Assembly: GCA_020725865.1 (NCBI GenBank)
Contig: DYEC01000013.1
Span: forward strand, 62,001-126,000
Origin: Anaerolinea sp.
Lineage (GTDB): Bacteria; Chloroflexota; Anaerolineae; Anaerolineales; Anaerolineaceae
DNA: 64,000 nucleotides
Reading direction: 5' to 3'
Shown here: positions 1 through 64,000 of the stretch, in pieces
Position numbering within the stretch: position 1 is the stretch's first letter
How the letters are laid out: each line of letters opens with the position of its first letter
Notes under the pieces: generated by a model
Databases searched by the model: none
Told to the model about the DNA's origin: nothing
The model's input: only the letters and a program-made list of their open reading frames with translations
Position numbers and translations under genes: made by a program

Positions 1-416
1 ACCGAGTTGCTGAACTCTCCTGCGAAATAAGCCACCAAACTTGCCAGGACAATACCTCCTGTACTCATCCCGCCCAGTATAGCTTCATAAGCTGTCTGCC
101 CTGCATAACTTTCCCAGCTTGACTCACCAGGCAGAAAGCGGACAATTCCAAGCACCAGAGCACTTAATGCCAGACAGGCAAAGCCCGTCCAAATCACGCG
201 GCGTGAACGCCGAAAACCGTAAACTTCGGTTAGCACATCCCCAAAAATATAACTCACCGGAAATAGCAGCGTCCCTGCGTCAAATGAAAGCGGTACCCCG
301 AATAGCGATACCCCCCAATCAACAATTTTTGCCGAGGAAGCAATATTACTGATGATTAATACAGTGACGAATAACGCCATCACCAGATCAAAATAACGGT
401 ATTCGCGATTCACCAA
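1..416 (-). CDS. Queuosine precursor transporter, YhhQ/VUT family (partial)
   Basis: Membrane transporter family (DUF165/YhhQ) that imports queuosine precursors. About 138 N-terminal residues are visible; the C-terminal part lies beyond the left edge. Family features seen: the segment FDAGTLLFPVSYIFGDVLTE followed by VYGFRR, several hydrophobic spans, and YFAGEFSNS at the window edge. No ATG lies in frame near the start. TTG at 416 or GTG at 413 follows an AAGGAG 11-14 nt upstream, so the start is non-ATG and slightly uncertain. A divergent tRNA-guanine transglycosylase homologue lies at 38-39 kb, but nothing here links the two directly. Confidence 0.8.
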   Translation of the reverse strand, partial: MVNREYRYFDLVMALFVTVLIISNIASSAKIVDWGVSLFGVPLSFDAGTLLFPVSYIFGDVLTEVYGFRRSRRVIWTGFACLALSALVLGIVRFLPGESSWESYAGQTAYEAILGGMSTGGIVLASLVAYFAGEFSNS

Positions 417-548
417 TCCAACAAAATCTCCTTTTTGGTTTTTTTCTTTGTTGCATAAAAATTTCCAGAATAAAAACAAATCAACGATAAATTCAAATTA
501 CCCGAAAGGCTCTTGATTATGATTTATACCACAAACAGAAACTTGGAC

Positions 549-599
549 AACAAGAAAAATAGACAGCCCGCTTAATCATGAGTGCAGCGGACCGTCTAT
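549..599 (-). terminator. Rho-independent terminator of the DAK2-like gene
   Basis: Imperfect 13-bp stem (559-571 with 587-599, two mismatched or wobble positions) around a 15-nt loop. Read on the minus strand it is followed by a T-rich tract (558-549). It lies 30 nt past the stop codon of the gene ending at 630, as expected for its terminator. Confidence 0.75.
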
Positions 600-629
600 C
601 AATACTTTCAGCTGGAAGTAATGGGATGG

Positions 630-1355
630 TTACTTTGTCCCACCAACCAGAAGACTCATTAAGGTGTTGGCAATAATGGTGGCAGATTGTGCGCGATGGG
701 GCGTTTGCCCCATTTGGCTACCAGCTACAATAGCCTGCACCAACGCTTCCATATTTGAGCGACCCTGTTGTTTGGCTTGCAAAAAGTTCATTCCGATGTT
801 CAATCCCATGCTCAATAACTGAGACGTATCTGGAGCCTGCTGTGGTGGCTGGTTTTGAGGCTGATTCTCACTGCCTAATAACGCGCCCAGTAAATCAGCA
901 ATGGGCGATTCTGCACCGGCAGGCGCCTGCGCTTGGGCTTGTCCCCCACCCAAGAACGTGCCCAACAAATCAGCAACGGGTGATTCTGCACTGGCAGGTG
1001 TCTGCGCTTGACTTTGTCCACCGCCCAATAGCGCGCTGATTAACATCATGGCATTATTAGAGGTGAGTTGCTGACCCTTGAACTGATTAGCCGCCTGAGC
1101 CAGTCCTTGCGCGTAAGCCTGCCCGGATCCAGACTTGGCTCTCTTGCTCAAATAATCGCTGGCATAGGCAAGTTGTTCAGAAACATCGGCTCCTTTCTTA
1201 GTTTTGACAGCTTTGGTGACCATTTCAAAGACCTGGACAATATTATCCCCATGGTCGTGGTTGTAACTATCAGCCTGATTGAGCACATCCCGGTTCTGTG
1301 CCAGGTTTTTCGCAACCGCCTGGAATACTTTCACAAGATCTACGTTATCTGTCAT
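630..1355 (-). CDS. DAK2-like domain protein with internal 25-residue repeat
   Basis: 241 aa, no signal peptide. The N-terminal third (about residues 20-95) resembles a DAK2/DhaL-type all-helical domain: an ADSYNHDHGDN segment where DAK2 proteins carry metal-binding acidic residues, and SGSGQAYAQGL where they carry the NSG-type segment. Key residues are altered, so catalysis cannot be assumed. Residues about 105-160 hold two copies of a 25-aa unit (LGGGQ.QAQ.P...ESP.ADLLG), a 75-bp in-phase tandem duplication, followed by a Gln/Pro-rich linker and a hydrophobic C-terminal helix region. It follows the LysM gene by 20 nt and is probably co-transcribed with it. The family call is from residual similarity only. 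Confidence 0.55.
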   Translation of the reverse strand: MTDNVDLVKVFQAVAKNLAQNRDVLNQADSYNHDHGDNIVQVFEMVTKAVKTKKGADVSEQLAYASDYLSKRAKSGSGQAYAQGLAQAANQFKGQQLTSNNAMMLISALLGGGQSQAQTPASAESPVADLLGTFLGGGQAQAQAPAGAESPIADLLGALLGSENQPQNQPPQQAPDTSQLLSMGLNIGMNFLQAKQQGRSNMEALVQAIVAGSQMGQTPHRAQSATIIANTLMSLLVGGTK

Positions 1356-1375
1356 CTCTTGCTACAACCCCTGTT

Positions 1376-1891
1376 CTATTTCTTCTTCATTTCTTCTGGC
1401 AGCTCTGGGATTTTCAACACCATACCCGGCTTGATAATATTGGGGTTGTCTCCAATGACTTCCTTATTGGCTTCATAGATCAGCATCCAGTAAGGACGAG
1501 TAGCATTTCCATAATACTTCAGCGCAACATGACTAAGTGTTTCATCCCAGCCTTTGACTTCATATTCTGCAATGAATTTGGGCGCGGCAGCGGCCGCAGC
1601 AGCCGCTCGAGCAGCTGCCAACCGAGCCTCATGCTCTCGCATCTCCTGCAAAACCTGTTCAGACTTTTCTCGGGCTTCTTTTTGTCTTAATTCTTCTTCC
1701 AGTTTTTTGGCTTTTGCCTCTGCCTCAGCAATTTTAGCTTCAGCCTCCCGAGCACGTTGTTGGGCAGCCTGAGCTTCCTGTTCAGCAGCAAGTGCTGCCT
1801 GGCGAGCTTTTTCGGCCGCTTCTTTTTCATCGCGGCTTGTCAATGCATCAACCGCTCGATCAAATATACCCTTCTTTTTTTCTTCTGCCAT
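1376..1891 (-). CDS. LysM domain protein with coiled-coil Ala/Glu-rich N-terminus
   Basis: 171 aa. Residues about 20-100 are a long charged Ala/Glu/Lys/Arg coiled coil, then a poly-Ala run, then a C-terminal LysM-type domain (about 108-165: EYEVKGWDETLSHVALKYYGN, with NPNIIKPGMVLKIP). The arrangement resembles cytoplasmic YgaU/Kbp-like LysM proteins; there is no signal peptide. Start chosen at ATG 1891 because AGGAGGAAGG lies just upstream; an in-frame ATG at 1915 would put that Shine-Dalgarno inside the gene. First gene of a two-gene unit with the DAK2-like gene. An extended -10 box lies at 1937-1945. Confidence 0.8.
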   Translation of the reverse strand: MAEEKKKGIFDRAVDALTSRDEKEAAEKARQAALAAEQEAQAAQQRAREAEAKIAEAEAKAKKLEEELRQKEAREKSEQVLQEMREHEARLAAARAAAAAAAAPKFIAEYEVKGWDETLSHVALKYYGNATRPYWMLIYEANKEVIGDNPNIIKPGMVLKIPELPEEMKKK

Positions 1892-1936
1892 TTTCCTTCC
1901 TCCTCTCAAACTCAAAAAATTGAATTATGTAATGTT

Positions 1937-1945
1937 ATTTTAGCA
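1937..1945 (-). promoter_or_regulatory. Extended -10 promoter element of the LysM gene
   Basis: TGCTAAAAT on the minus strand, 46 nt upstream of ATG 1891. It matches the TGNTAAAAT box seen upstream of several other genes here. No clear -35 is seen. Confidence 0.45.
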
Positions 1946-2026
1946 CAAATCGAATCGATCAACACAATATCATTCAAACCAGGCAAATGCAAAGTTCATA
2001 CACTCGAACTCACTATGAAGCACTCT

Positions 2027-2055
2027 TTGACTTCCATTCTCTCCTGCAATATACT
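2027..2055 (+). promoter_or_regulatory. Sigma70-type promoter of the P5C dehydrogenase gene
   Basis: TTGACT at 2027-2032, 17-bp spacer, TATACT at 2050-2055. The predicted start site (about 2062) falls inside the palindrome at 2059-2083. Leader about 60 nt. Confidence 0.75.
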
Positions 2056-2058
2056 TAT

Positions 2059-2083
2059 ATATACCTGAAAGGTTCAGGTATAT
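2059..2083. promoter_or_regulatory. Palindromic operator over the transcription start
   Basis: Perfect 11-bp inverted repeat ATATACCTGAA / TTCAGGTATAT with a 3-nt centre, beginning 4 nt after the -10 box. Position and symmetry fit a repressor site. The cognate regulator is not identified; no regulator gene adjoins it. Confidence 0.65.
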
Positions 2084-2123
2084 CACTCAAAAACTATATT
2101 CAGGGAAACAGGAGATCACTTGT

Positions 2124-3707
2124 ATGACCGAGACGTTCAAACTTACCTATGGCACCATGTTTAACCCCCCAGAAGAACTCCATATCCGCTTTTCAGAAGC
2201 CCTTAGAAATGTTAGGGAAAATCTTGGTAAAGAACATGGCATGATCATCAATGGCAAAGAGCGTTTCACCGAAGAAAAGTTTGAGGACCGCAACCCCGCC
2301 AATACCGATATGGTGCTCGGTATTTTCCAAAAAGGTGGTATCACCGATGCGCGCGATGCTGTTGAAGCCGCTAAAAAGGCCTTCCCTGTTTGGAGCCGGA
2401 TGAATTGGCAGGACCGGGTTGCCCTCATCCGTAAAGCAGCTGAGATCATGGATCGGCGTATCTTCGAGATGGGGGCAGTAATTGCCCTTGAGGTCGGTAA
2501 AAATCGTATGGAAGCATTAGGGGATGTTGCGGAGACAGCGGACTTATTCCGCTATGCCTGCTCTCAAATGGAAGCAAACAACGGGTTCATTCATGAAATG
2601 GGACGCGACCCATTCGTGGGTTATATCTCCACAAACGTTTCCGTGCTTCGCCCTTATGGCGTCTGGCTTGTGATTAGCCCATTCAACTTTCCCTGTGCCT
2701 TGACCGGTGGGCCAACAGCCGCAGCATTGGTCACTGGTAATACCGTGATTATGAAACCAGCCACAGATACTCCATGGACAACCCGCCTGATTGCAGAGTG
2801 TCTGCGTGAAGCAGGACTTCCGGATGGCGTTTTCAATTATGTGACTGGACCAGGTAGTACAGTAGGACAGGCACTGATTGATGACCCCGCCATTGCCGGC
2901 GTTACTTTCACTGGCTCTTACGATGTTGGCATGAAAATCTTCCGCGATTTTGCTCAAGGGCGTTGGGTACGTCCAACCATTCTCGAACTAGGCGGCAAGA
3001 ATCCGGCGATTGTGTCACGCCACGCCGACTTGGACACCGCTGCAATCGGAATTGTCCGATCAGCGTTTGGTTTACAGGGGCAGAAGTGCTCAGCCTGTTC
3101 ACGAGTATATATTGAGGAGCCGGTCTATGAGCCGCTGATCGAAAAACTTGTCGAGCTGACCAACAAATTAACCATAGGCGATCCGACTGATCGTAATGTC
3201 TATCTCGGGCCGGTGGTCAACCGCAGTTCATACCGGGACTTTCAAAACTTTTGTGAAGAAATCAGCCAAGCCGGCGGACGGTTCCTGACTGGCGGCAAGA
3301 TATTAACCGAAGGTGAATATGCTAAAGGTTACTTTTGCGCGCCCACATTGGTAGCTGACCTTCCGCTGACCCATAGGCTGTGGAAGCATGAGATGTTCGT
3401 CCCCATCACCACCGTCACCAAAGTCAGCGACCTCGACGAAGCCATGCGATACGCCAATGATGTGGATTATGGTCTGACAGCGGGTTTCTATGGCGCGCCC
3501 GAAGAGGCCGACTGGTTCTTCGACAATATTGAGGCGGGTGTTAACTACGTCAACCGTCCTCAGGGAGCCACAACTGGAGCATGGCCTGGCTTCCAGCCCT
3601 TTGGTGGATGGAAAGGTTCTGGTGCCAGCGGTAAGAACGCCGGCGGACTGTATTATCTTCAACTATACATGCGTGAGCAGATTCATACTCACGTACGAAA
3701 AGCTTGA
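2124..3707 (+). CDS. rocA: L-glutamate gamma-semialdehyde (P5C) dehydrogenase, RocA type
   Basis: 527 aa, full family length. NAD(P)+-dependent aldehyde dehydrogenase that would oxidise glutamate semialdehyde/P5C to glutamate in proline and arginine breakdown. Seen: SPFNFP in the Rossmann region, FTGS turn, ELGGKNP with the general-base Glu (about 282), GQKCSACSR with the catalytic Cys (about 318), and the C-terminal GATTGAWPG...PFGGWKGSG block typical of P5C dehydrogenases rather than other aldehyde dehydrogenases. ATG 2124 follows ACAGGAGATCACTTGT. Monocistronic: its own promoter and operator lie upstream and a strong terminator follows. The exact substrate is inferred from family motifs. 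Confidence 0.85.
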   Translation: MTETFKLTYGTMFNPPEELHIRFSEALRNVRENLGKEHGMIINGKERFTEEKFEDRNPANTDMVLGIFQKGGITDARDAVEAAKKAFPVWSRMNWQDRVALIRKAAEIMDRRIFEMGAVIALEVGKNRMEALGDVAETADLFRYACSQMEANNGFIHEMGRDPFVGYISTNVSVLRPYGVWLVISPFNFPCALTGGPTAAALVTGNTVIMKPATDTPWTTRLIAECLREAGLPDGVFNYVTGPGSTVGQALIDDPAIAGVTFTGSYDVGMKIFRDFAQGRWVRPTILELGGKNPAIVSRHADLDTAAIGIVRSAFGLQGQKCSACSRVYIEEPVYEPLIEKLVELTNKLTIGDPTDRNVYLGPVVNRSSYRDFQNFCEEISQAGGRFLTGGKILTEGEYAKGYFCAPTLVADLPLTHRLWKHEMFVPITTVTKVSDLDEAMRYANDVDYGLTAGFYGAPEEADWFFDNIEAGVNYVNRPQGATTGAWPGFQPFGGWKGSGASGKNAGGLYYLQLYMREQIHTHVRKA

Positions 3708-3717
3708 TCCTCCTTCA

Positions 3718-3757
3718 GTTGACTGGCTCTTTCCAAAGAGCCGGTCAACCTCTTTTG
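3718..3757 (+). terminator. Rho-independent terminator after rocA
   Basis: 15-bp stem (3718-3732 with 3735-3749, one G-T type mismatch), 2-nt loop, then CTCTTTT. Ten nucleotides after the rocA stop; it separates rocA from the next operon. Confidence 0.85.
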
Positions 3758-3775
3758 GATTACATCCTTACAACA

Positions 3776-4009
3776 ATGGAATTGGGTTATCGCACCGGTT
3801 CATTTTTCATCCTACTCGGGCTAGTTCTAATTTTGCTGTTTGTTATTGCCGACACAGCAAAAATCATCGACGTCAGATTGCTGATTGGAGGTGCCTTGTT
3901 AATTGCTGTGGGCATCTTCATCCGCAGGCGCTATGCAATTTCAGAGCGCCCTCGCAGCGAGCGGTTCCGAGTACTTCGCAGAATTTTTCGTAAGAAAGAG
4001 AAAAAATGA
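3776..4009 (+). CDS. Small two-TM membrane protein, unknown function
   Basis: 77 aa from ATG 3776. Two hydrophobic helices (about residues 10-26 and 33-48), then a strongly basic cytoplasmic tail ending RKKEKK. Not recognised as a named family. An in-frame upstream start at 3704 would run through the rocA terminator and is unlikely. The Shine-Dalgarno is weak. The stop codon overlaps the ATG of the CoA-transferase A gene by 4 nt (ATGA), so translation is probably coupled. Confidence 0.6.
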   Translation: MELGYRTGSFFILLGLVLILLFVIADTAKIIDVRLLIGGALLIAVGIFIRRRYAISERPRSERFRVLRRIFRKKEKK

Positions 4010-4908
4010 CCAAACTCTGTACGCTCTCAGAAGCTATTTCCCAATTTGTTCACGACGGTGACCTCGTTTATGCTGCTGGTTTTACTCACTTGATTCCCTT
4101 TGCGGCAGGTCATGAAATTATTCGGCAAGGACGTAAGAATTTGATTCTGGCACGCGCCACCCCCGATATCATTTATGAGCAAATGGTAGCCGCCGGCTGC
4201 GCACGCAAAATCATCTTCTCTTATATGGGAAATCCCGGCGTGGGTTCCCTGCGAATTTTACGAGAAGAGGTAGAAACAGGCCGTCTGGAATGGGAAGAAT
4301 ACTCACATTTTGGGATGATTTCACGCCTTCAGGCAGGCGCCAGTGGTCTCCCTTTTATTCCAATGAACCAAACCGCAGCCACTGATCTTGAGTCTGCCAA
4401 CCCCAACTATCGCCGTGTCAGGGACCCATATACGAATATTGAGGTAATTGTTTTACCTCCACTTTTACCGGATGTAGCAATCGTGCATGTTCAACGCTGC
4501 GATGCCGAAGGGAATGCTCAGATTTGGGGCATCATTGGGGAGCAGAAAGAAGCTGCTTTTGCATCAAAACATGTCATTGTTACAGCTGAGGAAATTGTTG
4601 AGGAGGAAGTCATCCGGTCTGACCCTAATCGAACGATTATCCCAGCGTTTATTGTGGATGCCGTATGCCACGTTCCCTACTGCGCTCATCCTTCCTATAC
4701 ACAAGGTTATTATGATCGTGACAATCTCTTTTACTTGAACTGGGATAAAATCAGCGAGACGCGTCAAGGGATTCAGCAATATTTGGAAGAATGGGTCTAT
4801 GGCGTCAAAGACCGTCAGGAATACTGGCAAAAGCTGGGCAAAGAAACACATCAACGATTAAGCGTTAAACCTCGCTGGAGCGTTCCTGTGAACTATGGAG
4901 AATACTAA
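4006..4908 (+). CDS. CoA-transferase subunit A, glutaconate-CoA-transferase-like
   Basis: 300 aa. Class I CoA-transferase alpha chain that with subunit B moves CoA between an acyl-CoA donor and a carboxylic acid. Seen: N-terminal DGDLVYAAGFTHLIPFAAGHE nucleotide-fold start, LPPLLPDVAIVHVQRCDAEGNAQ and an ITAEEIVEEE-like segment (here VTAEEIVEEEVI), all typical of GctA-like subunits. Starts inside the previous stop codon and is followed 3 nt later by subunit B. Substrate is not decided by sequence. The downstream D-2-hydroxyacid dehydrogenase hints at a 2-hydroxy acid. Confidence 0.85.
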   Translation: MTKLCTLSEAISQFVHDGDLVYAAGFTHLIPFAAGHEIIRQGRKNLILARATPDIIYEQMVAAGCARKIIFSYMGNPGVGSLRILREEVETGRLEWEEYSHFGMISRLQAGASGLPFIPMNQTAATDLESANPNYRRVRDPYTNIEVIVLPPLLPDVAIVHVQRCDAEGNAQIWGIIGEQKEAAFASKHVIVTAEEIVEEEVIRSDPNRTIIPAFIVDAVCHVPYCAHPSYTQGYYDRDNLFYLNWDKISETRQGIQQYLEEWVYGVKDRQEYWQKLGKETHQRLSVKPRWSVPVNYGEY

Positions 4909-4911
4909 AAT

Positions 4912-5667
4912 ATGAATTACTCATCTTCTGAACTCATGACTGTGAACGCTGCCCGTTTGTTGCAGGATGGAGATACAGTGTTTGTCGGCGTTGGTTTGCC
5001 CAATCTTGCTTGCAATTTGGCACGCCGTACCCACGCACCCAATTTACTGATGATTTACGAGGCTGGGGTGGTGGGTGCGCGGCCATCTCGCTTACCGCTT
5101 TCGATTGGTGACCCGACCTTAGTTAGTGGCTCCACCCTGGTCTGTAGCATGTATGAGGTATTTACACTTTATCTCCAGCGCGGCAATGTAGATGTCGGTT
5201 TTCTGGGTGGAGCTCAAATTGACCGTTTTGGTAATATTAACGCCACTGTGATTGGCGACTACCAGCACCCCAAAGTTCGCCTGCCCGGTTCAGGTGGCTC
5301 AATGGAAATTGCCGCCTGGGCAAACCGCTGTTACATTATCACCCCACATCAGAAAAGGCGCTTTCCCGAGAAAGTAGATTTCACTACCTCTGCTGGCTTT
5401 TTGACTGGCCGTTCTCAGCGGTTAGCAACCGGTGTACGAGGAAAGGGACCACAAGCTGTGGTCACCGATCTTGGCATATTGCAACCAGATGAAAACGGCG
5501 AGCTGATACTAACCGCATTGCATCCTACCGCCACCCTTGAACAAGTACGGATAAATACCGGATGGGAACTAAAGGTTGCCCCTGACATGCAAATTACCGA
5601 ACCGCCAAGCGAAGAAGAATTACGCATCTTGCGCGAAGAGCTAGACCCAACAGGGATTTATCTGTGA
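4912..5667 (+). CDS. CoA-transferase subunit B, glutaconate-CoA-transferase-like
   Basis: 251 aa. Beta chain carrying the catalytic glutamate of class I CoA-transferases, here E50 in MIYEAGVVGARP. Also seen: QIDRFGNINATVIG and PGSGGSMEIAAWANR, both typical of GctB/KetoB chains. Short initial ATG preceded by GGAGAATACTAAAAT. Its stop overlaps the GTG start of the next gene (GTGA). Forms a heteromer with the upstream subunit. Confidence 0.85.
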   Translation: MNYSSSELMTVNAARLLQDGDTVFVGVGLPNLACNLARRTHAPNLLMIYEAGVVGARPSRLPLSIGDPTLVSGSTLVCSMYEVFTLYLQRGNVDVGFLGGAQIDRFGNINATVIGDYQHPKVRLPGSGGSMEIAAWANRCYIITPHQKRRFPEKVDFTTSAGFLTGRSQRLATGVRGKGPQAVVTDLGILQPDENGELILTALHPTATLEQVRINTGWELKVAPDMQITEPPSEEELRILREELDPTGIYL

Positions 5668-6689
5668 CCACAAACGAACCAATTGAAATTCTCACCACCA
5701 TTGAATTTGCCGAATCAATCCTGAAGGAATTGCAACAAATCTCACCCCGTTTGCAATTTACAATTCAATCTGCCAGACGCCCGGAAGATATTCCTGATGA
5801 CCTCTGGGCAAAAACGGAAATACTTTACACCGATACTGTTCTTCCCGAACCGGATCAGGTGCCAAATTTACGCTGGCTTCAATTCCACTATTCCGGTGTT
5901 GATTTCGCCTTAGATGCACCCCTATTACAGAAACCCGGTCTACAAATTACTACCCTGAGTGGCGCCGCTGTACCACAAATCGCTGAATATGTCTTAATGA
6001 TGATGCTGGCTTTGGGACATCGTCTACCGGATGTTTTCATTCATCAAGCTAGAGCAGAGTGGCCAAGTGATCGCTGGGACCGCTTCATGCCGAAGGAGCT
6101 ACGTGGCAGCACTGTTGGCATCGTTGGATATGGCAGTATTGGACGAGAGATTGCCCGCCTGTTATTGCCTTTTGGTGTAACCATTCTGGCAGCCAAACGA
6201 GATGTGAAGCATCCTCAAGACACAGGCTATACTATCCCCGGTCTTGGGGACCCGCACGGGGATTTCTTTCACCGCTTGTACCCTATTCAAGCACTAAAAT
6301 CCATGCTAAAGTTGTGTGATTTTGTTATAGTCAGTGTTCCATTGACCAGACAAACCCGTAACATGATTAATGCAGATGTGCTGAAAGCTATAAAAAGTGG
6401 AGCCTACTTAATTGACATAGGACGAGGCGGTGTGATTGATCAAAGTGCCCTGCTGGACGCGCTTCAGGAACACCGGCTGGCTGGTGCTGCATTAGATGTC
6501 TTTGCAGAAGAACCATTGCCGCCTTCTAGCCCATTTTGGCATCTTCCCAACGTGATTATCTCACCACATATCGCTGGCATTAGTCCGTATTACCGGCTAC
6601 GCGCAGCTGATTTGTTTGCGGAAAACCTGCAAAGATATATTCGTGGCATCCCATTACTAAACCTTCTGGATTTGGATAATCAGTACTAA
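5664..6689 (+). CDS. D-2-hydroxyacid dehydrogenase (NAD-dependent)
   Basis: 341 aa, GTG start overlapping the previous stop by 4 nt. Interconverts 2-oxo and (R)-2-hydroxy acids. Seen: NAD-binding VGIVGYGSIGREIA (about 149-162); catalytic Arg in LIDIGRGGVID, Glu in LDVFAEEPLP and His in SPHIAGIS. The N-terminal catalytic half is divergent, so the substrate is open. In the same transcript as a GctAB-like CoA-transferase, it could supply or consume (R)-2-hydroxyglutarate; this is inference from context only. Confidence 0.85.
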   Translation: MTTNEPIEILTTIEFAESILKELQQISPRLQFTIQSARRPEDIPDDLWAKTEILYTDTVLPEPDQVPNLRWLQFHYSGVDFALDAPLLQKPGLQITTLSGAAVPQIAEYVLMMMLALGHRLPDVFIHQARAEWPSDRWDRFMPKELRGSTVGIVGYGSIGREIARLLLPFGVTILAAKRDVKHPQDTGYTIPGLGDPHGDFFHRLYPIQALKSMLKLCDFVIVSVPLTRQTRNMINADVLKAIKSGAYLIDIGRGGVIDQSALLDALQEHRLAGAALDVFAEEPLPPSSPFWHLPNVIISPHIAGISPYYRLRAADLFAENLQRYIRGIPLLNLLDLDNQY

Positions 6690-6690
6690 A

Positions 6691-7560
6691 GTGAAAAAAT
6701 CATTGAAGCCTTACCTTGCACTGGTAACAGGAATTCTTGCGCTCAGTATGTCCGGCATTTTTGTCCGCTTGGCAAACGCACCGGGCGTGGTCACGTCATT
6801 TTACCGCATGTTTATAGCTTCTATGATTATGTTGCCGTTCTTCTGGAATTATGTCAGAAAACATCGGAACAGCGCATTGAACTGGCATTATCTCTGGTTG
6901 CCCCTACTAGGGGGGATATTTACCGGCCTAGACCATTACACGTGGAGCACAGCCATCGGGTATACGCGAATTGCCAACGCTACCCTTATGAATTATATTG
7001 CCCCGTTATGGGTAGCTTTGTTTGCTCATTTTCTGTGGAAACAACAACTCAAACAGCGATTTTGGATTGGTCTGGTGTTGACGCTTTGTGGTATTTTTGC
7101 CATTTTCGGTAATGATATGCTCACGGCACCTCAGCTTGGCATGGGCGATTTACTGGCAATCTTTTCCAGCCTGTTCTATGCCGGTTACTTTTTAATCACC
7201 CAGCGTGGGCGGGAATATTTTCAAACGTTGCCTTACGTGTGGGTTGTCGCACTTGGCAGTGCTGTAACGCTACTGATTATTGTCTTCCTCTCAGGTCATC
7301 CACTGGCGGGCTATCCCCTGAAAACCTATCTAGCATTTCTCGGCGCTGCTTTACTATCACAGGTGATTGGATACTTTTCGGTAGGTTATGCCTTAGGGCA
7401 CATCTCAGCAGCAGTCGTTGCACCGACGATGCTGGCATCCCCTGTACTGGCAGCTCTCCTAGCCATTCCTCTTACCGGTGAAACGCTTGCCCCAGTCCAA
7501 TATCTGGGAGGGCTCATCTCACTGAGCGGAATTTACCTTATCAATCGCCATACCACTTAA
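6691..7560 (+). CDS. EamA/DMT-family transporter
   Basis: 289 aa, GTG start one nucleotide after the previous stop. About ten hydrophobic helices in two EamA repeats; typical short loop IGYTRIANATLMNYIAPLW at the end of the first repeat and LASPVLAALLAIPLTGETL in the second. Inner-membrane exporter or importer of small metabolites; substrate unknown. Last gene of the CoA-transferase operon, so it may move the organic acid handled there. Confidence 0.85.
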   Translation: MKKSLKPYLALVTGILALSMSGIFVRLANAPGVVTSFYRMFIASMIMLPFFWNYVRKHRNSALNWHYLWLPLLGGIFTGLDHYTWSTAIGYTRIANATLMNYIAPLWVALFAHFLWKQQLKQRFWIGLVLTLCGIFAIFGNDMLTAPQLGMGDLLAIFSSLFYAGYFLITQRGREYFQTLPYVWVVALGSAVTLLIIVFLSGHPLAGYPLKTYLAFLGAALLSQVIGYFSVGYALGHISAAVVAPTMLASPVLAALLAIPLTGETLAPVQYLGGLISLSGIYLINRHTT

Positions 7561-7844
7561 AGACGCGACTGTTCCAAAATTGGTAAACCGGCGAATTGGG
7601 GCGGGCGCCGTCCACAACACAAATGAATAATGCTTCAAGTCATACCGGAAGCTTCGTTGGTATCTCAGGCAAGTATAGCAATGTGCACATACTTCCTATA
7701 CTGACTATCTCACAACCCTTTGGCCCTCCGGTTGAACTTGGAAATTCTTCCCCGTGCATTTCTTGCTCGGATATTTCAAATGACTGCACTATCTTTCCGC
7801 AAATCCCTTTACAACCTGTTTTACCAGTTTTGAAACGGTTACAA
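7561..7844. other. Intergenic stretch without recognisable gene
   Basis: No coding region with codon or homology support, no strong terminator and no RNA gene seen. One open frame (7596-7853) has low-complexity, Ser/Pro/Ile-rich composition and no Shine-Dalgarno, and is not called. Confidence 0.5.
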
Positions 7845-7938
7845 GAGTGTTGAAAAACTCATATTTAAGTGTATATCTACACGAAAAATGAGCTGTTTTA
7901 CCACATATGTTGGTTGGGTTTCATTTTTCAACACCCTC
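7845..7938. repeat. 94-bp inverted-repeat (MITE-like) element, copy 1
   Basis: Ends GTGTTGAAAAA (left) and TTTTTCAACAC (right) form an 11-bp terminal inverted repeat, extended to about 14 bp with mismatches. The left 40 bp align with the element at 27966-28059: GAG-x-GTTGAAAAA-x-TCATATTT then TATATCTACAC and an A-run. Both copies are exactly 94 bp. No coding capacity and no clear target duplication for this copy. Looks like a non-autonomous mobile element; a transposase source is not in the window. Confidence 0.6.
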
Positions 7939-7952
7939 ATCACTCCCATTTT

Positions 7953-7981
7953 TTGACATTTCGCTCCTTTTATGCTATTCT
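7953..7981 (+). promoter_or_regulatory. Sigma70-type promoter of the MBL hydrolase gene
   Basis: TTGACA at 7953-7958, 17-bp spacer, TATTCT at 7976-7981. Starts 15 nt after the 94-bp element, giving a short leader of about 37 nt. Confidence 0.8.
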
Positions 7982-8024
7982 ACATATCGTGTGGATATAT
8001 CCCCGAATAATGGAGAAGGTGTGA

Positions 8025-8888
8025 ATGCAACGCGAGCGCGTCTCTGAGAATGTTTACTGGTTTCAGAGTGATGTTTACGCACAAGTTACAGCCGGCGTCA
8101 TTACCGGTACCCAATGGGCTGTGGTAATTGACACATTAGCACTACCAGAAGAAACACTGGCAATGCGTTCCTTTATAGAAGAGGAACTGTTGGTTCCTGT
8201 TCGCTATGTGATTAATACCCATTATCATGCCGACCACACATGGGGAAATTGTTTCTTCCCTGGCGCCACCGTCATTAGCCACACTCTGTGCCGGCAAATG
8301 ATGGCTGATCGCGGTCAAGCCGCACTAGATGCTGCACGTCGCCAGAATCCAATCTTCAAGCAAGTCAAACTGGTTTTTCCCCACATCACCTTTGACAAAG
8401 GTGAAATGTCTCTCCGCGTTGGCAAGAAGAACCTGATCCTCTTTCCAACACCTGGACATAGCCAGGATGGAATATCTGTATTGGTCGAGGAAGACCGCGT
8501 CCTTTTTGCGGGAGATGCTTTCCTGCCACTACCCTACGTTGTAGATGGAGAACTGGAAGAATTAATTGCAACCATTAAGCGTATTGGGAAAATGGGACTG
8601 GAGAACATCATACAGGGACATGGCGATATTATCCTGCGTGGTGAGATTGATGATGCAGTGAAGGAAAATCTCAATTACCTATCCACAATTCGCAAAGTTG
8701 TGCGAAATGCACTAAAACGCCGCAATCCTTTAGATGTACTAGCCACAGTGGACGTTGAATCTTGTGGAAAAAGTCGAGTTTTTCTTGCTGGGCTAGCAGA
8801 AGACCTGCACCGTCGTAATTTACGGGCATTATACCGGCAATTTATAAACGAGGAAGAGATTAGCCTGGCAGAGAATAAAACAGAATAG
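8025..8888 (+). CDS. MBL-fold metallo-hydrolase
   Basis: 287 aa. Metallo-beta-lactamase fold with the metal-binding motif NTHYHADHTWGN (HxHxDH), further ligands in PGHSQDG and FAGDAF, and final His in IQGHGD. This pattern fits glyoxalase II/SoxH-like hydrolases; the substrate cannot be told. ATG 8025 follows GGAGAAGG with a 6-nt gap. Transcribed from its own strong promoter; ends 2 nt from the convergent plsY stop. A small TGACTCA/TGAGTCA hairpin followed by CCTTTTT about 30 nt beyond its stop, inside the plsY 3' end, may serve as terminator. Confidence 0.85.
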   Translation: MQRERVSENVYWFQSDVYAQVTAGVITGTQWAVVIDTLALPEETLAMRSFIEEELLVPVRYVINTHYHADHTWGNCFFPGATVISHTLCRQMMADRGQAALDAARRQNPIFKQVKLVFPHITFDKGEMSLRVGKKNLILFPTPGHSQDGISVLVEEDRVLFAGDAFLPLPYVVDGELEELIATIKRIGKMGLENIIQGHGDIILRGEIDDAVKENLNYLSTIRKVVRNALKRRNPLDVLATVDVESCGKSRVFLAGLAEDLHRRNLRALYRQFINEEEISLAENKTE

Positions 8889-8890
8889 TC

Positions 8891-9592
8891 CTACAACGAT
8901 TGTTGCCCTTGTTTATCAGAATGACTCAAATGAGTCACCTTTTTCTTAAGATATGCTCGCAAACCTACCAAGCGCTCCGTGCCATGCTTCAACCTTTCGA
9001 GATTTGGGCGCAATGCCCAAACTACGATAACCGTCGCCAGAACTCCATAAACCACATAACTCCAGGGTGACAACCCGAGCCATGCGCGCCATAAAAATAC
9101 AACCGTAGTAGACACAGTAACACTTATGGTGGTTAGCGAAGCGTAGCCCACAAAGAGAAAAACCATAACTGCCAACGGCAAAATAATTATCCAGCTTGAG
9201 GGCCAGAGCGCCAGCGCCCCTCCAAAGGCCGGCGCCCCACCTGCGCCACCACGCAAGCGTAATTTTCCGTTTTGTGAGTCTTTTTCCACCAGAAAGATAG
9301 AATAATTATGTCCCAACACCGCTAATAATGCACCAAACACCTGAAGCCAGGTGTATCCCGGCATCAGCCAAAGTGGAGCCAAGCCTGCCACTAACCCTTT
9401 TGAAATATCCAAAACCGCAGTAACAATTCCTGCCAACAAGCCAGCCGCCCGCATAGCATTTGTCCCACCGGTACGCCCACTTTCAATCTGACGGACATCT
9501 CGCCCTGTTGCAACCTTGACCACAATCAGTCCGAAGGGTATTGAACCAACCAAATAGCACAATAATAAGATCGCCAAAGAACTCAATAACAC
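8891..9592 (-). CDS. plsY: Glycerol-3-phosphate acyltransferase PlsY
   Basis: 233 aa integral membrane enzyme that transfers acyl from acyl-phosphate to glycerol-3-phosphate, the first step of phospholipid synthesis. Seen: GSIPFGLIV (TM1 end), SGRTGGTNAMR in place of the usual SGNxGATN, LDISKG, LGHNYSIF, and RLRGGAGGAPAFGG where most homologues have KGGKGVAT, so motif 3 is diverged. GTG start at 9592 follows CTGGAGG by 7 nt. Probably the third gene of a unit with the JAMM and membrane-protein genes upstream (52-nt gap). Confidence 0.88.
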   Translation of the reverse strand: MLLSSLAILLLCYLVGSIPFGLIVVKVATGRDVRQIESGRTGGTNAMRAAGLLAGIVTAVLDISKGLVAGLAPLWLMPGYTWLQVFGALLAVLGHNYSIFLVEKDSQNGKLRLRGGAGGAPAFGGALALWPSSWIIILPLAVMVFLFVGYASLTTISVTVSTTVVFLWRAWLGLSPWSYVVYGVLATVIVVWALRPNLERLKHGTERLVGLRAYLKKKVTHLSHSDKQGQQSL

Positions 9593-9644
9593 TTAAAAAC
9601 CTCCAGATATAGGTATAACTGATAACACCACTCTTGCCTCTGGG

Positions 9645-10055
9645 TTACAGGTCATCCTGCCACACCAGTTCGACCTCTTGACAACCGTTACCAACAATCT
9701 CAAAACCACGTACCTGCCAGCCAGTTTCAACAGGTGACCATATGATCGAGATCACACCGGGATAATAAAACTCGGCAATATCGCTTTGCGACGGAACCTC
9801 GGGACCCGAAGGATGAGAATGATAAAAAGCCAATAACTCCAAATTTAGTGTTTCCAGCTTCAGGAAACCATCCAGTTGTTCCTGTGGGTCCATCAAAAAT
9901 TTCGTCGTACTATGCAACTGGTTGGTAACCGGCAAAACGATCTCAGCGCGATTTTCCCGTCCTCCAATTATCCCGCAACCTTCCTCAGGTAAACAAGATA
10001 AAATGTGTTGCATCATCTGTTTGCGAAGGTGTGTTGCCAGGAACAACTGCTTCAT
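9645..10055 (-). CDS. JAMM/MPN metalloprotease-like protein
   Basis: 136 aa, single JAB1/MPN domain. JAMM zinc motif complete: Glu in EEGCGIIGG, then HSHPSGPEVPSQSD (HxHP, Ser and Asp ligands). Such bacterial proteins are peptidases or isopeptidases, often acting on ubiquitin-like sulfur carriers; the substrate here is unknown. ATG 10055 lies 2 nt after the upstream stop codon in TAGCAATG, so coupling is likely. An alternative ATG at 10073 would overlap the upstream gene by 16 nt across a G-run. Confidence 0.8.
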   Translation of the reverse strand: MKQLFLATHLRKQMMQHILSCLPEEGCGIIGGRENRAEIVLPVTNQLHSTTKFLMDPQEQLDGFLKLETLNLELLAFYHSHPSGPEVPSQSDIAEFYYPGVISIIWSPVETGWQVRGFEIVGNGCQEVELVWQDDL

Positions 10056-10057
10056 TG

Positions 10058-10891
10058 CTACCGCCCCCCCCACAAAAAAAATACTGCAAGTCCCCAGATC
10101 AATAAGAGCATGACAGTTGGCTCAATCCACAATGTATGCCAGGGGCGTTCCTCTTCAATAGCTGCCGCTAAGTTGGTCAGAGCGTATGCAGGTCCAAGTA
10201 TCAATAAACCAAAAGTCAGTGGCATGATGGGCCAGTAATGTAAAGCAATCCCCAACTGACCAATAAATAATGCAATGCCAGCAGACCATGCCACACACCA
10301 GTGCCCTTCCAGACGCAAATATAAAGACCTTAAAGAAACCAGAAACGCGGGAATTGACAACACTGGTGCTAATAAATATACGCGCCAATCCGCCGCTCGC
10401 ACTGCAATACTGATCACCAGAAATAAAGCGAAAGAAACCGCAGTCAGTCCAAGGGAAGCCACCGTGTGTCTAACATCTGATAAGTCAACCACGATATACT
10501 CTGCAAGAAACACCAATACCAGCAACAATCCGCCAAAAGCGAACACTACCCACCACTGCAAACCAATAGAAAGCGTTCTCAACGGAACACCGATCACCCA
10601 AGCGGTCAGGGCAGGCAAGATCCAGTGCTGCCAGCCGCTTTTGCGCGAAAAATGCGGGTGGTCTCCTAAAAGCCAGTTCATTCCGGCAGCTGCCAACGCG
10701 GATGTCAGGATCGAAATGATAGTTGAAAAATTGAGCCTGAAAATAAATTCTGCTTTAATAATACGGATAACAATATCAGGGGTAGTCAGAGTTACAAAGG
10801 GCATCACGGCATAAGCTAGCAGAATAACCGAAGTCAAGATACTTAAGCGGTCCATATCCGGTAAAAAACGACGCTCTTCCTGAAACACCAT
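10058..10891 (-). CDS. Conserved multi-pass membrane protein, possibly DUF5656
   Basis: 277 aa, about seven to eight hydrophobic helices, short loops, no catalytic motif that I recognise. May belong to the DUF5656 group of Chloroflexota membrane proteins, but this is from memory of family style, not a motif match. Its ATG at 10891 lies only 6 nt after the -10 box of a well-formed promoter, so the mRNA is probably leaderless. First gene of a unit with JAMM and plsY. Confidence 0.65.
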   Translation of the reverse strand: MVFQEERRFLPDMDRLSILTSVILLAYAVMPFVTLTTPDIVIRIIKAEFIFRLNFSTIISILTSALAAAGMNWLLGDHPHFSRKSGWQHWILPALTAWVIGVPLRTLSIGLQWWVVFAFGGLLLVLVFLAEYIVVDLSDVRHTVASLGLTAVSFALFLVISIAVRAADWRVYLLAPVLSIPAFLVSLRSLYLRLEGHWCVAWSAGIALFIGQLGIALHYWPIMPLTFGLLILGPAYALTNLAAAIEEERPWHTLWIEPTVMLLLIWGLAVFFLWGGR

Positions 10892-10897
10892 ACCCTG

Positions 10898-10926
10898 ATT
10901 GTACTCATCTCGCCTTTGTCTGCCAA
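10898..10926 (-). promoter_or_regulatory. Promoter giving a leaderless mRNA (10891 gene)
   Basis: On the minus strand: TTGGCA (10926-10921), 17-bp spacer, TACAAT (10903-10898). The predicted start site coincides with the ATG at 10891. No Shine-Dalgarno is present. Confidence 0.7.
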
Positions 10927-10940
10927 GTCATGCCATGATA

Positions 10941-10949
10941 TGGTAAAAT
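10941..10949 (+). promoter_or_regulatory. Extended -10 element, near-leaderless start of the 10960 gene
   Basis: TGGTAAAAT; the ATG follows 10 nt later at 10960, leaving a leader of about 3-4 nt. No -35 consensus is evident, consistent with an extended -10 promoter. Divergent from the promoter at 10898-10926. Confidence 0.55.
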
Positions 10950-10959
10950 AATTTTTTGC

Positions 10960-11961
10960 ATGAACATGAGCCAGGAAAAAGCAACCAGTCATCCCCCCCG
11001 TTTGATCAATTGCTTTGCGACCGGTTTCAATACGGTCGCAAATAATGCTTACTTATTGCTGTTTCCAATATTACTAGACATATTTTTATGGTTCGGGCCT
11101 CATTTCCGCCTGACAAAACTGGTGAAACCGTTTTTTACTGACTTCGCTGAAATGCTTAAGTTGTACCCACCAACAAATACTGCCGAATTATTTAATAATT
11201 CACTTACTCAGACCTGGCAATATCTAATTGATCGTTTTAATCTTGCCAGTGTCATTTGTACGTTCCCGATTGGAATTCCCAGCCTGATGTCATCCATGCG
11301 ACCAGTGCAGTCTCCACTTGGCGAAGTCCCCATCTATGACATCACAACTCCATCAGGTTTTCTGCTTTTGTGGCTGGGAATGATTCTTACCGGGCTGCTA
11401 ATCGGCAGCATCTATTTCAGCGAAATAGCACGCTGTTGTAGTAATAACCAGCGCCGGTTTTCTGCTGGGTGGATAGGTGACCAATTCACCCGTGCAGTCA
11501 TCTTGTCCATTTTGCTGACAATCTTTGCAGTAATGATTTCCATTCCAACCAGTCTGCTCACAGGCATCACTTTCCTCATCAACCCATTCCTTGGGCAAAT
11601 TGCTATGATTGCAATGCTTTTCGTCTTCTTGTGGTTGCTGATGCCACTGCTATTCTCTCCGCACGGCATTTTTATTCGACAGTATGGTGTTGTCTCATCC
11701 CTGCTGGCAAGCGTGCGATTGGTTCGCTTTCTGCTGCCAACAATTAACTTATTTGTGTTGATCAGTCTGTTGCTCTGGCTGGGATTGGATTATTTATGGC
11801 TCACTCCCCCGGAAACTTCCTGGATGACCCTGGTTGGTATTTCCGGTCATGCTTTTATCACTACAGGCCTAATAGCCAGCAGCTTTATACTTTATGACAA
11901 AGGTCTGCGCTGGCTGGATGAAAACCTCAGCCAGCTCACTACGCGGGGCATCCGTGTCTAG
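10960..11961 (+). CDS. Multi-pass membrane protein of unknown function
   Basis: 333 aa. About six hydrophobic helices, with a larger polar segment after the first (residues about 45-125). I do not recognise the family. Alternative ATG at 10966 (MSQEK). No Shine-Dalgarno; the promoter position suggests a near-leaderless message. 32 nt upstream of gyrB on the same strand and possibly co-transcribed with it. Confidence 0.65.
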   Translation: MNMSQEKATSHPPRLINCFATGFNTVANNAYLLLFPILLDIFLWFGPHFRLTKLVKPFFTDFAEMLKLYPPTNTAELFNNSLTQTWQYLIDRFNLASVICTFPIGIPSLMSSMRPVQSPLGEVPIYDITTPSGFLLLWLGMILTGLLIGSIYFSEIARCCSNNQRRFSAGWIGDQFTRAVILSILLTIFAVMISIPTSLLTGITFLINPFLGQIAMIAMLFVFLWLLMPLLFSPHGIFIRQYGVVSSLLASVRLVRFLLPTINLFVLISLLLWLGLDYLWLTPPETSWMTLVGISGHAFITTGLIASSFILYDKGLRWLDENLSQLTTRGIRV

Positions 11962-11978
11962 TTTTCAGCACGGCCTAA

Positions 11979-13919
<1,941 letters not shown>

Positions 13920-13934
13920 AAGCAAAGGCAAAAC

Positions 13935-14687
13935 ATGTCAGATATCTTAGAAACAAGTATTGAAGAACCCGTTTCCTCAACAATTTGGGATTTTGTTTTA
14001 TATCTGACCGTTGGTGTTGGGTTGTTCGCTCTGGCTAGTCTGGGCATATCCCGGATTTCACAAATTGGAACGCCTGCCAATACTGCCGCCCATTATTTGA
14101 TCAATATTCTAATCTTCAGTGGAGTTTTTTATTTTCTGGGTATTCAACGAAAACGAGTAACTTGGTCAAAGATTGGCTTTAAGCCGCTGGTTTTTACACC
14201 GTGGTACTTTGTTCTTGGCTTCGGATTGTTCATTTTGCTTTTACCACTGCGGGGAATCCTGGCAGTATTAGCGCTCAAATTAACTGGTTCGGGGTATGAA
14301 AGCCTGTTGTATCGTTCACAGATTATCATGGCAGGTGGCTTTTCATGGCTCAATGCTTTGATGGCAGTTATTGCCGGGGGTATTTTGATTCCATTTGCCG
14401 AAGAAGTTTATTTCCGGGGTCTCTGGTATACCGCACTCCGCACTCGGCTATCCACAGTTCCCGCTATACTCATCAGTTCACTTTTGTTTGGGCTGGGACA
14501 TATTGACTCAGCCGCTGTTGTTGCGGCAAGTACCGTCGTCGGCATTGTCAACGCGATTGCTTACGAAAAAAGCCAGTCGCTGTGGCTGCCCATTATCATC
14601 CATGCAGTCAACAACACAATTGGGATGGTGGTATTGTATACAGTAATGGCAATTGCGCCAAATCTAATGCCTTTCCCGCCTTCATAA
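13935..14687 (+). CDS. CPBP-family intramembrane glutamic endopeptidase
   Basis: 250 aa, about six to seven TM helices. Abi/CPBP motifs: EEVYFR (EExxxR) at about 155, FGLGH (FxxxH) and HAVNN (HxxxN), forming the intramembrane active site. Substrates of such bacterial proteases are mostly unknown. 15 nt downstream of gyrB, so part of the same transcript. Confidence 0.85.
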   Translation: MSDILETSIEEPVSSTIWDFVLYLTVGVGLFALASLGISRISQIGTPANTAAHYLINILIFSGVFYFLGIQRKRVTWSKIGFKPLVFTPWYFVLGFGLFILLLPLRGILAVLALKLTGSGYESLLYRSQIIMAGGFSWLNALMAVIAGGILIPFAEEVYFRGLWYTALRTRLSTVPAILISSLLFGLGHIDSAAVVAASTVVGIVNAIAYEKSQSLWLPIIIHAVNNTIGMVVLYTVMAIAPNLMPFPPS

Positions 14688-14762
14688 AAATAAATCCCAT
14701 CGTCATATTTTGACCATTGATTGCGTTTGGAAAGCAAAAGGATTGGCTGAAAGGGGTAACAG

Positions 14763-15863
14763 ATGAAGAAGCTACTTTTTCATGCTGAAGATCTGAAAGA
14801 TTTCATGGTACGGTTTTTTACCCGGCTGGAAGTGCCACCTGAAGACGCCGAAATTGCCGCCGATGTTCTGCTTTCTGCTGACTTGCGTGGTATTGATTCA
14901 CATGGCATCATTCGCTTGAACACCTACTACGGAAGCCGGTTACGCCAGAAGTTGATTAACCCTCGTTCCCCAATTCAAGTAATTCACGAAACAGCCACTA
15001 CGCTGGCATTGGACGGCGGTAATGGCGTTGGACAAGTCGTATCCTATCACGCCATGCAGCGTTGCATTGAAAAAGCCAAACAAGCCGGTGTAGCAATGGT
15101 TACAGTTCGCAACAGTAACCATTATGGCATTGCTGGTTACTACGCCATGATGGCTTTGCCTCATGATATGATCGGTATCAGCTATACGAATTCACAGCCT
15201 CTTGTTGCTCCAACCTACGGACGCCGCGCCCTGCTGGGTACGAATCCAATCGCTGTGGCAGCCCCGGCAGGCAAAGAACGGCCTTTCGTCTTGGACATGG
15301 CAACTAGCATCGTACCAATTGGACGCATCACTGTTTTTGAAAAGGCTGGCAAACCCATCCCCGAAGGCTGGGGAATTGATCACACCGGTCAGATAACCAC
15401 AAATCCAACAGCAGTGTTACAAGGGGGCGCTTTGATGCCGCTGGGTGGAAGTGATTTAATGCGCGGATACAAAGGATATGGGCTGGCAATGCTTGTGGAT
15501 ATCTTCTGTGGTGTACTTGCAGGAGCTGCTTTTGCCTCCAAAGTCGGCAATCCACATGAAGCTCAAGGACCCGCCAACGTTGGACATTTCTTTGCCGCCA
15601 TCCAAATAGACTGCTTTCGTCCAATTGCAGAATTCAAACAAGATATGGATGAGCTGATTCGCGAGCTAAAAGAGTCACCCAAAGCCTTTGGACAGAAACG
15701 GATTTACATAGCGGGAGAAAAGGAGTTTGAAACTGCTGAGCGATACGCTCGAGAAGGTATTCCCCTTCTCGAGAACGTTGTTACATCACTTAGGCAGGCT
15801 GGCGATGAAATCGGGGTAGCCTTCCATTACACGCCGCTCGGTAGTTTAGAGATCAGCGAGTAA
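14763..15863 (+). CDS. Ldh-family (type II malate/L-lactate/ureidoglycolate) oxidoreductase
   Basis: 366 aa. NAD(P)-dependent dehydrogenase of the Ldh_2 family acting on 2-hydroxy acids such as malate, L-lactate, sulfolactate or ureidoglycolate. Seen: SADLRGIDSHGIIRL (catalytic His and Arg region, about 40-55), VRNSNHYGIAGYYA, LLGTNPIAVAAP and a YKGYGLAMLVDIF block. ATG 14763 after GGGGTAACAG. 75 nt after the CPBP gene. The substrate cannot be assigned from sequence. Confidence 0.85.
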   Translation: MKKLLFHAEDLKDFMVRFFTRLEVPPEDAEIAADVLLSADLRGIDSHGIIRLNTYYGSRLRQKLINPRSPIQVIHETATTLALDGGNGVGQVVSYHAMQRCIEKAKQAGVAMVTVRNSNHYGIAGYYAMMALPHDMIGISYTNSQPLVAPTYGRRALLGTNPIAVAAPAGKERPFVLDMATSIVPIGRITVFEKAGKPIPEGWGIDHTGQITTNPTAVLQGGALMPLGGSDLMRGYKGYGLAMLVDIFCGVLAGAAFASKVGNPHEAQGPANVGHFFAAIQIDCFRPIAEFKQDMDELIRELKESPKAFGQKRIYIAGEKEFETAERYAREGIPLLENVVTSLRQAGDEIGVAFHYTPLGSLEISE

Positions 15864-15902
15864 GGCATCGTCAAGGCTCTGCTGGCTTGCATGTTGGCTA
15901 TG

Positions 15903-17513
15903 TCAATCCTGCAGCAAAATTACTGCTTCATAGCCCTGTAAGGATAGATAATCCTTTCCAACTAATGGATGTTGCTGTTTATGGCTAGTGAGAACAAGTT
16001 TCCAGGGCTTTTTGGTGAGTTCTCTACCCAGCATCAAGCGCCTCGGTTTTCGACTGAAGTTCAAGGCTATCAGCAGAGTCTGTCCCGGAAGTACTCGTAG
16101 ATATGCCAATAAACTAACAGGATCGAAAGTGAGAGGCTGAAAAAGTCCTCTGCGCAAAGCAGGTAATTCGCGGCGTAACCGGATCAAAGCGCGGTAAAAA
16201 TTGAACAGAGAATCTGGATCAGCCCGTTGAGCCTCTACATTGCGCCAGACATGATTGGGATGAACCGGCAACCAGGGCGTCTTTTCACTGAAACCAGCAT
16301 AGAGAGAACCATCCCATTGCATCGGAGAACGACAGATATCCCGCCCCTTGAAAAAGGGCCAAAATCGCTTTCCAACCGGGTCTAAAATTTCTGAACGCTT
16401 CAGAGATATATTGCGCATTCCAATTTCTTCACCATAGTAAATGAAGGGCGTACCGCGTAAAGTCAGAAGCAGTGTTGCTAGCACCTTTAAGCGCTCATCT
16501 TTTTCACCCTTTACGTAGCGAGTAGCAGAGCGAGGTGTATCATGGTTATTAAGAACGTAATTCGGCCAGCCATTTTCCCGCTGTAAAGCCGTTTCCCAGC
16601 GCTGAATAGAGTTCAAGAAGCGCGCAGGATTCCATGGGCAATGTAAAAACTCAAAATTGAATGCAGCATGTAATAGTTTTGTAGAGCAGTATTTTGCAGC
16701 ATGTTCTGCCGTGCTTAGGAAAGTTTCACCAACTAAATATCGTTGGGGATACTGGTCAACTATTTGCCGAATTTCAGCCAGTAATGGCAATAGTTCCGGC
16801 TGATTGATGTCGTACATATGCTTCTGACGATCAAATCCACGTAAACCTAGCGCCGGTGGATTATCGGGAAAATCGGCGTGTTTGAAATACACGTTGAAAA
16901 CATCCAGACGGAAACCATCCACACCTCGTTCCAGCCAGAAACGGATTACATCCAACATTGCTCGTCTGACCTGCGGATTACGCCAGTTTACGTCTGGCTG
17001 TTCTTTATAAAACATGTGATAGTAATATTGGCCAAGCTTAGGAACATACTCCCAAGCACTGCCGCCAAAAATGGATTGCCAGTTATTAGGTGGACGGTGA
17101 TCAGGAGACGCATCTTTCCAGATATACCAGTCATGATATGGGTTGTCTCGAGAACTGAGTGCCTCCTTAAACCAAGGATGACGATCAGAGGTATGATTCA
17201 ACACGAGATCGAGGATAACGTGAATTCCGCGGCTGTGCGCCTCACTGATCAATTGATCAAAGTCCTGAAGGTTGCCAAATTTTGGATCAATGGATAAGTA
17301 ATCGCTGACATCATAACCAAAATCTACATCGGGAGAAGGATAAATTGGTGACAGCCAGATTGCATCCACACCCAGATCAACCAGATAATCCAGTTTCGTT
17401 AAGATACCGTTCAGGTCACCAATGCCATCACCATTACTATCCATAAACGACCGCGGATATATTTGATAGATAACACCTTCTTGCCACCAAGAGATTGTAT
17501 CTGTTTCTTTCAT
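15903..17513 (-). CDS. GH13 alpha-glucosidase / oligo-1,6-glucosidase
   Basis: 536 aa, cytoplasmic (no signal peptide). Alpha-amylase-family glycoside hydrolase. Order of motifs: QIYPRSFMDSNGDGIGDL near the N-terminus, DLVLNHTS (region I), GFRLDVFN with the nucleophile Asp (region II), LVGETF with the acid/base Glu (region III), NNHDTPRS with the transition-state Asp (region IV), and FIYYGEEIGM. The QPDVNWRNPQV segment is typical of alpha-glucosidases hydrolysing short oligosaccharides. Shine-Dalgarno weak. Convergent with the Ldh gene (39-nt gap). Confidence 0.88.
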   Translation of the reverse strand: MKETDTISWWQEGVIYQIYPRSFMDSNGDGIGDLNGILTKLDYLVDLGVDAIWLSPIYPSPDVDFGYDVSDYLSIDPKFGNLQDFDQLISEAHSRGIHVILDLVLNHTSDRHPWFKEALSSRDNPYHDWYIWKDASPDHRPPNNWQSIFGGSAWEYVPKLGQYYYHMFYKEQPDVNWRNPQVRRAMLDVIRFWLERGVDGFRLDVFNVYFKHADFPDNPPALGLRGFDRQKHMYDINQPELLPLLAEIRQIVDQYPQRYLVGETFLSTAEHAAKYCSTKLLHAAFNFEFLHCPWNPARFLNSIQRWETALQRENGWPNYVLNNHDTPRSATRYVKGEKDERLKVLATLLLTLRGTPFIYYGEEIGMRNISLKRSEILDPVGKRFWPFFKGRDICRSPMQWDGSLYAGFSEKTPWLPVHPNHVWRNVEAQRADPDSLFNFYRALIRLRRELPALRRGLFQPLTFDPVSLLAYLRVLPGQTLLIALNFSRKPRRLMLGRELTKKPWKLVLTSHKQQHPLVGKDYLSLQGYEAVILLQD

Positions 17514-17573
17514 AATCGGTTATGCGCCTTTTTGAAATTGGCGAATTTTTCCTCCTAACATTTCAATTGTCGG

Positions 17574-17828
17574 TTACCCGCGTAACCCTTGCTCTGTCGA
17601 ATAAACCCGACAACTCAAATCATACGCAGAGCGATCTTCATGCCATAAATCTCGTCCATTCACCCTGAAAGATGGTGATCCCAGAAATTTTTCTCGAATA
17701 GCCGCTCCCCGATCATCAATCCGAATCAACCGTACCTCCGCGTCAATTTTCTCTGCCAACAAAGCGGCTTTCATTTTTCCATACCATTCCACCACGAAGG
17801 GCAGCTCATTAAAATTATAGCAATTCAA
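17574..17828 (-). CDS. Small thioredoxin-fold protein lacking the usual CPxC
   Basis: 84 aa with TTG start at 17828, preceded by AGGAG with an 8-nt gap. The C-terminal two thirds (IDAEVRLIRIDDRGAA.REKFLGSPSFRVNGRDL and YDLSCRVYSTEQGLRG) match the small thioredoxin-like proteins found with arsenic or mercury genes. In those the N-terminus carries a Cys-pair strand; here only one N-terminal Cys remains (NCYNF), so redox activity is doubtful. It lies head-to-head with a broken ArsR gene and near a permease and a CxxC thioredoxin, which supports the assignment. 60 nt upstream of the GH13 gene. Confidence 0.6.
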   Translation of the reverse strand: MNCYNFNELPFVVEWYGKMKAALLAEKIDAEVRLIRIDDRGAAIREKFLGSPSFRVNGRDLWHEDRSAYDLSCRVYSTEQGLRG

Positions 17829-17830
17829 TC

Positions 17831-18088
17831 AATATACTCCTACCCTTTGCTTACGCTCACCCTGCACCTCTCGAAATCCTACGCAATAGGAAGCGTTCCA
17901 TTTACTACACAGATGGACAACCCGGTTTACATCTGGCTCACATTTCCCATCAACTTGCAGTGTTACGCAAGGCGAGAGTATTGCAAGACCGTCCTAGTGG
18001 GTAAAATATCTATTATTATGCACCAGAACAAAAAATATTTGATACTTTAGACCTTGTCCAACAATTCACAACAGGCACAGTCCCGGTT
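17831..18088 (+). pseudogene. ArsR-family regulator remnant with in-frame stop
   Basis: The frame through 17837 reads AHPAPLEILRNRKR, then HISHQLAVLRKARVLQDRPSG, a TAA at 18002-18004, then NIYYYAPEQKIFDTLDLVQQF. This follows an ArsR/SmtB winged helix: LEIL helix, recognition helix (SHQLAVLRKA), wing (RPSG-stop-NIYY, where a Lys or Arg codon is expected) and final helix. No ATG/GTG/TTG start lies between the upstream stop at 17810 and the first recognisable residues. Both the lost start and the nonsense codon argue for decay. The neighbours (permease, thioredoxin) are typical ArsR targets. Confidence 0.65.
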
Positions 18089-18192
18089 GAAATGGCTAAA
18101 AACAACGATTGTGAAAACACTAACAGAAAATGCCCAAAAACGGTCATGAAGTTAAAATGGACAAATCTTAGATCAGATACAACTTATTCCAT

Positions 18193-18327
18193 TCATCTCG
18201 ATTTGATAACTGCTTCATTAGTGCCTTTTTTCTGTCGGAGGACTATAATTCCCGCTAGGATACCCAGAACAATTTCACTCGGGCTTAAGCCGTCCAAATT
18301 GAGGCCAATCAGCCCATAACACAACAT
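18193..18327 (-). CDS. Possible 44-aa single-TM protein
   Basis: ATG 18327 to TGA 18193. Contains one hydrophobic stretch (EIVLGILAGIIVL) and a charged tail. It lies 41 nt downstream of the permease on the same strand. No good Shine-Dalgarno and no family recognised; could be chance. Confidence 0.3.
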   Translation of the reverse strand: MLCYGLIGLNLDGLSPSEIVLGILAGIIVLRQKKGTNEAVIKSR

Positions 18328-18368
18328 AAATCTTAAATCTGTTCTGCGTTTTTCCTTTTACAAACGAA

Positions 18369-19700
18369 TTACATTACACTCATAACGATCCCAAAGATAT
18401 AGCCAGCAATCGTGCTCAACACAGCAACCCATGAGACGTAAATTACCGTCTTCTTGCGCCCCATCACTTTATTTAGCACCAGAATAGACTGTAAAGATAG
18501 TTCCGGATCAGCAAGTAAATAAGCTAGCAACGGTCCACGTGCCATACCAAGATCGACGAACATCTTTGCCACAGGCACTTCCACCAGTGTGGGAAAATAC
18601 ATAAACACACCGAACAAAACACCTACCAGATTTGCCCCAATTGTGTTCTGGCCAGCTACCGTGCGTACCCAAACTTCAGGAATAATTTGCTTAACAACAC
18701 CCGCTGCAAATACACCCACAATCAATAAGGGAAAAATCTGTTTAACGAACTTCCAGGTCTCCCAAATCCAGCCACTCAATTCGTCCTTACTAAAATAACG
18801 CCCTGCGACGATCGCAATAGTAATCAATAAGATCAATTCACCAATAAAACGTCCGTTCAAACCAATAATAATTGAGCCAACCTGCTCTTTGGGTGCAGCA
18901 ATTAAGATCGTAAACCCAACGATAGCAACTGCAACATACGTCCAGATGTTAAAACCCTCAAAAACGCGCTCAAACCCCTTCCACGCAGCCCAACCAATCA
19001 CCAGTAACATAACGATCAACAAAGCTCCCTGCAAAGTCAAATTAATAGACTGCAATATATTCGCAAAACCTTCAGAAAGCATAAATGGCAATCTGACACT
19101 GGCATATACATTGGTTAACAGTTCAACTTGCAAGGTTCCAACAATCAAAACAGCAATCAACAAGCCAAACAATGCCCATATAGCTGGTTTGACATTGGCT
19201 CGCTGATCAAAGGTGCCAATGGCAGCCATTTCATTTGCGCGGTCGGTCTCCTCTTGGCGAAAAATCCATGCCATCGTCAGCCCAATCACAATTCCAAAAG
19301 CAATTGAAAGGATCAAGCGAGCCGCGGCAATATCAAATCCAATTGCCGCTCCCGTGTATGTCAAGGCAAGTATATTGATTGCAGGTCCCACAAAGAGGAA
19401 TGTGATCGCAGGACCCAAACCAGCCCCACGTTTCCAGATGCCAGTAAATAATGGCAGAATCGTGCAAGAGCAAACTGCCAAGATAAATCCGCTTAGTGCT
19501 GACGCCGGATAGCTGACCCACCTTGAGGCTTTTGGGCCCAAAAAACGAGTGATTGATTTCTTCGGAATCATCGAACTCATAAACCCGGCAATAATGAACG
19601 CCGGAACCAGACACAATAAAACATGCGCAGCCAGATAATCAAGAAGACTGCTCCATCCAGCCCATAACAAGGTTGTAAGGTAACCAATAATGGATTGCAT
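18369..19700 (-). CDS. ArsP/SO_0444-type permease (DUF318)
   Basis: 443 aa, about ten to twelve TM helices in two halves. Characteristic cysteine motif CSCTILPLFTGIWKRGAGLGP in the first half, followed by FLFVGPAINILAL, as in the DUF318/UPF0718 permeases that include ArsP (trivalent organoarsenical efflux) and SO_0444-type metal exporters. Start taken at ATG 19700, with GAGG 7 nt upstream; an ATG at 19706 is too close to it. Downstream of the thioredoxin gene on the same strand. The degenerate operator at 19722-19741 suggests ArsR-type control. Substrate undetermined. Confidence 0.82.
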   Translation of the reverse strand: MQSIIGYLTTLLWAGWSSLLDYLAAHVLLCLVPAFIIAGFMSSMIPKKSITRFLGPKASRWVSYPASALSGFILAVCSCTILPLFTGIWKRGAGLGPAITFLFVGPAINILALTYTGAAIGFDIAAARLILSIAFGIVIGLTMAWIFRQEETDRANEMAAIGTFDQRANVKPAIWALFGLLIAVLIVGTLQVELLTNVYASVRLPFMLSEGFANILQSINLTLQGALLIVMLLVIGWAAWKGFERVFEGFNIWTYVAVAIVGFTILIAAPKEQVGSIIIGLNGRFIGELILLITIAIVAGRYFSKDELSGWIWETWKFVKQIFPLLIVGVFAAGVVKQIIPEVWVRTVAGQNTIGANLVGVLFGVFMYFPTLVEVPVAKMFVDLGMARGPLLAYLLADPELSLQSILVLNKVMGRKKTVIYVSWVAVLSTIAGYIFGIVMSVM

Positions 19701-19721
19701 TATCATGCCTCAAGAAAAGAA

Positions 19722-19741
19722 ATATTCGTGCTAATGAATAC
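19722..19741. promoter_or_regulatory. Degenerate second copy of the ArsR-type operator
   Basis: Matches the palindrome at 20076-20095 at 14 of 20 positions (ATATTCGT...ATGAATA), 22 nt upstream of the permease start. Could be a weaker secondary site; weak evidence. Confidence 0.3.
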
Positions 19742-19748
19742 AATGTTT

Positions 19749-19776
19749 CAAAAAGAAAGGGCTTGTAAACGCCCTT
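19749..19776 (-). terminator. Weak intercistronic terminator/attenuator
   Basis: Minus strand: 6-bp stem AAGGGC/GCCCTT with an 8-nt loop followed by TCTTTTT, between the thioredoxin and permease genes. May lower permease expression relative to the thioredoxin. Confidence 0.5.
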
Positions 19777-19788
19777 CATGAGTTGTAG

Positions 19789-20034
19789 TTATGACGCAGC
19801 TTCTTTCAGCCAAGCCTCAACTTCCGCTCTAGACGGTATTCTTCCATCAGATACTAATTTTTCATTGATAACCAAACCTGGAGTTGCCAGGATAGGATAT
19901 TTCATAATCTCATCTAATCCTGTTACTTTGATAAATTCTGCCTCAATTCCTATGGTCTCTGCCACTTCTTTAGTGAGCGCTTCCAATCGTTTGCAATTTG
20001 TACATCCACTGCCAAGGATTTTGATGCTCAACAT
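19789..20034 (-). CDS. Small thioredoxin (redox-active CxxC) of arsenic/metal cluster
   Basis: 81 aa. Thioredoxin fold with the N-terminal strand IKILGSGCTNCKRLE carrying CTNC, and cis-Pro in ATPGLVINEKLVSDG. This is the short TM0996-like type often encoded beside DUF318 permeases. Start taken at ATG 20034, since GAGGAGGCG lies just before it; an in-frame ATG at 20052 overlaps that Shine-Dalgarno. The promoter and a perfect palindrome lie 40-70 nt upstream. First gene of the thioredoxin-permease unit. Confidence 0.85.
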   Translation of the reverse strand: MLSIKILGSGCTNCKRLEALTKEVAETIGIEAEFIKVTGLDEIMKYPILATPGLVINEKLVSDGRIPSRAEVEAWLKEAAS

Positions 20035-20075
20035 ATATACGCGCCTCCTCATTGTTCTTTCTTCAAAGTCATAAT

Positions 20076-20095
20076 ATATTCGTAATTACGAATAT
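20076..20095. promoter_or_regulatory. Perfect 20-bp palindrome, probable ArsR operator
   Basis: ATATTCGTAA/TTACGAATAT, perfect dyad directly downstream of the extended -10 box (20097-20105) and covering the predicted start site. The ATTCG...CGAAT form is like ArsR/SmtB operators. The nearby ArsR gene is broken, so control may be lost or exerted in trans. Confidence 0.7.
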
Positions 20096-20096
20096 T

Positions 20097-20105
20097 ATTT
20101 TACCA
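20097..20105 (-). promoter_or_regulatory. Extended -10 element of the thioredoxin-permease unit
   Basis: TGGTAAAAT on the minus strand, immediately upstream of the 20-bp palindrome. Confidence 0.5.
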
Positions 20106-20254
20106 TGTATCTCAAGAGAAATAGCCAAGTGCCATTACCTTTTTGCGGTAATCCTCATCTCGCGTTTCTTTATCCGGTAGTTTCTATGAGGGATAATCAA
20201 TATGCTTCCTGGTGCTTTTGAAGATTCTTGCGTGAAGATTTTTACGTCTTGATA
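20106..20254. other. Intergenic stretch, nothing recognised
   Basis: Between the thioredoxin promoter and the APC promoter. No gene, RNA or repeat recognised. Confidence 0.4.
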
Positions 20255-20283
20255 TTGACAGAATAGCGATTCTTGCTTATTCT
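20255..20283 (+). promoter_or_regulatory. Sigma70-type promoter of the APC transporter gene
   Basis: TTGACA at 20255-20260, 17-bp spacer, TATTCT at 20278-20283. Leader of about 130 nt; no riboswitch class recognised in it. Confidence 0.8.
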
Positions 20284-20420
20284 TTGAACCTCATTACCAC
20301 GGGTAAAAAATCAGCTGAGCAAATTATATATATTGCTCCTAACCTAATATGTGGTAACTCCCGCTCGTATTCGTTGAGGTCTGGACAGCCAATCATTTTG
20401 CTTTTGGAGGAAAGAAAGAC

Positions 20421-22091
20421 ATGGCGATTGCAGAAAAAGGGATTGAGATTCAAAAGGAAACTAAAAAGCTCAAGCGGGAGCTTACCTTGCTGCCACTGTT
20501 TGGATTAATTTACTTCACTGTTTGCGGCGGGGCATTTGGCATCGAGCCATTAATCGGATATTCGGGTCCAGGCCTGGCACTTTTATTGATAGCCATCACA
20601 CCAATAATTTTTAGTATCCCTAATATGCTGATGGTACAGGAACTTAATAGCATGATGCCAGCCGAAGGCGGATATTATCACTGGGTTAAGCGCGCTTTTG
20701 GGCCTTTTGCAGGGTTCATGGCTGGTTGGAATAACTGGGTAGTCTCATGGCTAGACGTTGCCATTTACCCGGTCTTCGCCGCGTTTTATCTGGCTTACTT
20801 TATACCTCCGCTGGATAGTGGTGCCACCATATTTGGGACATATGTTTCAGGCGACTTCCTGCGCTGGTTGGTTTCCGCGATTATTATTTGGGCAATCAGT
20901 CTATTGCAAATTCGCGGCGCCAGGCTTTCCGGATTATTCACCAACTGGCTGGGGGTTTTTATGATTACCCCTCTGATTTTCCTTTCAGTTGCCGGTTTTG
21001 TTCAATGGATACACAGCGGTGTTACGGCGAATTTGCCATTTTTACCAGAAGGAAAAACACTTTTGGGGGCTTTCAGTACTGGGCTATTCGTTGTCATGTG
21101 GAACTACATGGGATGGGAATTACCTGCAGTTGCTGGTGATGAGATTGTCAACCCTAAGAAAACCTACCCGCGCGCGATGGCACTGACACTCATTGCTGCA
21201 ATTGCCACTTATGCATTACCGGTCACTGCCGGATTGTTCGGCGGCGCCGGGGCAGAGGGACGCTGGCAACTTTGGGGCATTGAAACCAGTAATGAGAAGC
21301 TCGGCATTGCTGCTGAATTTATAGATGAAGAAACGCTCCAGGTCGCTATTGAGGAAGCCGCCCAAGCTAAAAATATGCCGGTGGAGCAGGTTACCCTAGA
21401 TGATTTGTCGCATCCTGAAGTATTGGCTGTGAAATCACAACTGGAAAATTGGGGGGTTGATCCCATTGCAGGCACCGGATGGGAATTTCCACAAATTGCT
21501 CACGTAGTGGGACAAGCCTTAGGTAGTGAAGGACTGGCACGCTTATTAGGTACATTGGTAACCATTGCCGCAGTACTGAGCATGGTGGGGCTTTTCGTGG
21601 GTAACAGCCTGGGGGGCAGCCGCGTACCTTTTGCACTTGCGGAAGACGGAATGTTCCCCAGTTTTTTGGTAAAAGTTCACAACCGATACGGTACTCCTTG
21701 GGTGGCTATTGTCGTTGTTGGGATAATTTTTACCATCTTCTCGTGGCAGGCATTTTCTTTTCTGGTTGTCGCAGATGTTTTCCTGCAAACTCTTGTGATA
21801 CTTGCTGAATTTGCCGCTTTATGGAAATTGCGTTTCACCGATCCAGGTCGGCCTCGCCAGAAGGTTCCCGGTGGTATCCCCGGTCTTGTACTGATCACAT
21901 TAGGCCCGGTTATCATCATCTCACTGGCAATTTATAGCCAGTATGTAGAAGAAGGTTTTAAATCCATTGGCTGGGCACTGGCATTTATGGCATTGGGCGC
22001 GATCCTTTACTTGCCCATTCGCCGCTACATCAAGCCTGGCGTCCCGGATGTTGATCCATACCGGCTTGAGGAGATAGATAGCAGTAACTAA
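20421..22091 (+). CDS. APC-family amino acid permease with large hydrophilic insert
   Basis: 556 aa, about 12 TM helices. N-terminal TM1 region VCGGAFGIEPLIGYSGPG matches the unwound substrate-binding helix of APC amino acid/polyamine transporters; ELNSMMPAEGGYYHWVKRAFGP follows TM2. Between middle helices (about residues 275-360) is an unusual insert rich in Glu, Gln and Asp, e.g. DEETLQVAIEEAAQAKN and TLDDLSHPEV, not normal for this family. ATG 20421 follows TTTGGAGGAAAGAAAGAC. Own promoter 130 nt upstream, bidirectional terminator after it. Substrate unknown. Confidence 0.85.
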   Translation: MAIAEKGIEIQKETKKLKRELTLLPLFGLIYFTVCGGAFGIEPLIGYSGPGLALLLIAITPIIFSIPNMLMVQELNSMMPAEGGYYHWVKRAFGPFAGFMAGWNNWVVSWLDVAIYPVFAAFYLAYFIPPLDSGATIFGTYVSGDFLRWLVSAIIIWAISLLQIRGARLSGLFTNWLGVFMITPLIFLSVAGFVQWIHSGVTANLPFLPEGKTLLGAFSTGLFVVMWNYMGWELPAVAGDEIVNPKKTYPRAMALTLIAAIATYALPVTAGLFGGAGAEGRWQLWGIETSNEKLGIAAEFIDEETLQVAIEEAAQAKNMPVEQVTLDDLSHPEVLAVKSQLENWGVDPIAGTGWEFPQIAHVVGQALGSEGLARLLGTLVTIAAVLSMVGLFVGNSLGGSRVPFALAEDGMFPSFLVKVHNRYGTPWVAIVVVGIIFTIFSWQAFSFLVVADVFLQTLVILAEFAALWKLRFTDPGRPRQKVPGGIPGLVLITLGPVIIISLAIYSQYVEEGFKSIGWALAFMALGAILYLPIRRYIKPGVPDVDPYRLEEIDSSN

Positions 22092-22107
22092 ATGCTCGCG
22101 TTCATTC

Positions 22108-22148
22108 TTTTGAGCTGAAAACTGCTAGAGAAGTTTTCAGCTCTTTTT
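22108..22148. terminator. Bidirectional terminator between APC and MocR genes
   Basis: 12-bp perfect stem GAGCTGAAAACT / AGTTTTCAGCTC (22112-22123 with 22132-22143) followed by TTTTT on plus and a short T-rich run on minus. Overlaps the 3' end of the MocR gene (stop at 22137). Confidence 0.8.
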
Positions 22149-23624
22149 ATTCATCCCCTGTAATCTGGCAACTGCTTTCGCCAGCCGGCGGATACCCAGA
22201 TCAATTTCAGCAGGCGTAGCTTGAGAAAAAGTCAACCGCATAAAAGGCGACTTTTCCTTATTCATTGAGAATGCTGACCCAACGGCGAACGTCACCCCCT
22301 CTTGCCACGCAAGTGGATACAAATCCTCAGAAAAAATTCCCCCTGGCAGTTGCGCCCAGAGAAAGATTCCTCCTTGCGGCAATTCAAACCGGACTTCCGG
22401 CAAATAAGTACGCAGGGCTTCTGCTAATGCATCCCGGCGGCGGCGATATGCGTGACAGGCACGGCGAAGATGTGCCTGATAACGTCCAACCGTTATATAG
22501 GCTTCCAATGCCCTTTGTGTTAATGTAGAGGTAGCAAGATCACTGATTTTCTTGAAAAACATTAGTTGCTGAAAAACGGGGCCTTGGGCCAGCACGTAAC
22601 CCACCCTCAAACCCGGCATCAGCATCTTGGAAAATGTTCCGATTAACAAAACATTTCCATCGGCATCTAATGCCTTCAAGGCAGGTTGAGCTCGCCCATC
22701 ATAACGCAAATCGCCGACAAAGTCATCTTCCAATATCGGGATGTTATAACGAGCAGATAGCACTACCAATAAACGCCGTCGCTGCCCGCTCATGCAAACA
22801 CCGGTTGGATTTTGAAAATTGGGTATTGTATAAATCATGCGCGGGTGATAAGCACGCATAATTTCTTCTAACTGTTCAACCGCCATCCCGCGGCTGTCCA
22901 CCGGTATACCAATCACCTTAAGACCATAGGTGCGAAAGAAATCCAGTGCACTGGCATAAGTTGGGTCTTCGACAATTACCACGTCGCCCGGGCGCGTCAA
23001 AACCTGCGTTACCAATGCAATACCCTGTTGCGAACCCGAAGTAATCAACAAATTCTCGGGACGTGCCGGGATACCCTGACTGCTCAAGATTTGGGCAATT
23101 GTATGACGCAATGGCAGATAACCTGCCCCATCACCATATTCAAAAGCTCGAATGCCATCTCGCCTTAAGATGGATCGAAAAACCTTGCGAAAATCCTCCA
23201 CCGGAAACAATCTGCTGTCTGGAAGCCCACCAGCTAAAGATACCAAATCCTTTCGCTCAGCTATATATATGCCGGATTCAAATACGGGCTGATCAGAAAT
23301 ATCACGCCTGGGAAGAAGTTCATATTGCCAGACCGGCCATTCAGCTGGCATGCTTGCCCCCACCGATGGTTTATCCGGCAATGTCAACGATGGAGAGACA
23401 TATGTACCACTCCCGCGCCGGCTATACACTAACCCATCAGCTTCCAATTCATCATAGGCAGTCTCAACCGTTATTCGGTTAACACCCAAATCATGTGCCA
23501 GTTGGCGAGAAGACGGTAAGCGAGTATCCGGCGGCAATATACCCGATAATATATTTTCTTTCAAAAAGTCTTCTATTTGCTTGTATAACGGAATGGAACT
23601 GTCTCGGTCAAGAGGGATGCGCAT
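22137..23624 (-). CDS. MocR/GabR-type regulator (GntR HTH + aminotransferase domain)
   Basis: 495 aa. N-terminal GntR winged helix (about 8-75: IPLYKQIEDFLKENILSG, LPSSRQLAHDLGVNRITVETAYDEL, GLVYSRRGSGTYV) and a fold-type I aminotransferase domain with NPTG (NFQNPTGVC) and the PLP Lys in GTFSKMLMPGLRVGY. Such proteins are PLP-sensing regulators, commonly of vitamin B6, GABA or taurine genes. Start taken at ATG 23624, 8 nt after GGAG; the in-frame ATG at 23663 lacks a Shine-Dalgarno. Target unknown; the APC transporter is convergent. Confidence 0.85.
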   Translation of the reverse strand: MRIPLDRDSSIPLYKQIEDFLKENILSGILPPDTRLPSSRQLAHDLGVNRITVETAYDELEADGLVYSRRGSGTYVSPSLTLPDKPSVGASMPAEWPVWQYELLPRRDISDQPVFESGIYIAERKDLVSLAGGLPDSRLFPVEDFRKVFRSILRRDGIRAFEYGDGAGYLPLRHTIAQILSSQGIPARPENLLITSGSQQGIALVTQVLTRPGDVVIVEDPTYASALDFFRTYGLKVIGIPVDSRGMAVEQLEEIMRAYHPRMIYTIPNFQNPTGVCMSGQRRRLLVVLSARYNIPILEDDFVGDLRYDGRAQPALKALDADGNVLLIGTFSKMLMPGLRVGYVLAQGPVFQQLMFFKKISDLATSTLTQRALEAYITVGRYQAHLRRACHAYRRRRDALAEALRTYLPEVRFELPQGGIFLWAQLPGGIFSEDLYPLAWQEGVTFAVGSAFSMNKEKSPFMRLTFSQATPAEIDLGIRRLAKAVARLQGMNKKS

Positions 23625-23680
23625 CAGACTCACTCCAAGTCTTTTATTAGCTTGTATGCTCAATTTATCACAAGATTATC

Positions 23681-23710
23681 ATTATCAAAAATACCACTTC
23701 AATTATGCAA
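23681..23710 (-). promoter_or_regulatory. Promoter of the MocR gene
   Basis: Minus strand TTGCAT (23710-23705), 18-bp spacer, GATAAT (23686-23681). A perfect 10-bp palindrome CACTTAAGTG at 23721-23730, just upstream of the -35, could be an autoregulatory site. Confidence 0.55.
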
Positions 23711-23825
23711 CATATATGAACACTTAAGTGGACTATATAGAGATTTTAAAAATTGATTCTTATAATACATCCAATTTGATTGTATCATGATAAAGCCGAC
23801 TGATTCACAGTAAAGGAGATTTCTT

Positions 23826-24050
23826 ATGTTTGACTAGCAGGTATGCCGGATCATCCATCAGGAAAAATATGAGAACATGATGCACGAAGTCAATCTTTGA
23901 CATCAATACCGGAAGCAATCAGCCCTATTTCTGACCATGTACGCTTGTACTTGCAATGGCTGTGCCGGTTAGCAACTCAACTCATCAAACTGGGTACACT
24001 GCTGATCCAGCGGCAAAGACAAATAAAGCTCTGTATTACAGAGCAATTGT
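23826..24050 (+). pseudogene. Decayed small gene (MFD-stop-QVCRIIHQEKYENMM...)
   Basis: AAGGAG at 23813-23818 and ATG 23826 open a frame that reads MFD, TAG at 23835, then QVCRIIHQEKYENMMHEVNL to TGA at 23898. One frame over, DHVRLYLQWLCRLATQLIK then LGTLLIQRQRQ follows. A good ribosome site before a 3-codon frame, plus helical amphipathic sequence split by a stop and a frame change, suggests a broken gene for a short basic protein (about 70-80 aa). The ancestral family is a guess. Confidence 0.4.
24028..24044. promoter_or_regulatory. 17-bp palindrome upstream of the sortase fusion gene
   Basis: GCTCTGTA-T-TACAGAGC, perfect dyad with a one-base centre, about 140 nt upstream of the 24186 gene. 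Likely an operator; the loop is too short for a hairpin terminator. Confidence 0.4.
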
Positions 24051-24185
24051 GGATTTGTCATCTAATCGAAAAGACTGCTTAACAATTATTTCTGTGCTAT
24101 GATTAATATGCTATCCCGCATGGGATGGCAACAGTGAGGAAAAATTTCTTATTACAAAATCAATTTTTTGCGGGATCATCGTAGA

Positions 24186-26171
24186 ATGCACAAACGAAAA
24201 GGTATTGTTGCTTCTTCTCTCCAAATGCCGCCCTTCGCTGCCGCGGTTCTTCTTTTGTCTCCATTATTCCTTTTGTTTTTCCGGCCATTTCCTGCGATTA
24301 AAAATCTCACGAGCCGCCCTGAAGACATCCGTGTAACAGCCACCCGCGTGGCAGATATCTTACCCGGTTCGGGAGGATCTTACCCGGGTGATTTTGCCGC
24401 AATTGGCGATACCCTGTTCTTCCGCGCCAATGATGGCACACACGGGTATGAGTTATGGAAAACATCCTCGCCTTATGATGCGGCACATACCAAACTGGTA
24501 GCAGATATTCGGCCTGGTAGTGATAGTTCCTTTCCAGAAGAATTATCCGTTATCGACGATGTACTATTCTTCCGTGCCGATAACGGCATCAGCGGCCAAG
24601 AGCTTTGGAAATGCGAACCACCTTATGAACGTGCTTATCAGGTAGCCGACATAAACCCTGGCGCCAATGATGCATCACCAACAGAGTTTCTCAAAATCGG
24701 CAATACATTATTTTTCCAGGCAGATGGTGGGAATGGAGCTGAACTTTGGAAAACTTTTCCGCCTTACAATACCGCCGTACAGGTTGCTGACATCTGGCCT
24801 GGACCAGGTAGTTCCTCGCCGCGCCACTTAACTTCAATTGGCTGGATTTTGTTTTTCAGCGCTGATGACAGCTCTGGCCGTGAACTCTGGAAAAGCGAAC
24901 CGCCCTATGATTTCACTTCAACCGTGCGAGTAAAGGACATTTTTCTTGGTGGTTCAGCCGACCCTGATGAACTCCTGCGCGTCGGTACAACTCTATTTTT
25001 CACCGCTTATGATGAGGCTGGAAAGCGAGAAATCTGGCGCACAAACCCACCTTATGATCAATATAGCACTGAACGGGCAAACGAAATTAAGACAATGTAT
25101 CCTACCCTCGCTACCGATCTGGCAGCAATAGGTGAAACCGTATTTTTCACTGGCACGCTTAGCCTGAGTGGGTTTGAGTTACGCAAGATTGTTCCGCCAT
25201 ACACCAGCACACAGATTAGCGGCGTGATGGATATCTACGAGGGCTTTACTGGTCCTTTCCCCAACAGTTCCTTCCCCGCCGATAAAACTCCCGTAGGTTC
25301 CACGCTGTTCTTCACTGCCAATGACGGCTTACACGGCATTGAGCTTTGGGGTAGTGTTCCACCCTACACCAGTGCTTTTCTGGCAAAGGACATCAATCAT
25401 GGTTCAGCAAGCTCTGCCCCGCGTGAGCTAACACCCATTGGTACATCATTATATTTTACAGCCGTTGATTCGAATGGACGCCAGATCTGGCGTACTTCTC
25501 CGCCTTACGATGAAAACAGCGTAGTTCGCGTTACAGACTTCAACCTTCCATCTACCAGCTCAGAACCCAATCGCTTGTTTGCCTTGGGACGCACATTATT
25601 CTTTACCGTCAGTGATGAATATGGTAATGAGTTATGGAAGATGGAAGCTGACTCGCCGGCGCTGCCTGCTACTGGCTTTGCCCCAGGAAAAATCACCCGA
25701 CTGGCTCCGCCGCCCCGTGAAGACATGTACACTCTTGTATCGGACATGCAGCTTGCCATTCCAGCGCTGGGTGTTCGGGTACCGCTGGTTGGCGTACCAG
25801 TCAGCGACACGGGCTGGGACGTGGCATGGCTGGGACAACAAGCTGGTTACCTGATAGACACAGCATTTCCTACTTTTCCCGGGAATACGGTTATCGCTGC
25901 ACATGCCTATCTGCCAGACGGCAACCCAGGTCCTTTTGCCAATCTCCAGCGTTTACGGTGGGGAGACCAGATCAATATCTACGCTTGGGGACGAATCTAC
26001 ACTTATGAAGTACGGGAATCGAGACGCATTGCGCCCGAGGATACCAGTGTAATGAAGCATGAAGAATATTCCTGGTTGACGCTGATCACCTGTCAGGGGT
26101 TCGACGAGGAATCGGGAAGTTATCGTTGGCGATATGTGGTTCGGGCAGTATTGACACAGGTCACAAATTAA
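24186..26171 (+). CDS. ELW-repeat surface protein with LPATG motif fused to a sortase domain
   Basis: 661 aa from ATG 24186. Basic N-terminus, then one TM/signal segment (about 15-35), then about nine repeats of roughly 48 residues with ELWK.xPPY and DTLFFRANDG-type strands (ELWxxDGT-like, probably beta-propeller). Next is LPATGFAPG (about 493-501), a sortase sorting-type pentapeptide, then a C-terminal sortase domain: IPALGVRVPLVGVP, catalytic His in NTVIAAHAY (about 573), GPFANLQRLRWGDQI, catalytic Cys in LTLITCQGF (about 636), Arg in YRWRYVVRA. So motif and enzyme lie in one chain. Extracytoplasmic. Start uncertain: TTG 24168 is an in-frame alternative; no good Shine-Dalgarno. Confidence 0.8.
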   Translation: MHKRKGIVASSLQMPPFAAAVLLLSPLFLLFFRPFPAIKNLTSRPEDIRVTATRVADILPGSGGSYPGDFAAIGDTLFFRANDGTHGYELWKTSSPYDAAHTKLVADIRPGSDSSFPEELSVIDDVLFFRADNGISGQELWKCEPPYERAYQVADINPGANDASPTEFLKIGNTLFFQADGGNGAELWKTFPPYNTAVQVADIWPGPGSSSPRHLTSIGWILFFSADDSSGRELWKSEPPYDFTSTVRVKDIFLGGSADPDELLRVGTTLFFTAYDEAGKREIWRTNPPYDQYSTERANEIKTMYPTLATDLAAIGETVFFTGTLSLSGFELRKIVPPYTSTQISGVMDIYEGFTGPFPNSSFPADKTPVGSTLFFTANDGLHGIELWGSVPPYTSAFLAKDINHGSASSAPRELTPIGTSLYFTAVDSNGRQIWRTSPPYDENSVVRVTDFNLPSTSSEPNRLFALGRTLFFTVSDEYGNELWKMEADSPALPATGFAPGKITRLAPPPREDMYTLVSDMQLAIPALGVRVPLVGVPVSDTGWDVAWLGQQAGYLIDTAFPTFPGNTVIAAHAYLPDGNPGPFANLQRLRWGDQINIYAWGRIYTYEVRESRRIAPEDTSVMKHEEYSWLTLITCQGFDEESGSYRWRYVVRAVLTQVTN

Positions 26172-26262
26172 AGCCTCAAAACCACAAATCTATGCCCTCC
26201 GCGGGATAAGGTATAATTCCTCAGATTTACCAGAGACTGACACAGGAGCACAATTCGGAAAA

Positions 26263-27159
26263 ATGGGTGAATTTGCCGCGCTGCTAACCGCCTTTTGCTG
26301 GGCAGGCAGCTCTTTATTTTTTACAACTTCTAGTCGTGTCCTGGGCGCGTTGAATACTAACCGCGTTCGTTTGCTTTTTGCTGTTCTATTTTTATCTACA
26401 ACGCATTTTCTTCTTAAAGGTTCACTATTACCTCTTGAAGCTGGGGCAGAACGCTGGTTCTGGTTGGGCTTATCGGGTATCATCGGACTAATTTTGGGTG
26501 ATGCATTTCTATTTCAATCATTTGTGCTAATTGGAACAAGAATCGCTACGCTGATTATGGCGGGAGTCCCCGTAATCAGCACCTTGATCGCCTGGATTTT
26601 TCTGGGAGAAGTTTTGAGTATCGTTAAGATTTTGGGGATCAGCATCACAGTTACAGGTATTGCGTTGGTGGTTTTGGAACAATCTAACGGTAACAGCAAG
26701 CCGAAAGATCGTCGAGGTTTCCTGCTAGGTATTCTGGCAGGAATTGGAGGCGCTACAGGGCAGGCAATTGGACTGGTGCTGGCGAAACGGGGAATGGCGG
26801 GAAATTATCCAGCACTCTCCTCAGTGGTCATCCGAATGATTACAGCCATGACTGTGTTATGGTTGGTAACCCTTTTTTCTGGTCAGTTTCGTAAAGTCCT
26901 ACAACAAATTTACCAGAATCGCCAAGCACTGAAATTTGTCGCGGGTGGAAGCATTATCGGACCGGTCATCGGAGTTTGGCTTTCTCTAGTATCCATTCAG
27001 GCAACATTTGTAGGTGTTGCCTCAACCCTGATGGCACTTACGCCCGTCATATTGCTCCCTGTCGCCAAATGGGGGTACAAAGAAAATCTCAGTAGCCGCG
27101 CTGTAGCAGGTACTTTGATATCAATTATCGGCGTCGCCGTAATTTTTATCGTTCCATAA
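26263..27159 (+). CDS. EamA/DMT-family transporter
   Basis: 298 aa, about ten TM helices in two EamA repeats; [21 protein letters not shown] and [14 protein letters not shown] mark the first, [17 protein letters not shown] the second. Substrate unknown. A TATAAT box lies at about 26213. Overlaps the convergent PIG-L gene by 14 nt at the 3' end. Not closely similar to the EamA gene at 6691. Confidence 0.85.
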
Positions 27160-27898
27160 GTTTTAGCTTTGCCCAACTTTCATCATCCACCAGTGTGACT
27201 ACGCGAAAACTCTCGGCATATTCCATTTCTTTACCTTTCGCCAGCTCCATAGCCCACTTCTTAATTTCCACCTCCGGATCCCAGTCACCCATCTGGCTTT
27301 TGTGCGCGCGCAACGCTGCTACCTTAACATCAATGGTTTCGGCAATGTCCACAAAATATTGATTCTGTGATCGCCCCACAACATAAACCTTGCGAACTTT
27401 ATGAGCCTTTAATCCTTCCTGCTCTAACTCTTCGAACACATTAGGCTGCCCGGCTGCCGGAAAAGTCGCATCTATAGCTGCAAGGGCTGCAGCACGGTGA
27501 TCCGGATGATTAATATAATTATCTCCGCCCCATACTACAGTTGGGTCACCACACAGGATCACCTCCGGTCGAAAACGACGAATCTCTCGCACCAGTTTTT
27601 TGCGCAAGGCAAGGGTTGCCTCCAGCATCCCATCAGGTTCGCGTAAAAAAACGACGTCTCTGACGCCAGCAATTTCGGCTGCCGCTAGCGCTTCAGCCTC
27701 ACGAATATTTCTCGCGCGCTCTCGGGTCATTCCAGGCTCAGCAATACCAGCATCACCACTCGTACATAGCACATAACATACACGAGTTCCAGCTTTTACC
27801 CAGCGAGCAATAGTCCCAACACAGGTAAATTCAATATCGTCAGGATGTGCCATAATCGCCATAGCACTTTCTGGAATAAAAAACGTCTGATCACTCAT
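27146..27898 (-). CDS. PIG-L/LmbE-family N-deacetylase
   Basis: 250 aa, cytoplasmic. Zinc-dependent deacetylase of GlcNAc-type substrates (BshB, MshB, LmbE relatives). Seen: [12 protein letters not shown] (HPDD zinc motif, near residue 18), [20 protein letters not shown] and [14 protein letters not shown] (second HxxH-type ligand region). Start taken at ATG 27898, downstream of TTGGAGG; an in-frame TTG at 27916 is part of that Shine-Dalgarno. BshB-like bacillithiol function is possible, but no partner genes are here. Confidence 0.85.
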
Positions 27899-27965
27899 TC
27901 TTAAAATTTCCTCCAAAAGTTCTATGATACACCAAAAAGAACAGAGGTGGGAAAAAGTGTCCTTT

Positions 27966-28059
27966 GAGGTTTTGAAAAAGTCATATTTGGCATATATCTA
28001 CACACAAAAAAACCGGGGGGTACCGCCATAAAAAGTGGTTTGCTTTTTTCAAAAACCTC
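27966..28059. repeat. 94-bp inverted-repeat (MITE-like) element, copy 2
   Basis: Terminal inverted repeats GAGGTTTTGAAAAA (left) and TTTTTTCAAAAACCTC (right). Flanked by TGTCCTTT (27958-27965) and TGTCCTAT (28060-28067), an 8-bp direct repeat with one mismatch that looks like a target-site duplication. The left 40 bp are homologous to copy 1 (7845-7938). Non-coding. Sits between the PIG-L and YfcC genes, about 80 bp before the YfcC start. Confidence 0.65.
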
Positions 28060-28139
28060 TGTCCTATTCGAGCTTATTGCCTGTTTGCAGATATGAATGT
28101 AAACTTGATTCCAGAAACCATCACCAAATGGAGCTAACC

Positions 28140-29591
28140 ATGCAATCCAAAGCAGGCGTGCAGATCAGTCGTAAGGCTTTCTCTCAATCCTTCTTCATCC
28201 TTCTCGCATTAATGATTATTGCCGGTATCCTGACGCTGGTACTGCCTTCAGGCAGGTACATGCGTGTTGAGCAAAACGGACGCCAACTGATTGATCCAGT
28301 GTCTTTCCAATTCGTTCAAAAACCCAATTACCCCTTCTGGCGTTGGTTCACGGCTCCATTTGAAGTGCTGGCAGGTGATGATGCCATTATCATTGACACT
28401 ATCATTGTTTTCATCCTTATGGTTGGCGCTTCGTTTGCCGTATTAGATAAAAGTGGCATTTTGGGAGCTGCCATTGTCCGGTTGGTTAAAACCTTTGGCG
28501 GGAGGAAATATCTGCTCTTATTTATTATGAGCTTCTTTTTCATGCTGCTTGGCGCATTGTTTGGTTTATTTGAGGAAATTGTCCCCCTTGTTCCAATGAT
28601 GATTGCTCTAGCATATTATCTCGGCTGGGATGCTTTGGTCGGAATGGGTATGAGCATCTTAGCGACCAATTTGGGTTTCTCCGCCGCAATCACCAATCCC
28701 TTCACAATTGGGGTGGCACAAAGACTAGCTGGACTACCACTCTTTTCGGGTATTCTGTTTCGTATCCCAATTTTTATCGCCATTTACTTTTTATTGGCAA
28801 TCTTTCTATACCGTTACGCTCGTTCAATTGATCGTAACCCCGAAGTATCACTGGTATTTGATAAACATAAGGCAGGACACGAGCGATACAAAACCCTATC
28901 ATTGGACCAGATTTCCAAGGAAAACATCAAAATAGGTAAAGCTATCTTCTTCTTTACTGGATTTCTGGTCTTGATTATTTTGACTCTGATGCTTGGTCCC
29001 CTGTTTCCTGTTCTTTCAGATGTCAGCTTACCGCTAGTTGGTTTACTGTTTCTCATTGGTGGTTTAGGAGCTGGTTTGATTTCCGGTGCAGGGCAAATAA
29101 CTGTCTGGCGCGCAGTATGGGAAGGAATCAGTGGCATTGCCCCAGGTATCCCATTGATTATGATGGCAGCCAGCATTAAGCACATCGTTACCAGCGGAGA
29201 GGTTATGGATACCATTCTCCATTCAGCTTCCCAATGGTTATCGGATGCCAGCACGTTCAGTGGGGTGCTGACTATCTACGCGCTTGCTCTCCTGATCGAG
29301 TTCTTTATAGGCTCAGCGGGTGCAAAAGCGGTGTTGATGATGCCTATCCTGTTGCCTCTCACTGATCTGATAGGCATCACACGCCAGATCACGGTCACGG
29401 CCTATTGCTTCGGGGATGGCTTCTCAAACTTAGCCTACCCTACCAATCCTGTGCTGCTGATTGTATTAGGACTGGCAAATGTCAGCTATTCCCGCTGGAT
29501 GAGCTGGACCCTCAAGCTCTGGCTGGCGATCCTCCCCATCACCCTTTTCTTTCTATGGCTGGGCACAAGAATACACTTAGGACCTTTTTAA
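28140..29591 (+). CDS. YfcC-family (DcuC/AbgT-like) membrane carrier
   Basis: 483 aa, about 12 TM helices. N-terminal ILTLVLPSGRY and GLFEEIVPLVPMMIALAYYLGWD with ITNPFTIGVAQRLAGLP are hallmarks of the YfcC family, grouped with C4-dicarboxylate and basic amino acid antiporters; the C-terminal half has FFIGSAGAKAVLMMPILLPL. Start ATG 28140, GGAG 6 nt upstream; earlier in-frame codons fall in the 94-bp repeat and are rejected. Likely imports or exchanges amino acids or peptides. Confidence 0.85.
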   Translation: MQSKAGVQISRKAFSQSFFILLALMIIAGILTLVLPSGRYMRVEQNGRQLIDPVSFQFVQKPNYPFWRWFTAPFEVLAGDDAIIIDTIIVFILMVGASFAVLDKSGILGAAIVRLVKTFGGRKYLLLFIMSFFFMLLGALFGLFEEIVPLVPMMIALAYYLGWDALVGMGMSILATNLGFSAAITNPFTIGVAQRLAGLPLFSGILFRIPIFIAIYFLLAIFLYRYARSIDRNPEVSLVFDKHKAGHERYKTLSLDQISKENIKIGKAIFFFTGFLVLIILTLMLGPLFPVLSDVSLPLVGLLFLIGGLGAGLISGAGQITVWRAVWEGISGIAPGIPLIMMAASIKHIVTSGEVMDTILHSASQWLSDASTFSGVLTIYALALLIEFFIGSAGAKAVLMMPILLPLTDLIGITRQITVTAYCFGDGFSNLAYPTNPVLLIVLGLANVSYSRWMSWTLKLWLAILPITLFFLWLGTRIHLGPF

Positions 29592-29597
29592 GGATTC

Positions 29598-30206
29598 TCA
29601 GTCCCGATTCTTGTATTGATACACAGTCCCCAAAATACCTACCACTGCCCAAGCAAAAAACAGGAATACGACATTGCGTAACAACGGAGTCGAAGCTCCA
29701 AACCACGTTACAAGTCCCCAGCCCAAAAGTGCTGCCCCTACATAGGAGGTTGAAAGCATTGTCATGAATTCCTGATAGGCAGCGGAAAGAAGACCAAAGA
29801 CAACTGCAGTGATAACCATGATAATAGACTGGACACTGGTAATCGAGCCAATTGAAAAAACACCCTCAAGCAATCGGTATGAATCTCCAGAATGACTAAC
29901 TACAAAACCTATCACAAAACCGATCATTGCCCCTAAAAGCGTCCCACTTAAAACTACAATCACCATATATAATGGGGCCGCCAGCAACATCCCAATAATC
30001 CCACCTAGAACAAAGAAACCCAACGGGCCAATGAGCACCCAGATACCCGAAAAATTCTGAGTGGAATAAGCAATATAAGCTGCAACCCACCCCCCCAGCA
30101 AAAACCCGCTCAGACGAGGTGACGAGCGAATCATCATGCTTCCAAACATGCAAAGAGCAAAACCGACCACAATATGCAGGATGTTCATCACGGGAAAGGA
30201 TAACAT
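29598..30206 (-). CDS. Multi-pass membrane protein, DUF4203/TMEM198-like
   Basis: 202 aa, seven hydrophobic helices with Gly-rich packing (LSGFLLGGWVAAY, FVLGGIIGMLLAAP, LGAMIGFVIGFVV). The pattern suggests the DUF4203 (TM7SF3/TMEM198) group; function unknown. Strong Shine-Dalgarno GGAAGGAGGAGAAAAA. 34 nt downstream of the GT-C gene on the same strand. Confidence 0.6.
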   Translation of the reverse strand: MLSFPVMNILHIVVGFALCMFGSMMIRSSPRLSGFLLGGWVAAYIAYSTQNFSGIWVLIGPLGFFVLGGIIGMLLAAPLYMVIVVLSGTLLGAMIGFVIGFVVSHSGDSYRLLEGVFSIGSITSVQSIIMVITAVVFGLLSAAYQEFMTMLSTSYVGAALLGWGLVTWFGASTPLLRNVVFLFFAWAVVGILGTVYQYKNRD

Positions 30207-30240
30207 TTTTCTCCTCCTTCCAGCTCACCTCATCACAAAT

Positions 30241-32199
30241 TCACGGATTTGCAAGCCGTATTTCTCCCAGACAATATTCCGCCTCACCCGATAGTGGGAA
30301 AATTCGTAAACGGTCGTATCCTAAAGAAGCCGCACGTGCAGGAACGGTCAGCTCTCGCCGCATCAAACCGCCTGGGTCAGGAAGATATGCGGTTGAAATA
30401 TTCTGCGTTGCGATTTCCCGTTCGCCCGAAAGATATTGCAATTGATAGCGATCATTATGGTCCAGACTAATACTTATATGAGATGCATGGAAAATGTTTG
30501 GTAACTGCACCTCAACACCACTATCTTGAAGCTGAATCACCCCACTCGCTGTACAGGGTGTTCCATTTTCCAATTGTCCAGAAAGAGTATCCAAATCAAC
30601 GTGCTTCATTCCGGGATAACGATAGAAATCTTTATTAATCAGATAATCGTATTGTCCGGTATTCATCTTCCAGATCTCAACCAGGCGACGCGGATCAAAA
30701 AGGCTACCCTTAACAATCAGTGAGAGTTTGTCATAGTATAGCGCAAGATTGGGATCGGCGATCACATTCCGACCCAAATGTAGCGTTTGCAAATATCCCT
30801 CCGGCATTATCCGCTCATAATGGCCAACGCGCCAATTCACCTTGCGCATCGCGGGCAAACGCGCCAATAGCGGATCTGCTAAAGCAAGCTTATCCAGAAC
30901 ATAAACCTGCGGGCCAGCATAAAAGCCAAAAAAACCAATTCCATAATTATCCGCCACTTTGCGCCCGCTATTCTTCGCCTGAGCGCCGTACATCCCCCAG
31001 TAAAATGTGGGCATCTCAATATCTCGTTGAGTATTCAACAGCCCGGCCCCCCCATAATACAAAAGTCGCTCATCCAGAATGCCGTTATTCCATAGATGAA
31101 TTGGGCCGGAGTCGATCGGACCTAAATCATTTATGCGTACAGTAGGATTGACAACATTCAAACCCAGCACCAAAACCATTACAAACAACATTACTCCAAT
31201 AGTGGACGGCAAAACACTCAAATCATGTCGAACAATAAGAATGACCGCGCATAATAACGGAACAGTCAGAAAACGACCGCTCATAAAATCGCCACCAACT
31301 TGAACGATATACAGGAGGTACAACAAAATACCAACCACAAGAGGCACAATTTTGCGATTCGCCAGAATGAAACCTGCAAATATTCCAATCACGATCACCA
31401 GCGGGGTTATCATGTCAAATTGAACTGCATTCAACAGATAGAGCAAACCCTGACGCGCCATCTCCAAATGCGAGATGCCTGTATTCAATTTAGCGTAGGC
31501 AGTATTAGGAAATGGAAAACCATAGTAAAAAATAGAAAAGACTTCCCAGGCAATCAACGGCGTCTGCCCTGCCACCATTACCCAAAACGCCTTTTTGTTC
31601 GGGCGGTGAAAAAAAGTTGTAATTAAGGGTATAAAGAAAATCAACCCCAAATCCAGGCGGTTAACCATTCCTAAAGAGGCAACCAAAGACAGCCAACCCA
31701 CGCGGCGGTGATTCTCAATTCCAGGGTAAAAATAAATTATGCAAAAGATTACAACGAGCAAATGGCTAAGGGGATTTTCAAGACCCGAGGTAGAAAAATC
31801 AACAAAAGCCTTTGAGAGCATCAGCACAAAAATCCCGAAAATTGCTGAAACCCAGGAAACTGCCAGGTAACGCGCCATCAGATAGAGGGTAAGCAAAGAA
31901 ACCACAATGGACAGCCCAAGACTGGTAAAGTAAATCTCCCGGGTAAAAGAGTAAAACAGGCTAAGCAAGAACATCCATAAGGGATGGGTATAAGCCTGCA
32001 CCCGCTCGGTGATATTCCACGTCAAGCGATAACCGTTAATAAAATTGTCTACCGTACGGAAGGTAATATATGCATCATCACAAATCCAGGCACGGCGGAT
32101 CACCACTAATGCAAACATGCCCAAAATCAACACTAATGACAATTCCCTCACCTTTTTAAAAGCGACTTCTGAACCACTCTGCATAAAACCATTCGCCAT
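30241..32199 (-). CDS. GT-C membrane glycosyltransferase, AftB/ZomB-like
   Basis: 652 aa. About ten TM helices in the first 400 residues, then a soluble domain. The first loop has CDDAYITFRTVDNFINGYRL followed by THPLWMFLL, matching GT-C transferases of the AftB/ZomB type, where the Asp pair binds the lipid-linked donor. The C-terminal extracytoplasmic part (about 400-652) probably binds sugar or peptide. Likely adds a sugar to an exported glycan or protein; substrate unknown. No clear Shine-Dalgarno; an internal ATG (MQSGSE) is possible. Confidence 0.75.
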   Translation of the reverse strand: MANGFMQSGSEVAFKKVRELSLVLILGMFALVVIRRAWICDDAYITFRTVDNFINGYRLTWNITERVQAYTHPLWMFLLSLFYSFTREIYFTSLGLSIVVSLLTLYLMARYLAVSWVSAIFGIFVLMLSKAFVDFSTSGLENPLSHLLVVIFCIIYFYPGIENHRRVGWLSLVASLGMVNRLDLGLIFFIPLITTFFHRPNKKAFWVMVAGQTPLIAWEVFSIFYYGFPFPNTAYAKLNTGISHLEMARQGLLYLLNAVQFDMITPLVIVIGIFAGFILANRKIVPLVVGILLYLLYIVQVGGDFMSGRFLTVPLLCAVILIVRHDLSVLPSTIGVMLFVMVLVLGLNVVNPTVRINDLGPIDSGPIHLWNNGILDERLLYYGGAGLLNTQRDIEMPTFYWGMYGAQAKNSGRKVADNYGIGFFGFYAGPQVYVLDKLALADPLLARLPAMRKVNWRVGHYERIMPEGYLQTLHLGRNVIADPNLALYYDKLSLIVKGSLFDPRRLVEIWKMNTGQYDYLINKDFYRYPGMKHVDLDTLSGQLENGTPCTASGVIQLQDSGVEVQLPNIFHASHISISLDHNDRYQLQYLSGEREIATQNISTAYLPDPGGLMRRELTVPARAASLGYDRLRIFPLSGEAEYCLGEIRLANP

Positions 32200-32220
32200 C
32201 TTAATTTGCTCGGAGAAAAA

Positions 32221-32247
32221 GTTGTTAGTGAATTATAATATAACAAC
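32221..32247. promoter_or_regulatory. Inverted repeat over divergent promoter region
   Basis: GTTGTTA (32221-32227) and TAACAAC (32241-32247) flank AATTATAATA with a TATAAT box (32234-32239), midway between the divergent GT-C and BrkB genes. Possible operator. Confidence 0.4.
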
Positions 32248-32295
32248 CGAAACTCCAGACTTTGCCAGTTCGATGATCAGGGTAACGGTTTATTT

Positions 32296-33228
32296 ATGAG
32301 GCAATTGGTGCGCGTACGGATCGTACGTATTCCATCTCCCACTCAAATCCGCAGTGCTATCAATCATGCAATCACTTGGCTGATTGATAAACTTGGCATG
32401 ATAGCTTCAATTATGCGAGAAACTTGGTTTACATTTCACCAATCACATGCTACAGAGGGAGCCGCCAGCATTGCTTTTTATTCGCTATTTTCGTTGTTTC
32501 CATTGTTATTGGTCCTAATTGTGGCTGGAAGTTTTCTGCTTCAAAAAGTGAATGTTCAACAGGTTCTATTAGAGTGGGTTGTTACCTCGATTCCGGGTTC
32601 CCGAGAACTAATTTTGCAAAACATTCAACAAGTGCTTGCATTGCGGGGCACATTTGGATTGGTGGCTTTGATCAGCCTGGTCTGGTCTGCTTCGGGTGTT
32701 TTTAACACAATGGCAGCCAATATTAACCGCGCCTTTCCCGAAGCCCAAACACGAAATTTTTTTACCAACCGCATTGTTGCTTTGGCAATGATTGGGGGAC
32801 TGGTCGTGATTATTTTTCTACTTCTATTTTTTAACACGGTTTTCAGGCTCATCCCTCATATAGATATTCCCATCCTTAGAACCGGACATCAAACAAAAGT
32901 CTGGCAAATTTTTTCGCTCACTTTTCCGATATTGTTGAATTTCCTGGTTTTTTATCTCTTATACTGGTGGGTTCCAAACACCAATGTGAGTCGTCGAGCT
33001 TCTTTTATAGGCGCGCTTTTTACAACAGTCCTATCTCGGTTATTTACTCTGCTGTTCAGCCTGTATCTCAGCAGCGGATTTGACCGTTACGAAATCGTCT
33101 ATGGTTCGCTTGGTACAATTGTTGCCTTAATGTTCTTCATTTACCTTACAGGCTGGATTGTTCTCTTTGGAGCACATTTAACTGCTTCAATCTCAAGACG
33201 GATCAAAGGCATTTCCCCGCTTCTCTAA
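32296..33228 (+). CDS. YihY/BrkB-family membrane protein
   Basis: 310 aa, six TM helices. Family signature GAASIAFYSLFSLFPLLLVL near residue 55, WSASGVFNTMAANINRAF and the late motif YGSLGTIVALMFFIYLTGWIVLFGAHL. UPF0761 family; molecular function not established (the old RNase BN assignment was withdrawn). Convergent with the ABC1 kinase gene. Confidence 0.88.
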   Translation: MRQLVRVRIVRIPSPTQIRSAINHAITWLIDKLGMIASIMRETWFTFHQSHATEGAASIAFYSLFSLFPLLLVLIVAGSFLLQKVNVQQVLLEWVVTSIPGSRELILQNIQQVLALRGTFGLVALISLVWSASGVFNTMAANINRAFPEAQTRNFFTNRIVALAMIGGLVVIIFLLLFFNTVFRLIPHIDIPILRTGHQTKVWQIFSLTFPILLNFLVFYLLYWWVPNTNVSRRASFIGALFTTVLSRLFTLLFSLYLSSGFDRYEIVYGSLGTIVALMFFIYLTGWIVLFGAHLTASISRRIKGISPLL

Positions 33229-33348
33229 CAAAACAACAAAAAGAAGGAAAGTCATTAATAAAACGTCGGGTGATCATCAAGCAGAAGATTTCTGCTTATG
33301 ATAAGATGAAGTTGCGACTGATCACACTACTTTCATCTCCTCCTTGTT

Positions 33349-33382
33349 GGAGAGCCAGGACTTCGGTCGGTCCTGGCTCTCC
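33349..33382. terminator. Strong hairpin between convergent genes
   Basis: Perfect 13-bp stem GGAGAGCCAGGAC / GTCCTGGCTCTCC with an 8-nt loop, 3' of BrkB (plus) and the ABC1 operon (minus). No U-run on either side, so perhaps a Rho-limited or RNA-stabilising structure. A smaller 8-bp hairpin lies at 33279-33297. Confidence 0.6.
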
Positions 33383-33385
33383 CAA

Positions 33386-35056
33386 TTAACGAGCCAACAG
33401 TAACCACAAGAAAGCAAAGCCCGCTACCAGACCCAACGCACCTGCCAAAATTGCTTCCCCACCCAGATAGAGTTGTACCCCTCCCAACAACAGTGCCATA
33501 AATACTATCGCCCCAACCAATTTTCGCAACGTACGCTCCAAACGAACAATTTGCTGACTCAACTCGCTGGAACGCACCTCAAGCCGGCCCTGTTCCATGC
33601 GTTTTATGATTGCATCCGCGCGAACGGGTAATGAAATCGTTGTTCGCAATATCCCAAACGCTTCATCCAGTAAATTCCGGAGACGAGTGCTACGCTCATC
33701 ACGCATTAACCGCTCGGCATAAGGAACAATTGACGTCCATACATTGAACTCTTTGTCCAATCCGGTGCACATACCCGAAAGAATCCCTAAACAACGTCCC
33801 AATAAGACGAAATTCTCTGGTAACTGGAAAGGCATTTCGTAAAGCAAATCCTCAAACTTGCGTAAAAATGCCATCGCCTCCTCGTGCCCCAATTCCACTA
33901 ATTCAGATGTGCTTTTTCCCCAAAATTGTTCAAATACTTCCATATTCGCTCGTTCCAGCAACTCCAGGTCGGCTCCAGGAAGCAATACTCCCAACATTTG
34001 ATATGCCTTAATCATCCGGGACGAATCACGTGTACCAACTGCAATCAGTAACTCTTGCATACCTGCCAGCGATTGTGGCGAAATATGTCCAACCATGCCA
34101 AAGTCTACAAAGACTAGCTTCCAGGTCACCTCTCCAGTATCTTCATCTTTCGAAATGGGCAAAACAAACAAATTGCCTGGATGTGGATCAGCATGAAAAA
34201 AGCTATCCTCAAAGATTTGTTTCAGATATGTATTGAATAATCGTTGCGCCACATTTGAACGTTGGATACCGGCAGCTTCAATTGCATCATAGTCTGTGAT
34301 CTTGATCGCCTGTACATCCTTGAGTGTCAACACTCGTCGTGTTGTATGACTCCAGATGACCTCTGGAACAACTACTTCCGAGTCATTACGAAAATTTTCC
34401 GCAAACGTCTCAGCATTTTTCCCTTCAGACAGATAGTCCAATTCCTCATACAGCGTACGGCTGAACTCATCCATTAGCATCCGGACGTCTGCCCGTTTTT
34501 TCACAGGCGGATAACGGTAGACCCATTCTGCCACCACCCGCAAGGCAGATAAATCTATAAAGACAATACGTTCAATATCAGGGCGCTGTACCTTGACCAC
34601 TACAGGCGACAATTCCATTGTGATATCCGTCCCTTCTTGTATCTTTCGTAGTCGGGCACGGTGCACTTGACCAATTGAAGCCGAAGCGATGGGGTTCTCT
34701 TCAAAATAAATATATTTTTCTTCCAAAGGCATCCCGAATTCCGCTTCAACGACCCGCCTTATCTCGGAAAAAGCTTCTGGACGAACTTCATCCTGCAATC
34801 CCGCCAGTTCATCTGTGATGACACGCGGTAGCACGTCCAATCTGGCTGAAAGAAACTGCCCTACTTTAATCATCACGCCACCCATTTCAATCGCCAAGGA
34901 ACGAAAACGGGTGGCAATCTTGCGCAATCGCTCATGACGACTCTGACGGACAAGGGACGTTAACCCCAGTTTGGGTAAGATAATTTCCCACCAGATAAGA
35001 GCAATAAGTACCCGTCCAAAAAACCAAACAATACGGCAATAACGACTTCGATACAT
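33386..35056 (-). CDS. ABC1/UbiB/AarF-family atypical kinase
   Basis: 556 aa. UbiB-like protein kinase-like fold: KxGQ motif in GGVMIKVGQFLSARLDVLP, ENPIASASIGQVHRARL (Ala-rich nucleotide loop), VVKVQRPDIE with the invariant Lys, HADPHPGNLFV catalytic loop and FVDFGMVG metal motif. Two C-terminal TM helices (about 505-550) anchor it to the membrane. Family members support isoprenoid-quinone or lipid metabolism through ATPase activity. Last gene of the five-gene RNA-modification operon (11-nt gap); the link to RNA modification is unexplained. Confidence 0.88.
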   Translation of the reverse strand: MYRSRYCRIVWFFGRVLIALIWWEIILPKLGLTSLVRQSRHERLRKIATRFRSLAIEMGGVMIKVGQFLSARLDVLPRVITDELAGLQDEVRPEAFSEIRRVVEAEFGMPLEEKYIYFEENPIASASIGQVHRARLRKIQEGTDITMELSPVVVKVQRPDIERIVFIDLSALRVVAEWVYRYPPVKKRADVRMLMDEFSRTLYEELDYLSEGKNAETFAENFRNDSEVVVPEVIWSHTTRRVLTLKDVQAIKITDYDAIEAAGIQRSNVAQRLFNTYLKQIFEDSFFHADPHPGNLFVLPISKDEDTGEVTWKLVFVDFGMVGHISPQSLAGMQELLIAVGTRDSSRMIKAYQMLGVLLPGADLELLERANMEVFEQFWGKSTSELVELGHEEAMAFLRKFEDLLYEMPFQLPENFVLLGRCLGILSGMCTGLDKEFNVWTSIVPYAERLMRDERSTRLRNLLDEAFGILRTTISLPVRADAIIKRMEQGRLEVRSSELSQQIVRLERTLRKLVGAIVFMALLLGGVQLYLGGEAILAGALGLVAGFAFLWLLLAR

Positions 35057-35067
35057 GGAGATTGTAC

Positions 35068-36567
35068 CTAGATCACCACTCGTCTGGGTAGAAGGTTCTT
35101 TAAACGTTGCGAGGTGATTTTACCCAATCCAATGAATTGGCTATGCGCATCTTGCACTAAAACGACCCTGCCAGATGGGTATTCTCCCGGATGGAAATCC
35201 CGCAAATCCTCGCCGCGCAGCCAGGCAGGCCGATATTCATCCGGTAACGGATAGTGCCCACGAAGAAAACTTTGGTAAAAACGCGTTACCCACTCATGGG
35301 CAGGAATGAATCCTTGAGGGGTCTTTTCACCCAACGCCATCCCCAATGTGTGGACAGGCATGCTACTGAACTTACTAAAATACCGATTTGGAAAAGCATA
35401 AATCGTCTCCCTCCGACGCCAAAGCGACAGATCATATTCAACCAACAAAGAACCCAAATCAAAGCCGTAGTCATTCTCAAAATTGCTTATTAGCGAAATT
35501 ATCTCTCGCTTCTCCAATGGTAAAAATCCGACGCGCTGCAATGAAAAAGCTGATTCAAAAACCACTCTCTTACCGCTGTTCATTGGTGATAGCTTAGTCA
35601 AGTGTGCCGCAAAGAATCCTGCAGTATGATAAAGGTGCGGCCAGAGACGGACTGCTCGTTCTACTTGTGGATCATACTGTTTACACTCTTCATTAACAAG
35701 ACCCGGCGCAGGTACAGGCAACAAACGATTGGCATCTTCAACCTGAACAGCACTTCCATATTGCCTGAGGATTCGATCCAGTACACCTTCATTCTCTTCC
35801 GGCGTCAATGTACAGGTTGCATACACCACCTGTCCACCCACTTTGACTGCTCGCAGGGCACTTTCCAGCATACGAGCTTGTCGTTGCGCCAGCATATTCT
35901 GCTCGCGTTCGCTAATCGGACGCATGGGGTGTGATTCGCTGCTGCGTAACCCCTGCATACTGCAAGGAGCATCCAGTAAAACTGCGTCAAATGTTTCAGG
36001 AAACCAACTACCGAATCGCTCACCGGGAAAATTTGTCACCGCGACATTTACCGCCCCCCAGTTTTGCAAAACCAATCTCAGGGCAGTCAGACGCGCAGCG
36101 CTGGAATCATTGGCAATCACCAAACCCCGATCTTCAGAACGGCTGATCAAGTGAGTGGTTTTCCCTCCGGGCGAAGCCGCCATATCTAGTATCAGCGGGT
36201 GATCTAGATGTTTGAAGGTAAACAATTCAGCCGGCAACATGGAGGCCGCTTCCTGGATATAGTAATACCCAAAGCGGTGCTCCACCGTCTGGCTAACTGA
36301 TACATTTGCCTCTTTAACCCACCAACCCAACGGGCAAAAAGGAACAGGATCTAATTGCCAGCTATACCGCTCTGCCCACTGAAGCAAATCCTGAGTGGTT
36401 GCTTTGAGTGGATTAAGGCGTATGGCAGGATACAGCAGAGACTCAAGATCAGATAATAAATTCGCAAAACTCTGAGGGGATAACAAATTACGAAAACGCT
36501 CCAACGCAGTTTGATACGCGTCGGCAGGTGAGAATTGCCCCAGAATAGAACTACGCTTACGGCCCAT
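35068..36567 (-). CDS. RsmF/NSUN-type RNA m5C methyltransferase
   Basis: 499 aa. SAM-dependent C5-cytosine methyltransferase of the NOL1/NOP2/Sun family. Seen: AIRLNPLKA at the N-terminus, MAASPGGKTTHL (motif I), LLDAPCSMQG with the release Cys (motif IV), YATCTLTPEENEGV with the nucleophilic Cys (motif VI), and a C-terminal extension of about 180 residues with a PUA-like end as in RsmF/YebU, which modify 16S rRNA C1407. Start at ATG 36567, overlapping the previous stop by one nucleotide in TGATG. tRNA as substrate is the alternative. Confidence 0.85.
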   Translation of the reverse strand: MGRKRSSILGQFSPADAYQTALERFRNLLSPQSFANLLSDLESLLYPAIRLNPLKATTQDLLQWAERYSWQLDPVPFCPLGWWVKEANVSVSQTVEHRFGYYYIQEAASMLPAELFTFKHLDHPLILDMAASPGGKTTHLISRSEDRGLVIANDSSAARLTALRLVLQNWGAVNVAVTNFPGERFGSWFPETFDAVLLDAPCSMQGLRSSESHPMRPISEREQNMLAQRQARMLESALRAVKVGGQVVYATCTLTPEENEGVLDRILRQYGSAVQVEDANRLLPVPAPGLVNEECKQYDPQVERAVRLWPHLYHTAGFFAAHLTKLSPMNSGKRVVFESAFSLQRVGFLPLEKREIISLISNFENDYGFDLGSLLVEYDLSLWRRRETIYAFPNRYFSKFSSMPVHTLGMALGEKTPQGFIPAHEWVTRFYQSFLRGHYPLPDEYRPAWLRGEDLRDFHPGEYPSGRVVLVQDAHSQFIGLGKITSQRLKNLLPRRVVI

Positions 36568-37382
36568 CAGCTTTTTTGAATACAAAAAACTACTTCACTA
36601 TCAAACATCAATTCAGTCACTACCCAGGACAACCCTGCCAGACTACGTTTCATCAGTGCTCGCTGACGTTCTACTATACTGTGATGTCCAGTGAGGTCCT
36701 TGACTGGGAGTGAAACCAACAACCACTTTACCCGCAAAGCACGCCAGAAATCACGGTTACATCCACGCCGCCGCTGTTCAAAACGATGTGCCTCCTTAAA
36801 GAAAAATGCCACCTCTGCCTCAACCTTTGGTGGATCAACCAGAACATCGCGTACTTCAGCCAGCGGCTGCAATCCAATTAAGCTGAAATACTGGTTAATC
36901 AACGCCACGCGTGGATGGTGAATATCATAGGCGTAATAACGTACCGTTGTCGGAAGCATCATCCAGGAAAAAGCAAACGGGTTCATTCCACAGGCAAGAT
37001 CAAGAATAGAATCCGGCTGCCCCGTAATAGTAAAGAGCTGTTCATAAAAAGCCCTTAAATCCGTAAGTCGCTCGCGTGTCGAGGCATGAGAACGTAGCAA
37101 CGCTTCGCAGACCGCTCTAACCTGTTGTGGGTCACCGCTGGCGAAAGCATTCAACAAATCCTCACTTGCCCGCTGATAGTCCACATCTCCCAAATATGGG
37201 GCAACAATATTGTGTAATTTCTGACGCACTGCCTTAAATGCTTCTTTAGCAGTACGATATTTGGGAATTTCTTGCTGAATTAAGTCGCGCACGGTCACTT
37301 CCGGTAACCCAAGCTCACAGTATTTGCGCGAGTTTAGCAATTCATGAACGAAGCGGTCAACATCTTCCTGAGCCTTCATCAT
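36567..37382 (-). CDS. ArmA/Rmt-family 16S rRNA methyltransferase-like, paralogue 2
   Basis: 271 aa. Matches the aminoglycoside-resistance methyltransferase family that makes m7G1405 in 16S rRNA (ArmA, RmtA-H, producer enzymes). Seen: helical N-terminal domain about 1-95, SHASTRERL (98-106), ILDLACGMNPF (126-136, SAM site), YYAYDIH, and FFFKEAHRFEQRRRG. The family block SFPxxSLGGRRKGM is degraded here to SLPVKDLTGHHS, so activity or target may differ from the adjacent paralogue. Starts 1 nt after the paralogue's stop; its own stop overlaps the RsmF-like gene. Confidence 0.75.
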   Translation of the reverse strand: MMKAQEDVDRFVHELLNSRKYCELGLPEVTVRDLIQQEIPKYRTAKEAFKAVRQKLHNIVAPYLGDVDYQRASEDLLNAFASGDPQQVRAVCEALLRSHASTRERLTDLRAFYEQLFTITGQPDSILDLACGMNPFAFSWMMLPTTVRYYAYDIHHPRVALINQYFSLIGLQPLAEVRDVLVDPPKVEAEVAFFFKEAHRFEQRRRGCNRDFWRALRVKWLLVSLPVKDLTGHHSIVERQRALMKRSLAGLSWVVTELMFDSEVVFCIQKS

Positions 37383-37383
37383 T

Positions 37384-38190
37384 TCACCGGTTCAGCACAA
37401 AAACCAGTTCGCTGGGAAACTCATAACGCTTGACTTGCCAGGGCAATTGAGAAATAAGATTGCGAAAATGGGTTTCATAATTCTCCGGCATTCCCTTTCG
37501 ACGCCCGCCCAGACTGTGCGCCGGAAAAGACACCACTATATGTTCTGCCTGAATGCTCTGCAACAGCAATAAGACAATATTTTTATCCAATTGCTCTAAA
37601 CAAGGGATCACTTTTAGCAAGAGCGCAACCTGTACCTGATATGGTGGACTGCCTTCCAGTAAATCCCACCACTCCACATTCCCGTTTTGCTTTAGATGAT
37701 TCAGAAACCCATTAAGAAAAGATACCATATCCCTGTATATATCGCAGGCGAGATAAGTCGCTTCCGGTGCAAGCGGCATCCATGGCAAAGCCAGAGGATT
37801 CAACCCACATGCTAGGTCAAGCACAGAATACACTGGTGCTAACGGTTCAAAAAGCGTTTCATAAAAGGTTTCCAAGATCGGTAACCGTTCACGCGTGGAA
37901 GCATGTTGTTGCAGGATATTTCGACAATAAGCAGATAAGCGAGATTTATCTCGTGGATCAATTGTAGCCAACTCTGCCTTCCAGCGTTCATAAGGGAAAT
38001 CTTGCTCGAAATATGCCCCGCCCACCTGGTAAATTTTATTGCGTGTCGCCTTGACCACTTCCCTGAAATTTCGTTTCCTCTGTAGCATTTGAGCTGCTAC
38101 ACGCCGGATCAAACCCGGATGCACATCCTGATAAGCAGCCCCCTTTTGCACTTCACGAACGATCTGCTCCAGTAAATCTGCGGTATTCAT
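37384..38190 (-). CDS. ArmA/Rmt-family 16S rRNA (G1405-N7) methyltransferase, paralogue 1
   Basis: 268 aa. Closer to the family pattern than its neighbour: HASTRERL (96-103), VLDLACGLNPLALPWM (123-138), YLACDIYRDMVSFLN, VALLLKVIPCLEQ and VVSFPAHSLGGRRKGM with a following NYETHF. Known members methylate N7 of G1405 in the decoding site, giving high-level resistance to 4,6-linked aminoglycosides. ATG 38190 overlaps the TGT-like stop by 4 nt. Resistance here is inference; a housekeeping or other RNA target is possible. Confidence 0.78.
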   Translation of the reverse strand: MNTADLLEQIVREVQKGAAYQDVHPGLIRRVAAQMLQRKRNFREVVKATRNKIYQVGGAYFEQDFPYERWKAELATIDPRDKSRLSAYCRNILQQHASTRERLPILETFYETLFEPLAPVYSVLDLACGLNPLALPWMPLAPEATYLACDIYRDMVSFLNGFLNHLKQNGNVEWWDLLEGSPPYQVQVALLLKVIPCLEQLDKNIVLLLLQSIQAEHIVVSFPAHSLGGRRKGMPENYETHFRNLISQLPWQVKRYEFPSELVFVLNR

Positions 38191-39296
38191 AAGACGCGCA
38201 TCCGTAACCGGGTGGTTAATTGTGTCATAAAGCGCAAATTATGGATTGTAGCCAGACGAGGGTACAGACTGTCATTTAACTTAAATAAATGCCGTAGATA
38301 GCCCAGTGAATAACGCTGGCAACAAAGACAATCGCAACCTGGGGAAACTGGTGCATCTGAGCGCATGTAGCGTTCATCATCAATGTAAATGAACTTAAAC
38401 CACCTCCCTTTCAAACCGCCATCCGGAGCGCTTGCTGGTGTAGTAAAAGCATATAAACGCCCGTGGCGCGCATCGCGCGTCGGCATAGCGCTGTCAAATA
38501 ATCCATACCCCAGTTCATAGCAGGCAACTACATTTTGTGGATGTCCCACGCCAAGTGCATGTAAGGGGTATTGTGCTGGCACCAACTCTCTGGTATATCC
38601 CAGCATATCTGTCAACAAATTTCCCTTTCCATCCAATGGCCAGCCGCCATAACCAAACCCATCAAAGCCGATCTCAAGTAGCTGCTCAGCACACTGGCGA
38701 CGCAATTCGCGCACCCCTCCACCCTGAATAACCGCAAACAATTTAGGCCGTTTATCTTCCTGTAGTCGCTTCTGTGCCACCAGTTTGGTAAATTCTAATT
38801 TACACCGTTTTGCCCAAGCAACCGTCCGTCGGACCGATTCACGCTGCTCTTCGTAGGAGGCATCTACATGGGTACAATCATCCAGGCAGATAACAATATC
38901 AGAACCGTAACTCAATTGGAGCTGGATGCATTTTTCTGGTGTGAGCTGATATTTTCGGCTTGCACCCTCCGGCTGAAATACCAGACCCTCATCGCTGATC
39001 GTCCCATACTTTGGGTTTTGATGTATCAGAGAATATGCCTGAAAACCACCAGAATCTGTGACGATCGGTCCTTCCCAGCCACTCATCCGATGCAATCCAC
39101 CCAAAGCCTGTATCACAGAAGAACCTGGTCGTTGCATCAAATGAAAAGTATTCATAACGACTGCCTGAACCTGACAGCCTCGCAAGTCATCTGCATCCAC
39201 CGAACGGACAACACCATAAGTAGCATCCGGCAGATAAACCGGTAGCTCTAATTGACTGCTGCCAACGAACAGCGTCGCAAGAAAACCTAAAGCCAT
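38187..39296 (-). CDS. tRNA-guanine transglycosylase family protein (divergent)
   Basis: 369 aa. TGT fold exchanging a guanine for a 7-deazaguanine. Seen: VMNTFHLMQRPG, IVTDSGGFQAYSL (substrate Asp), ICLDDCTH (second Asp), FAVIQGGG, LFDSAMPTRDARHGR with the nucleophile Asp region, and the zinc site CDCLCCQRYSLGYLRHLF. The loop that is GGLAVGE in bacterial TGT reads GYGGWPLDGKG, so base choice may differ. Start ATG 39296 after GGAG (GTG 39299 directly precedes). Head of the five-gene operon. A canonical queuine/preQ1 enzyme or a DNA-targeting DpdA-like role are alternatives. Confidence 0.8.
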   Translation of the reverse strand: MALGFLATLFVGSSQLELPVYLPDATYGVVRSVDADDLRGCQVQAVVMNTFHLMQRPGSSVIQALGGLHRMSGWEGPIVTDSGGFQAYSLIHQNPKYGTISDEGLVFQPEGASRKYQLTPEKCIQLQLSYGSDIVICLDDCTHVDASYEEQRESVRRTVAWAKRCKLEFTKLVAQKRLQEDKRPKLFAVIQGGGVRELRRQCAEQLLEIGFDGFGYGGWPLDGKGNLLTDMLGYTRELVPAQYPLHALGVGHPQNVVACYELGYGLFDSAMPTRDARHGRLYAFTTPASAPDGGLKGRWFKFIYIDDERYMRSDAPVSPGCDCLCCQRYSLGYLRHLFKLNDSLYPRLATIHNLRFMTQLTTRLRMRVL

Positions 39297-39473
39297 CACC
39301 GCTCCATAAAACTATTCCATCGCTCAGATGAATGGAAAGACGATCACTTTCTTCGTATTCTACCATCTCTAAACAAACTAATACACTTTGAAAATCCCTA
39401 GCCTCGTGCTAAACTCTAGTAAGACGAAGAAAATTCTTGTACTGATAGCACAAGACAAAAAAGAGGGTAAATA

Positions 39474-40310
39474 GTGAGTAATCAAGAGCCGGCTATAAAC
39501 ATGAATAACTATCGTTATCCAAGTGAACAGGTCATCCTCTTTGGAACAGTTTTTCTAATCCTGGTTGTGCTTTTGCTGGCAGCCGGTACAACTCTATGCG
39601 TCTTGCCCCTGTTTTTTCTGGTAATACTGATATTGTCTTATGCCACCAGCCAGTCCCACCATCGAGCGTTGATTGCCCAAGCAAAACACGTGACCAGCGA
39701 ATCACTGCCTTCTCTGGCAAAGCTGGCACAGGAATGTGCGCGCAAGTTACAACCTGGTCCGACTCAGCTATTTGTTGTCCCGAGTCGGATTTTGAATGCC
39801 TACACCTTCGGACTGGAAAGCCCTAAAGTTATTGTATTGTACAGTTCACTTTTTCAGGTCATGGACGCCGATGAATTACGCTTTATTATTGGGCATGAAA
39901 TGGGGCATGCTGCTTTAGGACATACCTGGCTGAACACCCTTCTTGGAGGTATGGCGGGGGTCCCGCCCTCTTTTGGTGCTGCTATCCTTTTCGCACTGGC
40001 ATTTCGTCTCTGGAATCGTGCTTGCGAATACTCAGCAGATCGCGCCGGCTTGCTGGCGTGTGGTAGACTGGATAAAGCCATCTCCGCTCTGGTCAAGCTG
40101 GTTGATGCCCGTATTGATACGCCAGAAGAGATGAAAGAAGCTCTCGAAATTCTGGAGCAACAGGACGACACACTCGAAGGCATGTTGATAGAAAGCACTG
40201 CAACACACCCATTAATTGGGAACCGCATCGAGAAACTAAGAGAATGGGCAGCTTCCAGCGAATATCAACGTCTTCAGGCACTGATCAATCGAAATGCTAC
40301 CAAAATCTAA
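39474..40310 (+). CDS. M48-family membrane metallopeptidase (HtpX-like)
   Basis: 278 aa. Two TM helices near the N-terminus (about 15-50), zinc motif HEMGHAALGH (about 141-150) and third ligand region CEYSADRAGLLA (Glu), as in HtpX and other M48B peptidases that degrade damaged membrane proteins. GTG start at 39474 preceded by AGAGGG at 8 nt; ATG 39501 is possible. Ends overlapping the convergent DUF3048 gene by 4 nt. Confidence 0.82.
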   Translation: MSNQEPAINMNNYRYPSEQVILFGTVFLILVVLLLAAGTTLCVLPLFFLVILILSYATSQSHHRALIAQAKHVTSESLPSLAKLAQECARKLQPGPTQLFVVPSRILNAYTFGLESPKVIVLYSSLFQVMDADELRFIIGHEMGHAALGHTWLNTLLGGMAGVPPSFGAAILFALAFRLWNRACEYSADRAGLLACGRLDKAISALVKLVDARIDTPEEMKEALEILEQQDDTLEGMLIESTATHPLIGNRIEKLREWAASSEYQRLQALINRNATKI

Positions 40311-41650
40311 CGAGCCGCTTCTGTCTGGGTAACCGGTGGATAAAAATACACTGCCCAGATTCCAGAACCGGGCTGTGCCTGACTCAACAGCTTTTTATAA
40401 TCAGTAGTATCAATAACCTCGCGATATGTTGTGTATAGCGGGATAATTTCAACCCAGGTCTGTCCAGGATGCAGGGGAATAGGGGTTCCTTCTTTATCCA
40501 CAAAGCGTATAGGTCTCAGACGCCCAGTTTTTCTTTCATATTCGGTATTTCCAGTTGTCCAGTATATCTCATACATCCTGCCATCCCGAAATAGTAATGC
40601 AGGACTTCGAGTAATATACATCAAGTCGATGTTAAACAAAGTGGCATCAAAAAACGTGTAATTGGCAAACATCACCACAACATTTTCGAACGCCAGTGTC
40701 CGGCCAGTCAAGCGATCAACATGCGGCACAATAGTGCTCCCATCTTCTTCATCTTGCGATCGCAAATACGCCCGTAACTGCGGATCATACCGCCAGAAAA
40801 CCTGATCAGTGTAATGAAAGGGTATCCACAATCCATTGCCCTTTTCCCCACCCGGCGGCGGCTGCGCATCAAACCGCAAACCGTACAGATGTGGTTGCCC
40901 TAAACTGGGTTTCCAATTCTGTGCCAGACGGATCAAATCAGAAATAGCTATGTGCGCTGTATTGACATTATCTGCATCAGTATCACCAAAAACAAGATAG
41001 TATTCATCCAGGTAAGGTAGCACCCGGTTGGATGCAGAAGCAAAAACAAGAAAGCCTTTATAAAGCAAACGAAGACTTTCATAGGGCAACCGACCCGAGC
41101 GAATCGGTCCAATTTCAACGGGATATTCTTCTCCATCAGGCGTTTGCATTGCAACGGGCGGATAGTCACCGTAGAACACTGCCAGAAAGCGCGACGCTCC
41201 TTCCCCAATATAAAGCTCAAAAACAAACGAGGCGTAGGATAAACCACTCTGAGGGCGAGCCGTGCGTGGCGAATTAGAAATAGAAACCAGCGCCGGTGGC
41301 AATTCCAGTAATGTAGGATTCTCAACTTTTAAACCAGTCAATGGATTCACATCAGATGGAAAGATATCCGGTCCAACAGACTCAGGCGCGGTAGTGCTTG
41401 TGGGAATAGATGTTATTATTGTTTGGGACGGCAATGTAGCTGTATAAGTCAACCTCGGCAGGTAAGAAATGCTCGTTGCCGAGATAGCCAACGGCGTCAT
41501 TGTTAAGGTGGATGAAGTTGGTTTCGAACAACCAACAATAAAGACGAACCCACTCCACAGCACAAAAAATGCCAGCCGCAAAACATAAACACGGGCGGCA
41601 TGCAAGCCGCCCGATGTACTTTTTCTTACCTGTCCAGCACTAAATTTCAT
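40307..41650 (-). CDS. DUF3048 lipoprotein, paralogue 2
   Basis: 447 aa. Lipoprotein signal: long basic n-region, hydrophobic core and lipobox FIVGCSKPTS (Cys about 41). After a Ser/Thr-rich linker come DUF3048 (YerB-like) blocks: NPLTGL, RPQSGLSYASFVFELYIGEG, FLAVFYGDYP, IGPIRSGRLPYE, and a C-terminal domain with FENVVVMFANY and LLFRDGRMYEIYWTT. Extracytoplasmic, function unknown. Start overlaps the stop of its paralogue by 4 nt (ATGA). Confidence 0.82.
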   Translation of the reverse strand: MKFSAGQVRKSTSGGLHAARVYVLRLAFFVLWSGFVFIVGCSKPTSSTLTMTPLAISATSISYLPRLTYTATLPSQTIITSIPTSTTAPESVGPDIFPSDVNPLTGLKVENPTLLELPPALVSISNSPRTARPQSGLSYASFVFELYIGEGASRFLAVFYGDYPPVAMQTPDGEEYPVEIGPIRSGRLPYESLRLLYKGFLVFASASNRVLPYLDEYYLVFGDTDADNVNTAHIAISDLIRLAQNWKPSLGQPHLYGLRFDAQPPPGGEKGNGLWIPFHYTDQVFWRYDPQLRAYLRSQDEEDGSTIVPHVDRLTGRTLAFENVVVMFANYTFFDATLFNIDLMYITRSPALLFRDGRMYEIYWTTGNTEYERKTGRLRPIRFVDKEGTPIPLHPGQTWVEIIPLYTTYREVIDTTDYKKLLSQAQPGSGIWAVYFYPPVTQTEAAR

Positions 41651-42960
41651 TGCCTGCGAATCGCCTCACATACGCTTTGATCTTCGATCATGGAAGAGGC
41701 ATAATAACGCATTGCCCAGTTGCCTGAACCCGTTTGCGGTTTATTCAACAAATCAAACAAGACTTCGGTATCTGCAGTTTCCCAATAGGGTGTAGCCAAA
41801 GGAACCAAGTGCACCCAGGTTTGACCAGGTTTGAAGGGAAACGGCTGTCCCATTGCATCTATAAACCGAATGGGGCGAACCTTGCCAGTAGTCTTCTCAT
41901 AATCTTCATTCTTTGTTGTCCAGAAAATTTCATACATCTGACCATCTCTGAACAATAACGCTTTCCCCCGGTCAATATACATCAAATCAACATCAAAAGC
42001 ATACTCAGTGCAAGCGCGGTGATTGGCGAACAACACAACCACATTCTCAAAGGTCAATGGTTCACCCGTCAGACGGTCTGTTGCCTGAACGAACGTTTTA
42101 CCATCTGCTTGATCTTGATAACGATGATAGGCACCGCTGGCATGATCATAGCGCCAGATAATTTGATCATAAGCATTGTACATGAACCAGAAGCGAGGCG
42201 CCGCTTTTCCACCTTCAGGCGGCGTTGTATCAAAACGCATGACACTAATATCTGAAGGCTGTACGCGAAATTTTGAAGCGCGCGCAATATCCTCGAGGCG
42301 GGTAACACTAATCATAGCGCTGTTAATATTGTCCGCATCTGATCCAAAGTAATTGGTATATTCGCCAAGATTTTGAGCCACTCCAGCATACGCCGAAGCC
42401 ATCACCAGAAAACCATTGTAAGCTTTGCGCAAATGCTCATATGGTAAACGTCCCGAACGAATCGGCCCAATTTGAGCATCATCGGAAGTTACCATGGAAT
42501 TTCCTGAAGGCTGACTGCCCAACGAATTTGCACCAGAGGGAAAATCTCCATAAAATAATGCCAGAAAACGGCTCATCCCTTCACCAATATACAGTTCAAA
42601 CACAAAGGGAGCAAAGGACAATCCCGCTTGCGGTCTGGCAGTTACTGGCCAGTTGGTGATCGAAACCAACGCCGGTGGAAGCTTTAAGTTGTCTGGATTT
42701 ACTGCTGGCAAACCCGTAAGCGGATTCATTGTGGGAATAACAGGGGTATTCATCTGGGCGGGTAAATTCTCCCGCGCCTGAACAGGAGTAGCAATGAACT
42801 CTGGCAGAGCCTGAACGATATTGCCTGAACTTTCCGGAGGTTTTACCGAAACTGAGGATGTATCAAAGTTTACTTCTGAACCCACTTGGGGCTTACCCAC
42901 AATTCCGCAGCCTTGCAACACAAACATCATCAAAGCTAGTAAAGCAAATCCCTTGTTCAC
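41647..42960 (-). CDS. DUF3048 lipoprotein, paralogue 1
   Basis: 437 aa. Clear lipoprotein signal MNKGFALLALMMFVLQGCG (Cys 18), linker, then the same DUF3048 layout as the next gene: NPLTGLPAVNPD, RPQAGLSFAPFVFELYIGEG, IGPIRSGRLPYEH, FENVVVLFANH, LLFRDGQMYEIFWTT. First gene of the pair. A tandem duplication is evident from collinear motifs. Function unknown; cell-envelope location is inferred from the lipobox. Confidence 0.83.
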   Translation of the reverse strand: MNKGFALLALMMFVLQGCGIVGKPQVGSEVNFDTSSVSVKPPESSGNIVQALPEFIATPVQARENLPAQMNTPVIPTMNPLTGLPAVNPDNLKLPPALVSITNWPVTARPQAGLSFAPFVFELYIGEGMSRFLALFYGDFPSGANSLGSQPSGNSMVTSDDAQIGPIRSGRLPYEHLRKAYNGFLVMASAYAGVAQNLGEYTNYFGSDADNINSAMISVTRLEDIARASKFRVQPSDISVMRFDTTPPEGGKAAPRFWFMYNAYDQIIWRYDHASGAYHRYQDQADGKTFVQATDRLTGEPLTFENVVVLFANHRACTEYAFDVDLMYIDRGKALLFRDGQMYEIFWTTKNEDYEKTTGKVRPIRFIDAMGQPFPFKPGQTWVHLVPLATPYWETADTEVLFDLLNKPQTGSGNWAMRYYASSMIEDQSVCEAIRRQ

Positions 42961-43112
42961 TTGACACCTCTCCGCAGAAGACCAATAATCCGATTATTTG
43001 CATTGTATCTCAAATAGAGAGTATAAACAATACACCAGGCAAGTATCTCCCCAAGAAGCCTGACCAATTAATTGTCCACCAATTGTTCCAAGAATTATTC
43101 TATCTATTTGTT

Positions 43113-43997
43113 TTACTTTTCAGAGCTGTTTGATGACAGGGTTGTAACCCTATACAGGATGCCCGGTAAAAGTTTGATCTTTTGCCACGCAGTCGTGTGT
43201 GCCCTTTGATCAAAAACACGGTACTCAATGGCTTCAATTTTATCCAGAATCGCCTTATAAAGCAGAGCAGCAGTGCCAACAGCCACACGAACAGACCTGT
43301 CCAAATAAGCAATTCCCGGGAAAGCCTTCTGGTATAAGGCTTTAGCCCTGGCAATTTCAAATTTCATCAATCCCACAAAACGCTCGTCAAATGTGCAGTG
43401 CAGAATATCCTGACGAGTTAAGCCAAATTTTACTAAATCCTCTTCAGGGATGTACACTCTTCCACGGTGTGCGTCCTCGCCTATGTCTCTTAAGATATTT
43501 GTCAATTGCAAGGCGATACCTAGTTGAATGGCGTAAGGTGCAGCCTGTTCAAAGGTTGCACCCGGCGCTAGACCAATAATTGGAATAGACAGCAACCCAA
43601 CTGTAGAAGCCACTCGGTAACAATATTGTTGAAGTTCTTCCCAGGTTTGATATCCTCGCTTGCTCAAGTCCATTGCCACACCATCAATCAACTCCTGCTC
43701 ATAGCGGCGATTCACACCAAAGTCCTCGCGTACTTGAGACCATAACAGGAGGACTGGATCACTCTGATCTTCTAATTTAAGATTCACCTTGGCTCTCCAG
43801 GCTTCCAAATCATTTAGACTTGCCTCGTTATGGTCTATCAAGTCGTCAGTTGTTCGACAAAATGCATATAAAGCGATGATGGCAATACGTTTTTTTTCTG
43901 GTAACAGCCGCGTAGCAAAAAAGAAAGTCTTGGAACTTTCTCGGATCACCTTTTCGCTTTGAATTTGAGTATTCTTCCAATCTAATGCGGCAATCAT
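43113..43997 (-). CDS. crtB: Phytoene/squalene synthase family protein
   Basis: 294 aa. Head-to-head prenyl synthase making phytoene from two GGPP (or a squalene-type product). Seen: SKTFFFATRLLP near the N-terminus, first Asp-rich motif FCRTTDDLIDH (about 47-57), and second motif QLTNILRDIGEDAHRGRVYIP. Followed, in order of transcription, by nothing on the same strand for over 100 nt. 38 nt downstream of crtI; AGAGG 7 nt before ATG 43997. Together with crtI it indicates carotenoid synthesis. Confidence 0.9.
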   Translation of the reverse strand: MIAALDWKNTQIQSEKVIRESSKTFFFATRLLPEKKRIAIIALYAFCRTTDDLIDHNEASLNDLEAWRAKVNLKLEDQSDPVLLLWSQVREDFGVNRRYEQELIDGVAMDLSKRGYQTWEELQQYCYRVASTVGLLSIPIIGLAPGATFEQAAPYAIQLGIALQLTNILRDIGEDAHRGRVYIPEEDLVKFGLTRQDILHCTFDERFVGLMKFEIARAKALYQKAFPGIAYLDRSVRVAVGTAALLYKAILDKIEAIEYRVFDQRAHTTAWQKIKLLPGILYRVTTLSSNSSEK

Positions 43998-44035
43998 AGA
44001 AAAACCTCTTCGTGGCCCCCCCGTGGGGCGCTTGT

Positions 44036-45517
44036 CTACCCAGATGCCTCAATTAAATTTTCAACAATTATAGAAGACGACAACACCCCTGGAAGGCCTG
44101 CCCCAGGATGCGTGCCGGCTCCAACCAGATAGAGATTATCGAAATCCTCCGAGCGATTGTGAGGCCGAAACCAGGCTGATTGAGTCAGTATAGGCTGGAC
44201 AGAGAATGCCGCTCCCATGTAACTGCTCAATGTAGTCTGAAAATGTAAGGGGTCAATATAGTGCTCAGCAATAATATTGGCACTCAACTCGGGAAGGTAA
44301 TTATCTTCCAGAAACTTGATAATACGGTCCCGGTAAGGACGAGCTGTTTGTGTCCAGTCAATGCCAGAACCTAGATGAGGCACCGGGGAAAGCACATAAA
44401 ATGCCTCACACCCTTCGGGCGCCAGAGATGGATCTGTAATCGTCGGCATATGCAGATATAGCGAAAAATCTTCGGATAAAATTTTTCGGTTAAAAATATC
44501 ATCCAATAGCTCTTTGTAACGCTCACTCAAGATGATATTATGATGTGCTAATCCTGAGTCCAGATAACGCTTCCGGGTACCAAAGTAAATCACAAACAAC
44601 GACATACTATATTTTGTATGTCGGTAGCGCATATCACTGTTGCGACGACGATATTTTGACGGGATTAATTGCATATAAGTATTGGCAACCTCGCTGTTTG
44701 AGACAACTGCATCTGCTCGATGTAGGCTGCCATCAGCAAGGCGGACACCATGCACGCGCCTGCCCTCAGCCAGAATCTCAACCACCTCGGCATTAAGATG
44801 AATCTTACCGCCTAATTCCTCGAACAGCCTAACTAGCGCGTTTACTAAAGCACCCGTGCCGCCCATTGCAAACCAGACGCCCCATTCACGTTCAAGATAA
44901 TGAATCATGGCATAAATACTGGTTGTATCAAACGGGTTTCCACCAACAAGAAGCGGGTGAAATGAAAACACACGACGCAGAAAATCATCCTTAACAAATT
45001 GGGATACATAGCGATAAACACTTTTATAGGATTGCAACCGAATCAAGTCTGGTGCAATTTTTAGCATGTCTGTCACATGTAGAAATGGCTTGCTAGCTAG
45101 TTCAACAAAACCTTTTTGAAAAATGGGGCGGGTTGTTTCAATAAAACGTTTATATCCCTCTACATCTACCGGGTTGCGCTGTCGAATTTGTTCATAAATG
45201 AACTCTGGATCGTTATTATAGTCAAAGGAACGTTTTTCATGATCGTAAATACGATAAAAAGGATTGACTGGTACAAACTCAATGTAATCTTCACGACGTT
45301 TTCCTGCCGCATTAAAAATATCATCAAACATGAACGGTGCGGTTATGACTGTTGGACCGCCATCAAACTTAAACCCATTGATTTCATACACATAACCTCG
45401 GCCACCTGGCTTATCACGTTTCTCAAAAATTTCCACATCGTGACCGCGCGCCGCTAGACGACAGGCTGCCCCAAGCCCCCCAAAACCACTGCCAATTACG
45501 ACGATTTTTTTCTTCAT
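44036..45517 (-). CDS. crtI: Phytoene desaturase CrtI
   Basis: 493 aa. FAD-dependent phytoene desaturase. N-terminal dinucleotide-binding motif [20 protein letters not shown] followed by [13 protein letters not shown], the [10 protein letters not shown] block, and C-terminal [19 protein letters not shown] typical of CrtI-type desaturases. Start taken at ATG 45517 because GTGGAGGGAAC lies directly before it; an in-frame ATG at 45535 precedes that Shine-Dalgarno. Third gene of the carH1-SRPBCC-crtI-crtB unit. Confidence 0.9.
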
Positions 45518-45568
45518 GTTCCCTCCACTGTACAATCTGCATTTCTCCTGAAAAGCATAATAAATATC

Positions 45569-46009
45569 TCAATTCTTAAGATGGCAAATAACCCACTTTC
45601 GATATAAAAACATGATAGAGAAACTGAAGGAGTTGAAAAACATGCGAGTCAGCAAACCGGACAAACCTTTCTGATGCTCATATTCAATTCTATCACTCAC
45701 CAGCGTATGCTCTGAATCCAACAACTCAAAGTGATGGGTATGCTTCCAAAACTTAAATGGGCCTTTCTCCTGAATATCTGTAAATCCATTATTATTGACA
45801 TTCTGATGAACTGCTACCCAACGCAATGGAATTAGGCCAAACCATATGGTGAATTCAACCTTCGAGCCCTCTGCTAATGGCTCGACATAATTAAATTGCA
45901 AAAGGACAGGCGGTGGTGTAAGTTTCCTCAATGCTTGAGAATCTAGGTGAAAATCAGTTATAACCTTGAGGGGCACCGGGGTGATAAAGGAAAACTCAAA
46001 GACCACCAT
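45569..46009 (-). CDS. SRPBCC (START-like) domain protein
   Basis: 146 aa. Helix-grip ligand-binding fold: EFSFITPVPLKVITDFH..L..LTPPPV, GSKVEFTIWFGLIPLRWVAVH and GPFKFWKHTHHFELLDSEHTLVSDRIEY match the SRPBCC group often seen beside carotenoid genes (cyclase/dehydrase-like). Probably binds a hydrophobic ligand; role unproven. Starts 10 nt after carH1 and precedes crtI by 51 nt. Confidence 0.75.
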   Translation of the reverse strand: MVVFEFSFITPVPLKVITDFHLDSQALRKLTPPPVLLQFNYVEPLAEGSKVEFTIWFGLIPLRWVAVHQNVNNNGFTDIQEKGPFKFWKHTHHFELLDSEHTLVSDRIEYEHQKGLSGLLTRMFFNSFSFSIMFLYRKWVICHLKN

Positions 46010-46019
46010 GCACTAGCCC

Positions 46020-46973
46020 TTAATAACCTGTCGGATGAGACATAAGATTCTCAATAACACTTATCACACTGAGCGGTGAAACATCAAGGTAAATCGCATC
46101 TGCCAAATTAGAAATCCGAAACTCGCGAAAAGCCTGTCCACCCAACAAAATCTTTGGGTGAGGGGCAGAAAGCCCGGACAACACTTCTGGCAACTGCTCT
46201 AAAGCTTTTGCCGACTCAAGGCGGGTTGCTGAAAAAAGTAAAAGACGCGGTTTCAACTGCAACATCACACTCTCTAGCCCACTCAAGCTCAGGTCTGGGC
46301 CAAGGTACTTCACATTCCACCCGCGCCAGCGCAGCAACGCAACAATCATCAGCAACCCCAACTGGTGCATTTCACCCGGCGCACAAGCTGCCACAATTAT
46401 TCCCGGATGTATAGCTGGAGCTGATATAGCAATTATATTCATTAGGTGCTGGGTGCAAAATTGAGTGGCAAAATGCTCGACTGCAATAGGTATTTCGCCC
46501 CGATGCCATGCATCACCAATCTCAACCATGACCGGTTGAACGATCTCAGTAAGCACTTGGTCAAAAGAAAAAAGGGCAAAAGAACGCCTTAAAACATCTG
46601 AAGCCCCCGTTTCATCAAAACGAGTTAGGTGATAGTAAAGTCGCTTGACCAAATCAGAATGAGAAATAGGAGCAGGTGCTGTTGTTGGGGTACCATCTTT
46701 CGCTGGATCCCGCCCATTATTCCTAAGTTCACTCAAATATTCAACGGCTCTTCCAATACTCAAGCCATTATCAAGTTGTATCTTAAGCCATTGCAATGTA
46801 CGCAAGTCATATTCGGAATACAAACGGTAACCCTGATGACCACGGTGCGGGCTTGGCAATCCATAACGTCTTTCCCACGCTCTTAATGTCACGGATGGGA
46901 GTCCAGTCAACCGTGAGATCGCTTTGATATTATAGACTGGTATATGATCGTCCCAATTTGAAAAATCATCCAT
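46020..46973 (-). CDS. CarH-like B12-binding MerR regulator 1
   Basis: 317 aa. N-terminal MerR helix-turn-helix (about 12-80: YNIKAISRLTGLPSVTLRAW and GYRLYSEYDLRTLQWLK), four-helix cap, then a cobalamin-binding Rossmann domain. The CarH photoreceptor motif Wx9EH is intact (WHRGEIPIAVEH), with B12 loop GEMHQLG (ExHxxG). Known CarH proteins bind AdoCbl in the dark as tetramers, block carotenoid promoters and release on light. ATG 46973 after AGAGG. Heads the operon with SRPBCC, crtI and crtB. Direct repeats overlap its promoter. Confidence 0.85.
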   Translation of the reverse strand: MDDFSNWDDHIPVYNIKAISRLTGLPSVTLRAWERRYGLPSPHRGHQGYRLYSEYDLRTLQWLKIQLDNGLSIGRAVEYLSELRNNGRDPAKDGTPTTAPAPISHSDLVKRLYYHLTRFDETGASDVLRRSFALFSFDQVLTEIVQPVMVEIGDAWHRGEIPIAVEHFATQFCTQHLMNIIAISAPAIHPGIIVAACAPGEMHQLGLLMIVALLRWRGWNVKYLGPDLSLSGLESVMLQLKPRLLLFSATRLESAKALEQLPEVLSGLSAPHPKILLGGQAFREFRISNLADAIYLDVSPLSVISVIENLMSHPTGY

Positions 46974-47013
46974 TTCTGACCTCTATTAGTTACTATCATA
47001 ACCAGTCGCGGAG

Positions 47014-47035
47014 AGTTTGTCGACAGTTTGTATAA
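47014..47035 (-). promoter_or_regulatory. Tandem 11-bp repeats, candidate CarH operator (carH1)
   Basis: Two exactly adjacent 11-mers on the minus strand, TTATACAAACT and GTCGACAAACT, share ACAAACT. They start 41 nt upstream of the carH1 ATG and overlap the extended -10 TGGTTATAC (47038-47030). 11-bp direct repeats are the known operator layout of CarH. Confidence 0.5.
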
Positions 47036-47040
47036 CCATA

Positions 47041-47091
47041 TTCGTTTAAAAACAAAGAGACATATTGAGGTTTAATCATTCAATATGCCTC
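47041..47091 (-). terminator. Terminator of carH-like gene 2
   Basis: 12-bp stem with one mismatch (47057-47068 with 47080-47091), 11-nt loop, followed on the minus strand by TTTGTTTTT. Makes carH2 a separate transcript from the crt operon. Confidence 0.75.
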
Positions 47092-47113
47092 GCCTGAAAT
47101 GCTATAGTCAAAA

Positions 47114-48103
47114 TTAGCTTCTGGACGAAGCCGTTTTTAGTTTCTTCGTATTTTCCTTATTATTAGATTTTAACACTTCAGAAACGGTTATTACCCCTTG
47201 TTCCAGCGAATCTCCAAGATATATTCCCGAAATTTGCTGGCGAAGTTCAGGTTTGGACTGAAAAGCTGCTCCGCCATACCCAAATAGAGGCGTTGGGTGA
47301 ATCTGTTTCAATTTATGGTTGAAATTATTAATTTCTTGTGCCGATTCAACCATCGTCGCAGCCAAGATAATCATATCAGGGCGCTCATAACTGGCATAAT
47401 CCAGTAAATCCTCCAAAGGAATATCTGGACCGAGAAATTCGACTCGATATCCATGACTGCGTAAAAGAATCGCAAACATTAGACTTCCCAGCTCGTGCTG
47501 CTCGTCAGGGGCACAACCAATCAAAATGCGAGGTGCATTACGACGTGCAGAATATGCTTGTAATAGTGCAAGCAAACGTCCACGTAAATATGAACTGGCG
47601 AAATGCTCTGTTGTTATATGAATTTTACCGTGATACCAGGCTAAACCAATTTCAACCAGTGCAGGTGTAATAACTTGCGTTAGAATTGTTTGCAAATCAA
47701 ATGCAGATTGAGCCTCATGCAAGATTTCGCCGGCACGCCCTTCGTTATGTTCGATCAGCGCTTGATACAGTTGACTGGCGTAATGTTTGGGAGGAATATC
47801 ACTGATCTTTGTAATAGTGGGAGCCGCTGGCACGGCTTCTGGCAACAAACCATTCCGCACCATACTGCGTAGCTCATTGGCTGCACTGCTAATCGAAATC
47901 CCGTCATCTACACGACTTTTTATCCATCTCAATAGTGCTACATCACGTTCTGAATACAAACGATAGCGATTATCTGAGCGATATGGTGTCAGAATTTCGT
48001 AACGCCGTTCCCACGCCCGCAAAGTAACTGGACGAATACCAGTTCTTGCACATACAGCTTTGATTGTAAATTTTGGCTCATCCGGAAGATCTGCTATGCT
48101 CAT
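47114..48103 (-). CDS. CarH-like B12-binding MerR regulator 2
   Basis: 329 aa. MerR HTH (FTIKAVCARTGIRPVTLRAW then ERRYEIL) followed by a B12-binding domain. Wx9EH intact (WYHGKIHITTEH) and B12 loop DEQHELG (ExHxxG), with GPDIPLEDLL and a later GGAAF segment. Start at ATG 48103, 6 nt after GGAG; an in-frame TTG at 48115 is the Shine-Dalgarno itself. Own promoter and terminator. Paralogue of the downstream regulator, perhaps with a different ligand response or target. Confidence 0.85.
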   Translation of the reverse strand: MSIADLPDEPKFTIKAVCARTGIRPVTLRAWERRYEILTPYRSDNRYRLYSERDVALLRWIKSRVDDGISISSAANELRSMVRNGLLPEAVPAAPTITKISDIPPKHYASQLYQALIEHNEGRAGEILHEAQSAFDLQTILTQVITPALVEIGLAWYHGKIHITTEHFASSYLRGRLLALLQAYSARRNAPRILIGCAPDEQHELGSLMFAILLRSHGYRVEFLGPDIPLEDLLDYASYERPDMIILAATMVESAQEINNFNHKLKQIHPTPLFGYGGAAFQSKPELRQQISGIYLGDSLEQGVITVSEVLKSNNKENTKKLKTASSRS

Positions 48104-48143
48104 TATGGTCTCCAATCATTTGTCCACCAATCCACATTTCAAC

Positions 48144-48176
48144 ATTACACATACATTATACATAAATTTTACCATT
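48144..48176. promoter_or_regulatory. Three adjacent 11-bp repeats, candidate CarH operator (carH2)
   Basis: ATTACACATAC, ATTATACATAA and ATTTTACCATT in tandem (ATTnnACnATn). They begin 41 nt upstream of the carH2 ATG and overlap the minus-strand extended -10 TGGTAAAAT (48174-48166). Repeat number and length match the three 11-bp repeats contacted by a CarH tetramer; AT-richness makes chance possible. Confidence 0.5.
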
Positions 48177-48211
48177 TAGCAATCTTGTCTATCAGAACTT
48201 TAAGCCAAAAC

Positions 48212-48231
48212 ATTATACAAAGCTGTATAAT
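48212..48231. promoter_or_regulatory. Palindrome ATTATACA-N4-TGTATAAT
   Basis: Perfect 8-bp arms with AAGC centre. ATTATACA repeats the core of the second 11-mer at 48155. The right arm doubles as a TATAAT box (48226-48231) for the plus-strand Mut7-C gene, so CarH or another regulator may act in both directions. Confidence 0.45.
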
Positions 48232-48334
48232 ACTATATGCAATCCAGATACACACTAATCGGAAAGAATGCTTCTGTAAAATCTTGAGACACGGTCCCTC
48301 CATTTTCTCGTATCATCGTCGAGGTTCAAATATT

Positions 48335-49105
48335 ATGCCCAATGCTTTCATTCGTTTTTACGCTGAACTAAACGACTTTTTGCCTGCACCACAGCGTCAA
48401 ACCACGTCGGTAGTACCTATTCAGATAAACACAACAGTCAAACACCTGATTGAGTCACTGGGCGTTCCACATACTGAAATTGACCTGATCTTGGTAAATG
48501 GTGAGGCAGTCGACTTCACATATCGTGTCCAGGATGGTGATCGGATCAGTGTGTACCCAGTGTTTGAAAGCCTGAACATTGCGCCAGTAACACGCCTCTG
48601 GAAGCGCCCACTGCGCCGTCCACGGTTCGTTGCTGATACACATCTTGGGCGATTAGCAGCATATCTTCGCATGACAGGCTTCGATACGCTATACCGAAAC
48701 GATTACTCTGACAATGAGCTTGCTTCGCTCTCTCAGAGCGAGAACCGAATATTACTGACTCGCGACCGTGGGTTGCTAAAGCGCAATCAGGTCACACACG
48801 GGTTTTTTATTCGGCACGATGAGCCATTCCTGCAACTGGTCTCTGTAATCGAGCGATTCGACCTGCACAACGACTTGCAACCATTCACGCGTTGCCTGAG
48901 CTGTAATAACTTGCTGGATAAGGCGAGAAAAGAGGATATACTCGACCGCCTACCCGTCAATACAGCGCAAACGTTTGTGGAATTCAAAATATGCCAATCA
49001 TGCGGTAAAGTTTATTGGAAAGGCTCACATTACAACCGAATGTCTGCCATGATTAATCGGTTGCAAAGCTTCCGAAAAATGCCGGTTGAGAAAAGAAAAG
49101 GCTAA
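48335..49105 (+). CDS. Mut7-C RNase-domain protein with ubiquitin-like N-terminus
   Basis: 256 aa. N-terminal MoaD/ThiS-like beta-grasp domain (about 1-80: FIRFYAELNDFLP, LVNGEAVDFTYRVQDGDRI and SVYPVFES), then a Mut7-C PIN-like RNase domain (RFVADTHLGRLAAYLRMTGFDT, RILLTRDRGLL) and a C-terminal zinc ribbon with CLSCN...CQSCGKVYWKGSH. Predicted RNA-processing nuclease. ATG 48335 follows GAGG. In-frame sequence upstream lacks a start with a ribosome site. Overlaps the convergent CPBP gene by 4 nt. Confidence 0.85.
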   Translation: MPNAFIRFYAELNDFLPAPQRQTTSVVPIQINTTVKHLIESLGVPHTEIDLILVNGEAVDFTYRVQDGDRISVYPVFESLNIAPVTRLWKRPLRRPRFVADTHLGRLAAYLRMTGFDTLYRNDYSDNELASLSQSENRILLTRDRGLLKRNQVTHGFFIRHDEPFLQLVSVIERFDLHNDLQPFTRCLSCNNLLDKARKEDILDRLPVNTAQTFVEFKICQSCGKVYWKGSHYNRMSAMINRLQSFRKMPVEKRKG

Positions 49106-50148
49106 CCTTGTTCACCAAAAGAGGATTCAGACGACGCCACTAATTCTTCACGCCTATTGACAGGAAAATACAACGCAAGACGCTCCTGAATTGAAGCTCT
49201 CCCATAACGTCTGCGCACCCATAAAACGATTAGCAATCCACCAAGCAACATTGCCAGCAGGCCGATCAATCCTGCTTCCGGTCCAAATACTCCCCCGGTT
49301 AGCAACTCTGGACCACCTTGTTGAATGCCTATGAGAGACACAAAAGGTGTGGTACCGCTCACCGGGAATCCGAAAACATTCCCTTGGAAAAAGTTCCACG
49401 TAATGTGTAAACCAATCGGGATAGCCAATTCGCCAGTCAAGATAAAACCTAACCCAAGCAAAAGCCCAGCTATAGAAATGTTGATGGTACTGATTATACT
49501 GGCACCCGGATTTCCAAGGTGTAATGCGCCAAAAATCGTAGAAGACAGCACCCATCCCAAAACCAACGCCCTCTTTGCTCCCAGAGCAGGAAAAGCCAAT
49601 CCCTCGGCAATATTCCGCAAATGATAACCGCGCGAAAAAGCTTCCTCATAAATTCCCACACACAAGAAAAGGATAACTGACATCACCAGACCAGTCGAGA
49701 AGGGCACACTTTTCACATTGCTCTGAAACGTTTCAACAATCATTACCCATCCGGCAAGATATTCCACGCCAAAAATCATAAGCATAAGAAATGCACCCAG
49801 CAGAAGTCCAAAACCCAGATCACCCCACCAGCCTGGGCGAAAATGAAAACCAAAATCTGCAAACGGACGGCGGTCCAGTAGTTTTCCGGCAATCAGCAAA
49901 CTGATCAGAATAGCCAAAAGCGAGGCTATTGCACTTGCAACCTGCAGCCATGCATAGAAAGAACCTGTGGGCTCAAGTAACACTTGAAAATTACCCGACA
50001 TCAAAACGGCAACAGACGCAAATAACACGCCGGGTATGCTACTTAATGCAAGAAAAATAAACAACTGCACCAGAATGCGCCACGCCGCGCGCAAACGCCG
50101 TTCCTGCGTATTCCAAAAGAGATAAGTAACTGATCTTAAGATACCCAT
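49102..50148 (-). CDS. CPBP-family intramembrane protease
   Basis: 348 aa, about eight TM helices. Motifs EEAFSRGYHLRNI (EExxxR), FGALHLGN (FxxxH) and HITWNFFQGNVFG (HxxxN). Larger than the CPBP protein at 13935 and not a close copy. Last gene of the nusA-to-ribF transcript, 19 nt after the ThyX-like gene. Substrate unknown. Confidence 0.82.
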   Translation of the reverse strand: MGILRSVTYLFWNTQERRLRAAWRILVQLFIFLALSSIPGVLFASVAVLMSGNFQVLLEPTGSFYAWLQVASAIASLLAILISLLIAGKLLDRRPFADFGFHFRPGWWGDLGFGLLLGAFLMLMIFGVEYLAGWVMIVETFQSNVKSVPFSTGLVMSVILFLCVGIYEEAFSRGYHLRNIAEGLAFPALGAKRALVLGWVLSSTIFGALHLGNPGASIISTINISIAGLLLGLGFILTGELAIPIGLHITWNFFQGNVFGFPVSGTTPFVSLIGIQQGGPELLTGGVFGPEAGLIGLLAMLLGGLLIVLWVRRRYGRASIQERLALYFPVNRREELVASSESSFGEQG

Positions 50149-50167
50149 TCAAAAAACCTATCTTTCC

Positions 50168-51592
50168 TCACCCAGTTTGGGCAAAATAACATTGTTCAAT
50201 CTGCCGCCAGTCTTCTTGCCGCTCAGGAAACAACAAACCAGACAGCAAAGGGTGAACGCCCTGAATGTATTCTAAGATACGGCTGGCTACACGCCGCATG
50301 GCAAAATGTGCATTAGGCGCCGTGCGCAAACGAATAACGTGATGTGCAGACCGCATGTTAAGTGTCAACATTACACGGCGATTGAAAGCATTGGGAACAA
50401 CATAAGCAGCAACTTCAGGATTGAAAGCAGCAATCTTTTCATAAGTTTCTTGGACTGTTGCCATCGCCTCGCGAAAAACGTTTTCCAACCCCGCAGCAAC
50501 GATCATGCGCGGCATGGCATAACCTAAGTTTGCTGTGAGCAATTGGGGCGTTTGGGTCATCATACGATGGCGTTTCAGCTCAAAATAAGCACCCTGATCG
50601 AGTGTCAAATCGAAGGTATAACCAGTATGTTCCAATTCACGCACCGGGATGCCATGATTGCCAGGATTCCCAATCACCCGTTTCGCCAGCTTTTCTCTTT
50701 CTATTGTAGAAAGGCTACGGACAAAAGCCAAACAGCGCTCATAATCCAATTGAGAAAAACGATAAAGCGCCGACGCCAGAACCCGATTTTCTCCCTGAGG
50801 GTCATATGCGATCAGTGTGCACCAATCCTTTGGATCGCCCGATATTGCAGAGATAACCTCTCCTGTTCCTGTCAATGCTTGACGTATATCGGACAGATAT
50901 GGATCGGATTCGGCATATTTGATCAGGGTTGGCACTTCAGCACATGCAACTTGTTTTATGTTTTTACCAATTTCCTGCACTTCTCTTAGGGGACTAGAAA
51001 GCATCTTGGTAATAGCATGTTCCAACGCACGAGCATTGATCGTCATACCGACATTTGCCAGCGCCGCAGCCGGTAAAAAATAGCGAGCGACATCCACATA
51101 AATGGTGCGCAACCGGCGGTCCCAGCTTTGAGCACTTTCATCAGGTAATCGCGGGTTTTCCCGCTCTGCCACAGCTTTAAGCGCCGGTAAAGCCTGCTGA
51201 TAAGCCGAAAATAAGTGCGAGCAGGTCTCAAGATAGCGAGATTCCAGCGGGTGATGGACCAGTTCAGGTGGAACAGCAAAATCGTCTTTTCCCCATGTCT
51301 GGTAGCGGGTAGACTTCTCCGTATAAGATGCCAGACGATTAGACTCAATGGTTTCAACCGCTACGCGCGAAACATTTTCAATCGCAATATGCAAGACAGC
51401 GTGTTCCGCAACAGAAGCATGCCCATATCCCACCACCCATTTTTCGTGGAATTCCGCACTTTTCTCGGCCGTCAGTTCATCAGCGATCTCGCGAAAACTG
51501 AGCGGCGAGCGAGAGGTTTTTGCAAATGTAACAGCAATAGTCTCCGGTTCAAGCGTTTTAGGATCAAGCAAGTAAATCCGACATTTATTCGG
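50168..51592 (-). CDS. Double-domain ThyX-like (FAD-dependent thymidylate synthase family) protein
   Basis: 474 aa, about twice the length of ThyX. The N-terminal half has SVAEHAVLHIAIENVSR and SNRLASYTEKSTRYQ, matching the ThyX region around RHRxxSxxExSxRY but with SNR for RHR. The C-terminal half has ELKRHRMMTQTPQL and LTLNMRSAHHVIRLRTAPNAHFAMR, retaining RHR and the late Arg-rich block. So it is a fused duplication with divided motifs; thymidylate synthase activity is not certain. Start at ATG 51592, overlapping ribF by 8 nt. Confidence 0.72.
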   Translation of the reverse strand, partial: PNKCRIYLLDPKTLEPETIAVTFAKTSRSPLSFREIADELTAEKSAEFHEKWVVGYGHASVAEHAVLHIAIENVSRVAVETIESNRLASYTEKSTRYQTWGKDDFAVPPELVHHPLESRYLETCSHLFSAYQQALPALKAVAERENPRLPDESAQSWDRRLRTIYVDVARYFLPAAALANVGMTINARALEHAITKMLSSPLREVQEIGKNIKQVACAEVPTLIKYAESDPYLSDIRQALTGTGEVISAISGDPKDWCTLIAYDPQGENRVLASALYRFSQLDYERCLAFVRSLSTIEREKLAKRVIGNPGNHGIPVRELEHTGYTFDLTLDQGAYFELKRHRMMTQTPQLLTANLGYAMPRMIVAAGLENVFREAMATVQETYEKIAAFNPEVAAYVVPNAFNRRVMLTLNMRSAHHVIRLRTAPNAHFAMRRVASRILEYIQGVHPLLSGLLFPERQEDWRQIEQCYFAQTG

Positions 51593-52514
51593 CATTGGCA
51601 AGTACCTCACGGGCAATTTGAATATCTTTGCGTATCTGGTCAAGCAGTTCATCAACAGCGGAAAAACGTTTTTCCGGTCGAATTCGGCTGATGAATTGCA
51701 ATTTGATCATTTGCCCATAAAGCTGCCCCTGAAAATCCAACAAGTGTGTCTCCACACGAGGCTGCAGAGGTTGATCTTCAAAAGTCGGTCGCAAGCCAAC
51801 GTTGGTAACAGCTGGAATGCGCTGGTCATTAACAATTGCCCAGCAGGCATAAACACCATTGGCTGGAAGAATTCGCTGGGGCTGAATTTCCAGATTAGAG
51901 GTCGGGACTCCCAACCCGTGACCGCGTCCATCACCATGTACCACTTGCCCTGATAGGGAATATAGACGACCCAACAAACGTGCTGCTTGTTGAACTTCAC
52001 CTTTGCTAATCAAAGTGCGAATCCTACTGGAAGACACAACTTCCCCGCCAAAATCAAGGGGGGGAACCACTTCAATTTCATAACCGAGTTCTTCCCCAAT
52101 ATTTCGTAATCGCTCAACATTGCCTTCTCGATTATGTCCCAGAGCAAAATCATGTCCAGTAAACAATTTACGTAAACCTAGATGCTCTACAAGCATCTGC
52201 ATAAATTGATGGGCTCTCAATATAGAAAGCTCAAAAGAAAAAGGAAGCGTCACGACATAATCCACACCCAACTCGCCCAACAACGCAGCTCGCTCCTCGC
52301 TTGAGGTAAGATAAAAAGGTGTTGCAATTTTGCGCAAAACTACGACAGGATGTGGGTAAAAGGTCACAACAACAGCCGGTTTTTGCTCATTGTGGGCAGA
52401 GCTGACTAGCCGTTGAATTAGGGCTTGATGACCTCGGTGCACACCATCAAACGCACCAATTGTGCCCCACGTTTCGTTCAGGTGCAGCTCTTCCAGAGAG
52501 GTAAAATGTTGCAT
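51585..52514 (-). CDS. ribF: Bifunctional riboflavin kinase/FAD synthetase RibF
   Basis: 309 aa. Makes FMN then FAD. N-terminal FMN adenylyltransferase domain (GTIGAFDGVHRGHQALI, FTGHDFALGHNREGN, SSSRIRTLI) and C-terminal riboflavin kinase domain (GRGHGLGVPTSNLEI, GVYACWAIV, TNVGLRPTF). ATG 52514 preferred over TTG 52520; 9 nt after the truB stop. The FAD product may serve the overlapping ThyX-like protein. Confidence 0.92.
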   Translation of the reverse strand: MQHFTSLEELHLNETWGTIGAFDGVHRGHQALIQRLVSSAHNEQKPAVVVTFYPHPVVVLRKIATPFYLTSSEERAALLGELGVDYVVTLPFSFELSILRAHQFMQMLVEHLGLRKLFTGHDFALGHNREGNVERLRNIGEELGYEIEVVPPLDFGGEVVSSSRIRTLISKGEVQQAARLLGRLYSLSGQVVHGDGRGHGLGVPTSNLEIQPQRILPANGVYACWAIVNDQRIPAVTNVGLRPTFEDQPLQPRVETHLLDFQGQLYGQMIKLQFISRIRPEKRFSAVDELLDQIRKDIQIAREVLANAE

Positions 52515-52523
52515 GAGCAACGC

Positions 52524-53432
52524 TCAGGAGAAAAATACCTTTTTCGGTTGCCATTCATTCGTTTGTGAATCGAATTCCATCAAGGCAACCAGTTCTCCTT
52601 GTTCGCTGATACCACGTGCCATGGTACCAATACCCGGTTCTCCTGGAACGCGATGTCCATGGCGTACCGCTTCAACCTGTTCGTGCGTCAACTCAACTGC
52701 TGGCCAGTCGGAAAGCGCCTCTGCTGCCGGAATTAGATATTGATACCAGGTACCATTCTCAAAACTCTCGCGTAGTTTTCGCAGAGGCACTGCGTCGCGC
52801 AGCGTGAAACGCCCGCTTTTTGTACGCCGCAAGCCAATCAAATGAGCACCACAACCCAGTTTTTCCCCCAAATCATGCGCCAGCGAACGTACATAGGTAC
52901 CAGAGGAACAGTATACATCAATCACTGCTTCAGGTGGCGCCCATTCTAGCAATTCAAGACTGTACACCTGTATTTTGCGCGGCTGCAGATCGAGCTCTTC
53001 ACCCTCACGCGCCAGCTCATACGCTTTACGCCCCTGTACCTTGATTGCAGAATATGGCGGTGGCACCTGTTCAATTTCACCGATAAAGGTCTTGAGTACC
53101 CGTTCAAATTGTTCTTCGGTAATGTCTACTGGTGAGACAGTTGTGACACGGCCATCTGCATCATATGTGTCTGTGGTTTCGCCCAACCGGATAATTGCCT
53201 GATAGCGCTTGTCGGAGGCCGATACATATTCGCTCAACCGAACAGCCGGTCCAATCAAAATAACCAGTACTCCAGAAGCGCGGGGGTCTAACGTACCAGT
53301 GTGCCCAGCGCGACGAATGTTTGTCCCTTTTCGGATGATTTGTACAACGTCGTGAGAGGTCAAACCAACCGGTTTGTCCACTACCAGGACACCAGAGATC
53401 GCATTTTTGAGATCAAAGCTGCTGTTATTCAT
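52524..53432 (-). CDS. truB: tRNA pseudouridine(55) synthase TruB
   Basis: 302 aa. Converts U55 to pseudouridine in tRNA. Seen: GVLVVDKPVGLTSHDVV, AGHTGTLDPRASGVLVI with catalytic Asp, RYQAIIRLGETTDTYDADG, and C-terminal CSSGTYVRSLAHDLGEKLGCGAHL. Classical place between nrnA and ribF. Confidence 0.93.
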   Translation of the reverse strand: MNNSSFDLKNAISGVLVVDKPVGLTSHDVVQIIRKGTNIRRAGHTGTLDPRASGVLVILIGPAVRLSEYVSASDKRYQAIIRLGETTDTYDADGRVTTVSPVDITEEQFERVLKTFIGEIEQVPPPYSAIKVQGRKAYELAREGEELDLQPRKIQVYSLELLEWAPPEAVIDVYCSSGTYVRSLAHDLGEKLGCGAHLIGLRRTKSGRFTLRDAVPLRKLRESFENGTWYQYLIPAAEALSDWPAVELTHEQVEAVRHGHRVPGEPGIGTMARGISEQGELVALMEFDSQTNEWQPKKVFFS

Positions 53433-53470
53433 TTTAGGTCTCCCCGTACCATTTCGTTTGGTCTATGAAT

Positions 53471-54463
53471 TTATGATGTCTCCTTGATACGTTCGTTTAC
53501 TAATTGTACCCCATTTTCTATAATAGATTGAGTGGCAGATAAAACCCGATCCTGAACCTCTTCCATTGTTCCGACAATAGTGGCACCAGAAGCAGCCGGG
53601 TGTCCTCCCCCGCCAAACTGCACTGCAATCTGAGAAACATCGAGACCTGCCCTGGCACGCCAGCTCACTTTAACCCGTCCGCCAGTCTGTTCTACAAATA
53701 TGACGCACACATCACTTTCTGTAATACCAGATAGCATATTAATCAAGTCTGCATCGTCATTGCCGGGGTAGTCCGCTTCCTGCTTGTCTTGCAGAGTAAG
53801 CCTTGTCCATACCAACCCGCCCTGCTTTTGCAAACGGCTCAACCCTATTCCCCATAAACGGGCAGCTTCATAAGAACGCTGTATTAATGCCAGATGATAC
53901 AGCTCGGCCAAGTTTGCACCTAGATCTATAAGGTCTGCAGAGAGGCGTAACGCTTTTGCATTTGTGTTAGAGGTGCGAAACCCCAAAGTATCACTCACCA
54001 GACCAAAAAGTAAAGCACATGCTGCGGGCTGCGTAATCGCCAACCCCCAGGTTGGTAAATGCTCAGCCAGAATAGCTGAAGTGGCAACAGCTTGCACATC
54101 CACAAGATTTAAACGGGCAAAATTCAGGTTTGTGACATGGTGATCAATATTAAGGTCTGGCATCCTATCTTCAAGTACATCACCAATACGCTGAAGGTCC
54201 GAACAGTCTAACACAATACTGATATCATAGTCTTGCTCTGCCCGGCGTATAATTTGCTGGCTACCTTCCAGGTGGCGAAAAGCAAGCGGTACTCCTTCGG
54301 GTAAGACCATTTGCACTTTTTTACCAACCGATTGAAGCGTCAGCCCCATACCTAAAAGACTACCTATCGCATCCCCATCGGCGCGAACATGCGAAACCAG
54401 TAACATGCTTTCTGCGTTCTGAAGTACTTGGCTGATATTTTGATGTAACTGGTTAGGATTCAC
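53471..54463 (-). CDS. nrnA: DHH/DHHA1 phosphoesterase, NrnA-like
   Basis: 330 aa from GTG 54463. Degrades short oligoribonucleotides (nanoRNA) and pAp. Seen: LLVSHVRADGDAIGSLLG (metal ligands), IVLDCSDLQRIGDV, NIDHHVTNLNFA (DHH), and DHHA1 domain VSWRARAGLDVSQIAVQFGGGGHPAASGA. GTG 54463 follows AGGAG at 13 nt and overlaps rbfA by 11 nt; ATG 54490 is possible with a longer overlap. Longer upstream frames run within rbfA and are discarded. Confidence 0.88.
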   Translation of the reverse strand: MNPNQLHQNISQVLQNAESMLLVSHVRADGDAIGSLLGMGLTLQSVGKKVQMVLPEGVPLAFRHLEGSQQIIRRAEQDYDISIVLDCSDLQRIGDVLEDRMPDLNIDHHVTNLNFARLNLVDVQAVATSAILAEHLPTWGLAITQPAACALLFGLVSDTLGFRTSNTNAKALRLSADLIDLGANLAELYHLALIQRSYEAARLWGIGLSRLQKQGGLVWTRLTLQDKQEADYPGNDDADLINMLSGITESDVCVIFVEQTGGRVKVSWRARAGLDVSQIAVQFGGGGHPAASGATIVGTMEEVQDRVLSATQSIIENGVQLVNERIKETS

Positions 54464-54836
54464 TATGACCCGGTGTCTCCTTTCCCTCATTTTCCTGCCG
54501 CAAAGAAGCAAGCAGGCGTTCAATATGATCAGCCCGTTCAGGGGTCGGATCCCAATGAAAGCGGAGACGAGGAAAAACACGCAGTTCAATACGTTCTGCC
54601 AACGCATGCCGGATAAAACCGCTCGCATGGGTCAGTGCCTGAATTACCTCTGCCGAACGCGAGGAGCCTTCAACAGCAGAGACATAAATATCCGCAAAGG
54701 ATAGCTCGCGGTCAACCTCTACGTCTGTAATAGAAATTCCTGCAAGACGGGGGTCGCTGATTTCTCGTATCAGCATTTCCGAAAGGTCACGTTGGATGCG
54801 GTCGGCAATTCTTTGTAGACGCAATTTTGAGGGCAT
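54453..54836 (-). CDS. rbfA: Ribosome-binding factor A
   Basis: 127 aa KH-like protein for late 30S maturation and cold adaptation. Seen: RLQRIADRIQRDLSEML, DPRLAGISITDVEVDRELSF, ADIYVSA and RHALAERIELRVFPRLRFHWD. 33 nt after infB. Confidence 0.92.
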   Translation of the reverse strand: MPSKLRLQRIADRIQRDLSEMLIREISDPRLAGISITDVEVDRELSFADIYVSAVEGSSRSAEVIQALTHASGFIRHALAERIELRVFPRLRFHWDPTPERADHIERLLASLRQENEGKETPGHSES

Positions 54837-54869
54837 TTGTAAATCCTGTTCAGAAACGTTTTGGTATGT

Positions 54870-56651
54870 TTATCCGCCAAAGCGTTCCATTACATAACAC
54901 TCGACAATATCACCAATCTTGAAATCACTGAAGCCTTTGAATGCCATACCGCATTCAAATCCGGAGCGGATCTCACGAACATCCTCTTTTTCATGACGCA
55001 ATGATGCCAGTTCACCATCATAAATTTTTTCTTCCCCGCGCAAGACGCGAACGCGGGCGTTGCGGCGGATTTCACCCTGAAGTACCTTACAGCCAGCCAC
55101 TAAACCCTTGGAAACCGTGAAAGTCGCCAGGATTTCTGCCTTTCCAATAATTACCTCAACGAATTCCGGCGCTAACATGCCCTTGAGGGCTTTTTCAATA
55201 TCCTCAGTCAGGCGATAGATCACATCATAGATGCGGATAGAGACCCCTTCTGCTTCTGCACGGCGTCGAGCAGCACCATCTGCCTGTACATTGAAGCCAA
55301 CCACAATCCCGCGCGAAGCCGCCGCCAGCATTACATCATCTTCACTGATATTCCCAGCCTCAGCATGTAAAACGTTAATCTTGATCTCGCTTTGATCTAA
55401 TTCCCGTAAAGAAGTAATAATAGGCTCCAGTGAACCCTGCACATCTGCCTTAATAATCAGACAAAGCTCGCGCGTCTCGCCGGCTTTGAAGCGCTGGAAG
55501 AGTTCCTCTAATGTTGCTTTGGGTGCCTGGAGTTGCCGTTGTTGCTGTTTCTGCTTCAATTCTTCCACCACCTGCCGGGCTTCTTTTTCACTATTGTATA
55601 CCTGGAACAGGTCTCCTGCCTGGGGGCAATCATTTAAGCCCATGATTTGCACTGGTGTGGAAGGTAACGCGCGTTGCACTTTGCGCCCCCTATAATCAAA
55701 CATTGCCCGTATTCGACCATAGGCAGTACCTGCCAGAACAACATCACCCATGGATAACGTGCCATTCTGTACCAGCAATGTGGCAATGACACCTTTCGAT
55801 CGGTCAACCTGAGCTTCAACGACTGTGCCGAACACCTTGCCCTTGGGATTGGCTTCAATCTTGAGACTATCGGCAACGAGTAAAATTGCCTCAAGCAAGT
55901 CATCCAGTCCCATTTTTTGCTTTGCAGAAACTGGAACAACGATCGTATTTCCATCCCATTCATCTGGAACCAGCCCAAGGTCAGCAAGTTGGCGTTTGAC
56001 AAAGTCCGGGTTAGCATCTGGACGATCAATTTTATTTAAAGCAACTACAATTGGAACACGTGCGGCTCTTGCATGGGCAATGGCTTCGCGAGTTTGCGGC
56101 ATTACCCCATCATTGGCAGCAACAACCAGGACAACAATATCTGCGCCTTGCGCACCGCGTGCCCGCATGGCAGTAAATGCAGCATGGCCTGGAGTATCCA
56201 GGAATGTAATCAATCTGCCTTTGTGTTCTACTTGATACGCGCCAATGTGCTGTGTGATTCCTCCCGCTTCACCGGCTGCCACGCTGGTATGCCGAATGGC
56301 ATCCAGCAAGGTGGTTTTACCATGATCCACATGCCCTAAAATTGTAACAACCGGTGGCCGGCTGGTCAGATGTTTTGGGTCCTCACTGGCAATTAATCGC
56401 TTCCAAAGTGGCACTTCACCGCTTTCTTTTTCTTCTTCGGCTTCAGCAATTTCCATATTCGCCTCAAAGCCGAGTTCAGAAGCAACAACTGCGGCAGTTT
56501 CAAAATCAACCTGTTGGTTGATGCTTGCCATAACGCCATTTGACATCAAGATCCGTATGACCTGGATCGGGCTACTTTCCAAACGCTGCGCCAGGTCACG
56601 CACCGTAATAACTGCTGGCAGCTCAATTTTTCTCTGCCCATTATCGCCCAT
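54870..56651 (-). CDS. infB: Translation initiation factor IF-2
   Basis: 593 aa with a short N-terminal region. IF2_N-like segment (VITVRDLAQRLESSPIQVIRIL), G domain with GHVDHGKTT (G1), GGITQHIGAY, DTPGHAAFT (G3) and NKIDRPDANP (G4), then domains II, III and IV ending GDIVECYVMERFGG. Start at ATG 56651, directly after GATAGGAGGTGCAAG; longer in-frame extension upstream lies in the leader. 181 nt separate it from rnpM. Confidence 0.94.
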   Translation of the reverse strand: MGDNGQRKIELPAVITVRDLAQRLESSPIQVIRILMSNGVMASINQQVDFETAAVVASELGFEANMEIAEAEEEKESGEVPLWKRLIASEDPKHLTSRPPVVTILGHVDHGKTTLLDAIRHTSVAAGEAGGITQHIGAYQVEHKGRLITFLDTPGHAAFTAMRARGAQGADIVVLVVAANDGVMPQTREAIAHARAARVPIVVALNKIDRPDANPDFVKRQLADLGLVPDEWDGNTIVVPVSAKQKMGLDDLLEAILLVADSLKIEANPKGKVFGTVVEAQVDRSKGVIATLLVQNGTLSMGDVVLAGTAYGRIRAMFDYRGRKVQRALPSTPVQIMGLNDCPQAGDLFQVYNSEKEARQVVEELKQKQQQRQLQAPKATLEELFQRFKAGETRELCLIIKADVQGSLEPIITSLRELDQSEIKINVLHAEAGNISEDDVMLAAASRGIVVGFNVQADGAARRRAEAEGVSIRIYDVIYRLTEDIEKALKGMLAPEFVEVIIGKAEILATFTVSKGLVAGCKVLQGEIRRNARVRVLRGEEKIYDGELASLRHEKEDVREIRSGFECGMAFKGFSDFKIGDIVECYVMERFGG

Positions 56652-56832
56652 CTTGCACCTCCTATCTGTGCGCTCCGCGGTTACCCTCCGACATGTTGGG
56701 GGATGTTGATTGCAGGTAGCCGGGTTTGCATACGCTGCGCTCAACCGAGCATGTCAGATTAGGCGGATAATCATTCTATCATTCAAGTTTCCTCAAACTC
56801 TCAGATTGCCAAAAGTTAAAGATTAAGATTTG
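56652..56832. other. Leader between rnpM and infB, nothing coding seen
   Basis: 181 nt on the minus strand with no gene. Many operons have an L7Ae-like ylxQ gene here; none is present. No recognised RNA element. Confidence 0.4.
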
Positions 56833-57135
56833 TCAAAAATTCTCGTTATCATCAGGAGGAAGCCCCTCCATGTAGCCACGCAGAAAAGCCTGCTCTTGTT
56901 CAGTTAACTCCGTTTTTAATGCGTGAGCCAGTGAGCCTTTCAACCCTTGTTCCCAGCAGGAGCGTTGGTCGTGCAAATACGCACCACGCCCAGAAAGCTT
57001 ACCTGTGGGGTCTATTTTCACACCATCACCAGTGCGAACAATGCGAATAAGATTCCGCTTCGGTAACACTAACCGGCACCCCACACAAGTTCGCAATGGA
57101 ATGTGTTTCGGTCGTTTTCCCGGTTTCTTTGCCAC
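56833..57135 (-). CDS. rnpM: YlxR/RnpM RNA-binding protein (DUF448)
   Basis: 100 aa. YlxR fold: PLRTCVGCRLVLPKRNLIRIVR, DPTGKLSGRGAYLHDQRSCW. Homologues modulate RNase P. 21 nt after nusA. No ylxQ partner follows. Confidence 0.9.
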   Translation of the reverse strand: MAKKPGKRPKHIPLRTCVGCRLVLPKRNLIRIVRTGDGVKIDPTGKLSGRGAYLHDQRSCWEQGLKGSLAHALKTELTEQEQAFLRGYMEGLPPDDNENF

Positions 57136-57156
57136 GCTCCAATCACTCTCACACTT

Positions 57157-59043
57157 TTACCAATCCCAATCTTCATCGCCACGTTTATGCTTCTTGCGCA
57201 CAATCGTCATATCGCGATCGGGATCGTACTCTACTTCCACATGACGGCGTTTCTTTTTCTTATCTTTGCCCTTACGCCGCTCACCAAATTCGTCTTCTTC
57301 TTCATCCACATCAACAGGTTGCAAAATCTCAGGACGTAAGCTGAATATTTGCTCCAAGGATGGTTCTTCTTCTTCAACAACGGCCTCAACTTCCTCCAGC
57401 TTTTCTTCTACTGCTGGCTCCTGCGGTGCGGCCGCTTCTGGTTGAACAATCTCCCGAATGGCTTCCTGCATTTCAACAGGGGCCACCTGCTCAGAAATGC
57501 CCTCTTCTACGACCGGCTCTTGTTCCGAAGTTTCTTCAGCCGCGGGTGCCAGAATGTTATTCATCAAGCTATTGATTTCCGCCATAGCGCGGGGACCAAT
57601 CCCTTGTACACGAAAAACGCGGTCTGGATCAACTTTCAACTGTAAAATTAAATCTCCCACCGAATGGTACCCGGCACCCTGCAACAAGAAAGCAACATGT
57701 TCTGCCAAACCACTGTCGAGAATATTGCGCTCAAACAATTCGGCAGGGATTGTGGCACGCAGAGCCGACAATTTGTCTTCCTCAATGGACTTCTTTTCTG
57801 GTTGGCGTTGAGCAGCCGTGCGGCGTTCAATCCGGTCGACAAAGCGTCCCATTTGATCATATTCTTCCGGGGTCAAGGGGCGCCCTTCCGCTTTTTTCGC
57901 CAGCAAACCGCCTACCTGTTCGATTAATTCAGCCTCAATTTTCAACTTCTCAGCCAGTTCAGGGTCACCCTGAAGGCGCTTAATGGCATCTGCAGCCGCC
58001 TCACTGACGCTCTTAATGTCAATACGCCAATTGGTCAGTTTGGCTGCCAGACGAGCGTTTTGACCGTCTCGACCAATTGCCAGGCTGAGCTGATCTTCAG
58101 GAACAACCACCGTGGCTGTTTTTCCATTAACAGGATCTTCATCCAGATACACGCCGATAACGCGCGCCGGACTGATTGCCTTTGCAATGAACACCGCTGC
58201 ATCCGGATTCCATTCAATCACATCAATTTTCTCATCGTGCAATTCTCGAACAATCGCCTGAATACGAACGCCGCGAATGCCCACACAGGCACCCACGGGG
58301 TCAATACCAGACTGCGTTGCTGAGACAGCCACCTTGGCACGCTCACCAGGCTCACGGGCAATTGAACGGATCTCAACAATCCCATGATAAATCTCTGGCA
58401 CCTCGTTCTCCAATAGCCGCCTAAGAAAATCCCGATGCGTGCGTGAGAGCATAATCTGAGGTCCGCGCGGGCTATCTTTTACTTCAGCCACCAGGGCGCG
58501 TACACGATCGTGAATGCGAAAGCGCTCCCCAGGGATCATATCTTTGCGCATCATTGTACCTTCAGCCCGCATCTCCAACCCAATGGTCAGTCCCTGAGCG
58601 TTGACTGCTTGTACTACTCCACTGACGATTTCGCCAACCTGTCTTTGATAATAATTCAGTTGCGCTTGACGTTCAGCATCCCGAATGCGTTGTTGAATAA
58701 CCTGCCGCGCGGTTTGTGCCGCAACACGTCCAAAGTCGCTTGGAGTGCTATCCACAACCACCATACCGCCAATCTCTGCATTCGGATCATAGCGCCGCGC
58801 CTCTTCCAAAGAGACCTCAGTGCGCGGGTCTTGCACCTCTTCAACAACTTCCTTCTCAGCGAGAATCTGCACCCGTCCTGTGTCGGGGTCTATTTTTGCT
58901 TCAATGGTTTGGGCGTTAGAGGCGTTGACTGCACGACGGTAGGCAGATACCATCGCCGATTCTAAGGCTTTAAGGATGACTTCCTTTGGTAGTTGTTTTT
59001 CCTCAAGTACTTCATTGAATGCCAGGGCAAATTCATTCTTCAT
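57157..59043 (-). CDS. nusA: Transcription termination/antitermination factor NusA
   Basis: 628 aa, longer than usual. N-terminal RNAP-binding domain (NEFALAFNEVLEEKQLPKE), S1 domain, KH1/KH2 (VGACVGIRGVRIQAIVREL, EWNPDAAVFIAKAISPA, LAIGRDGQNARLAAKLTNW), a helix-hairpin-helix-like part (RVFRVQGIGPRAMAEIN), an acidic Glu-rich stretch and a distinctive basic-acidic tail ending DMTIVRKKHKRGDEDWDW. Start at ATG 59043 (GGAG 10 nt upstream) rather than the in-frame codon at 59106, which lies in the leader hairpin. rimP is not found upstream. Confidence 0.92.
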   Translation of the reverse strand: MKNEFALAFNEVLEEKQLPKEVILKALESAMVSAYRRAVNASNAQTIEAKIDPDTGRVQILAEKEVVEEVQDPRTEVSLEEARRYDPNAEIGGMVVVDSTPSDFGRVAAQTARQVIQQRIRDAERQAQLNYYQRQVGEIVSGVVQAVNAQGLTIGLEMRAEGTMMRKDMIPGERFRIHDRVRALVAEVKDSPRGPQIMLSRTHRDFLRRLLENEVPEIYHGIVEIRSIAREPGERAKVAVSATQSGIDPVGACVGIRGVRIQAIVRELHDEKIDVIEWNPDAAVFIAKAISPARVIGVYLDEDPVNGKTATVVVPEDQLSLAIGRDGQNARLAAKLTNWRIDIKSVSEAAADAIKRLQGDPELAEKLKIEAELIEQVGGLLAKKAEGRPLTPEEYDQMGRFVDRIERRTAAQRQPEKKSIEEDKLSALRATIPAELFERNILDSGLAEHVAFLLQGAGYHSVGDLILQLKVDPDRVFRVQGIGPRAMAEINSLMNNILAPAAEETSEQEPVVEEGISEQVAPVEMQEAIREIVQPEAAAPQEPAVEEKLEEVEAVVEEEEPSLEQIFSLRPEILQPVDVDEEEDEFGERRKGKDKKKKRRHVEVEYDPDRDMTIVRKKHKRGDEDWDW

Positions 59044-59082
59044 GCCTGTCGTTCTCCAAGAATAAAAACCAATCCTTTTATA

Positions 59083-59117
59083 CGCAGAAAAGTGGGGAGC
59101 ACCCACTTTTCGTTGCG
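59083..59117 (-). promoter_or_regulatory. Leader hairpin of the nusA operon
   Basis: Stem GAAAAGTGGG/CCCACTTTTC (10 bp) with 5-nt loop, extended by CGCA/TGCG after a small bulge, 40 nt upstream of the nusA ATG. Could be an attenuation or autoregulatory structure; no U-run follows. Confidence 0.5.
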
Positions 59118-59149
59118 TTCTATTATGACCACAACTGCTGTGTGTTTAT

Positions 59150-59178
59150 ATTTTAGCATACTCTGCCCGGTGATGCAA
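59150..59178 (-). promoter_or_regulatory. Promoter of the nusA operon
   Basis: Minus strand TTGCAT (59178-59173), 17-bp spacer, TAAAAT (59155-59150), with TGC directly before the -10 (extended). Predicted leader about 100 nt. Confidence 0.75.
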
Positions 59179-59273
59179 GCTTTTTTACGAGGCTAAAAAG
59201 GGGCAATCATAAACAGCAATGAGATTCACAATGTGATCCGATGCGGCTAAAGATGAATAATTTGAACACCCTT

Positions 59274-59314
59274 AAAAAAGACTTCCGAAGCCAAAACCAG
59301 ATGCTTCGGAAGTC
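59274..59314 (-). terminator. Rho-independent terminator of gap-pgk
   Basis: Perfect 12-bp stem GACTTCCGAAGC / GCTTCGGAAGTC, 11-nt loop, then TTTTTT on the minus strand. 26 nt after the pgk stop. Confidence 0.9.
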
Positions 59315-59339
59315 TCCAAAACTAATCCATACTAATCCA

Positions 59340-60515
59340 TTATTTATCCTGCAATGCAGCTAGACCCGGCAATACCAGTCCTTCAAGCATTTCCAGAGAA
59401 GCACCCCCACCGGTAGAGATATGGGTAATTTTATCTGCCAGGCCAGACTGTTGAATAGCAGCTACTGACTCGCCACCTCCAATAACGCTGATCGCGTTGC
59501 TTTCTGCTACTGCTGCTGCTACGCCATAGGTGCCTTTCGCAAATGTTGGAAATTCAAACACACCCATCGGGCCATTCCAGACAACCGTGCCGGCGCCATG
59601 AATGATCCTGCCATAAGCTTCAACTGTTTCCGGTCCAATATCCAACACACGCCAGCCGTCTGGCACCGCCCCAGTGCTTATAACCCTGTAATTGGCGCCT
59701 TCCTCAAACCTGTCAGCAATTACTACATCCACCGGTAAACGCAGTTTATTTCCGCCGCTTTGCAATAACTGCTGTGCCAGTTCCAGCGCATCATTTTCCA
59801 CCAGCGAATCCCCCATCGGATAACCCTGCGCTTTGAAGAAGGTATTTGCCATCCCGCCGCCAATCAAAATGACATCCGCTTTGGTCAGCAAGTTGCGAAT
59901 CACACCTATCTTATCGCTAATTTTCGCGCCGCCAAGGATCGCCACAAAAGGTCGTTTTGGGTCTGCAATAGCGGCCCCCAGATATTGGATTTCCTTTTCC
60001 ATAAGGAAACCAGCTACACCAGGCAAAAATCTGGCAACCCCCTCAGTAGAAGCATGTGCCCGATGCGCCGAACCAAAGGCGTCGTTGACATAGACTTCTG
60101 CCAACGCAGCAAGCTGTTTTGCCATCTGTGGATCGTTTTTCTCTTCTTCCGGATGAAAACGGGTGTTTTCCAGAACTAACACCTCACCCGATTTTAGCGC
60201 TTTAGCTGCTTCTTCAGCCTTTGGTCCGATGCAATCTTCTGCAAATGCTACGCTTTTGCCTAACAACCCAGCAAGATGATCTGCGACAGGTTTTAGCGAA
60301 TACTTTGGATCTGGTCCATCTTTTGGCCTGCCAAGATGGGAACAAAGAATCACTGCAGCCCCTTGATCCAGCAAATATTGAATAGTCGGCAAAGCCGCCC
60401 GCACGCGAGTATCATCTCCAACTTTACCTTCTTTGATTGGCACATTAAAATCCACCCGAACTAACACCCGTTTGTTGCGTACATCAATATCTCGAATTGT
60501 TTTCTTGTTAAACAT
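59340..60515 (-). CDS. pgk: Phosphoglycerate kinase
   Basis: 391 aa. Interconverts 1,3-bisphosphoglycerate/ADP and 3-phosphoglycerate/ATP. Seen: [70 protein letters not shown] and the C-terminal GGGESVAAI with [16 protein letters not shown]. Downstream of gap by 76 nt, with a hairpin in the gap. Confidence 0.95.
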
Positions 60516-60538
60516 CGCATCCTCCCAGTGTATGGAAT

Positions 60539-60574
60539 CGCCATGCGTAACCAGTTTAAAGGCTACGCATGGCG
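60539..60574 (-). promoter_or_regulatory. Hairpin in the gap-pgk intercistronic region
   Basis: Perfect 11-bp stem CGCCATGCGTA / TACGCATGGCG with a 14-nt loop and no U-run. Likely an mRNA processing or stability element that sets different gap and pgk levels. Confidence 0.5.
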
Positions 60575-60591
60575 AAAACCAATGAAGTTGA

Positions 60592-61641
60592 TCAGAGATA
60601 CTTCGCCATCAAAGCTGCTAAATCACCCGTACGGCACGAGTATCCCCACTCGTTATCATACCAGGCAACCACCTTCACCAAATTGCCGCCCATGACCATT
60701 GTCTGGGCACCATCTACAATTGAAGAGCGCTCATCACCCTTGAAGTCCATCGAGACAAGCGGCTCGTTATACTGACCCATCGTGATACCCAGAATGCCTT
60801 TCAATGCACCGTTCGCAGCCTCCACAAAAGCAGCATTGACTTCGTCTTTTGTTGTCGCTTTTTCAACATTGCAAACAAAATCTACGATCGAAACTGTTGG
60901 GGTTGGGACACGCAACGCAAACCCATCAAACCTGCCCTTTAATTCGGGGATGACCAGTGCCAGCGCTTTTGCTGCTCCGGTCGTAGTCGGAATTATGTTT
61001 AACCCAGCCGAGCGAGAGCGGCGCATTTCCTTCTTATGCCCCTGATCGAGAATCACCTGATCATTGGTATAAGCATGGATCGTGGTCATCAAACCATGGA
61101 CAATCCTAAACCGATCATGCAGGACTTTAGCGGCTGGCGCCAGGCAGTTAGTAGTGCAGGAAGCGTTAGAAACGACATGATGCTTGGCAGGATCATACTT
61201 GTCGTCATTGACACCCATGACAATGGTGATATCCTCATTTTTCGCCGGCGCAGAAATGATGACTTTCTTTGCTCCACCTTTTTCAATGTGAACGTTTGCG
61301 CCAGGCTTGCCTTTTGCAGGGTCGCCAACAGCATCGGTGAACACACCCGTTGCTTCAATAACGATATCTACCCCCAAGTCCCTCCAGGGCAAAGCAGCAG
61401 GGTCTTTCTCGGCAAACACACGAATCGTTTTGCCATCAATCACCAGGTTATTATCTATCACTTCAACGCTTCCGGGATAGATCCCGTAGGTCGAGTCATA
61501 TTTAAATAAATGCGCATTTTGCCGTGCATCAAACAAATCATTGACTGCGACCACTTCCAATTCTTTATGATGTGCCAGCATGGCCTTTAATACCAATCGG
61601 CCAATGCGGCCAAAACCATTGATACCTACACGCGTTACCAT
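60592..61641 (-). CDS. gap: Glyceraldehyde-3-phosphate dehydrogenase, type I
   Basis: 349 aa. NAD-binding [14 protein letters not shown], catalytic Cys in [12 protein letters not shown], His in [29 protein letters not shown] and C-terminal [14 protein letters not shown] 61641 follows GGAGG. First gene of gap-pgk; its promoter overlaps a perfect palindrome. Confidence 0.95.
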
Positions 61642-61671
61642 CTTGATACCTCCGTTGAAAGTTTGTTTAAA

Positions 61672-61680
61672 ATTTTACCA
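61672..61680 (-). promoter_or_regulatory. Extended -10 element of the gap promoter
   Basis: TGGTAAAAT on the minus strand, about 30 nt before the gap ATG, overlapping the 16-bp palindrome. Confidence 0.55.
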
Positions 61681-61693
61681 TGTCTAGACATGG
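61678..61693. promoter_or_regulatory. Perfect 16-bp palindrome in the gap promoter
   Basis: CCATGTCTAGACATGG, lying on the upstream edge of the -10 box and in the spacer. The position would block RNA polymerase, so probably a repressor operator for the glycolytic genes. Regulator unknown. Confidence 0.6.
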
Positions 61694-61704
61694 TTTACAG
61701 GTCT

Positions 61705-63045
61705 TTAGGAAAACTCGTCCTTACCACTCAGGGGTCCAGTTCGTTCATAGTAAAGATCCATGACTACCTGTGCCAGCTTATTCGAGTCATGCCGCCAAGG
61801 GTTCTCGTTATCAATCAAATCAGCAAAATAAACTGGATAATTCCCTTCTAATCCGGGTTGAGCCTTTACCCAATTCAGGTTTTCAGGCAAGGGCAACTCA
61901 TAGTTATTATTGCACACGATTACATCAAACAATCGCTCCCCCAAATGATTCTCGATTGTTTGCACATGGTCATCACTTGTAAATCCATCCGTTTCACCCG
62001 GTTGAGTTGCAACGTTGCAAATATAGAACTTAAGTGCTCGGCTTGCTCTCAGCGCGTTCGCAAGATCAGGCACTAACAAATTGGGAAGAATGCTGGTGAA
62101 TAAACTACCAGGTCCAACCAAAATCAAATCTGCAGAAAGAATAGCCTGAATGGCTGGTGGAAATGCCAATGGCGTATGTGGATCCAGCCATATGCGTTGT
62201 ACTTTACCTCCGGCTTTGCTAATCTGGCTTTCTCCCCTTACCCGTTTTTCCGTCTTTTCATCAGGCATCAGTATTTCTGCTACCAGTTGAACATCGTGCA
62301 AGGTTGAAGGTAAAACCCGCCCTTGCACCGCCAGCACTCTTCCTGATTCGGCAACAGCTTCCTCGAAGCTACCCGTTATATCTGTTAGTGCAGTAATAAA
62401 CAGATTCCCCAATGTGTGCCCATTCAACCCTGCGCTAGAAAGAAAACGGTATTGAAAAATCTGCGCGAGCAACGCCTCATCATTGGAAAGCGCTGTCAAA
62501 CAGTTACGAATATCACCGGGCGGAAGAATTCCAATATTCCTCCTAAGCTCTCCCGATGAACCACCATCGTCTGCAACCGTCACAATCGCAGTTAAGTTAG
62601 CTGTGTGATGTTTGAGCCCGCGCAGCAAGGTCGAAAGTCCTGTACCTCCACCAATCGCCACAACCTTAGGTCCACGCTCTCGCTTGCGGTAAGCGGAAAC
62701 TGTCTCAAGGATATGCTTGCCAGGACGAAGAAATGGTCTGAGCAGTGCTCGATTCAACCCCCATGTGCCAGCCAGTATTAACACAATACCCAGCCCGCCA
62801 AAAATAACAGCCCGCAGTGTGCGATCTAAAAAACGCAGGGATAAAGCGGATAGCAGGGGAAGCCACCAGGTATCGGGAGCGGTTCGATAAACATCTAACA
62901 CCAATATGGCAAATCCAATCCCTATCAATGTGGTACCTGCTAACATTAAGAGTAACCAGCGCTTAACGCCCAAACCGGGTTTGAGCCAGCGAAGCTCTTT
63001 CTGAATCAAAGCAAGAAATCTCTTTGAGCGATTTTGTTCTTGCAT
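61705..63045 (-). CDS. yvcK: YvcK/CofD-like gluconeogenesis factor with N-terminal TM anchor
   Basis: 446 aa from ATG 63045. Two TM helices near the N-terminus (about 28-50 and 75-95) precede a YvcK domain: VVAIGGGTGLSTLLRGLKHH, VADDGGSSGELRR, PPGDIRNCLTAL, GNLFITALTDITG, GPGSLFTSILPNLLV and CNVATQPGETDGFTSDDH. YvcK-type proteins bind UDP-sugars and tune carbon flux and cell-wall supply. An upstream in-frame ATG (63144) falls across a strong promoter and is rejected; the ATG at 63045 makes the mRNA nearly leaderless. Divergent from a Ser/Thr kinase. Confidence 0.85.
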   Translation of the reverse strand: MQEQNRSKRFLALIQKELRWLKPGLGVKRWLLLMLAGTTLIGIGFAILVLDVYRTAPDTWWLPLLSALSLRFLDRTLRAVIFGGLGIVLILAGTWGLNRALLRPFLRPGKHILETVSAYRKRERGPKVVAIGGGTGLSTLLRGLKHHTANLTAIVTVADDGGSSGELRRNIGILPPGDIRNCLTALSNDEALLAQIFQYRFLSSAGLNGHTLGNLFITALTDITGSFEEAVAESGRVLAVQGRVLPSTLHDVQLVAEILMPDEKTEKRVRGESQISKAGGKVQRIWLDPHTPLAFPPAIQAILSADLILVGPGSLFTSILPNLLVPDLANALRASRALKFYICNVATQPGETDGFTSDDHVQTIENHLGERLFDVIVCNNNYELPLPENLNWVKAQPGLEGNYPVYFADLIDNENPWRHDSNKLAQVVMDLYYERTGPLSGKDEFS

Positions 63046-63054
63046 ACTGCGCAA

Positions 63055-63083
63055 ATAATAGCAGTCTTTACAAAATGCGTCAA
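63055..63083 (-). promoter_or_regulatory. Promoter giving a leaderless yvcK mRNA
   Basis: Minus strand TTGACG (63083-63078), 17-bp spacer, TATTAT (63060-63055). Predicted start about 3 nt before ATG 63045. Confidence 0.75.
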
Positions 63084-63169
63084 CAATTTTCCGCCATAAA
63101 AACCTGACATGAAACCGAAGCGACTTTATTATGTCCATAACCATGCCCGCAAAAGATAAATTTCTTGTA

Positions 63170-63178
63170 TGTTATAAT
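63170..63178 (+). promoter_or_regulatory. Extended -10 of the kinase gene (leaderless)
   Basis: TGTTATAAT, ending 7 nt before ATG 63186, so transcription and translation start at nearly the same base. No Shine-Dalgarno and no clear -35. Confidence 0.6.
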
Positions 63179-63185
63179 TTTCCTT

Positions 63186-64000
63186 ATGAATAACGAGCGG
63201 GGCATGACGACCATTTTAGGTAACCGCTATCGTCTCCTGCGTCAAATTGGAGTAGGCGGGATGGCGATTGTTTATCATGGGCGTGATTTGATGCTGGAAA
63301 GACCAGTCGCTATCAAAGTGCTTCGCCAAGATCTTTCTTCTGACCCAAGCTTCCGGGAGCACTTCAAACAGGAAGCGAAAGCCGCTGCCAACCTATCGCA
63401 TCCTAATATTGTTACCGTACATGACTTTGGCCTGGATAAAAACCAGCTTTATATCGTGATGGAATATGTCCCGGGGACTGAATTAAAAACGATAATGCGT
63501 CAAAAGGGACAATTTTCTATAGAGGAAGCCATTTTGTTAATCAGTCAAGCCTGCGCGGGAACCGGCTATGCGCATAGAGCGGGCTTAATTCATTGTGACA
63601 TCAAACCACAAAACATCCTTGTTACCCCAGACCAGCGCGTTAAAGTAACCGATTTTGGCATTGCACGTGCCCTGTCCACCATTCGCCCCGATGAGCAGCA
63701 TGAAGTCATATGGGGCTCGCCACAGTACTTTTCTCCTGAGCAGGCTTCTGGACTGGCGCCTTCGCCTGCTTCCGATGTATATTCGCTGGGTGTAATCCTT
63801 TATGAAATGTTGACGGGCTCACTACCCTTCAATTCAACTGATCCAATCGAGCTTGCCCGAATGCATCGCGAGGCGGCCCCGATTCCTCCGAGCCAATTGA
63901 ATCCTCACATACCACCCGCACTGGAACAAATCATTCTTAAGGTACTTTCAAAAGAACCCTCTTTACGATATCGCACAGCCGACCAATTCGGTCGGATACT
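63186..64000 (+). CDS. PknB-type Ser/Thr protein kinase (partial, runs off the window)
   Basis: 271 N-terminal residues visible, covering nearly the whole kinase domain. Seen: Gly loop IGVGGMAIVYHG, VAIK lysine, Glu in KQEAKAAANLSHPNIV, catalytic loop HCDIKPQNIL, VTDFGIA metal motif, and SPEQA with SDVYSLGVILYEML. The usual HRD is HCD, a non-RD form, so activation-loop control may differ. The C-terminus (sensor domains such as PASTA, if any) is outside. Divergent from yvcK; PknB/PrkC-type kinases are known to phosphorylate YvcK in Bacillus and relatives. Confidence 0.9.
   Translation, partial: MNNERGMTTILGNRYRLLRQIGVGGMAIVYHGRDLMLERPVAIKVLRQDLSSDPSFREHFKQEAKAAANLSHPNIVTVHDFGLDKNQLYIVMEYVPGTELKTIMRQKGQFSIEEAILLISQACAGTGYAHRAGLIHCDIKPQNILVTPDQRVKVTDFGIARALSTIRPDEQHEVIWGSPQYFSPEQASGLAPSPASDVYSLGVILYEMLTGSLPFNSTDPIELARMHREAAPIPPSQLNPHIPPALEQIILKVLSKEPSLRYRTADQFGRI

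Follow-up and report, generated by a model that had tools for sequence, protein, structure and literature searches.

The window, the 64,000-nucleotide stretch analyzed here from the Anaerolinea sp. assembly GCA_020725865.1 (contig DYEC01000013.1), carries a gene for a 661-amino-acid (aa) protein, the features of which are listed in Table 1. The open reading frame (ORF) has a TTG at 24168 (+) as an alternative start codon, and a clear AxA cleavage site is absent after the N-terminal hydrophobic segment when the sequence is read by eye. The ELWxxDGT repeat model TIGR04534 matches the protein in nine stretches with a whole-protein E value of 1.8e-77 (255.2 bits, against a cutoff of 65), the best stretch covering residues 75 to 122, and ELW-like cores are located at residues 89, 139, 186, 233, 282, 331, 386, 433, and 482. 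The C-terminal domain scores 79.4 bits with PF04203 (cutoff, 26.6) and 43.6 bits with TIGR01076 (cutoff, 39.35). The LPATG pentapeptide is followed by a linker and the sortase domain, not by a hydrophobic segment and a positively charged tail, and the chain stops a few residues past the domain with no C-terminal transmembrane segment. The fold score and the His, Cys, and Arg residues assign the protein to the sortase superfamily, and transpeptidase activity is predicted from its sequence. The NCBIfam models of sortase classes C, D, E, F, and GN gave 36.7 to 40.6 bits against cutoffs of 140 to 166, which by that measure places the protein in none of these classes, and three of its relatives also missed the same cutoffs. 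An earlier note on this DNA had described a hydrophobic segment, about nine ELW repeats, LPATG, and a sortase with His, Cys, and Arg, with motif and enzyme covalently joined in one polypeptide. Profile searches and alignments confirmed all of these parts, and the ORF and domain hits confirmed their covalent joining. Elsewhere in the window, a pair of similar neighboring ORFs, each about 270 aa long (36567 to 38190, minus strand), has what we take to be a resemblance to 16S rRNA-type methyltransferases, and the members of a second neighboring pair (447 and 437 aa; 40307 to 42960, minus strand) look, on reading, like paralogs and lipoproteins.

Table 1. Features of the 661-aa ELW-repeat protein gene with positions in the window
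Feature	Position	Strand	Basis
Entire gene for the 661-aa protein (ELW repeats, LPATG, and a sortase at the C terminus)	24186..26171	+	ORF from ATG
N-terminal hydrophobic stretch (residues 14-38), either a signal peptide or a membrane anchor	24225..24299	+	Kyte-Doolittle
Nine ELWxxDGT repeats, propeller-like passenger	24408..25640	+	TIGR04534 and strands in full-length model
LPATG sorting pentapeptide, residues 493-497, then invariant Phe498	25662..25676	+	Pattern search and alignments
Linker, residues 498-522, looser conservation after FAP	25677..25751	+	Alignment
Sortase domain PF04203, residues 523-656	25752..26153	+	E value, 2.4e-22
Predicted catalytic His573	25902..25904	+	Invariant alignment column
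Predicted catalytic Cys636	26091..26093	+	Invariant alignment column
Predicted catalytic Arg649	26130..26132	+	Invariant alignment column

A profile search revealed five PF04203 sortases in the 3.12-Mb genome. The DNA pattern [LF]PxTGFAPG has exactly three matches in this genome and zero in the reversed control, and each of the three begins exactly 90 bases ahead of a PF04203 match. The three fusion open frames have lengths of 677, 1171, and 3746 codons. The passenger of the 1171-aa fusion contains DUF11, GEVED, and SpaA-type domains as identified with Pfam, and that of the giant 3746-codon fusion contains DUF11-like repeats recognized by eye. Fusions of ELW repeats to a sortase were also found in three other genomes (L195 from Ornatilinea apprima, L062, and L066, with TIGR04534 scores of 240 to 252 bits), and the motif is kept in all three of those examined, as LPDTGF, LPDTGF, and MPSTGF, respectively. 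A sequence or assembly artifact is ruled out by these fusions and the three in the genome itself, and a chance motif in the window protein is ruled out by the three exact 90-base placements, the empty reversed control, and the conservation described below. The same genome also encodes a 230-codon ORF with a classical LPQTGF-membrane-RRLRL tail (L224; G000:C4:20891), located about 9 kb from a 349-codon sortase on the same contig, and LPxTGF thus need not be read in cis only. In another region (L011; G000:C17:18500-24500), an 802-codon frame ending in LPVTGGKLR without a membrane tail is followed immediately, in the same reading frame, by a lipoprotein-type sortase ORF.

The conservation of the motif was analyzed with a query, A2, that contained the sortase domain alone, with the motif left out, and was built from six motif-bearing members. 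The genome collection scanned holds one genome per species for 84,980 species, and two peptide patterns were applied. The best 80 of 207 relatives yielded 78 loci with 81 sortase domains scoring >100 bits. All 81 domains carry xPx[TS]GF 22 to 26 residues upstream and keep the His and Cys signatures. Some of these loci repeat loci drawn from the related genomes analyzed below (e.g., L195 and L061), and L146 shows 100% identity to L049, a row of the query. Among the 79 distinct modules from these best 80 of 207 relatives, the P, G, and F of the motif are invariant, the Thr position is occupied by T in 75 and S in 4, and the first position is occupied by L in 67, I in 6, M in 3, and V, T, and P in 1 each. 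The x column accommodates 13 residue types with an entropy of 3.23 bits. The 15 columns before the motif are unconserved (3.1 to 3.8 bits), and GF is followed by a near-constant A-P and then by a looser linker preferring T, L, P, Q, P, and Y. Conservation therefore sets in with the motif's first letter, sparing only x, and the motif thus behaves as a sortase recognition site does. The earlier note had proposed comparing the pentapeptide with its surrounding linker across orthologs; apart from the free x, the motif turned out to be the most conserved part and stands above the linker overall, an outcome in favor of the note's proposal. The catalytic His, Cys, and Arg occur together with the motif in 55 of 55 rows of another set, which includes loci found through the motif (L006 to L008 and L042 to L055), and are also invariant in alignments. 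Tandem sorting motifs precede the sortase in L102 (two LPSTGF) and L076 (LPTTGF and then LPATGF).

Modules with a near-perfect motif are just 39% to 55% identical to the window module, which already contradicts the idea that the motif is a chance occurrence or a functionless relic of gene fusion. Motif-less sortase stretches of this kind do exist in short, passenger-less ORFs (L135 and L136), which look like decayed or cut-down copies and would fit a relic; as an account of the family, a relic is nonetheless scarcely credible.

A search of 31 related genomes by PF04203 alone gave 121 matches by our own count. Sortases scoring ≥140 bits against a model of the genome's three own fusions were assigned to the fusion clade. 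The motif was present at its usual place in 46 of 46 clade sortases, a set not independent of the 81 above, and in 0 of 53 lower-scoring ones, one of which is a cut-off fragment of a counted clade member; L006 to L008 and L042 to L055 were left out of this comparison, since it was the motif that had led to them. One of the 22 further rows has the motif (L255) and 21 are without it, including three that ended early at a contig end or stop. Rows in L041 and L105 had no match to the three-sequence model; the L105 row lacks PxTGF, and L041 was kept outside the motif counts. L255 (G017:C1:2606300-2610000) is a divergent 735-codon fusion in which IPQTGF, at about the usual distance from the sortase, is followed 16 residues on by LPSTGM and then by the sortase. 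In a tree of 98 sortase domains, which is based on few columns and has unsettled bootstraps, a 100/100 branch parts 43 others from all 46 motif-bearing domains. The clade side of the tree also holds nine rows without PxTGF at the usual place, namely, L090, which has IPDTGY 28 residues ahead of its sortase domain, and eight rows of genome G027. These nine rows and the motif-less L135 and L136 count against the self-sorting reading set out below.

A second architecture, in which a passenger, LPxTG or IPxTG, membrane segments, and a sortase share one ORF, was identified in the same order (L068, L093, and L100). L093 (G027:C65) and the 1250-codon ORF of L100 (G027:C134) carry IPVTGF or IPNTG at a greater distance ahead of the sortase, with membrane segments in between, and L068 (G026:C37), from the other side of the tree, consists of a part that is subtilase-like by eye, LPTTG, membrane segments, and a sortase. 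Motif and sortase thus share a chain in no fewer than two architectures, a point in favor of the self-sorting reading set out below. Several sortases, part of them without large passengers, lie in neighboring ORFs in L100 and L101 (G027:C134, about 10.5 to 29 kb).

Free-standing sortases in these genomes adjoin ORFs with a classical LPxTG, membrane segment, and basic tail (e.g., L106, L107, L110, L112, and L114), and together with L224 in the genome of the window these ORFs suggest that LPxTG is a working signal here. By our own reading, a sortase of the other clade, mostly free-standing, is also present in 17 of 17 fusion-bearing genomes of the 31, and the argument that cutting in cis is forced by a lack of other sortases therefore fails. 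For the same reason, the strongest rival explanation takes the motif for a genuine sorting signal that is cleaved in trans, either by a second fused copy or by a free membrane sortase, with the fused sortase linking passengers into fibre- or pilus-like polymers or processing further proteins. The free membrane and lipoprotein sortases and the classical LPxTG-membrane substrates of the same genomes agree with cutting in trans, as does a passenger with SpaA-type and DUF11 domains in L010. However, neither the spacing of 22 to 26 residues nor the conserved linker would be necessary for it, the His and Cys signatures are kept in all 81 motif-bearing domains from the best 80 of 207 relatives, and a structural model places the motif in the active site of its own chain. 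We consider cutting in trans unlikely, though a serious possibility.

The passengers are varied. In addition to the sortase, Pfam analysis of 20 fusions identified DUF11, GEVED, SpaA-type, FG-GAP, PD40, DUF5122 propeller-repeat, and TIG domains, several bacterial Ig-like families, a subtilase (L168), and a Ser/Thr kinase (L084). The last of these fusions (L084:1049-3439; G017:C1), from a genome of the same family, consists of a Ser/Thr protein kinase, one membrane segment, a long tail, LPRTGFAPG, and a sortase, and the whole kinase fusion of this type occurs in only one of the 31 genomes searched. Such a receptor-like kinase might tie its own tail to the envelope.

An N-terminal hydrophobic segment was found in 59 of the 67 rows with a complete 5' end, many of them with an A-x-A-like site by eye, and another hydrophobic segment precedes the motif in 7 of the 67. 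A hydrophobic stretch follows the motif in 6 of 136 rows (the sum of the sets of 55 and 81, repeats included), and in the 661-aa protein it falls on the first sortase strands. Among complete free-standing sortases, collected with a slightly laxer cutoff, 41 of 42 carry either a membrane segment or a lipobox N-terminal to the domain. By these counts, most fused enzymes have no clear membrane anchor apart from the N-terminal segment, and the passengers do not have the retention tail of ordinary LPxTG substrates. The earlier note had also envisaged the enzyme acting on other LPxTG proteins as a tethered hub, which in this simple form is unsupported since most members have a single N-terminal hydrophobic segment and no other. 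That most members have no membrane segment besides the N-terminal one would also suit a self-cut with water as the acceptor, in which the module is a device releasing the passenger to the medium. Sortases in general favor amine acceptors, though, and an unanchored secreted protein has no need of a release step, which makes release very improbable.

By title, 77 of the 78 loci from the best 80 of 207 relatives belong to Chloroflexota, including 55 from Anaerolineae or lower ranks, 20 labeled just Chloroflexi or Chloroflexota, 1 from Dehalococcoidia, and 1 from Herpetosiphon. The one other locus, from an Acidithiobacillus bin, is taken for misbinning. Among 301 genomes drawn from the phylum, matches with E values of <1e-60, which reach the motif end of the model, occurred by our own reading in 19 genomes, all from the same order, and the weaker matches were sortases mostly without the motif part. 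The strict nucleotide pattern for LPxTGFAPG was detected in 13 of 298 genomes of the class (reversed control, 1), a count that includes two genomes whose matches (L042 and L053) are not joined to a sortase of the fusion clade and that is otherwise a lower bound because APG varies. A scan of viral sequences found no relatives of the module. A scan of plasmids matched 4 records, one of which, a cold-seep Chloroflexota record annotated as a DUF11 protein, matched across 99% of the module. The sortase-bearing fusion is thus a widespread module with many passengers and not a peculiarity of one protein.

An AlphaFold model of the 189-residue module, predicted with 76 sequences, had a mean pLDDT of 90.5. 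The LPATGFAPG block scored 95, the two preceding blocks (20 residues) 57 and 63, and the next two, which form the linker, 83 and 69; the blocks of the sortase domain scored 93 to 98 from model residue 51 on. The model is confident about where the motif lies but not about all of the linker. The Foldseek/VIA-align matches of the module model include sortases, with VIA Z values of 15.6 to 18.1 for the sortase rows shown. The alignments with class C sortases start before the motif, with model residue 18 on residue 81 of 4g1h and model residue 13 on residue 82 of 4g1j, and a gapless count from the alignment end points puts L21-P22-A23 of the model on residues 84 to 86 of 4g1h and 90 to 92 of 4g1j. 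According to the accessible text of PMC3493515, the lids of the group B Streptococcus (GBS) sortases comprise Asp84-Pro85-Phe86 in SrtC2 and Asp90-Tyr92 in SrtC1 and overlap SrtA's LPAT peptide, the prolines being similarly placed. The model thus suggests, with moderate weight, that LPATG sits where class C sortases hold their pseudo-substrate lid, and docking in cis is predicted. The full-length model, predicted with 25 sequences, is little informative and speaks rather against docking than for it: LPATG had a pLDDT of <50 and was not docked, and parts of the sortase were also poor. Foldseek matched this model to assorted propeller proteins with low TM-scores, from which the passenger may be called propeller-like and nothing more. 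The self-processing in cis proposed in the earlier note is partly supported: motif and enzyme do lie in one chain, and recognition in cis is favored by the near-fixed spacing and the modeled docking.

The same modeled position would equally suit an inhibitory pose, in which LPxTGF is an uncut lid that, like the class C lids, blocks the active site as a pseudo-substrate and gives way to the real substrate. In keeping with this, removal of the lid-bearing N-terminal region raised GBS SrtC activity, as far as the available part of PMC3493515 describes. However, a lid does not need a Thr-Gly bond, and the class C lids described in that part of the source are Asp-Pro-aromatic. The Thr/Ser-Gly found in 79 of 79 distinct modules from the best 80 of 207 relatives, together with the free x, is the pattern of a substrate, and an uncut lid is therefore improbable.

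Taken with the alignments, the module model, and the comparison with known sortases, these results suggest that the 661-aa protein is probably a self-sorting surface protein with a single-use C-terminal sortase that cuts its own LPxTGF between Thr and Gly and joins the passenger to an amine in the envelope. The passenger, here the nine-repeat ELW propeller, would be exported N terminus first, and the C-terminal sortase domain would leave the translocon last and then fold. The LPATG motif, about 25 residues before the domain, would lie in the domain's own active-site groove at the place of the class C lid, and Cys636 would attack the Thr-Gly bond to form an acyl-enzyme between the passenger threonine and the enzyme. 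An acceptor amine, which may belong to the peptidoglycan (stem or cross-bridge) or to a lysine in a different surface protein, would then take the passenger, and the sortase domain, with GFAPG as its new start, would be shed, having been used once per passenger. The C-terminal sortase would thus take the place that a hydrophobic segment and a charged tail occupy in ordinary LPxTG proteins. We give even chances to the broader reading that many large surface proteins of Anaerolineae and relatives each bring a single-use C-terminal sortase, need neither a separate enzyme nor a membrane retention signal, and in at least one genome tie the outer tail of a transmembrane Ser/Thr kinase (L084) to the envelope.

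Sortases are known as separate enzymes that serve many substrates. Substrate and enzyme in one chain, kept across an order, would, if true, represent a new logic of cell-surface building, suggest how the poorly studied Chloroflexota anchor giant surface proteins, and provide ready-made self-ligating modules for protein chemistry. Among titles and abstract starts of the open-access literature on Chloroflexota and on fused, self-processing, or cis-acting sortases, no report of natural passenger-LPxTG-sortase fusions was found. The parts are known, and within the literature searched their arrangement as a conserved natural module appears to be new. Surface-protein surveys, as described in the accessible parts of PMC8286594 and PMC12617251, sought sorting motifs in the last 50 residues only, and rules of this kind would miss the whole class of fusions.

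The fusions share with conventional LPxTG signals and their separate sortases an LPxTG with a free x, located C-terminal to the displayed domain, and a His/Cys/Arg cysteine transpeptidase. They differ in that the enzyme lies in the same chain, in place of the hydrophobic segment and charged tail, and in the invariant Phe after Gly. With the class C sortases SrtC1 and SrtC2 of GBS, as far as the available text of PMC3493515 describes them, they share the fold and a segment before strand 1 that is modeled in the active site with Pro in register, but this segment reads as a complete LPxTGF, cleavable bond included, where the class C lids have Asp-Pro-aromatic; the fusions also lack a membrane segment at the C terminus and carry a large passenger on the N side. 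With the ELWxxDGT repeat proteins of TIGR04534, the window protein shares nine repeat stretches and a score above the cutoff, and it differs in being joined to a sorting motif and a sortase. The same order of parts is reportedly that of STEPL (sortase-tag expressed protein ligation), with the protein of interest first, then LPETG, and then the sortase. STEPL is an engineered single chain of these three parts in which, according to the accessible text of PMC11561820 (citing Warden-Rothman 2013), a nucleophile frees the protein of interest and becomes joined to it, which indicates that substrate and sortase in one chain are feasible. Unlike the man-made STEPL, the module described here is natural and is kept across a bacterial order.
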